NCBI GenBank assembly: GCA_947503305.1
Contig: CANNDF010000001.1
Coordinates: 868,001-932,000 of the forward strand
Reading direction: 5' to 3'
From: an uncultured Dokdonia sp.
GTDB lineage: Bacteria > Bacteroidota > Bacteroidia > Flavobacteriales > Flavobacteriaceae
Length of the DNA stretch: 64,000 bases
Shown: positions 1 through 64,000 of the stretch, one piece after another
How positions within the stretch are numbered: the first letter of the stretch is position 1
Layout: each line of letters starts with the position of its first letter
Program-made: the position numbers and the translations under genes
Notes under the pieces: model-generated
Told to the model about the DNA's origin: nothing
Database searches by the model: none
The model's input: the letters and a program-made list of their open reading frames with translations, nothing else

Positions 1-1071
1 AATCAAAATTTGAATAGTGATTTTGCAGAATTTGGAGGGATTAAAGGGGTCAATAAATCAGGATTTATCCCTAGTTTAGAAACCGCTATTTTTATACTAA
101 CGGGACAAGAATTAAACGCTCGATTGCAGTTTTTAAAACAATTTAATAAAGACAATATCCTATTTAAAAAAGGGATTTTAGAATTTGACGGGAATCAGAA
201 TTTTGATCCCCATCAACGATTGACTATTTCAAACGAATATTTGGGACTATTGACTACGGGTGTTTTAAAATTACCACAATACAGTTCAAAATTTCCTGCA
301 AAAGAAATTCAGACAGACCTGTCATGGGAGGATCTGGTAGTAGACAAAAATGTTGCAGAAGACCTTCTCGAAATAAAAGATTGGTTAGTCCACAGTGAGC
401 GTATCCTTACCGACTGGCAATTACATAAAAACCTGAAGAGAGGCTATCGGGTATTGTTTTATGGCCCTCCAGGAACAGGAAAAACATTAGCGGCAACCCT
501 ATTAGGAAAAGAGACGCATCGTCCTGTTTTTAGAGTAGACCTTTCGCTGGTAGTCTCTAAGTATATTGGGGAGACAGAAAAGAATTTAGGGAAGCTATTT
601 GATGAGGCAGAACATAAAGACTGGATTTTATTCTTTGATGAAGCAGATGCCTTATTTGGTAAGAGAACGCAAACCAAAAGCTCTAATGACCGTCATGCAA
701 ATCAGGAAGTTGCTTATTTACTACAGCGTATCGAGAATTTCTCTGGCTTAGTGATTCTAGCTACAAATTTACAGACCAATATTGACGAAGCATTTTCAAG
801 AAGATTTCAAAGTATGATTCACTTCCCAAAACCAGACAAGGCCCAGCGTATGATGTTATGGAATAAACTTTTTGGAGCTTCCTTCGAACTGGAAGAGAGT
901 ATTGATTTTAATGATCTGGCAGATAAGTATGAACTCACAGGGGGATCTATGATTAATGTACTACGCTATTGTGCTTTGAATGCTGCCAGAAGAGATGAAA
1001 AAAAGATAGAATTAAAAGATATATTAAAAGGGATTCAGCGAGAATACCGTAAGTCTAATAAAACACTGTAA
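1..1071 (+). CDS. AAA+ ATPase of an eCIS locus (5' partial)
   Basis: The reading frame is open to the window edge, so the true start lies upstream; the first candidate start inside is a TTG at 10. Counting from there, Walker A GPPGTGKT is at 152-159, Walker B FFDEAD has its acidic pair at 210-211, and an SRRF arginine-finger motif follows. This is a classical AAA+ module of the FtsH/CDC48 type behind an N-terminal region of about 110 residues that I do not recognise. ATPases of this type are the usual last or near-last gene of eCIS (Afp15-like) clusters. That role fits the PAAR-like gene starting 3 bases after its stop and the DUF4157 gene beyond. The eCIS assignment is inferred from context; the AAA+ call is secure. 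Confidence 0.85.
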   Translation, partial: NQNLNSDFAEFGGIKGVNKSGFIPSLETAIFILTGQELNARLQFLKQFNKDNILFKKGILEFDGNQNFDPHQRLTISNEYLGLLTTGVLKLPQYSSKFPAKEIQTDLSWEDLVVDKNVAEDLLEIKDWLVHSERILTDWQLHKNLKRGYRVLFYGPPGTGKTLAATLLGKETHRPVFRVDLSLVVSKYIGETEKNLGKLFDEAEHKDWILFFDEADALFGKRTQTKSSNDRHANQEVAYLLQRIENFSGLVILATNLQTNIDEAFSRRFQSMIHFPKPDKAQRMMLWNKLFGASFELEESIDFNDLADKYELTGGSMINVLRYCALNAARRDEKKIELKDILKGIQREYRKSNKTL

Positions 1072-1073
1072 CT

Positions 1074-1463
1074 ATGCCACAACAAGTATGTATGGGTGCG
1101 ATGATGACCTGTTCTTTTGGAGCAGCACCATCCTCGTTAGTCGTATTACCCAAAAATAAAGTAATGACCAGCAATATGCCAGCAGCCAATATTATGGATA
1201 ATATCCCTATGGTCAATATTCTTCCATTTGCTATGTGCTCTTCCTTGGCAAACCCTACAGTAGCAGCAGCGACTACTGCTGCTCTGGGAGTATTAACACC
1301 CATGCCATGTGTCCCTGTAACAGTGGCTCCATGGGCCCCTGGAAGTGCTACAGTTATGGTTGCAAACATGCCAGCATTAAATAATACCTGTACCCTTAAT
1401 TGTATGTGGGGAGGCGTGATTACCATCTCACAACCCGGACAGACTACAGTGCAGATACCGTAA
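1074..1463 (+). CDS. PAAR-like DUF4280 spike protein
   Basis: A 129-residue protein starting at an ATG two bases after the ATPase stop, so almost certainly co-translated. It is rich in Met, Pro, Cys, Ala and Val, with short repeated hydrophobic turns (PMPCVPVT, MPALNNTC) and begins MPQQVCMGAMMTCSFG. This composition and the N-terminal MGA...CSFG pattern are typical of DUF4280 PAAR-like proteins, which are thought to form the sharp tip of contractile injection systems such as eCIS. It would sit on the spike and mark the loaded end of the particle. A 141-residue reading frame on the opposite strand covers the same bases and is only a shadow. Confidence 0.8.
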   Translation: MPQQVCMGAMMTCSFGAAPSSLVVLPKNKVMTSNMPAANIMDNIPMVNILPFAMCSSLANPTVAAATTAALGVLTPMPCVPVTVAPWAPGSATVMVANMPALNNTCTLNCMWGGVITISQPGQTTVQIP

Positions 1464-1574
1464 TAATATATGCCGTACAATACGTACCTAACTTTAAAAA
1501 TAGAAAGAAGTAAGTAGTAAAGGAATCTTTGGCCAGACTGAACTTCGTATTTTATTTATGAGTATTAATCAGGA

Positions 1575-3185
1575 TCATTGAGCTCTTTGATCATCTCCAC
1601 GATCTCCCCCCTGATAATGAATGCCCTCTGCACCTGTATGTGTTTGAAGCCATCTAGCTTTTAAGACATCAGCTAGAAAGTCAGGTACCACACCAGCTCC
1701 AGCAGGAAGTATATTATGAGCGACAAGACGTGCTCGGATTGGTGCCGACTGAACTGCAAGATTCAAATTTTCTGAAGCCCCCTTTATAGCATATACTGAG
1801 CTATATGCTGCCTTCCATCCAGTTCTGTTTAATTGCCCAACAGCAAGCCCATAATGAATATTCATAGGGATATAATACATATCATCTACCGCTTGGGAAG
1901 GAGTAAGTTCTGCAATTAAACGGTTGATTCTCCCAGTACGGCCATACTCTTCGAGTTCGGCTACAGAACCTACTACGACACTGCCTAGCATATTGGTATA
2001 TTCGGCAATTGAGCTTGCTCCATTGGTTAGACTAAGTAATTGTGCAAAAATTGGTTGTGCTGGTAACACATGACCTCCCAAGCCTACACCTCCCAAATCT
2101 GCTAACTGACTAATTTCATTTTCAGGACGTGCAGTTGCCGATAACTGTCGTAAATCTCCATAACTATTAACTTGAGGTAGAGCTGCAAGTGTTACAATAT
2201 CTGCATTAGCCCTTGGTAAGTTATGAAGAGTTACTACTTGATCAATTGTATTTACTTGCCCTAAAATAGAAAGCGTATTTAGCTGTAAATTATTAAGGGC
2301 TGCTGCAGTAGCAATATTTCCTAAAGTAGCTGTTACCCCATTTGCGGCAAGGAGATCTAACCTTTCCACTAAAGGTTGTTCAAGTAAAACTTCTGCTTTT
2401 AAATCGTTAACAACAGCTAATCTTGGATTAGTAGGATCTGAAAGTTTACTATTACGATATTTACTTATAGCAGTTAGTAAACGACTCATTTCCAATAATT
2501 TATTAGCTTGTGTAGCATTGTGATAATCGTCAAGTGCTGTATCAATAGCATCTATTGTCCTTCGAGGTCTTAACAAATTACCAGGAGTTTGAGTCCTGAA
2601 AGTATCCGAATCTATAATAGCTTGAACTATTCCCTCGCTTGTTTGTACTCCAGACTTTAATGAGATAGATTTCTTTTGAACTGTAGATTGTTCTATAGCT
2701 TTGGCTCCCATCACATCAGCCTCTTTTTCTAAATCTTTATCGTCATTAATGTTTACTTTTTCTTTTAATTGTGTGGTAGGTTGTACCCGCCCCTGTTTTT
2801 GCTGTACCACATGCCAAGCTTCGTGAGGGAGGTGTTTTTCTTGCCCAGAAGCCAGATGAATATCAGTACCTTGGGCATAGGCATGGGCATTGAGCTGTGC
2901 AGGCTTATCAGAATTGTAATGCACTTTTACATCATCCAGACTATGACCTGAAAGATTTTCTATGCCCGATTTTAAGTTGTCAGGAAGCCCCGTGTCATTC
3001 TTTTTTTGTTGGATGACAGGCTGTGCATCGGTATATGCATCTGCCAACCCCTGTAACTTTAGCTGTAAAGCAGTTTCAGGGCGATGATCCTGAAAACCGA
3101 TAGCTTCAGAAGTATCATTTTCTGGAGTATGCTGTACTTGTTTAGAAGGGGTAGTCTCTTTAGATATTTTTTTTTGAGTTCCCAT
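1575..3185 (-). CDS. DUF4157 protein, putative eCIS cargo/toxin
   Basis: A 536-residue protein on the strand opposite to the ATPase and spike genes. I chose the ATG at 3185 over a TTG nine bases upstream. Residues 1-60 are polar and carry F-x-D-x-RPET at 31-38. Residues 67-130 match DUF4157, including the HEAWH zinc-peptidase-like motif at 121-125 followed by VVQQ. DUF4157 proteins are strongly associated with eCIS loci, often at the N-terminus of polymorphic cargo. The remaining 370 residues are mostly helical-looking, with a stretch of short Leu/Asn/Ala-rich repeats around 255-330, and I do not recognise a toxin fold. Cargo or toxin function is inferred from architecture and position. Whether HEAWH is catalytic or only structural cannot be told from sequence. 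Confidence 0.75.
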   Translation of the reverse strand: MGTQKKISKETTPSKQVQHTPENDTSEAIGFQDHRPETALQLKLQGLADAYTDAQPVIQQKKNDTGLPDNLKSGIENLSGHSLDDVKVHYNSDKPAQLNAHAYAQGTDIHLASGQEKHLPHEAWHVVQQKQGRVQPTTQLKEKVNINDDKDLEKEADVMGAKAIEQSTVQKKSISLKSGVQTSEGIVQAIIDSDTFRTQTPGNLLRPRRTIDAIDTALDDYHNATQANKLLEMSRLLTAISKYRNSKLSDPTNPRLAVVNDLKAEVLLEQPLVERLDLLAANGVTATLGNIATAAALNNLQLNTLSILGQVNTIDQVVTLHNLPRANADIVTLAALPQVNSYGDLRQLSATARPENEISQLADLGGVGLGGHVLPAQPIFAQLLSLTNGASSIAEYTNMLGSVVVGSVAELEEYGRTGRINRLIAELTPSQAVDDMYYIPMNIHYGLAVGQLNRTGWKAAYSSVYAIKGASENLNLAVQSAPIRARLVAHNILPAGAGVVPDFLADVLKARWLQTHTGAEGIHYQGGDRGDDQRAQ

Positions 3186-3237
3186 GCATATCAATTTTAT
3201 ATAGATAAACCTCTTCTATTATTAGATATCATAGTAG

Positions 3238-3645
3238 TTATGATTTTTTAGAATAAGTCTTGTATTGTACATCCACGTATGTTTCTCCTGGTAATAAGGC
3301 GGCTTGCGCAATGAGTTGAGCAACGGCGCCATAATCTGTATATCCAGGATGTCCTTTTTGTGTTTTGGTCCAGGTTTCATCATACCCCACAGCTTTAGAT
3401 TGATTACCAGGAACACCTGCTACCGTATAGGTAACACTTTGCACCTTTAAATATATGGTTTTTCCATGACTCCCCTTCCCCTTAAATTGGAGAGGAATAT
3501 GCGATGAAGTGGCGCTTTGTTGTATTTTCTTTAATTGCTTCGTTTCAGGACGATTATCCTCAAAATTTTGAGGAGTAGCTTTTGAACTCTTTGCATCTGC
3601 AATAGTAGGTGATGCAGGTTGCTTTTTTTCTGTAACGTCTTTCAT
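3238..3645 (-). CDS. small putative eCIS cargo with the RPET leader
   Basis: A 135-residue protein with an ATG start, 52 bases upstream of the DUF4157 gene on the same strand and probably in one transcript. Its first 55 residues resemble the leader of that neighbour: a polar Lys/Ser/Pro region and then F-x-D-x-RPET at 28-35, followed by a Lys/Gln-rich stretch. It has no DUF4157 domain. The remaining 80 residues contain a Gly/Tyr-rich segment and end in KTYSKKS; I do not recognise them. The shared leader suggests that both proteins are loaded by the same injection machine. It could equally be an accessory or immunity protein, although an immunity protein would not be expected to carry the same leader. 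Confidence 0.6.
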   Translation of the reverse strand: MKDVTEKKQPASPTIADAKSSKATPQNFEDNRPETKQLKKIQQSATSSHIPLQFKGKGSHGKTIYLKVQSVTYTVAGVPGNQSKAVGYDETWTKTQKGHPGYTDYGAVAQLIAQAALLPGETYVDVQYKTYSKKS

Positions 3646-3877
3646 AATCGGAGATAGTAAATACCTATAAAAGTAGTAGGTAGTAGTACAAGATAGCTAT
3701 AAGCACAGGAGTAAAAATACGTATAAATACCTGTTTTTTAGGATAGAACGCAAGGATTGTAACCTGCAAAAAGAAAAAGATCCTCATCTCTTAATGCAAT
3801 TGTGTAGTTAAGGGACCAAAAAAAATAGGATGTCTCTTGTCATATAAAAGTGCGATCTTATAGACTCATAGATAACG

Positions 3878-4357
3878 ATGGACAAAAACCGGTTAACGCA
3901 GTTGTTACAAAAGCACCATAAAGATGCTTTTTTATGGGCCTGTCATTGCTGTTACCATAATCGGGAAGACGGAAAAGAAGTACTACAGATGACCTATGTA
4001 AAAATATGGGAAGGCAAAGCGCACTATAAGAAGCAATCTTCGTTTAAAACATGGTTGTTTTCGGTAATTCGCTATACCGCCATCGACTATAAAAAAAAGA
4101 AACACACACACGAAGCATTGGAAAACGTACGAGTAGGAATCGAAGAGACTGCATTTGAAATGCAAACCATAAATTATAAAGCCTTACTCAATAAACTTCC
4201 CGATAGGCAACGGCAAGTACTATTATTGGCTTTTTATCACTCGATGAGTTTGACAGAAATAGCTAGTGTAACACAGTTACACATAGGCACTGTTCGAACG
4301 CATTACGAACGTGGAAAGCAAGCAATGAGAACCTTAATATTAAAAGCGGCAGTATGA
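3878..4357 (+). CDS. ECF-type RNA polymerase sigma factor
   Basis: A 159-residue sigma-70 family protein of extracytoplasmic-function type. Region 2 covers about residues 12-75, with the FKTWLFSVIRYTAIDYKKKK core near its end. Region 4 covers about 108-155, with LPDRQRQVLLL and the helix-turn-helix SLTEIASVTQLHIGTVRTHYERG. The next gene, a one-span membrane protein, overlaps its stop by 4 bases, as expected for a sigma/anti-sigma pair. It probably directs transcription of this operon and of unknown distant targets in response to an envelope signal. The 232 bases upstream separate it from the divergent cargo genes and hold no other gene. Confidence 0.9.
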   Translation: MDKNRLTQLLQKHHKDAFLWACHCCYHNREDGKEVLQMTYVKIWEGKAHYKKQSSFKTWLFSVIRYTAIDYKKKKHTHEALENVRVGIEETAFEMQTINYKALLNKLPDRQRQVLLLAFYHSMSLTEIASVTQLHIGTVRTHYERGKQAMRTLILKAAV

Positions 4358-4683
4358 CAAAAGAAGAAGAAGACCTAAAGAAATTTTTTATGGCGATGCG
4401 CAAAGAAGAGGTCCAGCATGCTATTCCCGAATTTGAAAGTCTCTTCCCGAAAAAGAAGCCTTCCAAAATACGATATGTAGTACCTCTGGGTATAGCAGCA
4501 ACCGTATTGATAGGCCTTGGTCTATGGACAGAACGTCCACAACCCATAGATCCAATAGAAGAAACGCTATACATAACCATTGGAGAAGAAGAAAGACCTA
4601 CAGATATACTATTACCTCAAGAAGATCCAATGATGACGTGGGAATCCTCTACTGCGATATTAATTAACGATTTTAATGACTAA
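4354..4683 (+). CDS. probable anti-sigma factor, one membrane span
   Basis: A 109-residue protein whose ATG overlaps the sigma factor stop (ATGA). It has a charged cytoplasmic N-terminus (residues 1-45, rich in Glu and Lys), one hydrophobic span at about 48-64 (YVVPLGIAATVLIGLGLW) and an acidic outer tail. The size, topology and coupling fit the small anti-sigma-like proteins next to Bacteroidota ECF factors. I see no zinc-binding HxxxCxxC motif, so this is a non-ZAS type or only a putative anti-sigma factor. The assignment rests mainly on context. Confidence 0.6.
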   Translation: MTKEEEDLKKFFMAMRKEEVQHAIPEFESLFPKKKPSKIRYVVPLGIAATVLIGLGLWTERPQPIDPIEETLYITIGEEERPTDILLPQEDPMMTWESSTAILINDFND

Positions 4684-5362
4684 AACGATGAAAAAACAAA
4701 TGCTCACAGTACTGATACTCGTACTCGGATGGACTGCTTTAACCGCTCAGGACTCCTTCCAATCAGCCCTATTTCCAGCGGAGACCATCCTAAAACATCG
4801 ATCCGAATTAGAACTCTCTGAAGCGCAGATAACGGCCATAAAAGAGATATACAACGAAAACATAGAAGCATTTAATACCGCAAAATGGGATCTGGATGCC
4901 GCCCAGGTAGATCTCAATAAGCTGGTAGAAAAAAGCAAGGTAGACGAGGATGCGGCATTGGCCAAAATGGATGAGATTGCCGCTTTAGAACAAAAGCTTA
5001 AAAACAAGCGTCTTAAAATGCTTATTAAACTCAAAAACAAACTGTCTGTATCTCAGCAAACGAAACTCAAAAGCCTCCGCAAAGATACCGATCTGTCTAC
5101 CCATAAGCTGACGGCTTCCATAAGTGAAAGCCCGAGAATTGTATTGCGAGGGAGCGCTTCCAAAGATGGAGAAACCCCACTCTTTGTATTTATCAATAAA
5201 AAAGGAGAGGTAAAATACAAATCCACAGAAGCCAAAGCCAGATTGCAAAACCTCAACCCGAATGAAATAGAAACCGTAAATGTACTCAAAGGAGAAAGTG
5301 CCGTTAGAAAGTATGGAGAGGAAGGTAAAAATGGGGTAGTCGAAATTAAAACCAAACAGTAA
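4676..5362 (+). CDS. exported Spy/CpxP-like protein with plug-like C-terminus
   Basis: The long frame is 228 residues from an ATG at 4676 that overlaps the previous stop; the ATG at 4688 gives a cleaner signal peptide (MKKQMLTVL...ALTAQ) and may be the true start. Residues 30-150 are charged and helical with LxxxQ-like periodicity, as in periplasmic Spy/CpxP-type chaperones or LTXXQ proteins. The last 70 residues change character: PLFVFINKKGE, then NPNEIETVNVLKGESAV, then YGEEGKNGVVEIKTK. That is the signature of the end of a TonB-receptor plug domain, found in Bacteroidota in proteins that are not receptors. It may sense envelope stress for the sigma pair upstream, but this is an inference. 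Confidence 0.7.
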   Translation: MTKTMKKQMLTVLILVLGWTALTAQDSFQSALFPAETILKHRSELELSEAQITAIKEIYNENIEAFNTAKWDLDAAQVDLNKLVEKSKVDEDAALAKMDEIAALEQKLKNKRLKMLIKLKNKLSVSQQTKLKSLRKDTDLSTHKLTASISESPRIVLRGSASKDGETPLFVFINKKGEVKYKSTEAKARLQNLNPNEIETVNVLKGESAVRKYGEEGKNGVVEIKTKQ

Positions 5363-6720
5363 TGGTATCTCATAGCAGATGGCTCATCCTATGGGTAAGT
5401 GGCTTTTTCATGATATCCCTAAACGCACAGGAACTTCATAGAGCCGCCTGTAGGGGAGATGTCAAAGCTCTGGATTCCTTGCTGCAAACAGCAGATATAC
5501 AGACAAAAGACCAGCGAGGAAGATCCCTATTGCACTACGCGGTAGGATGCAATCAAGAAAAAGTCCTGGACTATTTATTGGAAAAAGGAATAGGTACAGA
5601 TCATGTAGATCACCAGAAACGTACACCGATATACGTAGCTGTTCAGTTAAACCGTCAATCTTTTTTTGACAAACTCATAAAATCCAACGCACGGATAGAT
5701 ATAGGAAATTCCTTATTGCATATGGCAGTACTCAATGAAGAGCTGGACATGGTCAAACAACTGGTTACTGAAGATATTGATAAACGTAACGAAAGAGGAA
5801 ACACCGCCTTGGCCATTGCCCTGCGTCAGAACTCGGAAGAGATTGTCGACTTTCTTATAGAACGAGGCGCTTCCAGAGATAAGGTAGAAACTCCGGAGCT
5901 TAAAGGACCCTATCTGGGACAAAAGGATCCGGGAGGAGTAGCTCAGCGATTTGCACCAGAAATGATCTCTACCGAAGACGGTGTCCATACCGCCACATTT
6001 GCTCCCGATATGAATACCTTTTACTATACACTGGAAGCCAGAAGGCACGATGGAGCCATCATTATGATGACCACCCGCGTAGGCGATACATGGACCCTTC
6101 CCAAGCCTACAACTATCTCGGGAGATTATAGGGAGGTAGACCCCTTTATGACGAGTGATGGTACCACCATTTTTTACAGTACTAACCGACCCATCGTCGA
6201 GGGAGATACGCTCGTCAATAACATTGATTTGTGGAAAGTCCGAAAAGAAGGAGAACGCTGGGGGACTCCCACCCATTTAGGAACTGAGGTCAATACCCCT
6301 GATTCTGACTGGTTTCCTACGCTGGCAGAAAACGGAAACCTCTATTTCTCTACAGGACCCGGTCGTAAAAGCAATATTGTGATATCCCATCTTAAAGAGG
6401 GGGTCTATCAAAAAGCACAACCCCTGAGTGATGCCATAAATTCAGAATATTACGATTATGATCCCTTTATATCTCCGGACGAAACCATCCTGATTTTTGC
6501 CTCTAGACGTCCGGATGGATATGGCAATGCCGATCTGTATGTGAGTTTTAAAAATGTGGATGGAAGCTGGACCCCTGCAAAGAATATGGGGGATGCTATA
6601 AATACAGAACAGAGTGAATTTGCCCCCACTATATCCCCTGACGGAAAATTCGTATTTTACTGTAGTGCAGGAGATATCTACTGGATACGTTCTGAAATAC
6701 TAAACACGCTACGTAAATAG
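5362..6720 (+). CDS. exported ankyrin-repeat and PD40 (TolB-like) protein
   Basis: A 452-residue protein whose ATG shares one base with the preceding stop (TAATG). A signal peptide covers about residues 1-22, ending LNAQ. Ankyrin repeats follow to about residue 175, recognisable by RSLLHYAVGCNQEKVLDYLLEKG and NTALAIALRQNSEEIVDFLIERGA. The C-terminal half (from about 205) has beta-propeller PD40/WD40-like blades with the pattern DPF..SPDE.ILIFASRRPDG and FAPTISPDGKFVFYCS. Such proteins lie in the periplasm or on the outer membrane and bind ligands or proteins. No enzyme motif is visible. It lies in the sigma-factor run and is probably co-expressed. Confidence 0.75.
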   Translation: MVSHSRWLILWVSGFFMISLNAQELHRAACRGDVKALDSLLQTADIQTKDQRGRSLLHYAVGCNQEKVLDYLLEKGIGTDHVDHQKRTPIYVAVQLNRQSFFDKLIKSNARIDIGNSLLHMAVLNEELDMVKQLVTEDIDKRNERGNTALAIALRQNSEEIVDFLIERGASRDKVETPELKGPYLGQKDPGGVAQRFAPEMISTEDGVHTATFAPDMNTFYYTLEARRHDGAIIMMTTRVGDTWTLPKPTTISGDYREVDPFMTSDGTTIFYSTNRPIVEGDTLVNNIDLWKVRKEGERWGTPTHLGTEVNTPDSDWFPTLAENGNLYFSTGPGRKSNIVISHLKEGVYQKAQPLSDAINSEYYDYDPFISPDETILIFASRRPDGYGNADLYVSFKNVDGSWTPAKNMGDAINTEQSEFAPTISPDGKFVFYCSAGDIYWIRSEILNTLRK

Positions 6721-6721
6721 G

Positions 6722-7723
6722 ATGTATATACTAAGAAACACATTAGTCATTTTGAGTATTCTGGTTTATAGTACTCTGCATGCCCAGACGATTTCGGGCA
6801 TAGTATACGATAGCAAGACACTGCAACCGCTACTTGGAGCGGCAGTCTATTACGAAGGTACTACCATAGGAGGAATTACCGACGAAAAAGGGCAGTTTAG
6901 ACTCTATCCTAAGAAAAATAGTACCTCCCAAATCATTGTGAGTTATCTAGGATATGAAGATGCTGTGATACCTCCCACCGATCAGAAATTTGTAAAAGTA
7001 TATCTTACCCCTCAACCCGAATCGCTTTCCGAAGTAGTCCTAAGAGGAAACCCTTTATTTTCCCGAGCACAACTACTAAAGGCGTTTAAAAGGGAATTTT
7101 TAGGAGTCACTCGCGGAGGACAGGCCTGTAAAATTCTCAATGAAGAAGTGTTAGATCTCTATTACGATCCAGATACCTATGAAATGATCGTACATGCCGA
7201 TGAATCCATACGCATTCAAAACCCTTATTTGGGATATGAGATCCGTTTTAAAATGTATGACTGTACCATACGTTATTTTTCAAAATCGATAGCACCTTTG
7301 GATGTCAAGCAGTCTTATTATGCAGGCACTAGTTTTTTTATCGACCAAAAAGAAGGAAAATCGAAGTATGCCAAAAGACGCCGTGAGGTCTATGAAGGAT
7401 CTTCTTTACATTTTTTACGAACCGTCGCTACCGCCCAATGGGAACTCGAGGCGTTTGATGTATACAAAAAGGGATTTCCTGTAGATCCTATTACTCATAT
7501 GATTGTCACGGATACCTTAGGGATAAAAAAGGTACGTTTGACAGATGCGCTATCGGTAACCTACAAAAAAAGGAGGCAATCCTATATAGAAACTCGGTAT
7601 GATTACTATACGATAGATGGTTTCGGAAATGCATATCCGCCAGATGCTCTTATCTTTAGTGGAGAGATGGGGGATCAGCGCATGGGAGATGCCCTTCCCT
7701 TGGATTACGGTTTGAGCGAGTAG
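6722..7723 (+). CDS. exported CarboxypepD_reg-like domain protein
   Basis: A 333-residue protein starting one base after the preceding stop. The signal peptide ends STLHAQ near residue 22. Residues 23-105 form a CarboxypepD_reg-like beta-sandwich (ISGIVYDSKTLQPLLGAAVYYEG, GGITDEKGQFRL, ISYLGYED-type core), ending with the SLSEVVL linker often seen before a receptor plug. The rest, about 220 residues, has no plug or barrel signature, so this is not a TonB-dependent receptor. It belongs to the large set of Bacteroidota periplasmic or outer-membrane proteins with this domain and no known activity. It is the last gene of the sigma-factor run. Confidence 0.7.
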   Translation: MYILRNTLVILSILVYSTLHAQTISGIVYDSKTLQPLLGAAVYYEGTTIGGITDEKGQFRLYPKKNSTSQIIVSYLGYEDAVIPPTDQKFVKVYLTPQPESLSEVVLRGNPLFSRAQLLKAFKREFLGVTRGGQACKILNEEVLDLYYDPDTYEMIVHADESIRIQNPYLGYEIRFKMYDCTIRYFSKSIAPLDVKQSYYAGTSFFIDQKEGKSKYAKRRREVYEGSSLHFLRTVATAQWELEAFDVYKKGFPVDPITHMIVTDTLGIKKVRLTDALSVTYKKRRQSYIETRYDYYTIDGFGNAYPPDALIFSGEMGDQRMGDALPLDYGLSE

Positions 7724-7727
7724 TCCG

Positions 7728-7751
7728 ATTCCGCTTTCGCGAAAGCGGAAT
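7728..7751. repeat. TTTCGCGAAA palindrome, intergenic copy
   Basis: A perfect 24-base palindrome whose core is CCGCTTTCGCGAAAGCGG. It sits 4 bases after the stop of the CarboxypepD_reg gene and 135 bases before the symporter small subunit. The same 14-base core is found at seven other places in this window. Here it could serve as a terminator stem, but no T run follows. Confidence 0.85.
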
Positions 7752-7765
7752 TCCAAACAACCCCT

Positions 7766-7885
7766 ATGACATACGGTACAATACAGATATTTTGTGTAGC
7801 TTTAGCCTATCAGGATCCATGAAACGGGACGCAGGAGGAGAAGATTCCCGAAATAGCACAGCAACTCTATACCCTACCTAAATAA
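7766..7885 (+). pseudogene. possible short interrupted reading frame
   Basis: One frame runs from an ATG at 7766 to a TAA at 7883-7885 with a single in-frame TGA at 7820-7822. The part after the TGA reads like ordinary coding sequence and ends LYTLPK one base before the ATG of the DUF4212 gene, a spacing typical of coupled genes. It could be the decayed end of a lost gene or chance. I recognise no family. Confidence 0.2.
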
Positions 7886-7886
7886 C

Positions 7887-8150
7887 ATGATGAAACCCTC
7901 ACGATCCCACCCCAAAGCCTATTGGAAAGAAAACCTACGATACCTCTTTATCTTACTAGCTATATGGTTTGCCGTATCCTACGGTGCAGGAATCCTCTTT
8001 AAAGAAGCGCTGGATACCATTAAAATAGGAGGGTTCCCACTTGGATTTTGGTTTGCACAGCAAGGCTCTATTTATGTATTTGTAATTCTCATTTTTGTCT
8101 ATGTACGACTGATGAATAGACTAGATAAGAAATACGGATATGACGAATAG
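7887..8150 (+). CDS. DUF4212 small subunit of a sodium/solute symporter
   Basis: An 87-residue protein with two predicted membrane spans (about residues 20-37 and 53-75) and a conserved-looking N-terminus with HPKAYWKENLRYL. It has the length and pattern of the DUF4212 family, the small subunit that accompanies sodium:solute symporters of the VC_2705 type. Two adjacent ATGs (7887 and 7890) could each be the start. The large subunit follows 39 bases downstream, so the two probably form one transporter in the cytoplasmic membrane. Confidence 0.88.
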   Translation: MMKPSRSHPKAYWKENLRYLFILLAIWFAVSYGAGILFKEALDTIKIGGFPLGFWFAQQGSIYVFVILIFVYVRLMNRLDKKYGYDE

Positions 8151-8189
8151 CAAGCATCGTTTTCAACACTCAACATTAATACCTACCTC

Positions 8190-9920
8190 ATGACAGTACA
8201 GATCTGGACATACATATTGATAAGCATCACGTTTATGATTTATATAGGGATTGCTATATGGTCACGAGCGGGATCTACCAAAGAATTTTATGTAGCAGGA
8301 GGAGGAGTTTCACCACTGGCAAATGGGATGGCCACTGCTGCAGACTGGATGAGTGCCGCTTCTTTTATATCCATGGCGGGGATCATCTCTTTTGGCGGTT
8401 ATGACGGATCGGTATATCTGATGGGGTGGACAGGAGGGTATGTGCTCCTTGCCTTATTACTGGCACCCTATCTGAGGAAGTTTGGTAAGTTTACCGTTCC
8501 CGATTTTATAGGAGATCGATACTACTCAAAGACGGCAAGAGTCGTCGCTGTTCTCTGTGCATTGCTTGTTTCTTTTACCTATGTGGCAGGGCAGATGCGA
8601 GGTGTAGGACTTGTGTTTTCGCGATTTCTGGAAGTAGATATTAATACTGGAGTTATCATCGGTATGGCGATTGTATTATTTTATGCGGTCCTCGGAGGTA
8701 TGAAAGGCATTACCTATACTCAGGTAGCCCAGTATTGCGTACTTATATTTGCCTTTATGGTCCCGGCAATCTTTATATCCATACAGATGACCGGACATGT
8801 TGTACCTCAGATAGGAATGGGAGGAACTCTAGACGATGGATCAGGGACTTACCTACTGGATAAACTCAACGGACTCTCCGAAGAACTGGGATTTGCACAG
8901 TATACCGATGGGTCAAAATCGACCATAGATGTATTTATGATCACTCTGGCCCTGATGGTCGGAACCGCAGGATTACCCCATGTGATCGTTCGGTTTTTTA
9001 CGGTAAAACGTGTCAAAGACGCCCGTAAATCGGCTGGAATTGCATTATTGCTCATTGCTATTTTATATACGACGGCCCCTGCTGTAGCGGTCTTTGCACG
9101 TACCAATATGATTACAACGGTAAGCAATCAACCCTATGAAGAGATGCCCGAATGGTTTACCAAGTGGGAAACAACAGGTCTGATTGCCTTTGACGATAAA
9201 AATGGTGATGGGAAGGTGCAGTATACCGCTTTCGCGAAAGCAGAAAATGAACACCCCGCAAATGAGCTTACGGTAGATCGGGATATTATGGTACTGGCAA
9301 ATCCAGAAATTGCCAATCTCCCTGCATGGGTGATTGCACTGGTAGCTGCTGGCGGACTCGCAGCCGCCCTCTCTACTGCGGCAGGATTACTACTGGTGAT
9401 CTCCTCCTCAGTATCACATGACCTCATCAAAAAAACATTTAAACCCAATATTTCTGATAAACAAGAATTATGGATCGCTCGTGGAGCCGCTACAGTAGCA
9501 GTTGTGATTGCTGGTTATTTTGGAATTGACCCACCAGGATTTGTAGCCGCAGTAGTAGCCCTGGCATTTGGACTGGCCGCTGCATCCTTTTTTCCGGCGA
9601 TTGTTCTAGGGATTTTCTATAAAAAAATGAATAAAGAAGGCGCTATAGCAGGCATGATCGTAGGGATAAGTCTGATGCTATTCTATATGCTCAAGTTTAA
9701 ATTTGGCATTTTTGATGGAGGAAAAGTTGCTGTGGCAGGACTTCAAAAAGACTGGTGGTTTGGCATCTCTCCCGAAGGGTTTGGAAGCATTGCCATGCTT
9801 GTCAATTTTGTCGTAGCAATTACTGTAAATAGATTTACACCTGTTCCTCCCGAAGAGGTGCAAGCTATCGTAGAAAATATCAGAATTCCTAGCGGCGCTG
9901 GAGAAGCGACTCCCCATTGA
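8190..9920 (+). CDS. sodium:solute symporter, acetate-type large subunit
   Basis: A 576-residue membrane protein of the SSS family with about 13 hydrophobic segments. The N-terminal part has EFYVAGGGVSPLANGMATAADWMSAASF, the sodium-site region of ActP-like symporters. The middle has the GTAGLPHVIVRFFTVK motif and the later part AALSTAAGLLLVISSSVSHDL. Together with its DUF4212 partner it most resembles cation/acetate or carboxylate symporters; acs lies 3.8 kb downstream on the same strand. Substrate is inferred. A copy of the TTTCGCGAAA palindrome lies in frame at 9228-9241 in a periplasmic-loop-like region rich in Asp and Lys, where it encodes AFAKA. Confidence 0.88.
   Translation: MTVQIWTYILISITFMIYIGIAIWSRAGSTKEFYVAGGGVSPLANGMATAADWMSAASFISMAGIISFGGYDGSVYLMGWTGGYVLLALLLAPYLRKFGKFTVPDFIGDRYYSKTARVVAVLCALLVSFTYVAGQMRGVGLVFSRFLEVDINTGVIIGMAIVLFYAVLGGMKGITYTQVAQYCVLIFAFMVPAIFISIQMTGHVVPQIGMGGTLDDGSGTYLLDKLNGLSEELGFAQYTDGSKSTIDVFMITLALMVGTAGLPHVIVRFFTVKRVKDARKSAGIALLLIAILYTTAPAVAVFARTNMITTVSNQPYEEMPEWFTKWETTGLIAFDDKNGDGKVQYTAFAKAENEHPANELTVDRDIMVLANPEIANLPAWVIALVAAGGLAAALSTAAGLLLVISSSVSHDLIKKTFKPNISDKQELWIARGAATVAVVIAGYFGIDPPGFVAAVVALAFGLAAASFFPAIVLGIFYKKMNKEGAIAGMIVGISLMLFYMLKFKFGIFDGGKVAVAGLQKDWWFGISPEGFGSIAMLVNFVVAITVNRFTPVPPEEVQAIVENIRIPSGAGEATPH
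9228..9241. repeat. TTTCGCGAAA palindrome inside the symporter gene
   Basis: GCTTTCGCGAAAGC, a perfect 14-base palindrome read in frame as part of AFAKA. It lies in a hydrophilic loop region between predicted membrane segments, where a small insertion should be tolerated. Confidence 0.85.
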
Positions 9921-10003
9921 TAAAATACTCATTAGTATCTATGTTTTACTCAAGCAATCACTTGGTTCCCTCAGTATCACTTTAAAGAGGAACTAGGGAT
10001 ACC

Positions 10004-10011
10004 TATGTTTG
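10004..10011 (+). promoter_or_regulatory. -7 promoter element (TAnnTTTG) before the 10035 gene
   Basis: TATGTTTG matches the Bacteroidota -7 consensus TAnnTTTG and lies 23 bases before the ATG at 10035. I see no clear TTG -33 element at the usual distance, so support is from the -7 box only. Confidence 0.45.
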
Positions 10012-10034
10012 AGAAACACTAAAACATATATCTT

Positions 10035-10433
10035 ATGAAAACACAACGTATTCCAATTCGTCAAAACGTAGTAAAAACCATCGGATCCTTATGCGCAGCG
10101 CTCATGCTAGGACTTTTTACCCATCCTACGCATGCTCAAAGTGCAGAACGTACTGTAACAGGGATCGTAAGCTGTACCGACGGGGTATTACCCTTAGCTA
10201 CGGTTATTTTAAAAGGAACGCAAATAGGCGTCTCTACCGATGAGAACGGGGCTTTTACATTTCCTAAAAAACTGAAGGAGAAAGATGTATTGCTTGTAAG
10301 TTACCTGGGGTATGAAGATGCTGAGGTGACTATTACTGGCAATACTACATTTATCAAACCCTTTTTAGAAGATATTCCTCTGATCATTATAGGATCTCTA
10401 AGAACCGAATCTTTAGAAAATAAGGAAGACTAA
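10035..10433 (+). CDS. exported single CarboxypepD_reg-like domain protein
   Basis: A 132-residue protein with a long signal peptide ending THAQS near residue 36, then one CarboxypepD_reg-like domain (TVTGIVSCTDGVLPLATVILKGT, ISTDENG-type turn, VLLVSYLGYEDAEV). In receptors this domain precedes a plug; here it stands alone and the protein stops shortly after. It may be a complete small periplasmic protein or the remnant of a longer gene. It is 12 bases from the transglutaminase-like gene and probably shares its transcript. Confidence 0.65.
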   Translation: MKTQRIPIRQNVVKTIGSLCAALMLGLFTHPTHAQSAERTVTGIVSCTDGVLPLATVILKGTQIGVSTDENGAFTFPKKLKEKDVLLVSYLGYEDAEVTITGNTTFIKPFLEDIPLIIIGSLRTESLENKED

Positions 10434-10445
10434 GGATATTTTCTG

Positions 10446-11123
10446 ATGAAGAATTTTATTCTTTTACTGAGCTTTACCTTTATACTGTCGTCGCATGCAC
10501 AACAAGAAGATTTTAATGAAATCAACTTTACAAAAGCAGACCAAATGGCACAACGGTATAAAGGAGAGTCTCTTTATAACTTACCGCTTCTTACCCATCG
10601 ATTAACCGCTCACTTGGATACAGATGCAGAGCGTTTTAGAGTCATTTATTATTGGGTTTGCCACAATATCAGTGGTGCGTATGATATGATGGCTATGAAT
10701 AATCGGAAACGCCATAAATTTAAAAATGATCCCAAAAATTTACAGCAATGGAACACCCGATTTAAAAAAGAAGTATTTACAACACTACGCCGAGACAAGA
10801 AAACCCTCTGTACAGGCTATGCCTATCTGATCCAGGTGATGTCTACCTATGCAGGACTGGAAAGTGTTATTATAAATGGGTATGATACAACACTACGATC
10901 TAAGGAGATGGAGCTACCCAATCATTCCTGGAATGCCATAAAACTTAATGGAAAATGGTATCTGTGTGATGCCACCTGGTCGAGTGGATATACAGATATG
11001 TCTACCTATTTATTTGAGTTTGAATATGACAATAGGTATTTCTTAATGGCTCCAGCCGATTTTATTAAAACCCATACCCCGGTAATTAAAAAATGGACAT
11101 TACTAGATCCTGTTGTTGATTAA
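10446..11123 (+). CDS. exported transglutaminase-like cysteine protease fold protein
   Basis: A 225-residue protein with a signal peptide ending SSHAQ. Residues 100-185 carry the transglutaminase-like core: the Cys in KKTLCTGYAYL, the His in NHSWNAIKL and the Asp in WYLCDATW, the expected Cys-His-Asp triad. Proteins of this fold can be peptidases or amidases acting in the envelope; the substrate is unknown. It follows the small CarboxypepD_reg protein with 12 bases between. Confidence 0.75.
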   Translation: MKNFILLLSFTFILSSHAQQEDFNEINFTKADQMAQRYKGESLYNLPLLTHRLTAHLDTDAERFRVIYYWVCHNISGAYDMMAMNNRKRHKFKNDPKNLQQWNTRFKKEVFTTLRRDKKTLCTGYAYLIQVMSTYAGLESVIINGYDTTLRSKEMELPNHSWNAIKLNGKWYLCDATWSSGYTDMSTYLFEFEYDNRYFLMAPADFIKTHTPVIKKWTLLDPVVD

Positions 11124-11205
11124 AAACTATTGAGAAGACGATAGCCCTACTTACTTCATGAGTTGCATACAGGAATAGTATGTTAATTTTCACTATTTTA
11201 ACAAA

Positions 11206-12366
11206 ATGAAAATAATATATAAGCTCCCCGTTTTTATCCTATTTATTACACAAATAAGTTTTTCTCAAGAACTTTCGGATAAGGAAATAGTACAAAAAAT
11301 CATTAGTTTCAATTTAACAGATCTTATAGAATTTGAAGAAGAGCTTGTATTTGACAAGCTCGTATCCTATAGTATAGATGCTACGTCAGATAAGTATTGT
11401 AAATCTTCTGCGTATGAAAATCATAACAGAGATGTGAAACGAGGTTTTCCTAATTATTTGAGGCTTGTAGACAGAAAAAAAATAAAAGTAAGCTACCTTA
11501 ATAAAGATGGGAGAAGCCTTGTTTTTAATGATACTTTTGAGTTGTTATACAATAAGACACATAAGAAATATGAAATCTCTTGCTGTGATAATAAAAAAGA
11601 ACCTATTTCTCGATTTGGAGAATGGAACTATTCATATGATGGGGTTTTATATGAAACACAAATGTATAATGACCAAGGAGAATTAGAAACGACAAAAGGA
11701 ATTGATGAAGAAGGAAACGTAAGTTATATAAAGACTAAGGATACGTATTCGGAATATTTCAGTGACGGGACTTTAAATTATAAAGTGGGTCTGCGTAATG
11801 ATCGCAAATATGGAGAGGTTGTATCGTATTATGAAGATAAAAAAACGGTAAGACTTAGATGTACGTATGTCAATGGACAAATAACAGGTGCTTATGAAGA
11901 GTTTTTTGAAAATGGATCTCCAAAACAACGTAGCACCTATAGTAATGGCGATATGACAGGTGATTATGTATCTTATATAGAAAATGGAGATATAAAGGAA
12001 AAAGGGACGTATGAAAATGGTGAGAAAGATGGAGATTGGATTGTCGCTTTTGAAACAGAAGCAGATTTTGATTTTCCGTATTTAACCTATAATGATGAAT
12101 ATATAGATGCCTCAAAAGAATTGGGAATAGGGGATTATTTCCAGAAATTGGGACGGTTCAAAAATGGAGAACCAAGAAGTGTATCCAGAATACAATACAC
12201 CTCGGGAGAAGAACTTATCAAGATTAAAGGAAATACAATCACATATTTCTATCGCAACGGAAACAAATATGCAGAGGGGAAAGTAGATTCTTATGGAGAA
12301 CCTAAAGGGCAATGGTCTGTCTATAAAAAAGATGGGAGCCTACTTCAAAAGATTCCTGTAGATTAA
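11206..12366 (+). CDS. exported MORN/YwqK-like repeat protein
   Basis: A 386-residue protein with a signal peptide ending ISFSQ near residue 20. From about residue 140 it has repeats of 20-25 residues with the pattern G.YE.FFENG..K...TYSNG...G.Y..Y.ENG, typical of MORN-like (YwqK) repeats, which form beta-hairpin ribbons. Such proteins are very common in Bacteroidota and mostly of unknown role; a few are described as antitoxins, but nothing here shows a toxin partner. The N-terminal 120 residues are not recognised. Confidence 0.65.
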   Translation: MKIIYKLPVFILFITQISFSQELSDKEIVQKIISFNLTDLIEFEEELVFDKLVSYSIDATSDKYCKSSAYENHNRDVKRGFPNYLRLVDRKKIKVSYLNKDGRSLVFNDTFELLYNKTHKKYEISCCDNKKEPISRFGEWNYSYDGVLYETQMYNDQGELETTKGIDEEGNVSYIKTKDTYSEYFSDGTLNYKVGLRNDRKYGEVVSYYEDKKTVRLRCTYVNGQITGAYEEFFENGSPKQRSTYSNGDMTGDYVSYIENGDIKEKGTYENGEKDGDWIVAFETEADFDFPYLTYNDEYIDASKELGIGDYFQKLGRFKNGEPRSVSRIQYTSGEELIKIKGNTITYFYRNGNKYAEGKVDSYGEPKGQWSVYKKDGSLLQKIPVD

Positions 12367-12382
12367 AAATCTAATCAAATAA

Positions 12383-13153
12383 ATGAATGAAATAATAAAC
12401 GAAGAGATAATTCCAGAAGGTAAGATATATAAAGGTAAAGCATTTTGGGTAGGGTCATTCTTAGGAGGACCATTAGTTATAGGATACTTATTTGCTGAAA
12501 ATTTTAAAGTACTTGGCCAGCCAGAAAAAATAAAATGGGCTTGGATTATTTCTATAGTTTCAACAATCGTAATTTTTTATGGGGCTTTTGAAATTCCAGA
12601 AAACATTAATTTCCCTAACCAAATTATTCCGATCACATATACTCTTATTGCTTATGGCTTGTTCAAAAAATTTCAAGAAGAAAAGGTCAATGAACATATA
12701 AAAAGAGGAGGAGTACTATACAGTTGGGAAAAAATTATAGGAGTAAGTATTATTGGGCTTCTAGTTACTCTAGGAACTGTTTTTGGTATTGTATATGCAT
12801 CTGATACGATAAAGCAAGCCAATATTTCAACAAAAACATATGGTATGGTAGTCAAGCATGAAATTGATTATGATACCACCAATATCTCTGAGCAAGAAGT
12901 AGATGAGATAGCAGCAGGGTTTAGAGAAACTGGTTTTTTTGATTTTTCAATGGCAAAATACGTCTATGTCTATAAAAATAAAGAGGGATATGAAATTACG
13001 ATTCCAATATTTAAAGGCACAGAAAACAGCACGACTGGACTTCAGCCTTTTATAGAATTAAGAGATCAAATGGATACTTATTTTCCAAATAAAAGTATTG
13101 AAATTAAGTTGGCGGTTGATTATTTAGAAAATGTAGTAAAGGTTTTAAAGTAA
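12383..13153 (+). CDS. membrane protein of unknown function
   Basis: A 256-residue protein starting 16 bases after the previous stop. The first 165 residues hold four or five hydrophobic segments (for example AFWVGSFLGGPLVIGYLFA and IIGVSIIGLLVTLGTVFGIVY). The last 90 residues are soluble and probably extracytoplasmic. I do not recognise the family. Its neighbours are also membrane or exported proteins without known activity. Confidence 0.5.
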   Translation: MNEIINEEIIPEGKIYKGKAFWVGSFLGGPLVIGYLFAENFKVLGQPEKIKWAWIISIVSTIVIFYGAFEIPENINFPNQIIPITYTLIAYGLFKKFQEEKVNEHIKRGGVLYSWEKIIGVSIIGLLVTLGTVFGIVYASDTIKQANISTKTYGMVVKHEIDYDTTNISEQEVDEIAAGFRETGFFDFSMAKYVYVYKNKEGYEITIPIFKGTENSTTGLQPFIELRDQMDTYFPNKSIEIKLAVDYLENVVKVLK

Positions 13154-13209
13154 AATAATCTGTCATATTAATTAGAGCCTATAATTAAAGAGTGTCGTAA
13201 TCAATTCTA

Positions 13210-13671
13210 GTGAACGAAAAAGAAGATTATTTTAGAATATCAAAAAACGGAGCAATACATATACTACGTGACCGAATTCCTTTGAGTTGGAAAACCTTGA
13301 TTGTTTGGCCATTTGTTTCCTTCATTATAACAGTATATTGGTTAGGTTTATTGGTAGGAATCATTATTGCAATTTTAACGTTGGTAGGCTATATACTCTA
13401 TCGATTTACAGCATGGATATTTTATTCTGAGATACACATTGATGAAGAAAAAAGAGAATGCACCCTTCATAAAAAAATACTTAATCGGACTCAATCTGTT
13501 CATATAGTAACAGATACATTTGATCCCAACCAATTTAAATTTATACCTATACAACGTAGCGGAAAAAGCAAATACCTAATGCAATACAGAACCCATAAAA
13601 ACTATGATCTGTTGATTCTGAAAAATGAAGCCGATAAAAATCTTGTAGAACATTATATTCGGGAAATATAG
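13210..13671 (+). CDS. small membrane protein of unknown function
   Basis: A 153-residue protein that starts with GTG at 13210. It has two closely spaced hydrophobic segments at about 28-68 (LIVWPFVSFIITVYWLGLLVGIIIAIL and onward) and a soluble C-terminal half with beta-strand character. No family is recognised. The start is the only plausible one before the first membrane segment. Confidence 0.5.
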   Translation: MNEKEDYFRISKNGAIHILRDRIPLSWKTLIVWPFVSFIITVYWLGLLVGIIIAILTLVGYILYRFTAWIFYSEIHIDEEKRECTLHKKILNRTQSVHIVTDTFDPNQFKFIPIQRSGKSKYLMQYRTHKNYDLLILKNEADKNLVEHYIREI

Positions 13672-13701
13672 TATCTTTTTAGGCTCAAAAGAGCAGGGCC
13701 T

Positions 13702-15612
13702 ATGAGCAAGTATCACATCCAGGGATTAGAAGAATATTTTCAGGTATATCGTACCTCTGTAGACCATCCGGAAAAGTTCTGGGAACAGATAGCAGACGAG
13801 CATTTTAGTTGGCAAAAACGATGGGATTCAGTATTGAACTGGGATTTTACAAAACCTGAAGTTACTTGGTTTGCAGGTGCACAACTCAATATTACTGAAA
13901 ACTGTATCGACAGGCATCTCGCTACAAGAGGAGATAAGACTGCTATTCTTTTTGAGCCCAATGATCCTAATGATCCTGCAGAGCATATTACCTATACTCA
14001 ACTTCATAAACGCGTTTGTGCTTTTGCAAATGTCCTTAAAGACCAAGGCATTCAGAAAGGCGATCGGGTATGTATCTACCTGCCTATGATTCCGGAGCTC
14101 GCAATTTCGGTACTCGCCTGTGCTCGGATAGGAGCGATCCATTCGGTGGTATTTGCGGGGTTTTCGGCAACAGCATTATCCACACGAATTAATGATGCAT
14201 CTTGCAAGATGGTGATTACGAGCGATGGTTCTTTTCGCGGAAGCAAAACCATAGACCTCAAAGGGATTGTAGACGAAGCATTGGATCAATGTCCGAGTAT
14301 CCAGTCTGTACTGGTAGCACGACGTACTCATACAGATATCCAGATGAAAGAAGGGCGTGACCACTGGTTACAACCTTTACTTGACAAGGCCGCTACAGAC
14401 TGTCCTATAGAAGTGATGGATGCCGAGGATCCTTTGTTTATTTTATATACTTCAGGATCTACAGGACAACCTAAAGGGATGGTACATACCACAGCTGGTT
14501 ATATGGTCTATAGCGCCTATACTTTTAAAAATGTATTCCAGTATCAGGAAGACGATGTGTACTGGTGTACTGCCGATATCGGGTGGATTACGGGACACAG
14601 TTATATCGTATATGGCCCTTTACTTAACGGAGCGACCACCGTTATGTATGAAGGCGTACCTGCCTATCCTGATTGGGGGCGATTCTGGCAGATTGTGGCT
14701 CAACATAAGATCACACAATTCTATACAGCACCCACTGCCATACGTGCACTTGCCAAAGAAAATCTGGACTTTGTAGAAGCTTATGACCTCTCCTCTTTAA
14801 AAGTGCTGGGGACTGTGGGTGAACCTATAAACGAAGAGGCATGGCATTGGTATAACGATAATATCGGTAAAAAACAGAGCCCTATTGTAGACACCTGGTG
14901 GCAGACAGAGACAGGCGGGATTATGATAAGCCCTATCCCTTTTGCGACGCCTACGATTCCAACATTTGCAACCCTGCCTTTACCAGGGATTCAACCCGCT
15001 TTAATGGATGAACATGGAAAAGAGATACATGGCAATCAAGTAGAAGGCCGGTTGTGTATAAAATTCCCCTGGCCGTCGATGGCGCGTACTATCTGGGGAA
15101 ATCACCAGCGGTATAAAGAGACGTATTTTTCGGCTTTCGCCAAAATGTACTTCACCGGAGATGGTGCCTTGCGAGATGCTACGGGATATTACCGAATCAC
15201 AGGCCGGGTAGATGATGTGATTATCGTCTCAGGGCATAACCTGGGGACGGCTCCTATAGAAGATGCGGTAAACGAACATCCAGCTGTCGCCGAAAGTGCG
15301 ATTGTAGGATTTCCACATGATATTAAAGGAAATGCACTCTATGGCTATGTCATCCTTAAAGAAACTGGCGAAACCCGAAACCATAACAACCTCCGTAAAG
15401 AAATCAATCAAGTTATTACAGAAAAAATAGGCCCTATTGCCAAACTAGATAAAATACAGTTTACGACTGGCCTTCCTAAAACGCGATCTGGAAAAATTAT
15501 GCGACGGATCCTCAGGAAAATTGCCAGTAAAGACACGAGTAACCTGGGTGATACCAGTACCTTACTCAATCCCGAAGTAGTCGAAGAGATTATAGAAAAC
15601 GCACTCGTATAA
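13702..15612 (+). CDS. acs: acetate-CoA ligase (acetyl-CoA synthetase)
   Basis: A 636-residue AMP-forming acetyl-CoA synthetase of normal length. It shows the N-terminal EEYFQVYRTSVDHPEKFWEQ region, the phosphate-binding loop LYTSGSTGQPKGMVHT, the WWQTETGG motif, the YFTGDGA motif and the C-terminal TRSGKIMRR motif with the lysine usually regulated by acetylation. It activates acetate to acetyl-CoA in the cytoplasm and would use acetate imported by the upstream symporter pair. A hairpin with arms TTACCTA/TAGGTAA at 15648-15667 lies after the stop. Confidence 0.97.
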   Translation: MSKYHIQGLEEYFQVYRTSVDHPEKFWEQIADEHFSWQKRWDSVLNWDFTKPEVTWFAGAQLNITENCIDRHLATRGDKTAILFEPNDPNDPAEHITYTQLHKRVCAFANVLKDQGIQKGDRVCIYLPMIPELAISVLACARIGAIHSVVFAGFSATALSTRINDASCKMVITSDGSFRGSKTIDLKGIVDEALDQCPSIQSVLVARRTHTDIQMKEGRDHWLQPLLDKAATDCPIEVMDAEDPLFILYTSGSTGQPKGMVHTTAGYMVYSAYTFKNVFQYQEDDVYWCTADIGWITGHSYIVYGPLLNGATTVMYEGVPAYPDWGRFWQIVAQHKITQFYTAPTAIRALAKENLDFVEAYDLSSLKVLGTVGEPINEEAWHWYNDNIGKKQSPIVDTWWQTETGGIMISPIPFATPTIPTFATLPLPGIQPALMDEHGKEIHGNQVEGRLCIKFPWPSMARTIWGNHQRYKETYFSAFAKMYFTGDGALRDATGYYRITGRVDDVIIVSGHNLGTAPIEDAVNEHPAVAESAIVGFPHDIKGNALYGYVILKETGETRNHNNLRKEINQVITEKIGPIAKLDKIQFTTGLPKTRSGKIMRRILRKIASKDTSNLGDTSTLLNPEVVEEIIENALV

Positions 15613-15858
15613 AAACAAATACTATATATTTTGTGTATTACCTAAAATAATAGGTAAGCACTATATGCTAATGTTGCACATCGATCCCTTCCTTAAAAAA
15701 GAGGAGCGCTTTTTTTTAAAATTTCTGTATCTTCACAATCAGCGCAAACCCGCCCCTAAATAGATTGTATACTATTGAGAGAGAGATCTCTCAAAAGAAT
15801 TGCTATATGTAGAAACAGACAGCATATTATAACGAACCAAAATACGGCAAACTCGCGC

Positions 15859-17133
15859 ATGAAAACTTATAGAAATTATCGGTACTTGGTGTTATGCATC
15901 CTTAGTATCACTCTTTACGGCTGTAAAGCCATCGCCCCAATCACTACGATTCCCGATCCATATGAATCTCCTAAGGATATTGTTATCCTTATCGATGGGA
16001 CCAGTAATACTCCCGAAGACAATACCAATATCAATAAACTCCGCAAGCAGCTTAAAAAACGAGACGACCTGGTATCGTTTTATACGGTAGGTGTAGGCGG
16101 AGGGCCAGATTTTGCTATTACTGGTATGGCTATGGGTGTTGGGATTTCAAAAGATGTACGGGAAGCCTATCAGTTTATCAGCGAAAACTATGACGCCTCT
16201 CGGAATGACAGGATCCATCTCTTTGGGTTTAGTAGAGGGGCCTATACCGCACAGATCCTTTCCAATTTTATCTATACGGCAGGGATAGTAGACTTGAGTG
16301 CGATCTCTACCCAGCAGGAAAAGACCAAACTCTTGCGTAAGATGTACAAAGCTTATCTGGGCGATAGACCATTTACATGGCGTAAACGCAAAGTCACCGA
16401 TGTCCTAAAAAAATGGAAGACAAAAACTGGCACTCTCATCACCCGCGCTCAAGATGTGGAGATCGATATTCTAGGTCTTTTTGATAATGTAGAGGCACTG
16501 GCTGCTCCCGATTATAAAGAGAAATTTTGTGCCGTTAATACCAATCACCTTAATCAATATATCAATGTAAAAAAAGTACTGCATGCAGTAGCTCTGGATG
16601 ATAACCGTGCACAGATATTTACTCCCATCCTCGCTACCTGTCCTAACATACGTCTTAAACCCGAAGATCGCCTGGATGATATCGTCACCGAAGTTTGGTT
16701 CTCAGGGGCTCATAGTGATGTGGGTGGAGGGTATACCGATGATCCGGAGATTTCATACGTATCCCTCGATTGGATGATCCGCCAGACACAAGACTATAAT
16801 CTCTTTGATGAGGTTACCGTAACCGATACCCATATCAATGGTGTTCTCCATGACTCGGAAGACAACCTTATCGGGGCCTTATACCGCCGTCGCAATCGGG
16901 ATATCGTACTGTATTTTGAAGAAAACGGACCGTATTACAATCAAGGGAAACTCAAAATCCATTCGTCTGTGATCAAACGTCTGGCACAAGGGTTACAACC
17001 GTATTTTAAGTATTCAAAAAAATACACTCAAGACTGGTTTGATCAGGATCCTTTTTGTGACTGCTTTGTAAAAGATGGTGACAAAAGAATTTTCCAGAAA
17101 GATGATTGTACTGTGATAGAAGAGATTGATTAA
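15859..17133 (+). CDS. DUF2235 (Tle1-like) alpha/beta hydrolase lipoprotein
   Basis: I place the start at the ATG at 15859 because it gives a typical lipoprotein signal with lipobox LYGC near residue 20; a longer frame from an ATG at 15775 adds residues without a signal. The mature protein matches DUF2235: DIVILIDGTSNTPEDNTNI near the N-terminus, the nucleophile elbow GFSRG with Ser125, and WFSGAHSDVGGGY around residue 290 carrying the expected Asp/His. The family includes Tle1 phospholipase effectors of type VI secretion. This copy is a stand-alone lipoprotein, so a housekeeping or surface lipase role is as likely as an effector role. It ends 113 bases before hsdR. Confidence 0.8.
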   Translation: MKTYRNYRYLVLCILSITLYGCKAIAPITTIPDPYESPKDIVILIDGTSNTPEDNTNINKLRKQLKKRDDLVSFYTVGVGGGPDFAITGMAMGVGISKDVREAYQFISENYDASRNDRIHLFGFSRGAYTAQILSNFIYTAGIVDLSAISTQQEKTKLLRKMYKAYLGDRPFTWRKRKVTDVLKKWKTKTGTLITRAQDVEIDILGLFDNVEALAAPDYKEKFCAVNTNHLNQYINVKKVLHAVALDDNRAQIFTPILATCPNIRLKPEDRLDDIVTEVWFSGAHSDVGGGYTDDPEISYVSLDWMIRQTQDYNLFDEVTVTDTHINGVLHDSEDNLIGALYRRRNRDIVLYFEENGPYYNQGKLKIHSSVIKRLAQGLQPYFKYSKKYTQDWFDQDPFCDCFVKDGDKRIFQKDDCTVIEEID

Positions 17134-17180
17134 TAGTACCTTTAGTGTTTCACATAAGTCCCACCCCTAAATAAAAAATG

Positions 17181-17212
17181 AGGATTACGGTAATTCGTAA
17201 AGGATTACGGTA
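17181..17212 (+). promoter_or_regulatory. direct repeat upstream of hsdR, possible operator
   Basis: AGGATTACGGTA occurs at 17181-17192 and again at 17201-17212, exactly 20 bases apart, about two helical turns. The second copy ends 9 bases before a TATATTTA box. Its position over the expected -33 region suggests a regulator binding site controlling the restriction operon, but no regulator gene is visible nearby. Confidence 0.4.
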
Positions 17213-17221
17213 GGGGATTTT

Positions 17222-17229
17222 TATATTTA
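17222..17229 (+). promoter_or_regulatory. possible -7 element before hsdR
   Basis: TATATTTA differs from TAnnTTTG only at the last base and lies 17 bases before the hsdR ATG. It is the best promoter candidate for the six-gene operon. Confidence 0.35.
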
Positions 17230-17246
17230 CAATAGGGAATAACTAT

Positions 17247-20200
17247 ATGAGATTTAACGAAGATTCAAGAGTAAAACTACCTGCAATATTGCATCTTACG
17301 CAATTAGGCTATACCTATATTTCTTTGAAGGATGCTGTTTGGGATCTTGATACTAATATCTTCACAGATATTTTCAAATCCTCTATTGCTAGGATTAATC
17401 CTCATCTTGAAGCTTCAGATATAGATAGATTGTATCAAGAAATAAGCTTGTCTTTAGAAAATGAAGACTTAGGAAAAGTGTTTTATGAAATGTTGATAGA
17501 GCGTTCGGGAACACGACTCATAGATTTTGAGGATTTTTCTAATAATGATTTTCATGTTTGTACAGAACTTACGTATAAGAATGGTGAGGACGAGTTCCGT
17601 CCTGATATTATTTGTTTGATTAATGGAATGCCATTGGTGTTTATAGAGGTTAAGAAGCCTAATAATCGAGAAGGGGTTTTAGACGAATTGAAACGTATTC
17701 AAAGAAGATCTCAAAATAAGAAATTTAGAAAATTTATAAACCTTACGCAGTTTATGATTTTCTCTAACAATATGGAGTATGATCCTAACGAGATAGAACC
17801 TTGGCAAGGGGCTTTTTATGCAGCTACTTCGTATAAGAATCCTATATTTAATTATTTTAGAGAAGAGATAGGGTTTAATCTTTCTCAAGTACTTAAACCA
17901 TTAGATCCAGATACACAAGACTTCTTATTAAAGGATACGAATTACCAATCACTCAAGAATAGCCCTGAATTTATAACCAATAAAAATCCAGATTCAGCTA
18001 CTAATAGAGTACTTACCTCGTTATTGAATAAAGACCGCTTGGCTTTTATGCTGCGATACTCGATCGCTTATGTAAAGGAAAGTAAAGGATTGCAAAAACA
18101 TATCATGCGATACCCACAGCTTTTTGCAACCAAGGCTATCGAAGAAAAACTAGATTCAGGGATAAAAAAAGGAATTATTTGGCATACACAAGGAAGCGGT
18201 AAAACGGCGCTTGCGTATTACAATACACACCATCTTACGGATTATTTCCAGAAGCAACATAAAATCCCTAAGTTCTACTTTATTGTAGACCGTTTGGACC
18301 TATTGACACAAGCCAGGGACGAATTTACGGCAAGAGGACTAAAAGTACATACCGTAAACTCTCGGGATGAATTTGTGCGAGATTTACGTAAAACCACGGC
18401 TTTAAATAACGACAAAGGAGAACGCGAAATTACAGTAGTCAATATCCAAAAATTTAAAGATGATCACGAGATAAGTAAGACGACCGATTATGATATTAAT
18501 ATCCAGCGTGTCTACTTTCTGGATGAAGTACATAGAAGTTATAACCCAGAAGGAAGTTTTCTGGCAAACTTAGAACAAAGTGATAAAAATGCGATAAAGA
18601 TTGGTTTGACAGGGACACCACTTATTGGAGATAGTCTAAAATCAACAAAACTCTTTGGGAAGTATATTCATAAATATTATTACAACAAATCTATTGCAGA
18701 TGGATATACCCTTAAGCTTATACGAGAAGAAATAGAGACCGAATACAAAGTACTTCTTAAAAATGCACTAGACGGGATTAACATAAAAAAAGGTGATGTA
18801 GATAAGAAAACCTTATATGCACATCCTTCTTTTGTTGAACCTATGCTCGCTTATATTGTTTCTGATTTTGAAAAATTTCGTCAGACTAAAGATGATCCAA
18901 ATGTGGGCGGTATGGTCATTTGTGACAGTAGTGAGCAAGCAGAAGAAATGTACAAGATTTTTAATGCTACATACGCTTTCGCGCGTCGTACTGAGCCTGC
19001 CGAAGTAAAAGCGAAAACAGAAAGTTCAGACCGCATTGCAGCAGAACCAACACCTACGTATGGAGTACAACGAAAAGAAGCCTATAAAGTAAAAACAGCC
19101 GCTTTAATACTTTATGACTCTGGAAGCAAACAGGAGTTAGAAGCATGGCGAGATGCTTTTAAAGAAGGCAAGATAGATTTATTGTTTGTGTACAATATGT
19201 TGCTTACAGGCTTTGATGCCAAACGATTAAAGAAACTGTATTTAGGACGTGTGATACGTAGCCACAATCTTTTACAAGCGCTCACCCGTGTGAATAGAAC
19301 CTATAAAGACTATCAATATGGATTTGTTGTAGACTTTGCTGATATTTCCAAAGAATTTGATAAAACCAATCGAGCGTATTTTGATGAACTTCAAGACGTG
19401 CTAGGCGATGAGATGGAGAGCTATTCAGATTTGTTTATGTCTCGGGAAGAGATGGAAGAAAAAATACGAGATATTAAAGAAATCTTAGCCGACTATGATG
19501 TAAAAAATGGAGAACATTTCTCTATGCAGATTTCTGAAATTTATGATCGTAGTGAGATGCTTAAGATCAAGAAATCTCTGGAAGACGCAAAATCATTGTA
19601 TAATATCATTCGTTTAGTAGGAGATTATGAATTGTTAGAACGTCTTGATTTTAGAAAACTAAGTGCATTGCGTATTATGGCAGTAGATAGACTTGCTTTA
19701 CTCAATGCAAAAGAAGCCTTTAAAAACAATGATGAGGTAGGCAATTTATTAAACATTGCTTTAGAAGACATTCTATTTGAATTTACCAAAACGGGAGAAG
19801 CAGAAATGATTCTAGGTGATGCTTTAAAAGATATCCTTAAGAAAACCAGAGAAGCTCTTGGAAATAATTTTGATCCTAAAGACCCACAATGGGTAAGTCT
19901 TTATGATGAACTAAGACGTTTGTTTGAAAACAAGAATTTGAATGAAGTCACTCAAGATGAGATGCGTGAGAATATGAAATCGCTCAAACACATTCATGAA
20001 GCCATCAAAGAACTTAATCGTAAAAACGACCTCTTAAAAAGTAAATACGAAGGCGATCCTAAATATGCACGTGTACAAAAACGATTACTGGAAGCAGGTC
20101 GTCCTTCTAAAATAAAGACTGCTATTATAGAAGCCTTACAAACCATAAAAGCAGCAACAGACACCCGAGTCTTACAACAAAATGATATCTTGACCAACGA

Positions 20201-20348
20201 AAGCTATTTTACAAAACAAGTAGCCAAAATGGTCAATAGTACCTTTAAAGAAACCCTACAACAATCGCTAGATTATGATACCGTCGTTTTTATAAGCGAC
20301 ATTATTGTAAAAGAATACCTAGACGAATATTTTGACAGAACCGCATGA
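17247..20348 (+). CDS. hsdR: type I restriction enzyme, R subunit
   Basis: A 1033-residue HsdR. The N-terminal nuclease domain has the PD-(D/E)xK residues Asp120, Glu134 and Lys136. The SF2 translocase follows, with Walker A HTQGSGKT ending at Thr320 and the DEVH box at 426-429, then LLTGFDAKRLKKLYLGR and ALTRVNRTYKDY in the second RecA domain. The C-terminal 300 residues are helical and bind the methylase. It translocates DNA and cuts unmodified sites. Residues about 574-610 form an Ala/Glu/Lys-rich linker encoded by repeat-like DNA (18974-19017). The stop overlaps the hsdM start by 4 bases. Confidence 0.96.
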   Translation: MRFNEDSRVKLPAILHLTQLGYTYISLKDAVWDLDTNIFTDIFKSSIARINPHLEASDIDRLYQEISLSLENEDLGKVFYEMLIERSGTRLIDFEDFSNNDFHVCTELTYKNGEDEFRPDIICLINGMPLVFIEVKKPNNREGVLDELKRIQRRSQNKKFRKFINLTQFMIFSNNMEYDPNEIEPWQGAFYAATSYKNPIFNYFREEIGFNLSQVLKPLDPDTQDFLLKDTNYQSLKNSPEFITNKNPDSATNRVLTSLLNKDRLAFMLRYSIAYVKESKGLQKHIMRYPQLFATKAIEEKLDSGIKKGIIWHTQGSGKTALAYYNTHHLTDYFQKQHKIPKFYFIVDRLDLLTQARDEFTARGLKVHTVNSRDEFVRDLRKTTALNNDKGEREITVVNIQKFKDDHEISKTTDYDINIQRVYFLDEVHRSYNPEGSFLANLEQSDKNAIKIGLTGTPLIGDSLKSTKLFGKYIHKYYYNKSIADGYTLKLIREEIETEYKVLLKNALDGINIKKGDVDKKTLYAHPSFVEPMLAYIVSDFEKFRQTKDDPNVGGMVICDSSEQAEEMYKIFNATYAFARRTEPAEVKAKTESSDRIAAEPTPTYGVQRKEAYKVKTAALILYDSGSKQELEAWRDAFKEGKIDLLFVYNMLLTGFDAKRLKKLYLGRVIRSHNLLQALTRVNRTYKDYQYGFVVDFADISKEFDKTNRAYFDELQDVLGDEMESYSDLFMSREEMEEKIRDIKEILADYDVKNGEHFSMQISEIYDRSEMLKIKKSLEDAKSLYNIIRLVGDYELLERLDFRKLSALRIMAVDRLALLNAKEAFKNNDEVGNLLNIALEDILFEFTKTGEAEMILGDALKDILKKTREALGNNFDPKDPQWVSLYDELRRLFENKNLNEVTQDEMRENMKSLKHIHEAIKELNRKNDLLKSKYEGDPKYARVQKRLLEAGRPSKIKTAIIEALQTIKAATDTRVLQQNDILTNESYFTKQVAKMVNSTFKETLQQSLDYDTVVFISDIIVKEYLDEYFDRTA
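18974..19017. repeat. repeat-like inverted segment inside hsdR
   Basis: CGCTTTCGCG at 18974-18983 and GCGAAAA at 19011-19017 form the arms of an imperfect inverted repeat around TACTGAGCCTGCCGAAGTA, itself with TACT/AGTA ends. The arms are half-copies of the window-wide TTTCGCGAAA palindrome. It is read in frame as an AFARR...VKAK linker, so it looks like an inserted repeat that kept the reading frame. Confidence 0.5.
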
Positions 20349-21967
20349 CAGCAGACCTTACAACACAGCATATCCTAAAAACCAAAGAACTCATAGACGA
20401 CTTAAAAGCCGTCTGTGCCAACTATGGATTGGGAAATGATGGGAATGAATTTAAAATTATTACCCAAATATTTTTATATAAATACCTCAATGATAAGTTT
20501 ACGTATGAACTGAAGAAAATACATCCGGATTGGTTTACAGATAAGCAATGGATAAAACGCTTGGAAACCTTATCAGACGATGATTATAAAAAACTAGAAT
20601 TTGAGATTGATAGTGATATTGCGTTTTTAAAAACACATCATTTTTTACCCTATTTATTCAATAGGCAAGACGAGCCTGATTTTGCTAAGCAATTGGATGA
20701 AACTTTACTAGATATTGCAGCAGAAAACAACGAACTTTTTGCCGTAACCACGCAAGATGGTGTCAAGATTAGACTGTTTGAACCTATCACAGAATATGTA
20801 AGTAGTAAACGAGATGCCTTTGCTAAAGCCTTAATTAATAAATTGGTGATCTTTAATTTTGAAGACGTCATGGGAGAAGGTTTTGATTTTTTCTCTACCA
20901 TTTTTGAATATTTGATCAAAGACTATAACAATGATGCAGGTGGGAAATATGCCGAGTATTATACCCCACATGCGGTGGCTAAGATTATGGCAGCCATTAT
21001 GATCCCTTCTCCTGTAAGTAATGTCACTATTTTTGATCCCAGTGCAGGTTCAGGAACTTTATTGATGAATTTGGCACATGCCATAGGCCCTAAAAAATGC
21101 ACCGTATACTCTCAGGATATCTCTCAGAAATCCTCCAATTTATTACGATTAAATCTCGTACTTAATAATTTGGTACATAGTATTCAGAATGTGATACAAG
21201 GAAATACCATGACAGATCCCTACCATCGCGATCAAAAGTTTGATTATATCGTGAGTAATCCTCCTTTTAAGTTAGATTTTAGTGATGATATAGATACGCT
21301 TTCGCGAAAAGAAAACAAGCAACGTTTCTTTGCAGGACTACCAAATGTACCAAAGAAAGCCAAAGATAAAATGGCGATCTACCCCCTATTTATCCAACAC
21401 ATCATGCATGTGTTAGCAGATGGTGGTAAAGCAGCGGTTGTTGTCCCTACAGGATTTATTACCGCACAAAGTGGGATAGAAAAACGAATTAGAACCAAAC
21501 TTGTAGAAGAAAAAATGTTGGCAGGTGTAGTGAGTATGCCAAGTAATATTTTTGCGACCACTGGCACCAATGTCTCCATCTTATTTTTAGATAAAGCCAA
21601 TACCACAGATGATGCTAAAGTCGTATTAATAGACGCTAGTAGTTTAGGAAAAACCATTAGAGAAGGAAAGAACCAAAAAACCGTTTTACAACCCGACGAA
21701 GAACAACAGATCATTAATACGTTTATCAAACAGGAAGTCATAGACGATTTTTCAGTGGCTGTAGGATATGAAGAGATCAAAGAAAAAAACTATTCCCTAA
21801 GTGCTGGGCAGTATTTTGAAGTGAAAATTGAATATGTAGACATTACCGCGGAAGAGTTTGATAATAAAATAAAGTCTTTTGAAAGTAATTTAGAAAGTTT
21901 GTTTTCTGAGAGTGAAAGGATAGAAAAAGAGATTCAGAATAATTTGAAGACTTTGAAATATGACTGA
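20345..21967 (+). CDS. hsdM: type I restriction enzyme, M subunit (N6-adenine methylase)
   Basis: A 540-residue HsdM whose ATG overlaps the hsdR stop. After the helical N-terminal domain it shows SAM-binding motif I DPSAGSG at 231-237 and catalytic motif IV SNPPF at 304-308, the gamma-class adenine methylase pattern. With HsdS it methylates the recognition site and, with HsdR, restricts. A degenerate palindrome copy (21298-21311) encodes LSRKE just after the catalytic motif. It overlaps hsdS by 8 bases. Confidence 0.96.
   Translation: MTADLTTQHILKTKELIDDLKAVCANYGLGNDGNEFKIITQIFLYKYLNDKFTYELKKIHPDWFTDKQWIKRLETLSDDDYKKLEFEIDSDIAFLKTHHFLPYLFNRQDEPDFAKQLDETLLDIAAENNELFAVTTQDGVKIRLFEPITEYVSSKRDAFAKALINKLVIFNFEDVMGEGFDFFSTIFEYLIKDYNNDAGGKYAEYYTPHAVAKIMAAIMIPSPVSNVTIFDPSAGSGTLLMNLAHAIGPKKCTVYSQDISQKSSNLLRLNLVLNNLVHSIQNVIQGNTMTDPYHRDQKFDYIVSNPPFKLDFSDDIDTLSRKENKQRFFAGLPNVPKKAKDKMAIYPLFIQHIMHVLADGGKAAVVVPTGFITAQSGIEKRIRTKLVEEKMLAGVVSMPSNIFATTGTNVSILFLDKANTTDDAKVVLIDASSLGKTIREGKNQKTVLQPDEEQQIINTFIKQEVIDDFSVAVGYEEIKEKNYSLSAGQYFEVKIEYVDITAEEFDNKIKSFESNLESLFSESERIEKEIQNNLKTLKYD
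21298..21311. repeat. imperfect TTTCGCGAAA palindrome inside hsdM
   Basis: The bases CGCTTTCGCGAAAA carry the palindrome core with a mismatched right end. It is read in the frame that gives LSRKE, different from the AFAKA frame used in most other copies. Confidence 0.6.
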
Positions 21968-23171
21968 ATATTTTTTGAATGATTTGTTGAAAATTAAGAA
22001 TGGCAGGGATCATAAACACCTTGAAGAAGGTGAAATTCCTGTTTATGGGAGTGGTGGATTAATTAGGTATGTGAACAAATTTCTTTATGATAAGGAAAGT
22101 ATTTTGTTACCTCGAAAAGGAACTTTGAATAATATTCAATATGCAAATAAACCATTCTGGACAGTTGATACAATTTACTACTCAGAGATAAATGACGAAA
22201 TAGTTGATGGATATTACTTATACAACTACTTAAAATTATTGGATTTGAGTAATTTAAATTCAGGCACTGGAGTTCCAAGTATGACTTTTGGAGCTTATTA
22301 TGGAATTAAAATCAATTTACCTGAATTATCGATTCAAAAACAAATCGCCAAAGTCTTATCCGATATAGATGCTAAGATAGAAGTCAACAACAAAATCAAT
22401 ACAGAATTAGAGTCTCTTGCCAAATTAATCTATGACTATTGGTTTGTTCAGTTTGATTTTCCAGATGCCAATGGCAAACCCTACAAATCTTCTGGTGGAA
22501 AGATGATATATAATGAGGAATTGAAAAGGGAGATTCCTGAAGGGTGGGAATCTGGAATAGCTACTAAAATAATTGAGTTTAACCCTACAGAATCATTACC
22601 TAGAAATGAAGTGGGGAGTTATATTGATATGAATGCTTTACCAACAAATGGCTATATGACTTCAAAAGTTCAGAAAAAGCAATTTGGAGGAGGAATGAAG
22701 TTTAGAAATCATGATGTTTTGGTTGCTAGAATTACACCCTGTCTAGAAAACGGAAAAACTTGTTTAGTTTCTCTTTTAGATAATGACGAAGTTGGTTTTG
22801 GGTCTACAGAGTTTATAGTGATGAGAGGAAAGAAAAAACCATTACCAGCGTTTATATCATTTTTGTCTCGATCAGAGTATTTCAGAAAATATGCTATTAT
22901 GAATATGGTAGGTACTTCTGGGAGAAAACGTGTAGACGCAAAACAATTAGAACTCATATCAATCCCTATTCCACCTGAAAATCTTCTTGATCGTTTTGAA
23001 GAAATGATTCAACCTTACTTCGAGAAGATGACATTAAATACTAAAGAAAACCAAGAATTAGCTTCGTTACGCGATTGGTTATTGCCTATGTTAATGAATG
23101 GGCAGGTGAGGGTTGGAGAGATAAAAGAACAGTTGGGTATGGTTGCGGAGGAGAATATTAAGTATGGGTAG
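21960..23171 (+). CDS. hsdS: type I restriction enzyme, specificity subunit
   Basis: A 403-residue HsdS with two target-recognition domains. The first covers about residues 1-115. A conserved helix follows (KQIAKVLSDIDAKIEVNNKINTELE) with the linker YDYWFVQFDFPDANGKPYKSSGGKM. The second domain starts after IPEGWESG near 200, and a second helix lies near the end. It sets the bipartite DNA site, which cannot be read from sequence. It starts 8 bases before the end of hsdM and ends 2 bases before the PtuA-like gene. The first domain looks more AT-rich than hsdM, as is common for exchanged recognition domains. Confidence 0.94.
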   Translation: MTEYFLNDLLKIKNGRDHKHLEEGEIPVYGSGGLIRYVNKFLYDKESILLPRKGTLNNIQYANKPFWTVDTIYYSEINDEIVDGYYLYNYLKLLDLSNLNSGTGVPSMTFGAYYGIKINLPELSIQKQIAKVLSDIDAKIEVNNKINTELESLAKLIYDYWFVQFDFPDANGKPYKSSGGKMIYNEELKREIPEGWESGIATKIIEFNPTESLPRNEVGSYIDMNALPTNGYMTSKVQKKQFGGGMKFRNHDVLVARITPCLENGKTCLVSLLDNDEVGFGSTEFIVMRGKKKPLPAFISFLSRSEYFRKYAIMNMVGTSGRKRVDAKQLELISIPIPPENLLDRFEEMIQPYFEKMTLNTKENQELASLRDWLLPMLMNGQVRVGEIKEQLGMVAEENIKYG

Positions 23172-23173
23172 GT

Positions 23174-25414
23174 ATGAGTGGGTTTAAGCTTTTAGGGATA
23201 CGTCCTTTGGAAGGGTGTGGAGATAGATTTAAAAAAAACTTAAAAGAAGGGGAAGTCTATAAATTTTATGGAGATTATATCTTTTTGGACAAAAGAGGTA
23301 ATGAAATCTCCCATGCGCATGAAAATATAAATGATCCTATATACAACGTAAAAACGCCTGAAAACGATATTGATATTTATTCTAATAATGATGATCTAAA
23401 AATTCATATCTCGGCTATTGTAGGGAAAAATGGAAGTGGAAAAAGTACACTTATCGAATTGTTTTTTCTAGCTGTTTATTTATGGGATTATAAGAATATT
23501 ATTCAACATAAGAAAGATGTAGAAGAGGAGAGTATTGAAATAGATCCAAAGTATTCATTTAATAAAATTTTAGAGAAAAATAAGGACTTTGTAGACGTAC
23601 ATGCTGATGGTCGTATACAACGTTTTTTTGGAGGTGTTAAAATATTTATAAAAGAAAGAGTACATCTGGAATTATACTATAAGATTGATACAACTATCTA
23701 TAGATTTTGCATTGATACGGATCGTAAAGATGACACAAACTGGTATCAAATAGAACGTTTAGTAGAAGGTAATTTTGAATCCTATGACTATGAAGAACGT
23801 ACTCCTTTTTATAGCATTGCCTTAAATTACTCCATACATTCATTAAATACTGTTGATATAGGGATATGGCTAGACAGTATTTTTCATAAAAATGATGCGT
23901 ATCAAACCCCTTTAGTAATCAATCCAAAAAGAGAAGAAGGAACCATAGATATCGATAATGAAAGAGGGTTGCAAAAGGCAAGGCTGTTAGTAAATACAAT
24001 GGATATTATCAGTAATAGTCCAGAAGATAATGATCCACTATTTAATTATAAAACAATCGAGAAAATTGTTTTTAAGTATCGATATACTAATTATAAAACG
24101 AGGTTTAAAGGATTGTCTGACTTGTATTTAGACATTCCTTTAATAGGTGCTCCGTACGATAATGTAAATGAAAGGCTTAAGTATGAAATTACTCAACATC
24201 AAGAAATATTTAAGCTAAAAGCGTATAAATCGTGTTCTTGGATAGAGAAAGAAGTATACGGATATTTACTATATAAAACAGATCGTATAGTTAAAAATTA
24301 CCCTACTATTTTTAATGAAGGTGATTATGAACGAAACCTTAAAAAAATAAAAGACTATGACAGCCATATTACCTATAAATTAAAGCAGGTGATTCATTTT
24401 ATTAATCACGATAATTATATAAAAACAAAATGTGAAGAGTATCAACCAGAACTAGTTAAAGACGCATATGGAGAGGGAATGGATGGATATTCATTCAGAG
24501 AGGATCCAGGTATTGAAATAGCAATACGAAATGAAGAAGATAATTTGAGAGATCAGATCTATTCTAATCAAACTAAAGTATCGCTTGACCTTATAAATTT
24601 TTTGCCCCCTCCCGTTTTTGAGTATGATTTTCATTTTTCTGAGAAATTAAACGATACATTTGAGAATGTAAGTTCAGGAGAAAAACAACAGATCTACTCG
24701 ATACATACGATTATGTATCATCTGCGTAATGTTTCCTCAATCAAAAAGTCTACGGCCTTATTCAAGTATAATAATATTAATATTCTATTAGACGAAATTG
24801 AATTATACTTTCATCCAGAAATGCAGCGACATTTTATTGATAGATTACTTAAAGGGATTGGTCAATTAAGTAAATATTTTAAAGGCAGTATTAAGTCCAT
24901 TAATATATTAATAGCTACGCATTCTCCTTTTATTCTTTCAGATATCACATCTTCAAATATTTTAAGACTAAATAATGGAACAGTTCAAACAATTAAACAA
25001 CAAACATTTGGGGCTAACATACACGACTTATTAGCAAATGATTTCTTTTTAGAGAATGGGTTTATGGGGGAGTTTGCTAAAGTTGAGATAAAGAGAGTAG
25101 TCAATTCATTACAATATATAATTTTAACTAATGAAAAACTTGAAAAAGAAAGATTTTTAAAGAGTTCAACTATCGATTTAGATAAAATAAAGTTAAGAGA
25201 TCAGATCAATGATATTACTTCAAAATTAAGAGGTCTACTTCCTCTTTACGAAAAGAATTATGATCAAGATTATTTTGAAAGTGTTATTAAAATTGTTGGT
25301 GAACCTATGTTATATATGAGTTTGATGGAGTTATATACAGACGCTTTTAAAACTAAAAAGGATACTTTTTTACAATCACAAATTGATAGACTTATAAATT
25401 TAAAAGAGAAATGA
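23174..25414 (+). CDS. AAA/ABC-type ATPase, PtuA-like (Septu defence)
   Basis: A 746-residue SMC/RecF-like ATPase. Walker A GKNGSGKS is at 84-91, the ABC signature-like SSGEKQQ at 500-506, Walker B LLDEIE with acidic residues at 540-541, and the H-loop ATHSPF at 581-586. The long middle insert has no clear coiled coil. An ATPase of this shape coupled by a 4-base overlap to an HNH protein is the arrangement of Septu (PtuA/PtuB), in which ATP state controls the nuclease. It lies 2 bases after hsdS. A line I counted here (24301-24360) has 16 G/C in 60 bases against 25 in a line of hsdM (21001-21060), suggesting separate acquisition. Confidence 0.8.
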   Translation: MSGFKLLGIRPLEGCGDRFKKNLKEGEVYKFYGDYIFLDKRGNEISHAHENINDPIYNVKTPENDIDIYSNNDDLKIHISAIVGKNGSGKSTLIELFFLAVYLWDYKNIIQHKKDVEEESIEIDPKYSFNKILEKNKDFVDVHADGRIQRFFGGVKIFIKERVHLELYYKIDTTIYRFCIDTDRKDDTNWYQIERLVEGNFESYDYEERTPFYSIALNYSIHSLNTVDIGIWLDSIFHKNDAYQTPLVINPKREEGTIDIDNERGLQKARLLVNTMDIISNSPEDNDPLFNYKTIEKIVFKYRYTNYKTRFKGLSDLYLDIPLIGAPYDNVNERLKYEITQHQEIFKLKAYKSCSWIEKEVYGYLLYKTDRIVKNYPTIFNEGDYERNLKKIKDYDSHITYKLKQVIHFINHDNYIKTKCEEYQPELVKDAYGEGMDGYSFREDPGIEIAIRNEEDNLRDQIYSNQTKVSLDLINFLPPPVFEYDFHFSEKLNDTFENVSSGEKQQIYSIHTIMYHLRNVSSIKKSTALFKYNNINILLDEIELYFHPEMQRHFIDRLLKGIGQLSKYFKGSIKSINILIATHSPFILSDITSSNILRLNNGTVQTIKQQTFGANIHDLLANDFFLENGFMGEFAKVEIKRVVNSLQYIILTNEKLEKERFLKSSTIDLDKIKLRDQINDITSKLRGLLPLYEKNYDQDYFESVIKIVGEPMLYMSLMELYTDAFKTKKDTFLQSQIDRLINLKEK

Positions 25415-26379
25415 TAGCGATCCATCAAAACAGAGTAAAAGTTGTTCAAACTCTTTTTGCTGATGACATAAAAAAACAAAGAGAGAAAGCTTTAGAAAAA
25501 TTAATTGTTTTAAATAATAAGACAGATAATAGAGACGATAAAACGTATTTAGAGAATGTTATATCACTATTTGAAAATAATACTGATATACTACTTTGGG
25601 ATCAAGTTAAATTAGAGACAGAAAAAGATAGCATAGGTGATGTTCCTCTTGTTGAAAAGCTCTATAGAGGTAAGCTGAGGTTAGTTAAAAGTCCAATAAA
25701 AAATATAATTATAAAAGAACTAGGTTATAAAAGCTTAAGAAGTTCTTTTTATCCACAATATTTTGAGAAAATAGGGATTAAAGCTTGTGTGTATTGTAAT
25801 TCACAGCTTACAATAACAGCTATTAAATCTAAAGGTAAATATTCTGCAAAATTTGATGTAGATCATTATCACTCAAAAGATGAGTACCCTTTTTTAAGTA
25901 TTTGTTTGTATAATTTATATCCAGCTTGTGCTTCTTGTAACAGAGCAAAAAGTAATGGCGAGGTTGAATTTAATTTATATACAAATGATGGAGTCAAAAC
26001 ACTCCAAGCTGATTACCAGTTTAAATTAACCCCTTATTCTAAAGCAAAATATTTAGTAACTAGAGATGTTGAAGAGCTCTCCTTTATTTTTGAAGAGCCA
26101 GATTATGATAATCCAAATGTAAAGACTTTCAATGAGGTTTTTCATATTGAAAGTATTTACGAAACTCAAAAAGATGTAATTGAAGAGTTGATTATCAAAA
26201 GTCAGATATATAACCAAGCATATTTAAAAACATTAAAATTGAGCTTTAATAAACTATCATTACATCCGAGATTGTATAAAAGAACATTGATAGGTAACTA
26301 CACAGAAGATAAGGATATACATAAAAGGCCTATGAGTAAATTTATGATGGATATTGCTAAAGACCTCGATTTAATTTGA
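25411..26379 (+). CDS. HNH nuclease, PtuB-like (Septu defence)
   Basis: A 322-residue protein starting inside the stop of the ATPase gene. Zinc-binding CVYC lies at 126-129, the catalytic DH at 151-152 within FDVDHYHSK, and CASCN at 173-177, followed by RAKS. This Cys4-zinc HNH layout with YPFLSICLYNLYPAC between the halves matches PtuB-like nucleases. It would cut DNA or another nucleic acid when released or activated by its ATPase partner. It is the most AT-rich gene sampled here: two lines (25561-25620 and 25681-25740) have 15 and 11 G/C in 60 bases. The next gene starts with TTG overlapping its TGA. Confidence 0.8.
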   Translation: MIAIHQNRVKVVQTLFADDIKKQREKALEKLIVLNNKTDNRDDKTYLENVISLFENNTDILLWDQVKLETEKDSIGDVPLVEKLYRGKLRLVKSPIKNIIIKELGYKSLRSSFYPQYFEKIGIKACVYCNSQLTITAIKSKGKYSAKFDVDHYHSKDEYPFLSICLYNLYPACASCNRAKSNGEVEFNLYTNDGVKTLQADYQFKLTPYSKAKYLVTRDVEELSFIFEEPDYDNPNVKTFNEVFHIESIYETQKDVIEELIIKSQIYNQAYLKTLKLSFNKLSLHPRLYKRTLIGNYTEDKDIHKRPMSKFMMDIAKDLDLI

Positions 26380-26996
26380 AAGAGATTATTGAAAAATTTA
26401 TTATTACTTCCGATCAAGAGTTTCATCGTTATAATTCTTGGAATCATTGTTATGCTGCTTTTGGTGATAATAAGTTGAGTAACGATATTTTGGCATTACA
26501 TCTTGGATTTTACCTAGCTAGTTGGGGGATGTATCGTGGCTCTAGTGGATTGCTTCAGAAAGATTACAAAATACATATTGGGGCTGTTGAAGTCATCCAT
26601 CGATATCCTGAATTAAGATGCTCAAAAAATAAAGAGGTAACCTCTTCTGATATTGTCACAATAAGAGCTCTAATTGAAGATTTGGAAGAATATTATCAAC
26701 CCTATTCATTTAAAACATCAGAGGGGGTAGTTAAGAATATAAGTGCAACAGATACACTGATAAGTAAAATACTATTAGGGACATTAGGATGTCTTCCAGC
26801 TTTTGATCGGTTTTTTATAGATGGAGTAAGAAAAGAAAAGAAAAAATTTACAACATTAAAAGAGCGAAGTCTTAAGAATCTTTTTGCCTATACAGAAGAG
26901 CATGAACACCTTCATAAATTGCAGAAGGAATATCCTCAGTATCCTGTCATGAAATTAGTGGATATGTATTTTTGGCAAATAGGCTTTGATTTATAA
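26376..26996 (+). CDS. unrecognised third protein of the Septu-like module
   Basis: A 206-residue soluble protein whose TTG start overlaps the HNH gene stop (TTGA), the same coupling as the genes before it, so the frame and start are well supported. It is mixed helical with aromatic-rich motifs: RYNSWNHCYAAFG near residue 20, ALHLGFYLASWGMYRGSSGLLQKDYKIH at about 40-67 and PAFDRFFIDG near 147. I know no function for it. Conserved-looking Trp, His, Arg and Asp residues could form an active site. It may be a sensor, a nuclease regulator or an antitoxin-like guard of the HNH protein. It is the last gene of the six-gene operon and ends 3 bases before the convergent DUF2188 gene. Confidence 0.75.
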   Translation: MKEIIEKFIITSDQEFHRYNSWNHCYAAFGDNKLSNDILALHLGFYLASWGMYRGSSGLLQKDYKIHIGAVEVIHRYPELRCSKNKEVTSSDIVTIRALIEDLEEYYQPYSFKTSEGVVKNISATDTLISKILLGTLGCLPAFDRFFIDGVRKEKKKFTTLKERSLKNLFAYTEEHEHLHKLQKEYPQYPVMKLVDMYFWQIGFDL

Positions 26997-26999
26997 TCC

Positions 27000-27284
27000 T
27001 CAATCCCCATATCCAATCCGTTCTCGAATCCCGCCACTGGCTCGATGAATAATCACATCGGCTTTCTTTCTTTTGGCAATAATTTTGGCTTTATTGATAG
27101 CGGTACTCTGTTTACGATGTTTGGAGGTAATCCGTTTATTGCCTTCTCGACGTACGGCCCAACCCTCTTCATACGGCACCACATGCTGATGCCAGGTTCT
27201 CTTTCGTGAGGTACCATTTAAGCTTTCAGAGATCGCTTTTGCAAGATCTAAAATGAGTTGTTTCCAGGATGTGTTTTTAGACAT
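27000..27284 (-). CDS. DUF2188 protein
   Basis: A 94-residue basic protein on the minus strand, convergent with the defence operon and separated from it by 3 bases. Residues 31-90 match DUF2188: WHQHVVPYEEGWAVRREGNKR, then KAKIIAKRKKADVIIHRASGGIRER. The family forms a small alpha/beta fold of unknown role and is widespread in genomic islands. The N-terminal 30 residues are an amphipathic extension. It has no visible partner. Confidence 0.8.
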   Translation of the reverse strand: MSKNTSWKQLILDLAKAISESLNGTSRKRTWHQHVVPYEEGWAVRREGNKRITSKHRKQSTAINKAKIIAKRKKADVIIHRASGGIRERIGYGD

Positions 27285-27372
27285 AGCATTGCGTTATAGA
27301 AAGGGAATATACTATTTTTAGAATTGTGATCTATTCAATATGTGATGGCTGGGTCATTTTGGTCTGTCTATC

Positions 27373-27484
27373 GGGTCATTTCGATACACCTCGCCTCTGG
27401 CGAGTCACTCAATGACCTAATGTGTAGAACGAATTACAGGTGGTTGAGTGATTTTCACGAAAGTGAAAATTGTATCGAAGCTAC
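27373..27484. repeat. cloverleaf repeat, copy 1
   Basis: About 110 bases. The ends TTCGATACA and TGTATCGAA pair. Inside are hairpin A CTCGCC-TCT-GGCGAG, arm B with CACTCA and TGAGTG closing a loop, and hairpin C ATTTTCAC-GAAA-GTGAAAAT. Folded, the unit is a four-way junction. It lies upstream of the GIY-YIG gene. Confidence 0.85.
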
Positions 27485-27529
27485 CATGTCAATGCCGCTA
27501 TATGCAAGGAAATCTAGCAGATCAGATAT

Positions 27530-27570
27530 AGAAAATAGGAGTCGGTTATTTAAGTCTGTCTGCTGGGTCA
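27530..27570 (+). repeat. 41-base direct repeat, left copy
   Basis: These 41 bases match 27995-28035 with two differences. In the right copy they begin with the last two codons and stop of the GIY-YIG gene (AGAAAATAG) and run into cloverleaf copy 3; in the left copy they run into cloverleaf copy 2. The left copy may be the trace of a duplicated and decayed GIY-YIG unit. Confidence 0.8.
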
Positions 27571-27675
27571 TTTCGATACAATCACGCCTCTGGCGTGATC
27601 ACTCAGTGACCTAGTTCTGGAACGAATTACAGGTGGCTGAGTGATTTTTGCGAAAGCGAAAATTGTATCGAAGCC
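27565..27675. repeat. cloverleaf repeat, copy 2
   Basis: Same plan as copy 1, with ends TTCGATACAA/TTGTATCGAA, hairpin A CACGCC-TCT-GGCGTG and hairpin C ATTTTTGC-GAAA-GCGAAAAT. Relative to copy 1, hairpin A changes on both sides and keeps pairing. It ends 37 bases before the GIY-YIG start. Confidence 0.85.
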
Positions 27676-27712
27676 ACTGGGTCTGTCTTACGTTCATTCA
27701 TTATATTTAACC

Positions 27713-28003
27713 ATGGCAAAAGGGTTTATGTATATTCTAAGATGTAATGATGGTACTTATTATACGGGTAGCACAAAAGATCTCGAACGTCGTCTCAAAC
27801 AACATCAGGAAGGGTTAGGCGCTGTATATACTAAAAATAGACTTCCCGTATCATTGCTCTATTATGAAGAATATGATCGTATTGATCATGCTTTTTACCG
27901 TGAAAAACAAATACAAGGCTGGAGCCGTAAAAAGAAAGAAGCGTTGATGAATGGAGAAGAGTACTTATTGCCAGAACTAGCAAAGAAAATATTCAGAAAA
28001 TAG
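27713..28003 (+). CDS. GIY-YIG nuclease family protein (UPF0213-like)
   Basis: A 96-residue GIY-YIG domain protein. I chose the ATG at 27713 because the longer frame from 27641 reads through cloverleaf copy 2. Motifs are MYILRCNDGTYYTGSTKDLERRLKQHQ at the N-terminus (Tyr pair and catalytic Arg) and YREKQIQGWSRKKK in the C-terminal half with the metal-binding Glu. Stand-alone proteins of this group are common in Bacteroidota and their role is unsettled; some cut branched or single-stranded DNA. It is bracketed by two cloverleaf repeats on each side, which could be its substrate. Confidence 0.88.
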   Translation: MAKGFMYILRCNDGTYYTGSTKDLERRLKQHQEGLGAVYTKNRLPVSLLYYEEYDRIDHAFYREKQIQGWSRKKKEALMNGEEYLLPELAKKIFRK

Positions 28004-28035
28004 GAGTCGGTTATTTAGGTCTGTCTACTGGGTCA
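27995..28035 (+). repeat. 41-base direct repeat, right copy
   Basis: Starts in the last codons of the GIY-YIG gene and runs to the left edge of cloverleaf copy 3. It differs from 27530-27570 at two of 41 positions. Confidence 0.8.
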
Positions 28036-28140
28036 TTTCGATACAATCACGCCTCTGGCGTGATCACTCAATGACCTAATGTGTAGAATTAAGTAAGGTG
28101 GCTGAGTGATTTTTGCGAAAGCGAAAATTGTATCGAAGCC
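28030..28140. repeat. cloverleaf repeat, copy 3
   Basis: Nearly identical to copy 2, with hairpin A CACGCC-TCT-GGCGTG and hairpin C ATTTTTGC-GAAA-GCGAAAAT. The central loop instead resembles copy 1 on its left side (TAATGTGTAGAA). It starts 27 bases after the GIY-YIG stop. Confidence 0.85.
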
Positions 28141-28187
28141 CCGAGTATGAAGCTATATAATATGTAGTTTTTTATAGGATAGGCTTC

Positions 28188-28293
28188 GGTCATTTCGATA
28201 CAACTCGCCTCTGGCGAGTCACTCAATGACCTAGTCCTGGAACGAATTACAGGTGGCTGAGTGATCTCGATGAAATCGAGATTGTATCGAAGC
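28188..28293. repeat. cloverleaf repeat, copy 4
   Basis: Same plan, with hairpin A CTCGCC-TCT-GGCGAG as in copy 1 and a different hairpin C, ATCTCGAT-GAA-ATCGAGAT, in which both arms have changed together. It lies between copy 3 and the thioredoxin promoter. Confidence 0.85.
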
Positions 28294-28325
28294 CACCGTA
28301 TCAAAGTCACCTTAGATATATGTAC

Positions 28326-28333
28326 TATTTTTG
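28326..28333 (+). promoter_or_regulatory. -7 promoter element before trxA
   Basis: TATTTTTG matches TAnnTTTG and lies 23 bases before the thioredoxin ATG. No TTG is seen at the usual -33 distance. Confidence 0.5.
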
Positions 28334-28356
28334 TATTCTAATTTAACATCAAAAAC

Positions 28357-28653
28357 ATGAAATCCTCTTTCTCAGAAATCATCAACTCAGAAACCTCTGT
28401 TTTAGTAGACTTCTATGCCGATTGGTGTGGGCCCTGTAAAACACTGGCACCTATATTAAAAGACCTCAAAGCAGAACTAGGCGATGCGGTGAAAATTGTA
28501 AAAATAGATGTAGACAAAAACCAACCGCTCGCTGCCCAATACCAAGTCCGGGGAGTTCCTACGATGATCTTATACAAAAACGGCAAACAGGTATGGCGAC
28601 AGTCGGGTGTGGTCCCAAAAGAGCAGTTAAAACAAATTATCACCACACGTTAA
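28357..28653 (+). CDS. trxA: thioredoxin
   Basis: A 98-residue thioredoxin with the active site WCGPCK at 23-28, the cis-proline loop RGVPT and the C-terminal GKQVWRQSG turn. It has no signal peptide, so it reduces protein disulphides in the cytoplasm. It is slightly shorter than typical TrxA but complete. It is 13 bases upstream of the SIR2 gene and may share its transcript, although a functional link is not implied. Confidence 0.93.
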
Positions 28654-28666
28654 ATCAATACAAGAA

Positions 28667-31225
28667 ATGCCGATAACACCCACTCAAAAACTTATAGATC
28701 TCCTTAAAAATGACAAGGTAATTCCGGTTATTGGAGCAGGGGTGTCTAACGCAACCGCAGGATTGCCAGGGTGGGGTGGGTTACTACAACATGGGATTGA
28801 ATATGCCACCATCCGACACTTAGATGAAAATCTCATTTCAAATGCAACACAAGCCTTGCAACAAAAAGATTTGCTGGAGACCTCTACACATCTGAAAGCG
28901 GTACTGCAAGCCCCTGGGTATTTATATACAAACTGGCTTAATGAAGTATTTGATGATCTTGAGATTATATCCAAAGCGTTGATCAATAGTATTCTTGATT
29001 TATCAACGCCCATCTTATGTACCACTAACTATGATACACTACTTTCTGAAGTAAATAACCTGACCAATAGGCAACGCTATGATCAAACAGAATACCAGGA
29101 AATCATAAAAGCAATCAGAAACAACAATGACCTTGTTATCCATTTGCATGGGGTGTATGATAAACCAGACACTGTTGTTTTAAGCAAAGAAGATTATGAT
29201 AACCTGACGGATCAGGTGGGATATAAAGAACTACTTAAAAAACTTCTATCGGACTATCATTTCTTGTTTATAGGATGTAGTAAAGATGGAGTTATGGATG
29301 AAGATTTTTCGCAACTTTTTGATTTTATAAAAACATGGTTTCCTCATACGGCACATCAACACTATATGCTGGTTCATGAAAAAGAGATAAACACCAAAAA
29401 TCATATAACACTCCTGACAGAAGGGAATATAGAAGCCATCAGTTTTGGAGACGATTATAAGAAACTTCCTCAATTTATAACGTCTATCAATCCTAATCTT
29501 AAAAAAAGACAAGAAGCACTGGAAACTTTTAAAATCCAGATAGAAAGAGAAGTAAGACGAATAGCAACTACCGAGGCCTCCAGAGATCAGCATGCAACAA
29601 AGGCACTAGAAAAAATACTGACCGATAATTTTACTTCTGAATACGATTGGGTTGATTCGGCAAAAATGAGGGCATTTGAACAAATACTCGAAAATGTAAA
29701 TGCTTCTATAGACGAAAAAAGAGACAAATTGATTTTTTCGCAAAATATGATTCAATCCATGTTTAATACCCATGAGTTGTCAGAAAAAGTAGCGCTATGG
29801 AATAAAAATAGAAGCAATCCCAAAAAATTAAAACCGGCAGAATTCATCAATACAGGAATTTTTGCCTTCCAGAGTTTACATCGGATTCCCAAAGATGTAC
29901 TGGAGGATATTAAATTTTCCAGACCTAACGTAATACACGGTTATTTTTATGACGGATACTTAGGAGGCTTTATACAGAGAATAGAAAACACCAAAAAACG
30001 GAAGCTAGATCCTGCCGAATTTTATAAAAATGATGAATACCTTTTTGAAAACTTAAAACGTATCATCGACTCTCTGAATGAATTTCTGAAACTAGATCCC
30101 GATGATCTGTATGAACCATTAGGGAAAGCGACTATCACAAAAAAACTGCCTGATTCTTTTCTTTTGTGTAAAAGTGCCGAAGAAGTTCTATTGCGAAGTC
30201 ATGAAGATTATCATAAGATGTATGCCAGACTCCCGATATCCAAAAATGATAAGATCATTAAAGTAGCGGCACTAAAATATGAAGAAGCGATATATATAAT
30301 AGGATGCTCGAAGAGGCATTGCTTTTTTTGGAAACCCCAAGAACATATATCTTCCAAGCGTTTTTACACATTAAAGACTGGAGAAGCACTACGAGATATT
30401 TTTTGTTATGTAGAGGGCTCTGTATTGCATATTGATGTATTTTCTCAAAGCCACGTGATCCATTTTGAAAATTTTATAGAGACAAGTAAAATCCGGGTAG
30501 ATATGCCATGGCAAAAACCGATCGCCTATAACCATGGGTTTCTGTTATTAAAAAGGTTTGATTCGACCTACAAAGGGCTGTTTTTAAAATGGCTTCATAA
30601 TGATGGTACAATGACACAATTGCTTACGATAGATGATGTAGATGCTTTGTTAGACCAGGATACAAAAGTTGGAGATGATATCAACGCTTACAAAGACTAT
30701 AGAGAAGAAATAGGATTAGAACGGGAACCTTATATAAATATCATAAACTCTTTTGATGCCACTGTTTTACAGTATAAAGGGAAGGAATATATCTTGCTGG
30801 GAGCAAATATGAAATTGGTAAAGTCTACAACCGTTTTATTTTTATGTGAAATAGATGCAGGCGCCATCCAGGTTTTGGATACATTATATTTGACATCGGG
30901 AAGTGGGTTTTCTTATAATTATTATGTTAACAATGATACTATAAAAGTTTGTTGTGGGTATCTGGATGTAAATAGGAGTGATGTGATTGCTGAGATTATT
31001 GAAATCAAAAACCTGAAGTTTGTAAAAAACCATTCCATAGAAATACCTAAAATTGAAAGCGGTGTGCGGGATATATTTCAAGTATTTTTTTTAGATGAAA
31101 AAACGATACTGATGAATCAAGAAAACGAAAAATTAATTACCTATACTAGTAGAAGTTTAGTAAATCGTTATTCTGAATTAGAATTGAGCCAGTATATTAA
31201 TAGTATCGCTTATGTTTCTTTTTAA
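28667..31225 (+). CDS. SIR2-domain defence-type protein with unknown C-terminal half
   Basis: An 852-residue protein. The N-terminal 270 residues are a SIR2-like domain: nucleotide-binding VIGAGVSN at 21-28, TTNYD at 119-123, HLHG with the likely catalytic His161, and FIGCSKDGVMDEDF near 200. Prokaryotic SIR2 domains of this kind in defence genes hydrolyse NAD+ to stop phage growth. Residues 280-480 are charged and helical. The rest has alternating beta-strand blocks (YEEAIYIIGCSKRHCFFW, GLFLKWLHNDG, EYILLGANMKL) that could be a beta-propeller-like sensor. I recognise no named system with this exact layout. It lies in the same island as the restriction operon. Confidence 0.82.
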   Translation: MPITPTQKLIDLLKNDKVIPVIGAGVSNATAGLPGWGGLLQHGIEYATIRHLDENLISNATQALQQKDLLETSTHLKAVLQAPGYLYTNWLNEVFDDLEIISKALINSILDLSTPILCTTNYDTLLSEVNNLTNRQRYDQTEYQEIIKAIRNNNDLVIHLHGVYDKPDTVVLSKEDYDNLTDQVGYKELLKKLLSDYHFLFIGCSKDGVMDEDFSQLFDFIKTWFPHTAHQHYMLVHEKEINTKNHITLLTEGNIEAISFGDDYKKLPQFITSINPNLKKRQEALETFKIQIEREVRRIATTEASRDQHATKALEKILTDNFTSEYDWVDSAKMRAFEQILENVNASIDEKRDKLIFSQNMIQSMFNTHELSEKVALWNKNRSNPKKLKPAEFINTGIFAFQSLHRIPKDVLEDIKFSRPNVIHGYFYDGYLGGFIQRIENTKKRKLDPAEFYKNDEYLFENLKRIIDSLNEFLKLDPDDLYEPLGKATITKKLPDSFLLCKSAEEVLLRSHEDYHKMYARLPISKNDKIIKVAALKYEEAIYIIGCSKRHCFFWKPQEHISSKRFYTLKTGEALRDIFCYVEGSVLHIDVFSQSHVIHFENFIETSKIRVDMPWQKPIAYNHGFLLLKRFDSTYKGLFLKWLHNDGTMTQLLTIDDVDALLDQDTKVGDDINAYKDYREEIGLEREPYINIINSFDATVLQYKGKEYILLGANMKLVKSTTVLFLCEIDAGAIQVLDTLYLTSGSGFSYNYYVNNDTIKVCCGYLDVNRSDVIAEIIEIKNLKFVKNHSIEIPKIESGVRDIFQVFFLDEKTILMNQENEKLITYTSRSLVNRYSELELSQYINSIAYVSF

Positions 31226-31243
31226 CTAGTTAATCAATTATAT

Positions 31244-31843
31244 ATGATCCTTCTGATATCCCCCGAGCAAACCAGTGACACAGAAATCCAGACGCTACAT
31301 GGACTGTTTGAAGCAGGGCTGCAACACTTTCATTTCCGAAAACCAGAAGCGACACTGGAGGATCACCGTGTGTACTTAGATCAAATAGATCCGGCGTATT
31401 ATAAATATATAATGACGCATAACTTCCCGCAGGAATTAACGCAGGAATATGCCATCCAAGGGATTCATCTGGAAGAACGCAAATGGCGAGCACAAGGAGA
31501 TCAATTAGGAAGGTATGTAAAATCCTTTACAGATAGAGGTTTTGCAGTGAGTAGCTCCTATCACGAGTCTGAAGATCTGGCAGCACAACCGGTAGCCTTT
31601 GCGTATCACCTGTTAAGTCCTGTATTTGCTGCAATTTCCAAAAGTGATATGCAGGGCCGAGGATTTGATGTACGCCATATCCCTAAGTTTATTGCAGGGA
31701 TGGGAGGGATCAACGCTCACACCACTCCAGAAGCTGTTAGGTTAGGTTTTCAGGGGGTAGGTGCCCTAGGAGGCGTATGGAATGCTTCGGATCCTGTACG
31801 GGCTTTTATGGAGATGCAAACCGCTTTCGCGAAAGCGAACTAA
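31244..31843 (+). CDS. thiamine phosphate synthase-like protein
   Basis: A 199-residue TIM-barrel protein of the ThiE/TenI family. Visible matches are HFHFRKPEATLEDHRVYL near the N-terminus, the IHLEE strand, VSSSYHESEDL, HLLSPVFAAISKSDMQGRG (the phosphate-loop region) and IAGMGGI. ThiE joins the thiazole and pyrimidine parts of thiamine; TenI relatives aromatise the thiazole. No other thiamine gene is nearby, so the exact activity is open. The C-terminus AFAKAN is encoded by a copy of the TTTCGCGAAA palindrome, so the natural end has probably been replaced or extended. Confidence 0.75.
   Translation: MILLISPEQTSDTEIQTLHGLFEAGLQHFHFRKPEATLEDHRVYLDQIDPAYYKYIMTHNFPQELTQEYAIQGIHLEERKWRAQGDQLGRYVKSFTDRGFAVSSSYHESEDLAAQPVAFAYHLLSPVFAAISKSDMQGRGFDVRHIPKFIAGMGGINAHTTPEAVRLGFQGVGALGGVWNASDPVRAFMEMQTAFAKAN
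31822..31837. repeat. TTTCGCGAAA palindrome at the end of the ThiE-like gene
   Basis: CGCTTTCGCGAAAGCG, a perfect 16-base palindrome ending 3 bases before the stop codon and encoding the last residues of the protein. Confidence 0.85.
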
Positions 31844-31854
31844 AATCACAACCC

Positions 31855-32013
31855 ATGGCAAAAAAAGGAACTCCTAAAAATACCAAGAATAAAGCAAAAC
31901 ACGCCAAATTGATGGATCGTAAAAAGAAAAAAGAACGCGAAAAAAAAGCTGCACACGATGCTCGCTTAAAAGCAATTAAAGAAAAAATCAAAGCGCAGGA
32001 GGCTACCAAATAA
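31855..32013 (+). CDS. small lysine-rich protein
   Basis: A 52-residue protein from the ATG at 31855, beginning MAKKGTPKNTKNKAKHAK. About half the residues are Lys, Arg, Ala or Glu, forming one long charged helix. The longer frame from 31777 reads through the ThiE-like gene in another frame and is not used. Small basic proteins of this kind are common in Flavobacteriia and may bind nucleic acid or ribosomes; nothing here proves that. Confidence 0.6.
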   Translation: MAKKGTPKNTKNKAKHAKLMDRKKKKEREKKAAHDARLKAIKEKIKAQEATK

Positions 32014-32140
32014 AAATAGGTATAGGCAGTCTAGAAAAAAAGAAATCCTGTAACAATACGATTCTTTATTCGTCACTTAGAATATCCATAGACAACGTTT
32101 GTCGTTTTATTTACGTCTAGTCTATAAACTATCATTTGTT

Positions 32141-33652
32141 ATGACGACCCTTATAAAATACATCCTTACGTTACTATCCTTATTATGGATAAGTACGATA
32201 CATGCACAATCTGTTTCGGCAAAAGTAGTCGATCAAAATACAGGTGATCCTATTCCTTTTGCCACAGTAATGTACGAGGAAAATAAAGGAGTCATTACCA
32301 ATGAAGAGGGTATTTTTAATATTATTCTATACAAAACTCCTACTGCACAAGATTCTATCCATATTTCTTCGATGGGGTATGAAGAAAAAGCAATCGCTTT
32401 AACAGACTCTATAGACAATACAATTGCACTTGTTGTCAAAGAATTTGAACTCAAAGGTGTATTTCTGACGAGTAATCCTCTATCTCCCGAAGAGATTATA
32501 GAAAAGGTAGAGGAAAATCTATCAAAAAACTATTACAGCCAAAATCTCTCCCGTAAGAAAATTTTCTTCCGCCAGTCTGATCTTAATAAAATGAATAAAG
32601 TAGATTTTGGATTTAAAAAATCGACGATAGAAGAGCTGGACAAACAATTGATAGATAGTATTGCACAGCTGGTTCCTAGATCTTCAGAATATTATCGGGA
32701 AGTAGTAGGCGATTTTTATGGGAATTACAGCAATCATAAACTCTATGTGGACAAAGCTGCTGAACTCTATGATAAGTCCAAAGATGTATCCATGGATGGA
32801 TTAGGAAAAAAAATGGAACGCATCTTTAAAGAAAATATAAAACCCGATTCTTACTTAAAGATTAAGTCTGGAATTTTTGGCACCAAAGTACAGTTAGATT
32901 CTATTACTGAAGCAAATGAAGATGCAGATCGCGTAAAAGTTGAGGTAGAAAAAAATGGAGAAAGTCATACGGATAACCACCATGGTTTTAATGAGCAAAT
33001 TGTAAGCCGTATCTCAGAATTGTATGAGCAATTGTTTTTTAATGAAGACTCAAAACTTGATATTATTGAAAAAGCAAATCGGTATGAGTTTACGCAAGAA
33101 GATTATACGTATATCGATAACGAACCTGTATATATTCTCCATTTTGAACCTAAGGGGAAGAAAGATTTTAAAGGTACGATGTATGTCAATACTAATGACT
33201 TTGCAGTCGTACGATTAGAGTTTGATAATGTGCGTCCGCTGTTTAAATTTGGACTCTTAGGAATTACTTATCGGGAGAATGTATATCGAGGTAAAATGCT
33301 ATTTCAGAAAGATGCGTCTGGAGTGTATAATCCACGTTATATTTCTTTAGAACAAGGGAGTTATTTTGGAGTAGACAGACCTCTTAAAATCAAAGAAAAA
33401 AATAAAAATGTTAAAGGGCGTCGTTTGCAAAATGAGCTATCACTGGCCTTAGATGTACGGGGTACCGAACTTCAAAAATATGAACTTGTCGTTTTTAACT
33501 CCGAAGTCATTTCTGATACAGCATATGATATTGCTCCCGAAAATAAAGAAGTAAAAGCTAGTTACCTCTCAAAATATGATCCTAGTTTTTGGGAAGGATT
33601 TACTATTATGGAGCCCAATGAAGCTATTCAGTCTTTTGAAGTAGTAGAGTAA
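32141..33652 (+). CDS. exported CarboxypepD_reg-like protein
   Basis: A 503-residue protein from the ATG at 32141, which gives a clean signal peptide ending STIHAQ; a start 42 bases upstream would add a non-signal extension. Residues 20-105 are a CarboxypepD_reg-like domain (SAKVVDQNTGDPIPFATVMYEENKG, ISSMGYEEKAI). A segment LSPEEIIEKVEENLSKNY follows, then a long region of paired beta strands with DFAVVRLEFDNVRPLFKFG, typical of the large Bacteroidota family of DUF5686-like or related outer-membrane-associated proteins. No catalytic motif is visible. Confidence 0.7.
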   Translation: MTTLIKYILTLLSLLWISTIHAQSVSAKVVDQNTGDPIPFATVMYEENKGVITNEEGIFNIILYKTPTAQDSIHISSMGYEEKAIALTDSIDNTIALVVKEFELKGVFLTSNPLSPEEIIEKVEENLSKNYYSQNLSRKKIFFRQSDLNKMNKVDFGFKKSTIEELDKQLIDSIAQLVPRSSEYYREVVGDFYGNYSNHKLYVDKAAELYDKSKDVSMDGLGKKMERIFKENIKPDSYLKIKSGIFGTKVQLDSITEANEDADRVKVEVEKNGESHTDNHHGFNEQIVSRISELYEQLFFNEDSKLDIIEKANRYEFTQEDYTYIDNEPVYILHFEPKGKKDFKGTMYVNTNDFAVVRLEFDNVRPLFKFGLLGITYRENVYRGKMLFQKDASGVYNPRYISLEQGSYFGVDRPLKIKEKNKNVKGRRLQNELSLALDVRGTELQKYELVVFNSEVISDTAYDIAPENKEVKASYLSKYDPSFWEGFTIMEPNEAIQSFEVVE

Positions 33653-33791
33653 CGCTATAAAACGAATAGGTCTTTTTTATGAATGTAAAGAGGGGATATT
33701 AAGTATTTCTATTTTTTTGCGACCAAAAGTGCAAACCAATGATACGTGGTTTATTTTAACTAACTTTTCATCCTAAAGCATTTTGACCATC

Positions 33792-34892
33792 ATGAAATCT
33801 ATAGTCCTCCTTTTTTTAAGTCTTTTGAGTATATCTAGTACTATATATGCTCAATCAAATAAGCATGCAAGTCCTAAAATACGATTAACACCTACCTATT
33901 TATCTGAAGGAGAAGCAAGTGTGTCAAATATTTATAAAAAAGTAATCCCTTCTGTAGTCACAATATTTACGAAGTCCAACAATTTTACAGAAAAAGGGAC
34001 AGTACAAAGCCAGGGGCAAGGATCTGGAGTCTTGATTTCTCATGATTGTTATATCCTTACTGCGGCCCATGTAGTCGATGGGTCTTCAGAGATTTTTGTC
34101 AAAACACAAGATGGTAAAATGCGTAAAGCTAATATCCTTTTTAGTGAAAAAACGGCAGATATTGCTCTCTTACAATTGCAAGTACTAGATGCTACACTCT
34201 CGCATGCCAAACTAGGAGATTCAGATATTCTTACTGTAGGACAAAATGTTTATGCTATCGGAAGTCCATATGGATTGGAAAATTCATTTTCTTCGGGTAT
34301 AATCTCGGCGTTTAGAGGGTTTAATATGCTGTACGATGGAACGGTAAGTGTAGAATTTATTCAGACAGATGCTGCAATTAATTCTGGGAATAGTGGAGGT
34401 CCTTTATTTAATTCTCAAGGAGAAGTTGTTGGAATTGCATCCAGTATTTTGACAGTTTCTGGAGGTTTTCAAGGTATCGGAATGGTTGTCGCTATTAATA
34501 CTGCAAAAGATCTTCTAGCATTTGAAGATCGTCCATGGATAGGGGTAGATAGTGTGTTTTTGACACAAGAGGAATATGCAAAATTGTTTAACCTTCAGAT
34601 AGAAGGGGGGCTTCTTATTCAAAGTGTAGCTACTAATAGCCCTGCAGCAAAAGCAGGCTTACGTGGGGGATATATTTCTGCAAATGTCGCTGGACGTGAA
34701 ATCCTTTTTGGAGGAGACATCATCCTACAAATAGGCGGTCAGGAAACCTGCCACGTAGGTTGTATAGAAGGGGTAAAGAAAGTTCTTAAAGATGAAAATA
34801 AAGTTAATATTAAGTATTTAAGAGAGGGGAAGGTATACAGTGCCGTATTGGATATTACAGATACTCGGCGTAACTTCCTGGTTAAAAAATAA
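33792..34892 (+). CDS. HtrA-like serine protease with PDZ domain
   Basis: A 366-residue exported protease; the ATG at 33792 is preferred to the TTG at 33783. The signal peptide ends TIYAQ. The trypsin-like domain shows the His in ILTAAHVVDG, the Asp in TADIALLQL and the Ser in INSGNSGGPLF, a complete triad. A PDZ domain follows from about residue 250 (GGLLIQSVATNSPAAKAGLRGGYIS). This is the S1C/DegP-type envelope quality-control fold with one PDZ domain. It is convergent with the phosphatase gene, with 28 bases between. Confidence 0.88.
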   Translation: MKSIVLLFLSLLSISSTIYAQSNKHASPKIRLTPTYLSEGEASVSNIYKKVIPSVVTIFTKSNNFTEKGTVQSQGQGSGVLISHDCYILTAAHVVDGSSEIFVKTQDGKMRKANILFSEKTADIALLQLQVLDATLSHAKLGDSDILTVGQNVYAIGSPYGLENSFSSGIISAFRGFNMLYDGTVSVEFIQTDAAINSGNSGGPLFNSQGEVVGIASSILTVSGGFQGIGMVVAINTAKDLLAFEDRPWIGVDSVFLTQEEYAKLFNLQIEGGLLIQSVATNSPAAKAGLRGGYISANVAGREILFGGDIILQIGGQETCHVGCIEGVKKVLKDENKVNIKYLREGKVYSAVLDITDTRRNFLVKK

Positions 34893-34920
34893 GGTGTGTA
34901 TTAAAAAGATATCACTTCTT

Positions 34921-36246
34921 TTATTTCTTATATTTTAACTCTTTTGCATCAATGCGATAATCCCATACTTTCTGACCCTTACTATCAAAAATAGTGAGTA
35001 ATAGCGTACGATCTGTACGGGGTCCAGATACATTTACAAGTCCAAAATTACGTTGGTAATATGTTTTATCTTTTACTTGATGGGTATTGCCTTCGTCACG
35101 TGCTTTATGGGTTCCTGCAGTAAGGGGTGAGCAGGTAATATCTATAAGAGGGTAAGCATCGGGGCGTTCCATACGAGAGATTTCTGTATGATGACGGTCC
35201 CCACTCATAAAGATTACGCCTTCTATTTTTTCGGCAGCAATACGATCTAACAAACGTTTACGGGCTTCGGGATAAGTAGCTACATTTTCATACACAGCAG
35301 CATCACTGATGGTCTGCCCCCCTACACATACAACTTTAAAAGAAGCCTTACTTGAGGTAAGGGCATCAATAAGCCAGTCTAATTGTGTATCTCCCAGATA
35401 GTCTTTGTTAGGATCAAGACTGCGGTTAGGCGCCCGATGATATCGGTTGTCCATCATAAAAAACTCGACATCATTCCATAAAAAATGACTGGTAATACCT
35501 CCTTCTCCTGTAACATCGGTATTGAGATTTCCCCAGTAATCATTAAAGGCTTTTTCGGTAAGCTTTTTATTGGCATAACTACGGTCGGCATCATTTGGGC
35601 CATAGTCATGATCATCCCATGTGGCATAGTGATGTACACTTCCTAGTAAAGGTTGTAATTCAGGAAGTGAGCGGGTATGCCTGTTACGATGTCGAATACC
35701 ACGTTCGGTTAAAAAATCGGGGGTTCGTAAATAGATGTTGTCTCCCAGCCAGACCATAAAATCCGGATCTTTTTCTAAAATATTTCCCAGAATTTCATAA
35801 TTGCCTCCATATGGTTGTGGGCGATCATCTTTGGCTTCATTTATAAAAAAACACGATCCGATGGCAAATGTAAATTCTGGTGGATCTGTACGGAATTGCC
35901 ACAAAGGTTGTGTCTGAAATTCTAAGGAATAGTCTCTTTTTACATACTGGTTATTAAGGTATAATTTGTAGGTATACGTAGTTCCATAGGAAACCTCACT
36001 AGGAAAAAGTTTGGCGATATGATCGCCTTCTTCTGTGGTTTGAACGGTCTTGGTAAATCGTTCCTTTTCGCCTTGAGCAAAATACCCAATCTTTACCTCT
36101 GCAGGAGCTTTAGTTTGTACCCAAATTAATACCTCACGATAATCAGAATACCCAACCATAGGTCCTGATTGTAATATGTCTGCTTGTGCAAAAAGCGAGT
36201 TACTACTTAGTAATAGAACGATCAAAGCAACCAGTATATGTCTCAT
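34921..36246 (-). CDS. PhoD-type alkaline phosphatase family protein
   Basis: A 441-residue exported protein with a signal peptide ending NSLFAQ. Residues 22-110 form a fibronectin-like N-terminal domain. The metallophosphoesterase core then shows IGSCFFINEA, VWLGDNIY, TWDDHDYGPND, FMMDNRYHR and FMSGDRHH, the metal-ligand motifs of the PhoD family. It would hydrolyse phosphomonoesters or diesters in the periplasm or outside. No phosphate-regulation site was recognised. It is transcribed divergently from the next gene, with 97 bases between. Confidence 0.9.
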   Translation of the reverse strand: MRHILVALIVLLLSSNSLFAQADILQSGPMVGYSDYREVLIWVQTKAPAEVKIGYFAQGEKERFTKTVQTTEEGDHIAKLFPSEVSYGTTYTYKLYLNNQYVKRDYSLEFQTQPLWQFRTDPPEFTFAIGSCFFINEAKDDRPQPYGGNYEILGNILEKDPDFMVWLGDNIYLRTPDFLTERGIRHRNRHTRSLPELQPLLGSVHHYATWDDHDYGPNDADRSYANKKLTEKAFNDYWGNLNTDVTGEGGITSHFLWNDVEFFMMDNRYHRAPNRSLDPNKDYLGDTQLDWLIDALTSSKASFKVVCVGGQTISDAAVYENVATYPEARKRLLDRIAAEKIEGVIFMSGDRHHTEISRMERPDAYPLIDITCSPLTAGTHKARDEGNTHQVKDKTYYQRNFGLVNVSGPRTDRTLLLTIFDSKGQKVWDYRIDAKELKYKK

Positions 36247-36343
36247 AAGAAGTGTATTTTACACAAAATTGATAAAAACAAATGAGATATGTATTATTAA
36301 ATGGTCAAGTCTTCTATTTTTAAAATAGTGTATATTTATAATC

Positions 36344-37264
36344 ATGACCTGCCATCGATTTACATTATGTATCGTACTTTTTTTGAGTAGTCTTACTACC
36401 TTGTTTTCACAATCCTATGTCGATCTTGTAAAAATAAGATATGGGACTGTCTATAATGCAGGGTTTGAAAATACTACTGCCGAAACTAATGCCATTCTTT
36501 TTGATGTGGCGACTACGTTTCCGATCGTTGTCAATGATAAGATTGCTATAATTACTGGAGTGGATGCTGTACGCCAGGAAGTTGACCTTTTTCCTAATGG
36601 AAATGCAGTAACATTGGGCTCTATTACTGCAAAAATAGGAGTGTCATGGAAACATAGTGAGCAGTGGTCTGGGACCTATATATTACTTCCAAAAATCGCT
36701 AGCGAAGATTTTCGTACGGATGGAGATGCTTTCTTTTTTGGAGGTTTTGGATTACTTAAATACCAAAAGAGTGCGCGTATGCAATATCGTTTTGGGATCT
36801 ATGCGAGTAGTGAGGGTTTTGGAGCTCTTGTGACTCCTGTTCTAGGGCTTTATTATCAAAGCGAAGATAATCACTGGGAAGTGACAGCAAACCTTCCTAT
36901 CAATGGGGATGTCAATTATCGTTTTAATCCTGGAGTTACCGTTGGTTTTGGGTTTCAGGCACCTATACGATCGTATCGATTGCGATCTACGACTCTGACG
37001 CCAGATTTCTATACGCAAACACAGAATATTGAGGTAGGTCCTTATATCCAAAATAGTTTTTTAGGAGAAAAAATACTACTTCGACTACAAGTAGGGTACG
37101 CTAGTATAGATTATGAAGTCTATCAGGAGGGAGATACTTTACCTTTGCGAGTAGCTGCTTTTGAGTTTGGAGATGATCGCAATCGCTTTAATCCAGAAAT
37201 GACAGGAAATTTCTTCTTACGAATAGGTGCCATCTATCGATTTCATCTGCCTACGAAAAAATAA
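36344..37264 (+). CDS. outer-membrane beta-barrel protein (DUF6268-like)
   Basis: A 306-residue protein with a signal peptide ending TLFSQ. The rest is alternating amphipathic strands (WSGTYILLPKIASEDF, FFFGGFGLLKYQ, YRFGIYASSEGFGALVTPVLGLYYQ) ending IGAIYRFHLPTKK, an outer-membrane barrel pattern close to DUF6268. Function is unknown. TATATTTA at 36331-36338 is a possible -7 box so close to the ATG that the transcript would be nearly leaderless. Confidence 0.65.
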   Translation: MTCHRFTLCIVLFLSSLTTLFSQSYVDLVKIRYGTVYNAGFENTTAETNAILFDVATTFPIVVNDKIAIITGVDAVRQEVDLFPNGNAVTLGSITAKIGVSWKHSEQWSGTYILLPKIASEDFRTDGDAFFFGGFGLLKYQKSARMQYRFGIYASSEGFGALVTPVLGLYYQSEDNHWEVTANLPINGDVNYRFNPGVTVGFGFQAPIRSYRLRSTTLTPDFYTQTQNIEVGPYIQNSFLGEKILLRLQVGYASIDYEVYQEGDTLPLRVAAFEFGDDRNRFNPEMTGNFFLRIGAIYRFHLPTKK

Positions 37265-37312
37265 AGATAGTTCCATTAGAAAACCTATCTTTAATTATAT
37301 AACCATTTATAG

Positions 37313-38059
37313 ATGAAACAAATAAGATTTTTTTTAATCGGATTGGTAAGTGTCTTTTCGTTAGAGATACATGCGCAAGAACCTATTCTTTTTGAAGGAA
37401 GGTGGATTTTAGAATCTTTATTTATAGATGGAGAAACATTTTTCCCACCTTCCAACCCTGAAGTCCAATTTATAGACCTTTTGTTTGAAGAAGATAATGG
37501 CAATCTAGATACTATTATTGGATGTGTATGTGATTGTTTTGCAGGAGAAGTGACGTTTCAAGAAGGAAATGGGTCACCACCCACTTTTATTATTGCTAAT
37601 TATACAGAAACACTAGGAGGGTGTTTTGGGTCTGACGAGGAGGTTGCTGAAAATACTGATTTTCAGAACAGATACTTTACATTTTATGAATCCTCCATAG
37701 CAGATCCTTTTGAATATATAATTGTTTTTTTAGGGGATAATGTGAGTTTGGAGGTATATTCTTCTAGTGGGGATGTAGCTATTTATGGAAATCCCTCTTT
37801 ATCTGTTCAGGATTTTATAACACCTACGGTTTCTATATTTCCTAATCCTATAGAAGATGTTTTAAACATTACATCAGATACTGCTATTGGAGCTTATCGT
37901 ATGACTATTTTTGATCTTTATGGAAGAAAAGTATCTATTTCTGAAATAGCCTCTACTAACCATGAGATACACACTCAAGATTGGGGAAGTGGGATCTATT
38001 TACTGCAAATAGAACGTACTAACGGTATTACTACCACCAAGAAACTCATAAAAAAATAA
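37313..38059 (+). CDS. T9SS-secreted protein with type A sorting domain
   Basis: A 248-residue protein with a signal peptide ending IHAQE and a C-terminal type A sorting domain from about residue 175: SIFPNPIEDVLNI, YRMTIFDLYGRKV, WGSGIYLLQIE and a final TKKLIKK. That domain directs export by the type IX secretion system and attachment to the cell surface. The mature part is a small domain of about 140 residues with a Cys-rich stretch (GCVCDC) and resembles lipocalin-like or heat-shock META-type proteins only loosely. Function is unknown. Confidence 0.8.
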   Translation: MKQIRFFLIGLVSVFSLEIHAQEPILFEGRWILESLFIDGETFFPPSNPEVQFIDLLFEEDNGNLDTIIGCVCDCFAGEVTFQEGNGSPPTFIIANYTETLGGCFGSDEEVAENTDFQNRYFTFYESSIADPFEYIIVFLGDNVSLEVYSSSGDVAIYGNPSLSVQDFITPTVSIFPNPIEDVLNITSDTAIGAYRMTIFDLYGRKVSISEIASTNHEIHTQDWGSGIYLLQIERTNGITTTKKLIKK

Positions 38060-38231
38060 GAGGATACTCTTCTTTTGAGAATATATAGTGTCTTAAGGTA
38101 AAAATGACAAGAAATGTTAAATCCCTCCCAAATGTTAAATTTGACATACGATTTATTTTAACACTTCCGTTTCAGAAATAACCACATCAATTATCTTATT
38201 TCAATTATTTAGTAATCTGTTTAAAATCAGC

Positions 38232-38239
38232 TAACTTTA
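38232..38239 (+). promoter_or_regulatory. possible -7 element before the macroglobulin gene
   Basis: TAACTTTA differs from TAnnTTTG at one base and lies 77 bases before the ATG at 38317. The surrounding 257 bases (38060-38316) hold no other gene that I can see. Confidence 0.3.
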
Positions 38240-38316
38240 AGCTTGATATTGAACACCCCTTTCTAAAATTCTTTTTTCTTTGAAAATAGAATGACGATAG
38301 GAAAACACCATCAATT

Positions 38317-41300
38317 ATGCGCAACATCCATCTTGCTCTGACTGTCGTCCTATGCTTTTTTTTAAGCAATTGTGACATCAAAAAAAAGGAAGTAAACCCT
38401 ACTGACAATCTCTTTGCTTTCAAAGAATACATTGCTTATACGACCAGTGGTAGGCAGTCGGTTGCCAGCACGATCAATATCCAGATGGCAAAAGCGCTTA
38501 CGCAGTTTGAACTGGATCAAGAGATTCCCTCTAGTTTGATCAAAGTAAGTCCTAAAATTTCTGGAAAGCTTAAGGTTTATAACCAGCGATCACTGCAGTT
38601 TACACCAGATGAAAATTTAGATCCGGATACTTCGTATAAAATTACAGTAAAGTTGGATCAACTCTATGATGATGTGCCTAAAAATAAGCGGTCTTTTTCT
38701 TTTGAGATTAAAACTATAGCCCCAGATTTTAATGTAAACCTATATGCATTACAATCGTATGATAAAAACTATCAATATGTAGAGGGTCAGATAGAGGGTG
38801 CCGATGTGATCGCTTTCGCGAAAGCGAAACAACTTATATCCGTAGTCCAAAACGGGAAACCTGTCTCTATAAAATGGACAGGAGGTGATCCAATAGCTCG
38901 TTACTATAGCTTTAGAATCGATAGTATCACGAGAGGGGAAGATGACTCAAAAGTTCAAGTCTCATGGGATGGGAAATCAATAGGAGCACGTAAAACCAAA
39001 GGGAGTAATGAACTTCTTATTCCTGGGCGTAATAATTTTAAAATTGTAGATGTAGATAAAACCAGAGGAGCAAATGCATCGCTGGCAATTAATTTTTCGG
39101 ATCCGATAGAAGAATCGCAAGATTTTAAAGGGTTGGTCACAATGCAACGATCTGGAGATATACGGTTTGAAGTAGATGGAAATGTACTATATGTATATCC
39201 GGAAAACCGTATCGTAGGCAATACCTTAGTAGAAGTATTTCAAGGGATCAAAAGTATTGATGGGTACAAACTCAAAGAGCGGTTTTCTGAAACCTTATCT
39301 TTTGAACAGTTAAAACCTGCGCTTAGAACAGTGACAAATGGAGTTATTTTACCAAATTCTGGGAGTACTCCGTTTTATTTTGAGGCTGTAAACTTAAGTC
39401 ATGTGGATGTCCGAATTATAAAAATATATGAAGATAATGTTCTCGATTATTTACAGACGACATCATTTAATAGTAATAACTCCTATGACCTAAAACGAGT
39501 AGGAAGGCGTATTGCAAAGAAAACCATTACCCTTAAGAACAAAGATTTTGGGGATAGTCAGTGGCGTGCACATGGAATTGACCTTTCAAAGATATTTAAA
39601 GCAGATCCAGGAGCATTGTATCGTGTTGAAGTGAGTTTTAAGAATGATTATGTAATATTCGAATGTAACGATGATACATCAGAAAATATAGAAGAAGATG
39701 CATATGATGAATATTATGAAGACGATTATTACTATGGAGATGAATATACTGAAGTCAAAAGCACAGATGAGGACGAACGGGAAGAACAGTATTGGGATAA
39801 TCGTATTTATAACTGGCGCAATCAAGTGTATAACTGGAGACAAGAAGACAACCCATGCCATGCTGCTTATTACCAAGACAATAAATTTATTAGAAGTAAT
39901 ATTCTTGGTTCGGATCTGGGACTTATTGTAAAAAAAGGAAAAGACAATAGCTATCATTTTACAGCGACAGATCTCATTACTACTACTCCTGAAGCCAATA
40001 CAAAAGTGACATTATATAACTATCAAAAACAACCTATAGGTTCTGTCATTACTGAAGCTACAGGATTTGCTAGTATAAAGCCTACAGGGTTTCCAGTATT
40101 TGCGGTAGCTCAAAAAGGAAGTAATTATGCCTATTTAAAACTAGAAGATGGTAATTCATTGTCCATGAGTACATTTGATATCTCTGGAAAAGAATTACAA
40201 AAAGGATTAAAAGGCTTCTCCTATACCGAACGAGGAGTGCACCGTCCCGGAGATAGTATCCACTATACATTTGTTCTTAATGATGAGAACAATCCACTAC
40301 CTCAAGGGCATCCTGTAAAATTAGAAGTTACTGATGCCAGAGGGAAGCTAGTATATAGAAATGTACAAACGTTAAGAGATACGGGACAGCAAGAGGATAC
40401 AGGAGGAGGCTTTTATTATTTTCCAATCTCTACAACTCAAACCGCACCTACAGGCAACTGGAATGCAATGATCAGTGTAGGTGGGGCTAAGTTTTCAAAA
40501 ACAATAAAAGTTGAAACGATAAAACCCAACCGATTAAAAGTACACTTAGATTTTAAAGAAGATATTATAACGGCGAGTGGCAATCTGGAAGGAAATGCAA
40601 AAGTGACCTGGCTACATGGTGCTCCTGCTCGTAATCTTACCATTAAAACAGATGCTACAATTCGAAGTTCTTCTAGTAGTTTTACAACCTATCCTACGTA
40701 TAATTTTATAGACCCTATCCGTAGCTTTAACGAGGTAGACATTCCTATTCTTGATGGATCATTAAATACAGAAGGTACGATCGCAATTACCAAAAAACTG
40801 AGACTAAGTAAGCGTGCTCCTGGGATGCTTAAAGCTACTTTTGTGACAAAAGCCTATGAGGGTGGTGGTGATTTTTCATTAGATGTAGTCACTAAAGATA
40901 TTGCTCCTTTTGATCATTTTGTAGGCTTACGATCTCCTAAAGGGAGAGCTTATGGAAGTTATTTTACTGATGAAGATATTAGGTTTGATGTCGTTTCTAC
41001 AGATGCAAAAGGTAAAGCACAAGGAGGTAGAAAATTAAAAGTCAAAGTGTATAAAATGGCATGGCGCTGGTGGTGGAATAGAGGTCGGGATAACTATTCT
41101 AGTTATGAGAGTGGATCTGTTCATATTCCAATGAAAGATTTTGAAATTACTACAGGTAGTAATGGAAAGATCGATTTTGATATTCAAATTCCAGAACGGG
41201 AGAGTGGTCGCTATTTGATCAGAGTTATTGATGAAAAAAGCGGTCATGCTACAGGTCGAATTGCTTATTTCTATCGTAATTGGAGTGGATTGCAACGGGA

Positions 41301-43908
41301 TTCAGAAAGTGCAAAAATGCTTATTTTTTCTGCCAATAAAGACGCGTATCAAGTGGGCGATATTGCGACCATCACGTTTCCTTCAAGTACCTCGGGACGC
41401 GCATTAATAAGTATAGAAAACGGCACACAAGTACTCGATAGTCAGTGGGTAGAAACACAGCAAGGAGAAACGCAATTTGAGATACCTATTACAGCTCAAA
41501 TGGCGCCTAATGTTTATGTGAATATAGCGCTATTGCAGCCTCATGAACAAACTAAAAATGATCTTCCTATCCGTTTATATGGTGTGATTCCATTACTGGT
41601 AGAAGATCAAAATACGATACTCAAACCTGAGATAACAATGCCAGATGTACTTGAGCCAGAAACATCTTATACTATAAAAATACGTGAGGCTAATGCACGA
41701 TCTATGACGTATACAATAGCTGTGGTAGATGAAGGACTCTTAGACCTTACACGATTTAAAACGCCTGCGATTCATTCCCATTTTTACAGTCGTGAAGCCT
41801 TAGGAGTAAAAACCTTTGATATGTTTGATTATGTAATAGGAGCTTATTCTGGTAGTGTAGATAATATATATGCCATAGGAGGAGGTGATGCCGCAAATGC
41901 TGCAAAAAACAGAAAGGCAGAACGCTTTAAACCCGTAGTCACCTATATTGGTCCATTTGTATTAAATGCAAACCAAACTCAAACGCATACACTTACGATG
42001 CCTAATTATGTAGGATCGGTACGTGCAATGGTTGTTGCAGGAGATCCTACAAATGCCGCTTATGGATCTACCGAAAAAACAGTACCCGTTCGTAAACCGT
42101 TAATGGTATTAGGTTCGCTTCCGCGAAAATTGTCTCCCGGTGAGCATGTGACCTTGCCTGTTACTGTTTTTGCAATGGAACCGCAGATAAAACAAGCAAA
42201 AATTACCATAAAAACATCTGATGCTTTTGAAGCGACAGAGGCCATAACAAAAACCATTCGTTTTTCTGAAGTAGGAGAAAAAATTGTTCCTTTTGAGTTT
42301 GATATCATAGGGAGTAGTGGTATTCAAAAATTAGAAATTATTGCAGAGGGTCACGGAGAAAGGGCCACGTATGATGTCGAAATTGATGTTGAAAATCCAA
42401 ACCCTATTACACAAAGACTTAAAGATTATGAATTGCCTCCGTCAGATACAAAAACAATAACGTATACTGCTTTTGGAGAAGCAGGGACCAATGCAACGGC
42501 GATAGAATTTTCTACATTACCTCCTATGGATTTTACAAAACGGATGCAGTACTTGATCCGTTACCCTCATGGATGTGTAGAGCAAACGACCTCTAGTGTA
42601 TTTCCACAGTTATTCTTGGATGATATTTTTGATCTTACCTATGAGCAAAAGCAGGAATCCCAGGAGAATATTAAAAAGGGGATCAAACGCTTAGGATATT
42701 TTCAAAACGCAGATGGAGGTCTTGGATATTGGCAAGGAGAATCAAAAGCAGATGCTTGGGGGACTTCATATGCAGGGCATTTTATGATAGAAGCCCAAAA
42801 GAAAGGATATGCATTGCCACTTACATTTATAAGTAACTGGTTACGTTTTCAAAAGAAAACAGCGCGAGAATGGCGTTATGGGCAAGAAAATTATAATACT
42901 ACGCTTACACAAGCCTACCGACTATATACACTTGCTCTTGCAGGGCAACCTGATCTTGCATCTATGAATCGCTTACGCGAAAATAGAAACCTAAGTAATG
43001 ATAGCAAATGGCGACTTGCAATGGCATATGCGCTGGCTGGTCAAGATAGAATAGCACAACAACTGGCAGGTACTGCAAATATAGATTTTACTCCAGATAG
43101 ACATAATTATCATACCTATGGTTCTGTATTTCGTAATCAGGCAATGGCTCTAGAAACCATGGTAGTTCTTGGAGATCCTAAACAAAAAAATCTTGCTGTT
43201 TCGATTTCTAAAATACTTTCTTCAAATCGCTGGTTAAGTACACAAGAAACTAGTTATGCTCTGCTAGCCATGGGGAAAATGGTAATAAAAAATGGAGGAA
43301 AAGCACTCAAACTTTCTTATACTATTAATGGAAAACAACAAACGATTGATACCCAACAAGCTATTGCACTGCGCGAGTTAGGAAAATCTGACGGGGTTCA
43401 AACAATGACAATTACCAATGAAAAAGAGAATGTAGTCTATTTACGTCTTGTACAAAGTGGGAAATTGCCTCTGGGAGAAGAATTGGCAACCCACAGTAAA
43501 CTTGCTGTAACAACTGCATTTGTAGATGGTAATGGAAAGCAGATAGATATTTCTGAATTGAAACAAGGGGAAGAATTTGTGGCTAAAATAAGGGTGAGTA
43601 ATGATAGTCGTGATTATGTAAATAATGTAGCGCTTACTCAAATATTCCCATCTGGGTGGGAAATTGTAAATACCCGTTTTGCAGATGTAGATGGGAGTAC
43701 AGATAGTAATGCACGTTATACAGATATACGTGATGACCGAGTCAACTTTTATTTTGATATCTCAAAAGGGAGTACAAAAACCTTTACCGTACGCCTCAAC
43801 GCATCGTATTTAGGAAACTATTACTTGCCAGGTACGCAAGTAGAAGCTATGTATGATAATACCTATTACGCACGTAACCAAGGACAATGGGTAGATGTCA
43901 AAAAGTAA
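38317..43908 (+). CDS. alpha-2-macroglobulin family lipoprotein
   Basis: A 1863-residue protein with a lipobox FLSNC near residue 20. It has the YfhM/MagD order: N-terminal MG domains, an acidic low-complexity stretch of Asp, Glu and Tyr near 460-485, MG2 (GFSYTERGVHRPGDSIHYTF), the AVVDEGLLDLT region, and a thioester domain with CVEQ at 1420-1423, so the thioester is intact. It traps proteases that enter the periplasm. The downstream pbpC is its usual partner, starting 2 bases later. A palindrome copy at 38811-38826 encodes AFAKA in frame. Confidence 0.93.
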   Translation: MRNIHLALTVVLCFFLSNCDIKKKEVNPTDNLFAFKEYIAYTTSGRQSVASTINIQMAKALTQFELDQEIPSSLIKVSPKISGKLKVYNQRSLQFTPDENLDPDTSYKITVKLDQLYDDVPKNKRSFSFEIKTIAPDFNVNLYALQSYDKNYQYVEGQIEGADVIAFAKAKQLISVVQNGKPVSIKWTGGDPIARYYSFRIDSITRGEDDSKVQVSWDGKSIGARKTKGSNELLIPGRNNFKIVDVDKTRGANASLAINFSDPIEESQDFKGLVTMQRSGDIRFEVDGNVLYVYPENRIVGNTLVEVFQGIKSIDGYKLKERFSETLSFEQLKPALRTVTNGVILPNSGSTPFYFEAVNLSHVDVRIIKIYEDNVLDYLQTTSFNSNNSYDLKRVGRRIAKKTITLKNKDFGDSQWRAHGIDLSKIFKADPGALYRVEVSFKNDYVIFECNDDTSENIEEDAYDEYYEDDYYYGDEYTEVKSTDEDEREEQYWDNRIYNWRNQVYNWRQEDNPCHAAYYQDNKFIRSNILGSDLGLIVKKGKDNSYHFTATDLITTTPEANTKVTLYNYQKQPIGSVITEATGFASIKPTGFPVFAVAQKGSNYAYLKLEDGNSLSMSTFDISGKELQKGLKGFSYTERGVHRPGDSIHYTFVLNDENNPLPQGHPVKLEVTDARGKLVYRNVQTLRDTGQQEDTGGGFYYFPISTTQTAPTGNWNAMISVGGAKFSKTIKVETIKPNRLKVHLDFKEDIITASGNLEGNAKVTWLHGAPARNLTIKTDATIRSSSSSFTTYPTYNFIDPIRSFNEVDIPILDGSLNTEGTIAITKKLRLSKRAPGMLKATFVTKAYEGGGDFSLDVVTKDIAPFDHFVGLRSPKGRAYGSYFTDEDIRFDVVSTDAKGKAQGGRKLKVKVYKMAWRWWWNRGRDNYSSYESGSVHIPMKDFEITTGSNGKIDFDIQIPERESGRYLIRVIDEKSGHATGRIAYFYRNWSGLQRDSESAKMLIFSANKDAYQVGDIATITFPSSTSGRALISIENGTQVLDSQWVETQQGETQFEIPITAQMAPNVYVNIALLQPHEQTKNDLPIRLYGVIPLLVEDQNTILKPEITMPDVLEPETSYTIKIREANARSMTYTIAVVDEGLLDLTRFKTPAIHSHFYSREALGVKTFDMFDYVIGAYSGSVDNIYAIGGGDAANAAKNRKAERFKPVVTYIGPFVLNANQTQTHTLTMPNYVGSVRAMVVAGDPTNAAYGSTEKTVPVRKPLMVLGSLPRKLSPGEHVTLPVTVFAMEPQIKQAKITIKTSDAFEATEAITKTIRFSEVGEKIVPFEFDIIGSSGIQKLEIIAEGHGERATYDVEIDVENPNPITQRLKDYELPPSDTKTITYTAFGEAGTNATAIEFSTLPPMDFTKRMQYLIRYPHGCVEQTTSSVFPQLFLDDIFDLTYEQKQESQENIKKGIKRLGYFQNADGGLGYWQGESKADAWGTSYAGHFMIEAQKKGYALPLTFISNWLRFQKKTAREWRYGQENYNTTLTQAYRLYTLALAGQPDLASMNRLRENRNLSNDSKWRLAMAYALAGQDRIAQQLAGTANIDFTPDRHNYHTYGSVFRNQAMALETMVVLGDPKQKNLAVSISKILSSNRWLSTQETSYALLAMGKMVIKNGGKALKLSYTINGKQQTIDTQQAIALRELGKSDGVQTMTITNEKENVVYLRLVQSGKLPLGEELATHSKLAVTTAFVDGNGKQIDISELKQGEEFVAKIRVSNDSRDYVNNVALTQIFPSGWEIVNTRFADVDGSTDSNARYTDIRDDRVNFYFDISKGSTKTFTVRLNASYLGNYYLPGTQVEAMYDNTYYARNQGQWVDVKK
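38811..38826. repeat. TTTCGCGAAA palindrome inside the macroglobulin gene
   Basis: CGCTTTCGCGAAAGCG, perfect over 16 bases and read as IAFAKAK in a loop-like part of an N-terminal MG domain. Confidence 0.85.
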
Positions 43909-43910
43909 AT

Positions 43911-46289
43911 ATGTTATTTAAATTAAAAGTCATATCGTTTATAAAAAAACACAAGGTCAAACTTTCGATTTTGGCATTGCTAGTAATATATTGGCTTTTT
44001 AGCATTCCTCAAGAAGTATTTACTGACCCTACGTCTACGGTGGTAGAAAGTCGAGAAGGAGATTTATTAGGTGCTCGTATTGCTACTGATGGTCAATGGC
44101 GTTTTCCTGCGTTAGATAGTATTCCTAAACGATTTGAAACCTGCGTACTATTATTTGAGGATGAACATTTTTACAAACATCCAGGTTTTAATCCTGTTGC
44201 TATGGCAAAAGCACTATATAGCAACCTTACTACAGATAAACGTCGTGGAGGGAGTACGATCACACAACAAGTAATTAGACTGGCACGCAAGAATAAGAAG
44301 CGTACCTATATAGAAAAGGTAGTAGAATTAATCATGGCTACTCGATTAGAAGTACGTTATTCTAAAACTGAAATTTTATCTATGTACGCAACATATGCTC
44401 CTTTTGGAGGTAATGTCGTAGGGCTAGAGACTGCATCTTGGCGTTATTTTGGTATACCTGCAAGTCAATTGAGTTGGGCTCAAAGTGCCTCTCTTGCAGT
44501 GTTACCTAACAACCCTTCGATAGTGCGACCAGGAAAAAATGAAAAAACGCTTTCGCGAAAGCGGAATCGTCTTCTCAAAAAGCTTTTAGATAAAGGTATT
44601 ATTGATAAGATAACCTATGATGTTTCAATATTGGAGGCATTGCCTGGAACCCCATATCCTTTACCTCAAATAGCGGCACATCTTACAGAACGCGTACGAA
44701 AAGAAGCTATAGGCACTCGTGTAAAAACAACAATAACTGCAAACCTTCAGTCACAATTAAACAGACTATCAAAAGAACATTATAATCAATTACGACAAAA
44801 TGAGATTTATAATCTAGCAATTGTTGTTATGGATGTGCAAACTAAAGAAGTATTGGGGTATGTAGGAAATGCACCTACTGATGTAACACATCATAAAGAT
44901 GTAGATATTATTACAAAACCCAGAAGCACAGGGAGTGTGTTAAAACCTTTTTTGTATGCTGGTATGCTCAATACAGGGCAGGTTCTTCCTGAGAGTTTGG
45001 TAACAGATATACCTACGAGTATCAATGGATACCAACCTCAAAATTTTGATAAAACATTTCACGGGGTTGTTCCTGTAAGTGAAGCTTTAGCAAGATCTCT
45101 CAATGTTCCAGCTGTACGGATGTTACGCACTTATGGGCTGGATAAATTTTATGGAAATCTGCAGGAAATGGATGTTAAACATATAGACAGACCTGCTAGT
45201 CATTATGGGCTTTCTATGATTTTAGGAGGTGCAGAAAGTAGTCTTTGGGAGATTACAAAAACGTATGCTGGACTTGCAAATACATTGCATAATTATACGA
45301 TAAGTTCTAGTGAATATATAGAAGATGCGTTTACAAATTATAGATATGTTTCAATACCTAGAGATGAATCTCGTATGTTACATACTCAAAGATTGAGTGC
45401 AACACCTCAAGTTTTTGATGCAGGAGCTATCTATCATACCTTAGAAACATTAAGGACTGTAAATCGGCCTACAGGAGAAGAAAATTGGCAGTTTTATGAA
45501 GACGCACAACCCGTTGCATGGAAAACGGGAACGAGTTATGGATTTAAAGATGCTTGGGCAGTAGGAGTGACCCCACAATATGCAATAGGAGTATGGGTGG
45601 GAAATGCAGATGGGGAAGGACGTCCTGGGATTACAGGAATACAAGCGGCGGCTCCTTTGTTTTTTGATGTACTTCGTATGTTGCCTACAGATGGAAAATG
45701 GTTTGCAAAACCCTACGATGCTTTAACCGAAGTCACAACATGTATAAAAAGTGGATTTAAAGCAAGCCCTTATTGCTCTTTAACAAAAAAAGGATGGGTT
45801 CCAAAAGCGGGTATTCAAAGTAAAATATGTCATTTTCATGAACAAATTTATGTTACAGAAACGGGTAATTATCGTGTAAATTCTGATTGTTATGAATTAG
45901 ATAGTATGCGGGCAGAAACTCGATTTACACTCCCCCCCACAGCGGAGTATTATTATGCATCAAAGCATCCAGATTATCTGGAGCTTCCTCCATTACATCC
46001 GGATTGTAATGTGCTCGGTGAGCATCCTATGGCATTTATTTACCCTAAGGTAGACCAGACGGTTATTTTGCCAAAAGATTTTAATGAACAGACTAATGAT
46101 GTAGTGTTTAAACTTGCACATCGTAACCCAGAAATAAAAGTGTTTTGGTACTTAAACGATAGATATATAGGAGAAACAGAAACCTTTCATGAACTCGCTA
46201 TAACACCTCCTGAAGGTCAGTATTCATTACTCACTATAGATGCAGAAGGGAACGAATTACAACTTCCAATAACGATCTCAAAATCGTAA
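43911..46289 (+). CDS. pbpC: penicillin-binding protein 1C
   Basis: A 792-residue bifunctional PBP from the ATG at 43911; a start 24 bases upstream would overlap the previous gene. It has one N-terminal membrane span, a GT51 glycosyltransferase domain (FEDEHFYKHPGFNP, GGSTITQQVIR), a transpeptidase domain with SVLK (active Ser), SLN and KTGTS motifs, and a C-terminal BiPBP_C beta domain. PbpC repairs peptidoglycan and is normally paired with an alpha-2-macroglobulin, as here. A palindrome copy at 44548-44563 encodes LSRKR within the glycosyltransferase domain region. Confidence 0.94.
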   Translation: MLFKLKVISFIKKHKVKLSILALLVIYWLFSIPQEVFTDPTSTVVESREGDLLGARIATDGQWRFPALDSIPKRFETCVLLFEDEHFYKHPGFNPVAMAKALYSNLTTDKRRGGSTITQQVIRLARKNKKRTYIEKVVELIMATRLEVRYSKTEILSMYATYAPFGGNVVGLETASWRYFGIPASQLSWAQSASLAVLPNNPSIVRPGKNEKTLSRKRNRLLKKLLDKGIIDKITYDVSILEALPGTPYPLPQIAAHLTERVRKEAIGTRVKTTITANLQSQLNRLSKEHYNQLRQNEIYNLAIVVMDVQTKEVLGYVGNAPTDVTHHKDVDIITKPRSTGSVLKPFLYAGMLNTGQVLPESLVTDIPTSINGYQPQNFDKTFHGVVPVSEALARSLNVPAVRMLRTYGLDKFYGNLQEMDVKHIDRPASHYGLSMILGGAESSLWEITKTYAGLANTLHNYTISSSEYIEDAFTNYRYVSIPRDESRMLHTQRLSATPQVFDAGAIYHTLETLRTVNRPTGEENWQFYEDAQPVAWKTGTSYGFKDAWAVGVTPQYAIGVWVGNADGEGRPGITGIQAAAPLFFDVLRMLPTDGKWFAKPYDALTEVTTCIKSGFKASPYCSLTKKGWVPKAGIQSKICHFHEQIYVTETGNYRVNSDCYELDSMRAETRFTLPPTAEYYYASKHPDYLELPPLHPDCNVLGEHPMAFIYPKVDQTVILPKDFNEQTNDVVFKLAHRNPEIKVFWYLNDRYIGETETFHELAITPPEGQYSLLTIDAEGNELQLPITISKS
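44548..44563. repeat. TTTCGCGAAA palindrome inside pbpC
   Basis: CGCTTTCGCGAAAGCG, perfect over 16 bases. It is read in the LSRKR frame, giving a basic stretch rather than AFAKA. Confidence 0.85.
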
Positions 46290-46326
46290 ATAAGTAAAAA
46301 TGTCTTTTTTTTTAAGACAAAATGCA

Positions 46327-46334
46327 TATCTTTG
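46327..46334 (+). promoter_or_regulatory. -7 promoter element of the Xre/RES pair
   Basis: TATCTTTG is a perfect TAnnTTTG box. It overlaps the first ATG of the long antitoxin frame (46322), so that ATG would be upstream of the transcript; this supports the ATG pair at 46349/46352 as the start. Confidence 0.55.
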
Positions 46335-46348
46335 TGATAGATATTAAT

Positions 46349-46864
46349 ATGATGAACGAAGATAGCATATATAATAGCTTATCAGAACAGGAGATAAATC
46401 TTGTTCAGAACCTTGTTTCTGGAAGTGATATCGATATTTCTAGTGTTTCTGAACCGGCGCTGGCATATCAAGGATATTCTGATAATGATAGTTCTACGTT
46501 GCGTTTGGTACACGTGTCGAGAGAAGGCTTGTCTTATGCTAAGTTTTTACTGGCGGTAGAGGCTTTTGGATTTTCAAAACAAGAGCTAGCTCATTTATTA
46601 CATATTTCTGAGCGTACGTTGGACCGTATTCATAAAGATAAAAAGCGTTTGTCTACACCTCAGACAGAGCGCATTTTGGAAGTATCTATATTGTTTGAAA
46701 AAGGCTGGGATTTTTTTGGGAGTAAGACTGGGTTTAGAAAGTGGTTAAGTATTCCTAACTATGCTTTTGAAAATCATACCCCCTTATCTATGTTAGATAC
46801 AAAATATGGTATACAATCTGTTATTGTCTTATTAGAAAGACTAGCTCAAGGGATTGTTGTATAG
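46349..46864 (+). CDS. Xre/MbcA/ParS-type antitoxin of a RES system
   Basis: A 171-residue protein from the ATG at 46349 (or 46352); the ATG at 46322 overlaps the -7 box. The middle has a helix-turn-helix (FGFSKQELAHLLHISERTLDRI). The C-terminal part (SILFEKGWDFFGSKTGFRKWLSIPN) is the toxin-binding domain found in Xre/MbcA/ParS antitoxins. It should neutralise the RES toxin and repress the operon by binding near its own promoter. The toxin gene starts one base after its stop. Confidence 0.88.
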   Translation: MMNEDSIYNSLSEQEINLVQNLVSGSDIDISSVSEPALAYQGYSDNDSSTLRLVHVSREGLSYAKFLLAVEAFGFSKQELAHLLHISERTLDRIHKDKKRLSTPQTERILEVSILFEKGWDFFGSKTGFRKWLSIPNYAFENHTPLSMLDTKYGIQSVIVLLERLAQGIVV

Positions 46865-46865
46865 T

Positions 46866-47330
46866 ATGCGTGTATATAGAGTTTCCAAAACAAAATATGC
46901 GCATGATTTATCTGGAGAAGGTGCACGACGTTTAGGAGGTAGGTGGAATAGTAAAGGGACTTCAGTACTATATACAGCTTGTAATAGTTCTCTGGCTATT
47001 TTAGAAAAACTAGTGCATATACCACCATTTATTCTTCCAAAAGATTTAAAAATCATTGTATTAGAGATTCCAGATACAATCATCTTAGATAATACAATTG
47101 TAGACGATTTGCCTTCGAACTGGATATCACGATCTGAACACCCTAAAATACTAGCTATCGGGGATCAGTTTATTTTGGATAAAAAATATGTGGGTCTTAG
47201 AGTTCCTTCTGCTATTAATATTTTAGATCAAAATATTTTATTAAATCCAGCGCATCCTGATTTTAAGGATATTAAAATTATTGATGAACTTCCAATAGAC
47301 TTTGACAGGCGGTTACTTAGAGAAGTATAA
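46866..47330 (+). CDS. RES-domain toxin (NAD+ degrading)
   Basis: A 154-residue RES protein from the ATG at 46866, one base after the antitoxin stop. It shows the conserved YRVSKTKYA start, the GEGARRLGGRWNSKGTSVLYTA motif with the Arg and Tyr residues of the active site, and SSLAILEKLVH. RES toxins deplete NAD+ by phosphorolysis or hydrolysis and arrest growth. All key residues of the motif appear present, so the toxin is probably active. It is convergent with the gene at 47336. Confidence 0.9.
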   Translation: MRVYRVSKTKYAHDLSGEGARRLGGRWNSKGTSVLYTACNSSLAILEKLVHIPPFILPKDLKIIVLEIPDTIILDNTIVDDLPSNWISRSEHPKILAIGDQFILDKKYVGLRVPSAINILDQNILLNPAHPDFKDIKIIDELPIDFDRRLLREV

Positions 47331-47335
47331 TAGTA

Positions 47336-47821
47336 TTAACGTAAAGGGTATCCTTTACCAGCCCACCATGGTTTTATTTCTATTATAAGTCTTCCTGCTT
47401 GTACCATTGGATCTATATTTGCTAAGCTATCTGCCATTGCAAGGGTAGGGACATTATATACTGTAATACCACGGAGCTCTCCATCATCTCCAAAAGGGCC
47501 TGAAATATCTGCATATCCTTCTTCATACATTCTTCCTAAGTGTGCCATATGTGCTTCTTGAAGCTTTGTAGCTTCTTCTTCTGACTGATCTCGGTTAGGT
47601 CCGCTTTTTAGGAAAGCCATAAAGTATTGTTGCATAATTACGGTGTCGCCAGTAGCTTCATCTACATAATCAAAAATTTCATATCCATCTGCCTTTAATT
47701 TTGCAATTTGTGAAGCCATGGTTTCTTTTTTAGGAGCTTCTACCCATGTATTTTCTTCTGTTTTTTTTGTACATGATATAAGTAGTATTATGCCACCTAT
47801 AACTAAAACTATTTTTTTCAT
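47336..47821 (-). CDS. YciI-like lipoprotein
   Basis: A 161-residue protein; the ATG at 47821 gives a lipoprotein signal with lipobox LLISC near residue 17, so the longer frame to 47848 is rejected. The domain from about residue 55 (YFMAFLKSGPNRDQSEEEATKLQEAHMAHLGRMYEEG, then ISGPFGDDGELRGITVY) has the ferredoxin-like YciI/DGPF pattern with its His-Asp pair. Most YciI proteins are cytoplasmic, so a lipidated one is slightly unusual. The activity is unknown. Confidence 0.75.
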   Translation of the reverse strand: MKKIVLVIGGIILLISCTKKTEENTWVEAPKKETMASQIAKLKADGYEIFDYVDEATGDTVIMQQYFMAFLKSGPNRDQSEEEATKLQEAHMAHLGRMYEEGYADISGPFGDDGELRGITVYNVPTLAMADSLANIDPMVQAGRLIIEIKPWWAGKGYPLR

Positions 47822-47838
47822 AAATGAGGTATTAAAAT

Positions 47839-48309
47839 TTAATTCCAAGAGGAATACGGGTGTTTACTAAGATACGAATTGTAGTATTTTTTATTTCCTG
47901 TTACTTCCTGGCCTATCCAATGGGGTTTTTCGAAAGAATCATCTTCATTGCTTAGTTCAATTTCGGCGAGATAGAGTCCTTGGTTTTTATCATAAAACTC
48001 ATCGACTTCCCATGTATTACTTCCCACAATGACTTCATACCGTGTTTTATCTATTTTATTGGGGAGACATATTTTTAGGAGTGCTTCTGCTTTTTCTATA
48101 ATAATTTCTTCTTCTATTTCTATACGTGTAGTACCACTTATATTTGATTTTCCTTTTATAGTGAGATATCCTTTATTCCCCTTGATACGTACACGGACTG
48201 TACGCTCAGGATCTATAGATAGATAACCTTGAGTAATTCGAAATTTTTTTGAAACACTTTTTTTAAATGAATCATTTATTATTAAAAACTTACGTTCGAT
48301 CTCTTGCAT
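47839..48309 (-). CDS. CYTH domain protein
   Basis: A 156-residue protein with the N-terminal EIERKFLI signature of the CYTH superfamily, followed by alternating Arg/Lys and Glu residues (RVRIKGNKGYLTIKG, RIEIEEEI, WEVDEFYDKNQGLYLAEIEL) that line the triphosphate tunnel. Bacterial members are inorganic triphosphatases. It belongs to a four-gene minus-strand run, 1 base after the VOC gene. Confidence 0.9.
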   Translation of the reverse strand: MQEIERKFLIINDSFKKSVSKKFRITQGYLSIDPERTVRVRIKGNKGYLTIKGKSNISGTTRIEIEEEIIIEKAEALLKICLPNKIDKTRYEVIVGSNTWEVDEFYDKNQGLYLAEIELSNEDDSFEKPHWIGQEVTGNKKYYNSYLSKHPYSSWN

Positions 48310-48310
48310 A

Positions 48311-48688
48311 TTAGTCTACTCTCCAAGGTGGGTTTTTTCTATTATCTCCTGCAAAATACAAAATGAGTTGGTTCCCATCAGGATCTTTTAATCTAGCTTC
48401 TCGCCAAAGCCATAACTGATCTGTAGGAAGGAGGTCAAAATGAATTCCGTTTTTACGTAAGCGTGTAACTTCTTCATCTATATTTTGAGTTTCAAAATAA
48501 ACATAGACCCCTTCTCCTTCTGGAAGCTTTTCAACGTTGTGTATAGAAAAAGTAGCATCTCCATTTGGACATTCAAAACGAGCATAATGGGGTATTGCTT
48601 TTACGATGATACGTAATCCTATTTTTTCGTAAAACTTAATGGACTTTTCAATATCCATAGATGGAACTGTAACTTGATTAAGATTCAT
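48311..48688 (-). CDS. VOC (glyoxalase/dioxygenase fold) protein
   Basis: A 125-residue protein with one VOC domain: VPSMDIEKSIKFYEKIGLRI at the N-terminus and WREARLKDPDGNQLILYF near the C-terminus, where the Glu metal ligand would be. Substrate is unknown. It overlaps the reductase-like gene by 11 bases, so the two are translated together. Confidence 0.85.
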   Translation of the reverse strand: MNLNQVTVPSMDIEKSIKFYEKIGLRIIVKAIPHYARFECPNGDATFSIHNVEKLPEGEGVYVYFETQNIDEEVTRLRKNGIHFDLLPTDQLWLWREARLKDPDGNQLILYFAGDNRKNPPWRVD

Positions 48689-49346
48689 AATGAGTGCTTA
48701 AGATTTTGATGTGGTGATTGGAGATGTTCTGTTCATTATGAGAGTGTATTCCTAGATATGCCATAGCTTTTGCAATTTGTAATGCTTGTGTAGATCTATA
48801 TTTTTTTAAGGGTCCTATCATTAATGCATCAGAAATACGCATCCAGAATTTAAGTCTATTCTCTCCTTTACGGTCTGCATCAGGACGACCATTAATAAAG
48901 GCAGGTTTCATAATATACGTATTAGGTATATCCATTGTTATAATATCCCGTTCCATTTCTCCCTTAGTATGGACATAGAAAAAAGGACTTTTGTCAGAAG
49001 TCCCTATAGAAGAAATAACAATATAAGTACCAATACCATTTTCTTTAGCAAGTTGGGCAGAAGCTATAGGGATGCCATAATCTATTTTATAATAGAGGTC
49101 TCGATCTGGAGTTTTTGCTTTTGTAGTTCCAATACAGCAAAAGACGATATCTCCTGTAAATTGTTCTTTTACACTTTCTAATGTAAAAAGATCACATTGA
49201 ATTTCTTCTATTTTGGGATCAGAAAATGGAGTCGCTCTTCGAGTAAAGAGTTTGATTTTTGAATAGTTAGGATCTTTTATCAATAGGGTTGTCAAAAGTC
49301 CTCCTGTAAGTCCAGTAGCTCCTAAAATTATTGCTGTTTTTGACAT
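48678..49346 (-). CDS. NAD(P)-binding Rossmann-fold protein (atypical SDR)
   Basis: A 222-residue protein with the nucleotide-binding GATGLTGG motif at residues 9-16, a VFCCIGTTKAKTPD segment and YIVISSIGTS. It matches the atypical short-chain reductases related to NmrA/HTATIP2, some of which are sensors rather than enzymes. It is the first gene of the minus-strand run. TAACTTTG on the minus strand (49351-49358) is a possible -7 box 5 bases from the ATG. Confidence 0.85.
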   Translation of the reverse strand: MSKTAIILGATGLTGGLLTTLLIKDPNYSKIKLFTRRATPFSDPKIEEIQCDLFTLESVKEQFTGDIVFCCIGTTKAKTPDRDLYYKIDYGIPIASAQLAKENGIGTYIVISSIGTSDKSPFFYVHTKGEMERDIITMDIPNTYIMKPAFINGRPDADRKGENRLKFWMRISDALMIGPLKKYRSTQALQIAKAMAYLGIHSHNEQNISNHHIKILSTHYES

Positions 49347-49350
49347 CTAT

Positions 49351-49358
49351 CAAAGTTA
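49351..49358 (-). promoter_or_regulatory. possible -7 element for the minus-strand run
   Basis: On the minus strand this reads TAACTTTG, matching TAnnTTTG. It is so close to the ATG at 49346 that the transcript would be nearly leaderless. Confidence 0.35.
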
Positions 49359-49392
49359 CGATTTCCATTCAAATTAAAGTACCTTGCAGTTT

Positions 49393-50502
49393 ATGATTGA
49401 ATCACTTCCCATACGTAAGATTATTCATGTAGATATGGATGCTTTTTATGCATCTGTAGCGCAGTTGGATAATCCTGATTTACGGGGAAAGGCGATTGCT
49501 GTAGGAGGAGGAGGTGCTCGTGGGGTCGTAAGCGCTGCGAGTTATGAAGCACGAAAGTTTGGTGTACGCAGTGCTATGGCAGGTGCACTTGCTCGAAAAT
49601 TATGTCCTGAATTAATTTTTGTAAAGTCGGACTTTGCTCGATATAATGAAATTTCAAAACAAGTACGTGCTATTTTCTATGAATATACCGATTTAGTAGA
49701 ACCATTATCACTAGATGAGGCATACTTAGATGTTACCGAAAATAAAGTAGGAATGCCTAGTGCTACTGTAATAGCGACATGGATACGACAGAAAATAAAA
49801 GAGAGGACAGGACTTAATGCAAGTGCGGGAATAAGTATTAATAAATTTATAGCCAAAGTGGCTAGTGATATTAATAAACCCAATGGACAAAAAACAATAC
49901 CTCCGGAAGAGGTTATCTCTTTTTTAGAAGCGCTAGATATTCGAAAGTTTTATGGTATCGGGAAGGTAACTGCCGAAAAAATGTACCAAAGAGGGATTTT
50001 TACAGGACTGGATATGAAGAAAAAGTCCAAAGAATATCTGGCAGAGAATTTTGGAAAAAGTGGAAGCTATTATTATGATATCGTACGCGGGATTCAACAT
50101 AGTCAGGTGAAGCCTAATCGTATTCGAAAATCTCTGGCTGCCGAACGTACGTTCAGGGAAAATATTACTTCAGAAATTTTTATGATGGAACGTTTGGAAC
50201 ATATTGCCAATGAGATAGAAAAACGACTTTCCAAAAGTAATGTAGCGGGTAAAACCATCACGCTTAAGATCAAATATTCTGATTTTACATTACAGACACG
50301 TAGTAAAACGCTAGGGTATTATGTGCGTACAAAAGATATTATATTAGAAACTGCCAAAGATCTTCTGTATCAGGATACAATGAAAGATAGTGTGCGATTA
50401 TTAGGGATTTCATTGTCTAATCTTAATACAGAGAAGAAAGAGGAACCCGTAAATGATAAAAAAGAAGAGGCTATAGATGTTCAATTGCGTTTTGAATTTT
50501 AA
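49393..50502 (+). CDS. dinB: DNA polymerase IV
   Basis: A 369-residue Y-family polymerase. I use the ATG at 49393; a TTG at 49384 gives three more residues. Motifs are HVDMDAFYASV and SLDEAYLD with the catalytic acids, the helix-hairpin-helix region KFYGIGKVTAEKM, and the little-finger domain from about 240. The C-terminal QLRFEF resembles the beta-clamp binding peptide. It copies past DNA damage. A tiny frame follows 2 bases after its stop. Confidence 0.96.
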   Translation: MIESLPIRKIIHVDMDAFYASVAQLDNPDLRGKAIAVGGGGARGVVSAASYEARKFGVRSAMAGALARKLCPELIFVKSDFARYNEISKQVRAIFYEYTDLVEPLSLDEAYLDVTENKVGMPSATVIATWIRQKIKERTGLNASAGISINKFIAKVASDINKPNGQKTIPPEEVISFLEALDIRKFYGIGKVTAEKMYQRGIFTGLDMKKKSKEYLAENFGKSGSYYYDIVRGIQHSQVKPNRIRKSLAAERTFRENITSEIFMMERLEHIANEIEKRLSKSNVAGKTITLKIKYSDFTLQTRSKTLGYYVRTKDIILETAKDLLYQDTMKDSVRLLGISLSNLNTEKKEEPVNDKKEEAIDVQLRFEF

Positions 50503-50504
50503 TT

Positions 50505-50639
50505 ATGGATAATGTATTAGAAGAGTTTTTACGCTTTCGCGAAAGCGTAATTATCCGTACTTTTACGCAGATGTCAGATAAAAGCTGGACATATCTTCCC
50601 TTATTACTTAAGTTTCTGATTAAGAGGAATCCTGAGTGA
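50505..50639 (+). CDS. possible 44-residue protein downstream of dinB
   Basis: A frame of 44 residues starts with ATG two bases after the dinB stop, beginning MDNVLEEFLRF. Part of it is encoded by the palindrome at 50531-50552 (RFRES). It has a hydrophobic middle (YLPLLLKFLI) and a basic end. The spacing suggests co-translation with dinB, but the repeat content leaves it doubtful. Confidence 0.3.
   Translation: MDNVLEEFLRFRESVIIRTFTQMSDKSWTYLPLLLKFLIKRNPE
50531..50552. repeat. TTTCGCGAAA palindrome after dinB
   Basis: A perfect 22-base palindrome extending the core to TTACGC on the left and GCGTAA on the right. It lies between dinB and hmgA. Confidence 0.85.
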
Positions 50640-50691
50640 ATATAGATTGCCAATATTTTAAGTAACTTTAAAGCAATCTAAATCGTAAACA

Positions 50692-51852
50692 ATGCCTTTT
50701 TATCATAAGTTAGGAGAAATCCCTCCTAAACGTCATACACAATTCCGAAAACCGAATGGAGAATTGTATTCAGAACAGCTATTTGGAACCATAGGTTTTG
50801 ATGGGATGAGTACAAATAGTTATCATGTACATCGGCCTACACAAGTAAAAGAGATTCGTAAGCAATATTCTGTAAAACCTAAAGTAGCTTTAGAGAATAA
50901 TATGAAATCCTATCGTTTTAGAGGGTTTCAAGTTGCTCCGCAAAAAGACTATCTAGAAAGTAGAAAACCCGTACTTACAAATAGTGATTGTACGATCATT
51001 CTTGCAGCACCTCAAGATCGCATGCAAGATTATTTTTATAAAAATACAGATGCAGATGAACTCCTTTTTATTCATAAAGGATCTGGAAAATTACGTACGC
51101 ATCTAGGAAATCTTGATTTTACTTATGGTGATTATTTATTAATTCCAAGAGGGGTTATTTATAAGATCGATTTTGATACAGATGATAACCGTTTGTTCAT
51201 AGTAGAATCCAGAAGACCTATTTATACACCAAAGCGATACAGGAACTGGTTTGGTCAATTGTTAGAACATTCTCCATTTTGTGAGCGTGATTTACGTCAA
51301 CCGTATGAATTGGAAACCAATGATGAGAAAGGGGACTTTTTAATTAAAGTAAAAAAACAAGACGATATTTTTGATATGGTATATGCTTCTCATCCCTTTG
51401 ATGTGGTAGGATATGATGGATATAATTATCCATATGCTTTTAGTATTCATGATTTTGAACCTATTACGGGGCGTATACATCAACCTCCACCTGTACATCA
51501 AACTTTTGAGACAGATGCCTTTGTTGTTTGCAGTTTTGTACCCCGTCTGTATGATTATCACCCCTTAAGTATTCCTGCGCCGTATAATCATAGTAATATA
51601 GATAGTGATGAAGTCCTTTACTATGTAGATGGTGATTTTATGAGCCGCAATGATGTAGAGGCAGGACATATAAGTTTGCATCCAGCTGGGATTCCACATG
51701 GGCCACATCCAGGATCTGCAGAGCGAAGTATAGGAAAAAAAGGAACCGAAGAACTAGCGGTGATGGTAGATACATTTAAACCATTAAAAGTATGTGAGGA
51801 TGCAATGGGTATTGCAGATGAAAGCTATCATACCTCTTGGTTAGACCATTAA
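50692..51852 (+). CDS. hmgA: homogentisate 1,2-dioxygenase
   Basis: A 386-residue cupin-fold enzyme that opens the homogentisate ring to maleylacetoacetate in tyrosine and phenylalanine breakdown. Visible features are the YHKLGEIPPKRHTQFR start, DELLFIHKGSGKLRTHLG in the cupin domain and HPAGIPHGPHPG near 325-340, which carries iron ligands. The length fits the Bacteroidota form. The next gene makes its substrate. Confidence 0.95.
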   Translation: MPFYHKLGEIPPKRHTQFRKPNGELYSEQLFGTIGFDGMSTNSYHVHRPTQVKEIRKQYSVKPKVALENNMKSYRFRGFQVAPQKDYLESRKPVLTNSDCTIILAAPQDRMQDYFYKNTDADELLFIHKGSGKLRTHLGNLDFTYGDYLLIPRGVIYKIDFDTDDNRLFIVESRRPIYTPKRYRNWFGQLLEHSPFCERDLRQPYELETNDEKGDFLIKVKKQDDIFDMVYASHPFDVVGYDGYNYPYAFSIHDFEPITGRIHQPPPVHQTFETDAFVVCSFVPRLYDYHPLSIPAPYNHSNIDSDEVLYYVDGDFMSRNDVEAGHISLHPAGIPHGPHPGSAERSIGKKGTEELAVMVDTFKPLKVCEDAMGIADESYHTSWLDH

Positions 51853-51949
51853 ATTAATTTGAATTTTAAATAAAATTATATAAACGAGCAAGAGCCGAAG
51901 AAAGTAGCTTTATCATCTTCTGATCTTCTCATTTTCTAAATATAAAATT

Positions 51950-53110
51950 ATGAGTAAAGAAGTTAAATCCGTTAACTACGGTCTCGAAAAAATATTTGAA
52001 GGCGCACAAGATTTTTTGCCTCTTCTAGGTACAGATTATGTAGAATTTTACGTGGGCAATGCAAAGCAAGCAGCTCATTTTTATAAAACCGCTTTTGGTT
52101 TTCAATCGTATGCTTATAAAGGCTTGGAGACAGGTTCTAAGGACGAAGTGAGTTATGTGTTAAAACAAGATAAAATAAGACTTGTCTTAACAACACCATT
52201 AAATAGTAAATCTCCCATTAATGATCATATAGTAAAACATGGTGATGGAGTTAAGGTAGTCGCTTTATGGGTAGATGATGCGCGCAAATCTTTTGAGGAA
52301 ACAACAAAGAGAGGGGCAAAAGTATATATGGAACCTATTGTAGAAAAGGACGAGCATGGAGAAACGGTACGAGCAGGGATTTATACCTATGGAGAAACAG
52401 TACACATGTTTGTAGAACGTAAAAATTACGATGGGATATTCTTACCGGGTTTTAAAAAATGGGAGTCTGATTATAATCCCGCAGCTGTAGGTCTCAAGTA
52501 TATAGATCATATGGTAGGAAATGTAGGATGGGGACAAATGAATACGTGGGTAAAATGGTATGAGGATGTAATGGGGTTTGTAAATTTTCTTTCTTTTGAT
52601 GATAAGCAAATTCATACAGAATACTCGGCATTGATGAGTAAAGTGATGAGTAATGGAAATGGCCGAATTAAATTTCCAATCAATGAACCAGCAAAAGCAG
52701 CAAAACGATCTCAAATAGAAGAATATCTTGATTTTTATGAAGGTTCAGGAGTACAGCATATTGCAGTGGCTACAGATGATATTATAGGAACGGTATCACA
52801 ACTTAAAGCTAGGGGTGTTGAGTTTTTACCACCACCACCACAAGCTTATTATGATGATATCCCGAGACGACTGGGAGAGCATATGGATATCATGAAAGAA
52901 GATATAGGCGAGCTTCAGAAATTATCTATTATGATAGATGCAGATGAAGAAGGATATCTATTACAAATTTTTACAAAACCAGTAGAAGATAGACCTACTC
53001 TATTTTTTGAAATTATTCAGCGGATGGGGGCTAGAGGTTTTGGAGCAGGAAATTTCAAAGCTCTTTTTGAATCTATCGAGCGTGAGCAACAAAAAAGAGG
53101 AACTTTATAA
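51950..53110 (+). CDS. hppD: 4-hydroxyphenylpyruvate dioxygenase
   Basis: A 386-residue two-VOC-domain iron enzyme. It shows FYVGNAKQAAHFYKTAFGF in the first domain and IDHMVGNV, GVQHIAVATDDI and EEGYLLQIFTKPVEDRPTLFFEIIQRMGARGFGAGNFKALFE in the second, with the His-His-Glu metal site. It turns 4-hydroxyphenylpyruvate into homogentisate for hmgA. A terminator hairpin follows. Confidence 0.97.
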   Translation: MSKEVKSVNYGLEKIFEGAQDFLPLLGTDYVEFYVGNAKQAAHFYKTAFGFQSYAYKGLETGSKDEVSYVLKQDKIRLVLTTPLNSKSPINDHIVKHGDGVKVVALWVDDARKSFEETTKRGAKVYMEPIVEKDEHGETVRAGIYTYGETVHMFVERKNYDGIFLPGFKKWESDYNPAAVGLKYIDHMVGNVGWGQMNTWVKWYEDVMGFVNFLSFDDKQIHTEYSALMSKVMSNGNGRIKFPINEPAKAAKRSQIEEYLDFYEGSGVQHIAVATDDIIGTVSQLKARGVEFLPPPPQAYYDDIPRRLGEHMDIMKEDIGELQKLSIMIDADEEGYLLQIFTKPVEDRPTLFFEIIQRMGARGFGAGNFKALFESIEREQQKRGTL

Positions 53111-53133
53111 TATATTTAACGCAATAAATCGAT

Positions 53134-53167
53134 AAAAACTTCGTCATTAACATGGCGAAGTTTTTTT
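53134..53167 (+). terminator. terminator after hppD
   Basis: Arms AAAAACTTCG (53134-53143) and CGAAGTTTTT (53156-53165) with a 12-base loop, followed by more T. It lies 24 bases after the hppD stop. Confidence 0.8.
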
Positions 53168-53175
53168 GTATAGCT

Positions 53176-53183
53176 TATTTTTG
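53176..53183 (+). promoter_or_regulatory. -7 promoter element before the DUF3108 gene
   Basis: TATTTTTG, a perfect TAnnTTTG box, just after the hppD terminator and 68 bases before the ATG at 53252. It probably starts the run through kynA, the M23 gene and pgi. Confidence 0.5.
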
Positions 53184-53251
53184 GAATAACTATTGCAAAT
53201 CATCATGTAGAAATACTAAATAACTACATTATGATTGTAATAATAGCAAGT

Positions 53252-54094
53252 ATGAAGCAGGTTTTTGTCATTATATCTTTTATGTTGGGTGTTTTACATC
53301 CAGTAGATAGTCTTGCGCAAGATTCTGTACAAGTAAGCTATAAGACAGCTCTTGAAACAACAGAGACTATAGAAGAACCGCAAATAGATGCTTTTGGTAC
53401 TGGAGAGTGGTTTAAATTTAGAATACACTATGGGCTTTTAACTGCAGGTTATGCTACATTAGAGGTTACGGATGATGCTAAAAATTCTAAGGGGTATCAT
53501 ATTAAAGGATTTGGAGAAACTACTGGGCTTTCAAGAGTCTTTTTTAAGGTCGAAGATTATTATGAATCAAAGATTGATAAAACAACACTATTACCATATC
53601 AATTTATTAGAAAGATAGATGAAGGCGGACATACTAAAAATAAAGTCATAGATTTTGATCAAGATAGTCGCAAAGCCTATGTACATGATAAAAAGCATAA
53701 TGAAGAACATATAATAGAAACACCTGGTGATGTTCAAGATATGGTAAGTGCTTTTTATTACTTGCGTAATTCTGTAGATACCTCTAACCTTAAGGTAGGT
53801 GATGAAACAGAGGTGACAATGTTTTTTGATGAAAAAAATTATCCATTTAAGCTTCGTTATCTGGGGAAGGATGTACTACGCACAAAATTTGGCAAAATAA
53901 GTGCTTTAAAATTTAGACCTTTAGTTCTTGCAGGAAGAGTCTTTAAAGAGCAAGAAAGCCTTACTGTGTGGGTAAGTAATGATGAAAATAGAATTCCTTT
54001 GCGTATTAAAGCAAGTCTTGCTGTAGGTTCTATAAAAGCAGATTTAGAAGCTTTTAAAGGATTAAAGCATTCTTTTAAAATAATCGTAGAATAA
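53252..54094 (+). CDS. DUF3108 exported protein
   Basis: A 280-residue protein from the ATG at 53252, which gives the better signal peptide (MKQVFVIISFMLG, ending SLAQ); an ATG at 53231 adds seven residues. The mature part matches DUF3108: GEWFKFRIHYGLLTAGYATLEV, KVEDYYESKIDKTTLLPYQF, FFDEKNYPFKLRYLG. The family forms a periplasmic beta-barrel-like fold of unknown role. It precedes kynA by 28 bases. Confidence 0.85.
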   Translation: MKQVFVIISFMLGVLHPVDSLAQDSVQVSYKTALETTETIEEPQIDAFGTGEWFKFRIHYGLLTAGYATLEVTDDAKNSKGYHIKGFGETTGLSRVFFKVEDYYESKIDKTTLLPYQFIRKIDEGGHTKNKVIDFDQDSRKAYVHDKKHNEEHIIETPGDVQDMVSAFYYLRNSVDTSNLKVGDETEVTMFFDEKNYPFKLRYLGKDVLRTKFGKISALKFRPLVLAGRVFKEQESLTVWVSNDENRIPLRIKASLAVGSIKADLEAFKGLKHSFKIIVE

Positions 54095-54122
54095 CCAAAA
54101 GATAATACCGACCAACCTAACT

Positions 54123-55061
54123 ATGAAAAACCCTATCCAGCCTGATATTGAAAAGCTCATAGGGCAACTAGACGATAAGTACGAAAAAATCGATCAAGAT
54201 CTGGATGATCATTTGGAAGGATTGTTGCAGAGTAAGCCTATTACATATTGGGATTATATTCATACGGATGCATTACTCAATTTACAAATCCCTAGGACAA
54301 ATTTTCCTGATGAGAATGTGTTTATAATGTATCATCAAGTCAATGAACTTTTATTTAAAATGGTACTATGGGAAATAGAGCAAGTAGCCCATCATAAGGA
54401 ACTCACTGCTGAATTTTTTGCCTCAAGGCTTATGAGAATAAGTAGGTACTTTGATATGCTTACCTCTTCTTTCGAAATAATGAAAGAAGGAATGGATATC
54501 GATCAGTACATGAAATTTAGAAAAACCCTTACGCCTGCTAGTGGTTTTCAAAGTGCACAATATCGTAAAATTGAGTTTGCTAGTACTGATTTGATAAACT
54601 TAATAGATGCTCGTTTTCGTCAAAGTATAGACCGTAATACCCCCTATGAACATGCATTAGAACACCTTTACTGGCAAGCCGCAGGGAAAGATTATAATAC
54701 AGGAAAAAAATCATACCTACTTAGTGCTTTTGAAGAAAAATATAAAAACGAATTTATCGCCTTCACAAAAGAATATAATACCATAAATTTGTACGCAACA
54801 TTTAAGAACCTCCCTGAGAGTGCTCAAAATGACCCCCAATTGCGAGAAGCAATGCGCCATTATGACTATACAGTAAATGTGACATGGGTAATGGCTCATT
54901 ACCATACGGCAAATCATTACTTAAATAGTGGAAAACAAGTTGCAGAAGCAACGGGCGGTAGCGAATGGACAAAATATATGCACCCTAAATACCAGCGCAG
55001 AATTTTCTTTCCAGATGTATGGACTGCAGAAGAACTTGCAAATTGGGGGCATGATGTATAA
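54123..55061 (+). CDS. kynA: tryptophan 2,3-dioxygenase
   Basis: A 312-residue haem enzyme of the TDO family that opens the tryptophan indole ring to N-formylkynurenine. It shows TYWDYIHTDALLNLQ, FIMYHQVNELLFKM (distal His region), RFRQSIDRNTPYEHALEH and WVMAHYHTANHYL with the proximal haem His. It probably shares its transcript with the genes on both sides; the M23 gene starts 16 bases later. Confidence 0.95.
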   Translation: MKNPIQPDIEKLIGQLDDKYEKIDQDLDDHLEGLLQSKPITYWDYIHTDALLNLQIPRTNFPDENVFIMYHQVNELLFKMVLWEIEQVAHHKELTAEFFASRLMRISRYFDMLTSSFEIMKEGMDIDQYMKFRKTLTPASGFQSAQYRKIEFASTDLINLIDARFRQSIDRNTPYEHALEHLYWQAAGKDYNTGKKSYLLSAFEEKYKNEFIAFTKEYNTINLYATFKNLPESAQNDPQLREAMRHYDYTVNVTWVMAHYHTANHYLNSGKQVAEATGGSEWTKYMHPKYQRRIFFPDVWTAEELANWGHDV

Positions 55062-55077
55062 AGGATAAATAAAACCT

Positions 55078-56376
55078 GTGAAGTTAAGAACACTTTTTTT
55101 TGGATTACTAGTAGCTTTTATAGCTCTCGCCTGTGGCGATAAAAAAGAGACCCCCCCTATATCTGAAGAAGTATATATTCCTAAACTAGCGCCTATAGAA
55201 GCTTATGGATATGTACTAGATGATTATATTGTACAACGAGATACTGTAGAGTCAGGGGATAGTTTTGGGAAGATATTATTTGATTCTCATGTAGATTATG
55301 CAACCATTCAGGAGATCTCAGATTCTATAAAAGATATATTTGATACACGCAGAATACAAGTCGGTAAGCCTTATGTTCTTTTAAAATCAAAAGATACTAC
55401 AGAAGCTGCAAAGGTTTTTATTTATGAAAAAAATAAAGAAGACTTTGTAGTTGTAGATTTTCAAGAAGAAGTAAAAGCAGAGGAAAAATCACATCCAGTT
55501 ACTATCGTAGAACGAGAAATTTCAGGGATTATAAATAGTAATTTATCTTCTACTTTTGATGAGCTAGATACCAATGTATTAGTTGCTTATAAAATGGCCG
55601 ATATATACGCTTGGACAATTGACTTTTTTAAACTCCAAAAAGGAGATCGGTTTAAGGTCGTCTATGAAGAACGCTATGTGAATGATACGGTACCAGCGGG
55701 TATAGGAAAAATAAAGGCCAGTTTGTTTGAACATAAAGGGAAACCTGTGTATGCTTATTATTTTGAGAATGATTCTCTTCCGGGAGGGTCTGATTATTTT
55801 GATGAAAAGGGCGATAACTTAAGAAGAGCTTTTTTAAAAGGACCTCTTAAATTTAATAGAGTGTCATCACGTTATAATCTCAAACGTCGTATCAAATACT
55901 ATGGATATAAAATACGTCCACACAAAGGGACCGATTTTGCAGGAGCAATAGGGACGCCTATACTTGCTACAGCAGATGGAACTGTGACAAAATCAGAACG
56001 CAGAGGAGGTAACGGGAATTATGTAAAAATACGACATAATGGAACCTATGAAACCCAATACTTGCACATGCAAAAACGTATAGCAAAAGTGGGCGATTTT
56101 GTACGTCAAGGAGAGGTAATAGGAACGATAGGCATGACTGGAAATACAGGAGGACCTCATGTATGTTATCGTTTTTGGAAAAATGGGAGGCAAGTAGACC
56201 CCTTTAAAGAAGATTTACCAGCATCAGAACCACTTGCAGATGATCTACGTCCTATTTATGAAAGTGTTATGGGGCCTTTACAAGAGCAATTGGATGCTAT
56301 TCCTTTTGTTTCTGAGATACGTGATGATGAATCACTTCTATTAGAGTCTGTAGAAAGTCAAGAAATCAAACTATAA
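55078..56376 (+). CDS. M23 family metallopeptidase lipoprotein
   Basis: A 432-residue protein starting with GTG at 55078, with lipobox IALAC near residue 19. The C-terminal domain is LytM/M23: RPHKGTDFAGAIGTPI with zinc-binding His and Asp, and HMQK then GGPHVCYRFWKNG with the HxH-type ligands (the final motif reads HVCYR, so one His is in an unusual context). It would cut peptidoglycan cross-links or act as an activator of amidases. An N-terminal region with an OapA/LysM-like look (YVLDDYIVQRDTVESGDSFGKIL) precedes it. Confidence 0.88.
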   Translation: MKLRTLFFGLLVAFIALACGDKKETPPISEEVYIPKLAPIEAYGYVLDDYIVQRDTVESGDSFGKILFDSHVDYATIQEISDSIKDIFDTRRIQVGKPYVLLKSKDTTEAAKVFIYEKNKEDFVVVDFQEEVKAEEKSHPVTIVEREISGIINSNLSSTFDELDTNVLVAYKMADIYAWTIDFFKLQKGDRFKVVYEERYVNDTVPAGIGKIKASLFEHKGKPVYAYYFENDSLPGGSDYFDEKGDNLRRAFLKGPLKFNRVSSRYNLKRRIKYYGYKIRPHKGTDFAGAIGTPILATADGTVTKSERRGGNGNYVKIRHNGTYETQYLHMQKRIAKVGDFVRQGEVIGTIGMTGNTGGPHVCYRFWKNGRQVDPFKEDLPASEPLADDLRPIYESVMGPLQEQLDAIPFVSEIRDDESLLLESVESQEIKL

Positions 56377-56394
56377 TATACCCAATCTTACCCA

Positions 56395-58008
56395 ATGAAA
56401 AATGTTAACCCAACCCAAACAAAAGCTTGGCAACAACTTCAATTGCATTATGAAACTATAAAAAGCACACATCTTAAAACGCTTTTTGAAGATGAAAATC
56501 GCGCAAAAACATTTACGATAGATTGGCAAGATTTTCTTGTAGATTATAGTAAAAACAGGATTTCTGAAGAAACAAGGACGTTGTTATTACAACTTGCAGA
56601 AGAAGTAGGACTTGCAGAAGCTATTGATAGTTATTTTGGTGGAGATGCTATAAATGCTACAGAAGGGCGTGCTGTAATGCATACAGCATTGAGAGATTAT
56701 GGAGATAATGCTTTCGCGAAAGCAGAAGTATCTCAAGTAAAATCTTCTATACAGCAATTTACAGATCGTATTATCAATGGGGAGCATAAAGGAGCTACTG
56801 GTAAAAAAATTACAGATGTTGTAAATATAGGAATAGGTGGTTCTGATTTAGGACCAGTGATGGTAGTAGAAGCTTTACAATACTATAAAAACCATCTTAA
56901 CACGCACTTTATTTCAAATGTAGATGGAGATCATGTGATGGAAATCATAAAAGACCTTGATCCAGAAACAACATTGTTTGTTATTGTTTCAAAAACATTT
57001 ACTACTCAAGAAACCTTAAGTAATGCAACTACAGTAAGAGAGTGGTTTGTAAATGCTCTAGGAGAAAAAGCCATAGGAAGTCATTTTGTAGCTGTTTCTA
57101 CAAACTTAGAAGCCATACAAAATTTTGGAATTGCTTCAGAAAATGTATTTCCTATGTGGAACTGGGTAGGGGGACGTTTTTCTCTATGGAGTTCTGTAGG
57201 TTTATCTATTGCTCTTGCTGTAGGCTATGATCATTTTGAAGCATTACTTAAAGGGGCACATGAAATGGATGTACATTTTAAACAAGCACCTTTTGATAAT
57301 AATATACCAGTAATTACCGCATTACTAAGTGTATGGTACAATAACTTTTTTGGTGCCGAAAGTGAAGCTGTAATACCTTACACACAATACCTGCATAGAC
57401 TTCCCGCATACTTACAACAAGCTATTATGGAGAGTAATGGTAAGAGTGTGGACCGTAATGGAAATCTTATTGATTATGAAACAGGAAATATTATATGGGG
57501 AGAACCAGGTACCAACTCGCAACACGCCTTCTTTCAATTAATCCATCAAGGGACAAAATTGATTCCTGCAGATTTTATAGGCTTTAAGAAAAGTTTGTAT
57601 GGAAATACAGATCATCATGATAAGTTAATGGCAAACTTTTTTGCTCAGACAGAAGCTTTGATGAACGGTAAAACAATAGATGAAGTTGTAAGAGAACTTT
57701 CTAAAAATGGAGTTTCACAAAAAGACATAGAACAGTTATCTCCATTTAAAGTGTTTTCGGGTAATAAACCTACAACTACAATACTTATTGATAAGCTTAC
57801 TCCTGCTTCTTTAGGAGCTTTAATTGCAATGTATGAACATAAAATTTTTGTGCAAGGAGTTATCTGGAATATTTATAGCTATGATCAATGGGGTGTAGAA
57901 CTTGGAAAACAGCTGGCTAAACAAGTGCTTACTGATTTTAATGATCTTGAAAATGCACATCATGATGGCTCAACACAACAGCTATTGACTTTGTATAAAA
58001 AAAGTTAA
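56395..58008 (+). CDS. pgi: glucose-6-phosphate isomerase
   Basis: A 537-residue PGI of the long bacterial type. It shows [34 protein letters not shown], the [12 protein letters not shown] signature and the C-terminal [16 protein letters not shown]. It interconverts glucose-6-phosphate and fructose-6-phosphate. A palindrome copy at 56710-56723 encodes AFAKAE near residue 108, in a surface helix region before the active-site motifs. Confidence 0.97.
56710..56723. repeat. TTTCGCGAAA palindrome inside pgi
   Basis: GCTTTCGCGAAAGC, perfect over 14 bases, read as NAFAKAE. Confidence 0.85.
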
Positions 58009-58150
58009 AGAATTAGAAAATTCATACAAAAACTACTTTTTTGTCTAGATTTAGTATAAATAATTAATGAAAAACTTATTGTGTTTATAAAAAACGCAAT
58101 AATGTTAATTAATTAACATTAGGATAAACTTAACAAATAAAGGGATTGGT

Positions 58151-58158
58151 TAATTTTG
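58151..58158 (+). promoter_or_regulatory. -7 promoter element before the Oar-like receptor
   Basis: TAATTTTG fits TAnnTTTG and lies 25 bases before the ATG at 58184, in an AT-rich upstream region of 175 bases that holds nothing else I recognise. Confidence 0.55.
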
Positions 58159-58183
58159 CGATGCTTAATTCAATCAATTCATT

Positions 58184-61100
58184 ATGAAGAAAATTACAAT
58201 TTTATCCGTAATTGCTCTCTTTTTTATGACCGCTATGTCATATGCCCAGGGGGTAACTACCAGTTCTATTAACGGTCGTGTACTAGACAACACAGAGAGC
58301 CCTCTTCCAGGAGCAAATGTTGTTGCAGTTCACGTCCCTACAGGTTCGGTCTATGGAGCGATCACTGATTTTGACGGTTTTTACCGTATTTCTAACATGA
58401 GATCAGGAGGCCCTTACAATCTTACGATCTCTTATGTAGGTTTTGAAGATTTTAAAAATGAAGGGTTTAGTCTTACACTTGGAGAGTCTAAACGAGTGAG
58501 TACAACAATGGCAGAAGCTGCAAATGCACTAGATGAAATTGTTATTACTGCTCAGAATAATGGCATTTTTAATAGTAATAAGACAGGATCTGAGACATCT
58601 ATATCACAGCGTGATATTAATACATTACCTACAGTATCTAGGGGGATTGCAGATTTTGCACGTGTAACACCTCAAGCACAACTTACAGAAGGGAATGATG
58701 GCTTCTCCATCTCATTAGGAGGCCAGAATAACCGTTATAATGCTGTCTATATAGATGGAGCTGTAAACAATGATGTATTTGGTCTTGCTGGATCAGGTAC
58801 CAATGGTGGACAAACAGGGGTTAACCCTTTTGCTGTAGATGCTATTGAGTCTTTTCAAATTAACCTTGCTCCTTTTGATGTACGTCAGTCAGGGTTTTCA
58901 GGAGGATCTATAAATGCAGTAACACGTTCTGGTTCTAATAACTGGGAAGGTTCTGTATATGGTTTTTATAGAGATGAGAGCCTTGCAGGTGAAACACCTG
59001 TAGATCTTGTAAATGAAGGTGACGAGCGTGAAGAACTTGATGAGTTTTCTGCTGTAACTTATGGTGTTCGTTTAGGAGGGCCGATTATCAAAGACAAATT
59101 ATTTTTCTTTGTAAACTACGAGCGTCAGGAAGAAGAAACACCGCAACCATTTACATTTTCTAACTATACAGGAAATTCTTCACTAGAAGATATCAATACA
59201 CTTTCTAACTTCTTACAGTCTGAGTATGGATATAATCCAGGAATCTTTGATGCAAACACACGTACATTAGATAGTGATAAGATTAATCTTCGTTTTGACT
59301 TAAACGCAAGTGAAAATCATAAACTTTATTTACGTTTAGGAGTTGTTCAAGCAGAAAACCTTGAAGCACGTAGTTCTGGTAACCGTAATATTGGATTCCT
59401 TAATGGATCAGAGTTTTTTGAAACAAATGCATACTCTGCAGCTTTTGAGTGGAATGCAACATTTGGAACTAAATACGCAAATAACTTAAAAATAGGATAT
59501 ACTGTAGTTGATGATGATAGAGATCCATTAGGTTCGCCATTTCCAACAGTAGATATTCAAGATGGAGCAGGTACTATTTCTTTTGGAGCTGAGCCTTTTT
59601 CTACAGCAAATTTATTAGAGCAAGATATCTTTACAATAAACGATAACTTTGAAATTTATGCTGGACGTCATACAGTAACCTTAGGTACTAACCTTGAATT
59701 TGCAAGTGTTAAAAACCTTTTCTTCGCATTTAACTTTGGAGATTATACATTTGAAGATCAGTTTGATGATGATGGAAACTTATTATCTACAGGACTTAAT
59801 CAATTCTTAACAGGTCAAGATGCAGATGTATATCAACACGGGTATTCATTGGTAGGAAATGGTGTGGTAGGAGATGAGTCTGCAGGATCTGCAGATTTTA
59901 CTACATTCCAGGCAGGGTTCTATGTACAGGACGAAGTTCAGATAGCTGATAACTTTAAGTTAACAGGGGGTATTCGTGTAGATTTACCTTATTGGGAAGA
60001 TGGTTCTGTAAATGATGATTTTAATAATAGAACCATTCCTTTATTAGAAAGAGAAGGTAAAGATTTACAAGGGGCTCGTGTAGGACAAGGATTAAATGGT
60101 CCAGCGATGATTGCTCCTCGTTTAGGTTTTAACTGGGATGTATTTAGTAATAATACGACACAAGTACGTGGAGGATTAGGTGTATTTACATCAAGATTAC
60201 CATTAGTATGGCCAGGAGGAACATTTAATAACAATGGTATTACAGGTGGATTTAACTTTGAGTTTGGTCAGCCTTTTGTTGCAGATGTTAATAACCAGTT
60301 TGAAGATCCAGCTCCAGGAACTGGAGGTCTAGGTGGAAATATCGATCTTTTTGCTAAAAATTTCAAACTTCCTCAAGTAGCAAAGTATAACATTGCTATT
60401 GATCAGAAACTACCTATATGGGGATTAGTTGCTACAGCAGACTTTACATATACTGATGTTCTTCAGGATATATTCTATGAGAACTTAAACTTAAGAGGCC
60501 CTGTAGGGAACTATTTAGGTGCTGATAATCGTCCTTTCTATGATAGAGGAGATGAAATAGATGACACCTATGGTCGTATCATTCTTGCTTCTAATACAAG
60601 TGAAGGTAATGCTACTAATGCTTCTCTTACTCTTAGAAAACCATATGAAAATGGATTCCAAGGACAGATATCGTATGCTTACGGGGAATCAAATAAAGTA
60701 TTTGATGGAACTTCGTCTCAAAACAGCTCGCAGTGGAGAAATATCCAGACTGTAAATGGTAAAAACTCTAATATACCTACATCTCGTTCTGACTTTGCTT
60801 TAGGAAGTCGTATATCTGCGAATGTATCTTATGGTATTGAGTACGGAGGAGAGTATGGAGGAAAGACAACACTTTCTCTTTTTTATGAAGGTGCGCAATC
60901 TACTCCATACAGTTTTACATATAGAGAAGGACGTGACCTTTTAAATGATGATTCTAGAGATAATGCTTTAATTTATGTTCCTAGAAACTCTAGCGAAATT
61001 AATTTTAGTGGAGATGCAGCTGAGCAAGCTAGACAATGGCAATTACTTAATTTCTTTATTGAAAACGATGATTATTTAAGAGATCGTAGAGGAGATTATG

Positions 61101-61459
61101 CAGAGCGTAATGCATCAAGAGGACCTTGGAATCATGTAGTAGATTTAAAATTCTTACAAGATTTTTACATGAATGTAGGAGGGAAGAAACATACACTACA
61201 ATTTTCTATTGATATCTTTAACTTCACAAACCTTCTTAATGAAGATTGGGGAGTACGTAACTTTGTTCGTAGTGAAGTTCAACCATTACAGACAGTATCT
61301 ACATCAGACAGTACTCCAGTATTTAGTTTTGTAGATAGTGTGCTTACATACGATGCAAATGGTAATCCAATAGGACTTAATGTAGAAGAGGTAGATGATT
61401 TTGGACTTCAGTCTTCAAGATGGCAAGCACAAGTAGGGTTACGTTACATCTTTAACTAA
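58184..61459 (+). CDS. Oar-like TonB-dependent receptor
   Basis: A 1091-residue outer-membrane receptor. It has a signal peptide ending MSYAQ, a CarboxypepD_reg domain (SINGRVLDNTESPLPGANVVAVH, YRISNMRSGGPYNLTISYVGF), a plug (SISLGGQNNRYNAVYIDGAVNNDVFGLA, AVDAIESFQINLAPFDVRQSG) and a 22-strand-type barrel with the final WQAQVGLRYIFN. The plug pattern GGSINAVTRSGSN is typical of Oar-like receptors, which move peptides or proteins. A strong terminator follows. Confidence 0.92.
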   Translation: MKKITILSVIALFFMTAMSYAQGVTTSSINGRVLDNTESPLPGANVVAVHVPTGSVYGAITDFDGFYRISNMRSGGPYNLTISYVGFEDFKNEGFSLTLGESKRVSTTMAEAANALDEIVITAQNNGIFNSNKTGSETSISQRDINTLPTVSRGIADFARVTPQAQLTEGNDGFSISLGGQNNRYNAVYIDGAVNNDVFGLAGSGTNGGQTGVNPFAVDAIESFQINLAPFDVRQSGFSGGSINAVTRSGSNNWEGSVYGFYRDESLAGETPVDLVNEGDEREELDEFSAVTYGVRLGGPIIKDKLFFFVNYERQEEETPQPFTFSNYTGNSSLEDINTLSNFLQSEYGYNPGIFDANTRTLDSDKINLRFDLNASENHKLYLRLGVVQAENLEARSSGNRNIGFLNGSEFFETNAYSAAFEWNATFGTKYANNLKIGYTVVDDDRDPLGSPFPTVDIQDGAGTISFGAEPFSTANLLEQDIFTINDNFEIYAGRHTVTLGTNLEFASVKNLFFAFNFGDYTFEDQFDDDGNLLSTGLNQFLTGQDADVYQHGYSLVGNGVVGDESAGSADFTTFQAGFYVQDEVQIADNFKLTGGIRVDLPYWEDGSVNDDFNNRTIPLLEREGKDLQGARVGQGLNGPAMIAPRLGFNWDVFSNNTTQVRGGLGVFTSRLPLVWPGGTFNNNGITGGFNFEFGQPFVADVNNQFEDPAPGTGGLGGNIDLFAKNFKLPQVAKYNIAIDQKLPIWGLVATADFTYTDVLQDIFYENLNLRGPVGNYLGADNRPFYDRGDEIDDTYGRIILASNTSEGNATNASLTLRKPYENGFQGQISYAYGESNKVFDGTSSQNSSQWRNIQTVNGKNSNIPTSRSDFALGSRISANVSYGIEYGGEYGGKTTLSLFYEGAQSTPYSFTYREGRDLLNDDSRDNALIYVPRNSSEINFSGDAAEQARQWQLLNFFIENDDYLRDRRGDYAERNASRGPWNHVVDLKFLQDFYMNVGGKKHTLQFSIDIFNFTNLLNEDWGVRNFVRSEVQPLQTVSTSDSTPVFSFVDSVLTYDANGNPIGLNVEEVDDFGLQSSRWQAQVGLRYIFN

Positions 61460-61501
61460 CCTACATTAATAGTTATACATTAGTTTGTGCTAATGTAATA
61501 C

Positions 61502-61533
61502 AAACCCGATACTACTAGTAGTATCGGGTTTTT
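61502..61533. terminator. bidirectional terminator after the receptor gene
   Basis: A perfect inverted repeat, AAACCCGATACTA on the left and TAGTATCGGGTTT on the right with CTAG between, followed by T. It starts 43 bases after the receptor stop. Confidence 0.88.
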
Positions 61534-61547
61534 GTCATAAAATAGGC

Positions 61548-61555
61548 TATATTTG
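61548..61555 (+). promoter_or_regulatory. -7 promoter element before the 61581 gene
   Basis: TATATTTG matches TAnnTTTG and lies 25 bases before the ATG, just after the terminator of the receptor. Confidence 0.55.
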
Positions 61556-61580
61556 ATATAGAATTTTCAAATCATATTTT

Positions 61581-62015
61581 ATGTATTCTACAATTCAATT
61601 TGTACACTCTATTTGGGCCTACCTAGTTGTTATCATATTAGTACTGGCAACGTTTAATGCACTTATAAAGTTTTTTGGTGGTAAGGAATACGGTGCAAAA
61701 GATATGCGTCTTGCATTGTTTACGCTTATTGTTTCGCATTTGCAGCTTTTGATAGGACTTGTTTTATGGTTTATATCACCCAATGGATTACAAGCAATAC
61801 AGGCAAATGGGATGGGAGGATTATCAAGTCCAGCGCGTAAACTTGCTGTAGAACATCCATTTTTGATGCTCATTGCTGTAGTATTGATTACTATAGGATA
61901 TTCTAAACACAAGAAGAAATTAGTATCTACTCCTAAGTTTAAAATGCTAGCTATTTTCTATACATTGGCACTTATAGCTGTATTGGCAATCATTCCATGG
62001 AATCAATGGTTTTAA
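61581..62015 (+). CDS. four-span membrane protein (cytochrome b-like, unknown role)
   Basis: A 144-residue integral membrane protein with four hydrophobic segments (FVHSIWAYLVVIILVLATFNALI, LALFTLIVSHLQLLIGLVLWFI, FLMLIAVVLITIGY, LAIFYTLALIAVLAIIPW) and His residues in three of them (His9, His53 region, His94 region), which could bind haem. Relatives in Bacteroidota are variously labelled cytochrome B or, wrongly, ribosomal protein L27. It ends in a shared terminator with the convergent nuclease-family gene. Confidence 0.7.
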   Translation: MYSTIQFVHSIWAYLVVIILVLATFNALIKFFGGKEYGAKDMRLALFTLIVSHLQLLIGLVLWFISPNGLQAIQANGMGGLSSPARKLAVEHPFLMLIAVVLITIGYSKHKKKLVSTPKFKMLAIFYTLALIAVLAIIPWNQWF

Positions 62016-62044
62016 TGCCTTTACAGTAATACTATAATTTATAT

Positions 62045-62078
62045 AAAAAGCGGCATATTTTATAATACGCCGCTTTTT
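62045..62078. terminator. bidirectional terminator between convergent genes
   Basis: Arms AAAAAGCGGC (62045-62054) and GCCGCTTTTT (62069-62078) with a 14-base AT-rich loop. Both ends have A or T runs, so it can stop transcription from both sides. Confidence 0.85.
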
Positions 62079-62095
62079 GTTTTAGTAAATAGTAT

Positions 62096-62109
62096 GCTTT
62101 CGCGAAAGC
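62096..62109. repeat. TTTCGCGAAA palindrome between convergent genes
   Basis: GCTTTCGCGAAAGC, perfect over 14 bases, 5 bases beyond the stop of the minus-strand gene at 62115 and 17 bases after the terminator stem. Confidence 0.85.
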
Positions 62110-62114
62110 GAAAC

Positions 62115-63170
62115 TTACTTTGAAACTTCTTTAATCAATACAATATATACTGGGAAGTGATCACTATATCCGCCTGTATAGCCTCCGTTTGCAAAACTAC
62201 GGTATGGGTACCCTTTATAGCGCCCTTTGGGATTGCTTAAATAATTTTTATTATGGATACGAGCTTTAAAGAATCGATATGAGCTGTAATCTTTACGTAG
62301 AAGAGGTTCGGTGATTATGATTTGATCAAAAAGATTCCATCCATCACGATATGCTAAGGTGCCAATTCCCTTTTTAAACATAGGTTCCATAGGATTATAT
62401 AGCTCCTGATCTTTTACTTTTTCTTTATCTCCTTTTGCATACATTATTTTTTTTACACTAGGGCTTGTAGGATCATCATTAAGATCTCCCATGGTAATAA
62501 TTTTTGCATAAGGGTCATTGCTTTGTAGGCTATCAATAATTTTCATGTTAAGTTTTGCGGCAGCTATACGTTTTTTTCGGCTTCGGGCTTCCCCTCCAGA
62601 GCGGGAAGGCCAGTGATTAACAATAACATGAATCATATCTCCGTCTAGTAATCCAGATACAAGTAATTGATCACGGGTAAATCTACGTTTTTGAGAATCT
62701 TCATTATCATATATTATAAGCTCATGCTTACTGATATTTATAGGTTTAAAAAGGGCTTTCTGATACATGAGTGCTACATCAATACCCCTTCTATCTGGGG
62801 AGTCAAAATGAGCTATTCCATAATCTTTAGAGAGCAATTGAGGGTCGTTTGCAAGTGCTTCAACAGTTTTTCTATTTTCTATTTCTGCTAAGCCAATAAG
62901 TGCAGGGGCATTTTTGGTTATATCAAAACCAATTTCGGCAATGACACCTGCCATTTTATGAACTTTATCTGCATAAATTTCTTCAGTCCAATTGTCTTTT
63001 CCTGTAGGCGTTCTGTCATCATCAAAAGTGATAGGGTCATTTTCTGTATCAAAAAGATTCTCAACGTTATAGAAGGCTATTGTTTGAGGTTTGAAGGTTT
63101 TATCATTTTGTGCTTTTGCAAAAGCAAAACTTAATAAAACAACAATAATCAAGTGCTTTTTTAAATTCAT
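62115..63170 (-). CDS. exported endonuclease/exonuclease/phosphatase family protein
   Basis: A 351-residue protein with a signal peptide ending AFAKAQ. Motifs of the EEP superfamily are TIAFYNVENLFD, LIGLAEIENR with the metal-binding Glu, VIVNHWPSR, ITMGDLNDDPTS and the C-terminal YSDHFPVYI with the Asp-His pair. It would be secreted to the periplasm or outside, cleaving nucleic acid or phosphoesters. The signal peptide also reads AFAKA, but its DNA (TTTGCAAAAGC) is not a copy of the palindrome. Confidence 0.9.
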   Translation of the reverse strand: MNLKKHLIIVVLLSFAFAKAQNDKTFKPQTIAFYNVENLFDTENDPITFDDDRTPTGKDNWTEEIYADKVHKMAGVIAEIGFDITKNAPALIGLAEIENRKTVEALANDPQLLSKDYGIAHFDSPDRRGIDVALMYQKALFKPINISKHELIIYDNEDSQKRRFTRDQLLVSGLLDGDMIHVIVNHWPSRSGGEARSRKKRIAAAKLNMKIIDSLQSNDPYAKIITMGDLNDDPTSPSVKKIMYAKGDKEKVKDQELYNPMEPMFKKGIGTLAYRDGWNLFDQIIITEPLLRKDYSSYRFFKARIHNKNYLSNPKGRYKGYPYRSFANGGYTGGYSDHFPVYIVLIKEVSK

Positions 63171-63246
63171 TTAGCAGGTTGTATTAATTTTATGTAAAGA
63201 GATAAACATATCTCGTGCCAAAGGTACTGAATACCTTTAAAATGAG

Positions 63247-63254
63247 TATTTTTG
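63247..63254 (+). promoter_or_regulatory. -7 promoter element before the 63313 receptor
   Basis: TATTTTTG matches TAnnTTTG and lies 58 bases before the ATG at 63313, in the divergent region between the two genes. Confidence 0.55.
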
Positions 63255-63312
63255 CGCGGCAAATGTTAACAGTTTTATAATAAGTAACTGTTACACTAAT
63301 CTAATTTATTTT

Positions 63313-64000
63313 ATGAAGCAACTTATTTTAAGACTTTTATTCGTTTTTGTAGCTGTTCCAGTAATTGCACAATCTTCGGTAAAAGGGGTAGTTATAGATG
63401 CTCTTACTACAGAACCATTGCAAGGTGTTGCAATTACTGTTGAAGGTGCAGGTATTACTACAGAGACAGATGCGACGGGCGCATTTTCATTGAGTCAAAA
63501 CTTACCTTTTGGAGATCAGATACTATCGATCGTAAAAGTAGGTTTTGTATCGAGACGTCTTCCTATAATAATACAGGAAGGTAATTTACTTGATCTTGCA
63601 GAGATCACTCTTGAAGTAGATCTGGCAGCAGAGCAAGAGCAGGTAGGGTTGATTTCACTATCTGATAATGAACTTAATGGGGACGATGGTGATTTGGGTA
63701 GTTTTAATGTTTCTGGTTTACTTTCTGCTGGGCGAGATGTATTTTTAAGTGCAGCAGCATTTGACTGGAGTGCTACTTTTTTTAGACCAAGAGGCCTTGA
63801 TAATGCAAATGGAAAAGTTCTTATCAATGGTGTTGAAATGAACAAACAATTCAATGGACGCCCACAATGGGGTAACTGGGGAGGTCTTAATGATGCTCAG
63901 CGTAATCGAGAATTTACACAAGGGCTTACTGCTAATGAATACTCTTTTGGGGGACTTGCAGGAGTAACAAATATTATAATGAGAGCCTCTCAATACCGTA
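63313..64000 (+). CDS. TonB-dependent receptor (3' partial)
   Basis: The frame is open from the ATG at 63313 to the window end, giving 229 residues of a longer protein. A signal peptide (MKQLILRLLFVFVAVPVIAQ) is followed by a CarboxypepD_reg domain (VKGVVIDALTTEPLQGVAITVEG, IVKVGFVSRRL) and the start of a plug domain (FFRPRGLDNANGKVLINGVEMN, SFGGLAGVTNIIMRAS). The barrel lies beyond the window. The N-terminus and plug resemble surface receptors for polymers or peptides. Confidence 0.88.
   Translation, partial: MKQLILRLLFVFVAVPVIAQSSVKGVVIDALTTEPLQGVAITVEGAGITTETDATGAFSLSQNLPFGDQILSIVKVGFVSRRLPIIIQEGNLLDLAEITLEVDLAAEQEQVGLISLSDNELNGDDGDLGSFNVSGLLSAGRDVFLSAAAFDWSATFFRPRGLDNANGKVLINGVEMNKQFNGRPQWGNWGGLNDAQRNREFTQGLTANEYSFGGLAGVTNIIMRASQYR

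Follow-up and report, generated by a model that had tools for sequence, protein, structure and literature searches.

The ATPase PtuA and the HNH nuclease PtuB constitute the defence system Septu, and the same pair is also the effector of type I-A retrons. Nicked phage DNA has reportedly been observed for a Septu PtuAB, and the PtuAB of retron-Eco7 is said to deplete tRNA-Tyr. Related pairs are found in PDC-M62, an unpublished PADLOC candidate, and in the restriction system-associated AAA ATPase defined at NCBI (TIGR04435) with its HNH partner. Published sources describe PrrC (in EcoprrI), TgvAB, RloF and DarTG2 as second defences inside type I operons (PMC12707154, PMC11411939, PMC12255303) and mention Septu embedded in Hma systems (PMC12255303). 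No description of M62-type pairs within type I operons was found in the open-access journal literature searched.

The locus described here is located in a stretch of 64,000 nucleotides from an uncultured Dokdonia species (the window). Its six genes and their junctions had been listed in an earlier note and agree exactly with the coordinates of the open reading frames, with overlaps of 4 and 8 bases followed in gene order by a 2-base gap and two further overlaps of 4 bases, and with TTG as start codon of the last gene (Table 1). The front of the locus is a type I restriction-modification (RM) system, in which hsdR, hsdM and hsdS adjoin and each carry the expected domains; HsdR reaches 284.0 bits against TIGR00348, barely below the cut-off of 284.55. 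A consensus scan of the + strand detected no terminator-like site from hsdS to the end of the gene encoding the 206-residue protein, and it placed four such sites within hsdR and hsdM, the count for both strands of the region being 9 compared to 3.9 (sd 2.2) in shuffled sequences. As read from these features, the locus is a predicted six-gene operon, with most of its genes placed so that they could be co-translated.

Table 1. Features of the locus; the open reading frames of the operon (17247..26996) follow the ORF listing of the window.
Feature	Length (aa)	Coordinates	Strand	Evidence
hsdR, type I restriction subunit	1033	17247..20348	+	Pfam HSDR_N, SWI2_SNF2, T1R_D3-like; TIGR00348
hsdM, type I N6-adenine methyltransferase	540	20345..21967	+	N6_Mtase 8.6e-68; PADLOC MTase_I PDLC03033 1.7e-264
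hsdS, type I specificity subunit	403	21960..23171	+	Methylase_S x2; PADLOC Specificity_I 4.6e-103
PDC-M62A-type AAA/ABC-type ATPase	746	23174..25414	+	PADLOC profile; motifs
PDC-M62B-type HNH nuclease	322	25411..26379	+	PADLOC profile; invariant residues
206-residue protein, unnamed family; predicted fold like HhH DNA glycosylases	206	26376..26996	+	
Exchangeable cassette, three genes		23174..26996	+	DNA match to L044; same site, other RM enzyme in front
DUF2188 gene, flanks operon, outside cassette	94	27000..27284	-	PF09954 1.5e-17

The family of the ATPase-HNH pair is defined by its profile matches. In PADLOC, the top match of the ATPase is PDC-M62A (1.5e-43, 147.8 bits compared to 1.3e-15 and 55.4 bits for the best PtuA profile) and the top match of the adjacent HNH protein is PDC-M62B (8.2e-48, 161.7 bits compared to 3.5e-10 and 37.7 bits for the best PtuB profile), so that neither Ptu profile is the best for either protein. 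For scale, a true PtuAB in a congener (L238) scores 548.6 (PtuA) and 357.7 bits (PtuB). The labels PtuA-like and PtuB-like used in the earlier note are thus appropriate at the level of the superfamily but not as an assignment to Septu, since the PDC-M62 profiles fit far better. The ATPase also falls short of TIGR04435, with 54.7 bits at a cut-off of 300. Its motifs comprise GKNGSGKS at 84, SSGEKQ at 500, ILLDE at 537 and ATHS at 581, and in the HNH protein C126, C129, D151, H152, N168, C176 and N177 are invariant across 25 alignment rows. Judged from their sequences, the active-site motifs of both proteins are intact.

The genomic contexts of such pairs differ between the two branches into which the family splits in a phylogenetic tree. 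In the first branch, which is of the TIGR04435 type, all 18 sampled pairs are found directly behind hsdS, with a gap to the ATPase gene of at most 6 bases in 17 cases and of 43 in the remaining one. In the branch of the window, 18 of the 24 classified pairs are free-standing, and in a tree of 62 rows, six of them without context label (five in the branch-context tree), the type I label switches at least nine times, by gain or loss, on the starred branches. Places sampled twice (L043 = L201, L120 = L204, L205 = L251 and L044 = L243) were counted once each; L035-L038 (G280, G283) were left out of a context count as PtuAB-like, judged by their short genes and not by profile, and L026, at a contig end, was unclassed. 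On the evidence of the tree, the window's branch is one of mostly free-standing pairs that have entered RM operons several times. Viral contigs searched with the HNH protein of the window gave no match, and neither did plasmids searched with the 206-residue protein or the cassette DNA. Among 11 plasmid records, the gene neighbourhood was read in eight.

These contexts bear on the proposal that the association with type I systems is more than accidental, which should fail if homologues of the module usually sit apart from such systems. In general the proposal holds, with the first branch always behind hsdS and an ATPase-HNH pair behind hsdS in 8 of 25 close hsdM loci (L257, L261 and L269 of this sample being cut by contig ends), and an accidental neighbourhood as a general account is ruled out by the same 18 of 18 pairs together with the repeated joins. 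For the window's own branch, the prevalence of free-standing pairs comes close to the opposite outcome, and accident is kept as a rival explanation for the window itself.

The exchange of parts is illustrated at one chromosomal site, the acs-thioredoxin site. Of the 17 further genomes available for the genus, nine were read at this site, and six of these nine are empty there. The contents of the site differ among the window, L243, L238 and L239. The window carries hsdR-hsdM-hsdS followed by the trio of ATPase, HNH and 206-residue protein, L243 (L044) carries the trio (80, 69 and 67% identical to that of the window, respectively) behind an MmeI-type enzyme, with no hsdRMS at that site, and in L238 a type I operon encloses the true PtuAB. 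The DNA of the window and of L044 shares a single match of 78% over 4182 bases, from 23173 to 27284, and window DNA upstream of 23173 shows no match at E 1e-5. The described link of the trio to type I restriction is found in the window but not in the nearest relative trio. The view that the module was added onto an existing restriction operon is supported by this comparison between congeners, by the related type I loci and by the label changes in the tree. DUF2188 and GIY-YIG genes flank the site. A cassette of four genes that would include the antisense DUF2188 gene was rejected, since this gene is common across the host family, its DNA finding matches in many of 397 genomes.

The drop in G+C content, which had been taken as a further sign of late addition, is real. 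Line 21001-21060 of hsdM contains 25 G/C in 60 bases, and 60-base lines with at most 16 G/C are concentrated in the ATPase (17 of 36) and HNH genes (8 of 15), compared to 3 of 51 in hsdR, 4 of 26 in hsdM, 2 of 19 in hsdS and 1 of 9 in the last gene. The last of the three module genes has a G+C content of 0.324 and is less A/T-rich than those of the ATPase (0.289) and HNH protein (0.28), the values for hsdR, hsdM and hsdS being 0.35, 0.352 and 0.333. Because the related cassette of L044 is also A/T-rich, low G+C is a property of the cassette itself and offers weak proof of its late arrival.

Type I systems related to that of the window show the complementary behaviour. In L024, L045 and L205, hsdR and hsdM are 54-75% identical to their counterparts in the window, whereas the pairs behind them are only 27-38% identical, and seven of nine other hsdM loci scanned contain PADLOC-recognised genes in this position, which include Avs2-like, TIR-Roc-COR, PDC-S26, PDC-M33, PDC-S18, DRT2 and a partial Argonaute-type hit. 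Since the trio is found behind different RM fronts and other plug-ins occur behind related type I fronts, the position behind hsdS appears to be a swappable second-line slot. We thus favour, with a probability of about 0.6, a reading in which the operon begins with the type I set and continues, in the slot that follows hsdS, with a plug-in defence of the second line, made together with restriction. If the genes are made together, as we infer, a phage escaping HsdRMS would meet a second weapon. The ATPase would most likely restrain the HNH nuclease and free it upon an infection signal, and the freed nuclease would cut nucleic acid. The 206-residue protein would, as a glycosylase-like component, most likely target phage DNA whose modified or damaged bases make it resistant to restriction. 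Precedents for such a second line are TgvAB, which resides in a type I operon and is described to protect without HsdR activity (PMC11411939), and PtuAB variants (PMC11555353). A putative activation of the module upon blocked restriction is plausible. Taken together, this suggests that bacteria attach interchangeable backup weapons to restriction systems.

A different origin of the arrangement, which we consider somewhat unlikely, would be the mere packing of genes into a defence island, where they have a promoter in common and a favourable place to insert but do not work together. It is in line with the acs-thioredoxin hotspot, empty in most congeners examined and variously filled elsewhere, with the genes at its flanks and with the commonness of free-standing pairs, whereas the translational overlaps go beyond mere nearness, one whole branch resides behind hsdS only and the joins are repeated. 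It is unlikely that the module is silenced by the HsdRMS complex and freed once a phage anti-restriction protein blocks this complex, as in the comparable case of PrrC in EcoprrI. Such control would account for the close placement behind hsdS throughout one branch, and PrrC and PARIS are described as guardians of RM systems (PMC12707154), but the trio is kept behind an MmeI-type enzyme at a site without hsdRMS, pairs of the window's branch are mostly alone and the other slot contents are mutually unrelated and would not be expected to share an interface with HsdRMS. Finally, a hybrid enzyme, in which HsdM2HsdS lends its DNA specificity to the ATPase-HNH pair as an alternative cutter to HsdR, is highly improbable, since despite the order M-S-ATPase-HNH without hsdR label in the stretches examined of L132, L134 and L174, the window retains a full hsdR, a distant hsdR may lie outside those stretches and the remaining contents of the slot lack such a role.

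The 206-residue protein is a member of a widespread and unnamed family, found at 301 loci and often near restriction genes, which has no match in Pfam; the protein itself matches no PADLOC model. The family is separate from the pair and mostly lacks it, standing directly behind an ATPase-HNH pair in 3 of 77 loci assessed (out of 80, those with an upstream gene of at least 100 residues). At 52 loci such an upstream gene has the same orientation and lies no more than 150 bases away; the scan of these neighbours covered 49, the three HNH neighbours being left out. The predicted structure, a helical fold of high confidence, weakly resembles HhH DNA glycosylases, with 3knt, MagIII and a DUF2419 queuosine enzyme as matches (VIA-align on Foldseek-ranked PDB chains, 294 aligned; 9-12% identity in the two best). 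K131 and D144 are invariant in all 65 family members compared, and in HhH-GPD DNA glycosylases a Lys/Asp pair is catalytic. In contrast to these enzymes, no helix-hairpin-helix signature is seen before K131, no HhH-GPD profile appears for the 65 members among the 25 families listed of 32 (E up to 1), and a comparison with the sequences of PDB entries (E up to 10) likewise gave no HhH-GPD match; faint sequence hits in Pfam and the PDB, such as TBC1D15 or ribonucleotide reductase, were taken as chance. The predicted fold makes action on DNA bases, or the sensing of them, the most likely role of this putative glycosylase-like protein. The further-reaching idea that the family is a new base-excising defence class of the glycosylase/lyase type riding RM operons, which opens modified phage DNA by abasic sites or nicks for destruction by ATPase-HNH, is speculative and improbable; if true, the operon would kill unmodified and then modified phages in succession.

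Among known systems, PDC-M62 comes closest to the module, with both genes of the window matching it best, adjacent and in the same order, but its matches cover A and B only, whereas the window adds the 206-residue protein and a full type I set in front. The TIGR04435 pair is homologous and likewise placed directly behind hsdS, with the ATPase of the window far under the cut-off and in the other branch. Septu shares the order of ATPase and HNH nuclease by distant homology, yet the profile match of the window is far weaker than that of the true PtuAB at the same site in a congener. PrrC, TgvAB, RloF and DarTG2 resemble the window as second defence genes in type I operons and belong to other protein families, the type of slot hosting several unrelated systems behind hsdS. 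The embedding of one defence in another was known before, case by case. Here a two-way exchange is seen in one slot at one site in one genus, with the plug-in moving across RM enzymes and RM enzymes across plug-ins, which makes the need of restriction for a backup, and the trigger of this backup, testable by swapping natural halves.

The comparison of the window with related loci shows, at the level of sequence, an operon with two exchangeable halves arranged for joint translation, a type I restriction front and a plug-in back. The six open reading frames, overlaps and G+C figures of the earlier note were all borne out when the window was re-read, and profile searches identified its type I set as hsdR, hsdM and hsdS. 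The fourth gene carries the Walker A, signature, Walker B and H-loop motifs of an ATPase; in the fifth, the HNH-nuclease residues (Cys, Asp-His and Asn) do not vary across the 25 aligned rows, and the 206-residue product of the sixth has no family match in Pfam, PADLOC, NCBIfam, PHROGs or PDB sequences. In a consensus scan of the operon region, whose matches are not evidence of function, promoter-like sites were as frequent as in shuffled sequences (47 vs 49.6) and terminator-like sites commoner than expected (9 vs 3.9), with four on the + strand within hsdR and hsdM and none on that strand from hsdS to the end of the 206-residue gene. The join of hsdS and the ATPase gene contains a 10-base near-duplication, TATGGGTAGG and TATGAGTGGG, of which the first copy, at the end of hsdS, is identical to the start region of the ATPase gene of a second Dokdonia locus (L044) and the second is the start of the window's own ATPase gene; it is a possible trace of the join.

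Features of the window and of related loci, with their positions
Feature	Position	Remark
Tle1-like phospholipase catalytic-domain protein	15775-17133	just 5' of hsdR
Near-duplication at hsdS/ATPase join	23161-23185	10 bases
GIY-YIG-like small gene	27641-28003	name is our own reading
SIR2-domain protein, 852 aa	28667-31225	LmuA- and ThsA-type PADLOC matches; likely a further defence gene
GIY-YIG-like relative in L044	2866-3168	one of two
Viral-contig relative of 206-residue protein	L041:4914-7755	hsdM-like gene downstream
Phage-record relative of 206-residue protein	L042:5986-6690	
ATPase-HNH pair behind HamA and helicase	L170:3682-9999	Hachiman-like

The ATPase-HNH pair, called Septu-like (PtuA-like/PtuB-like) in the earlier note, is better described as PDC-M62, the top PADLOC match of both proteins (147.8 bits for the ATPase and 161.7 for the HNH protein), which outscores PtuA (55.4 bits) and PtuB (37.7 bits). 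According to PMC11811056, DefenseFinder Septu calls overlap with PDC-M62 calls in Bacillus cereus group genomes, and PDC systems, most of them unvalidated, were collected by a guilt-by-embedding screen (PMC12988326). The related NCBIfam model TIGR04435 is missed by far by the window ATPase (54.7 bits at a cut-off of 300); its name, 'restriction system-associated AAA family ATPase', indicates that annotators had already noted the tie between such ATPases and restriction.

Exchange of the front is illustrated by L044, a MAG of the same genus, whose trio of ATPase, HNH and 206-residue genes shares 80, 69 and 67% protein identity with that of the window. Their DNA has one match, 78% over 4182 bases, which begins one base 5' of the ATPase start codon and ends with the DUF2188 gene. 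Where the window has hsdRMS, L044 carries genes of other kinds upstream of the trio (MmeI-type enzyme, helicase, T5orf172 protein); on the downstream side its gene content equals the window's except that the SIR2-domain gene is missing. Since acs is located upstream in both and, with this exception, the downstream genes match, the two loci share one site. Read in nine congeners, this site has the thioredoxin gene directly after acs in six, is filled by other genes in L239, holds the MmeI set with the trio in L243 (the same contig and place as L044) and in L238 a type I operon with genuine PtuA and PtuB (548.6 and 357.7 bits). On an unplaced contig of another congener (L240), the pair follows the hsdR gene of a type I set; its HNH protein shares 59-62% identity with that of the window and its ATPase 33-36%. 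Two L044 relatives of the small gene that we presume to be GIY-YIG-like flank the stretch from helicase to trio and, judged from their placement, perhaps mark an insertion.

The content of the slot behind hsdS varies as well. HsdM relatives of at least 61% identity are present in 24 of 397 family genomes, the window's included, and a further 25 hsdM places were read, three of which are truncated at a contig end. In eight (L248, L251, L252, L254, L264, L265, L270, L272) hsdS is followed by an ATPase-HNH pair whose ATPase shares 18-36% identity with that of the window, with an extra intervening gene in L251, L254 and L270. A PADLOC scan of ten proteins from nine of the 17 remaining loci revealed an Avs2-like protein whose gene overlaps hsdS by 4 bases (L255), TIR with Roc-COR (L261), PDC-S26 (L250), PDC-M33 A and C (L266), a partial Argonaute-type match (L260), PDC-S18 (L271) and, 436 bases after hsdS, DRT2 (L258); the proteins scanned from L259 and L263 had no PADLOC match. 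The type I label changes at least nine times over starred branches of a 62-row FastTree phylogeny, which has several uncertain long branches and an hsdM-based sampling that favours type I rows.

The association of the pair with restriction differs between its lineages. In a tree of 49 rows of concatenated ATPase and HNH sequences, a first branch of 18 rows (SH-aLRT 100%) is found exclusively behind hsdS, with the ATPase start overlapping hsdS or at most 6 bases from its end in 17 loci and 43 bases away in the remaining one. The second branch (28 rows, support 93), into which the window falls adjoining L044, comprises 18 free-standing pairs, L170 and L165 included, three with type I, three with other restriction-modification genes and four unclassed. 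The first branch (18 of 18) speaks against a link that is accidental in general; free-standing pairs in 18 of the 24 classified rows of the second come close to the condition under which the earlier note would have called it accidental. L170 lies directly behind HamA and a helicase and the L165 pair two genes downstream of a TIR protein, so the pair can combine with other defences as well. In L200 and L240 the HNH protein is 59-63% identical to the window's and the ATPase only 33-36%; the two partners therefore change at different rates. PDC-M62B matches occur in 16 of 296 genomes of the phylum, where, with four short PtuAB-like matches left out, 13 pairs besides the window's include eight directly behind hsdS, two behind other restriction genes (L022, type ISP; L025, HSDR_N helicase), two alone and one at a contig end. 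A second sample, of the class, has matches in 25 of 395 genomes, its 19 new loci being placed behind hsdS in six cases, elsewhere in ten and unclassed in three. Among plasmid records, 11 matched the HNH query from the window; in the eight neighbourhoods opened, hsd genes were absent next to the pair, a judgement based on annotation for seven and on ORF labels only for L127. The query derived from L043 hit four plasmid records, each with the pair behind hsdS and the TIGR04435 name in its annotation.

Few genomes carry a member of the 206-residue family (2 of the 296 sampled from the phylum), and a pattern scan of the genome collection found 301 relatives, the best 80 of which were kept. Among these relatives nearest to the window, 23 of 77 assessed loci have genes labelled hsd-like within the stretch, and in 3 of 77 (L043, L044, L045) the pair is directly upstream. 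This position is held by hsdR in L048, L051 and L120 and by an 82-aa hsdR-labelled ORF in L047; in L075 the gene sits between hsdM and hsdS. The 49 upstream neighbours scanned contained, among the matches listed, one PvuRts1I-like_N and one SRA domain; others are plainly unrelated, such as homoserine dehydrogenase. On the viral contig L041 we read further neighbours, from their translations, as presumably ASCH-like and Mrr-like. Because the L043 pair falls in the first branch and the L045 pair in a remote region of the second, the 206-residue gene has probably become associated with such pairs on more than one occasion. Within the family, 23 polar, aromatic, Cys or Pro positions are conserved in 62 or more of 65 rows, among them R18, W50, R54, H67, K131, D144, K193 and D196 in all 65.

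The plug-in back would act as a second line of defence. Activities described for PtuAB in PMC11555353 are a loss of tRNA-Tyr in retron-Eco7 and the targeting of nicked DNA by a Septu system. A strict guard that senses blocked restriction, a behaviour for which PrrC and PARIS offer precedents (PMC12707154), seems to us less likely than a backup that is co-expressed and largely independent, since a pair embedded in a type I operon of Vibrio protects in the absence of HsdR activity (PMC11411939) and the trio of the window persists also behind an MmeI-type enzyme. Defence genes within type I operons, namely PrrC, TgvAB, RloF and DarTG2, were already known, and Septu within Hma systems is mentioned in PMC12255303. 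Relative to the openly accessible literature searched, the new elements are exchange in both directions at a single site, a branch confined to the position behind hsdS, the diversity of slot contents, and a 206-residue family that has no name as yet, together with the fold predicted for it.
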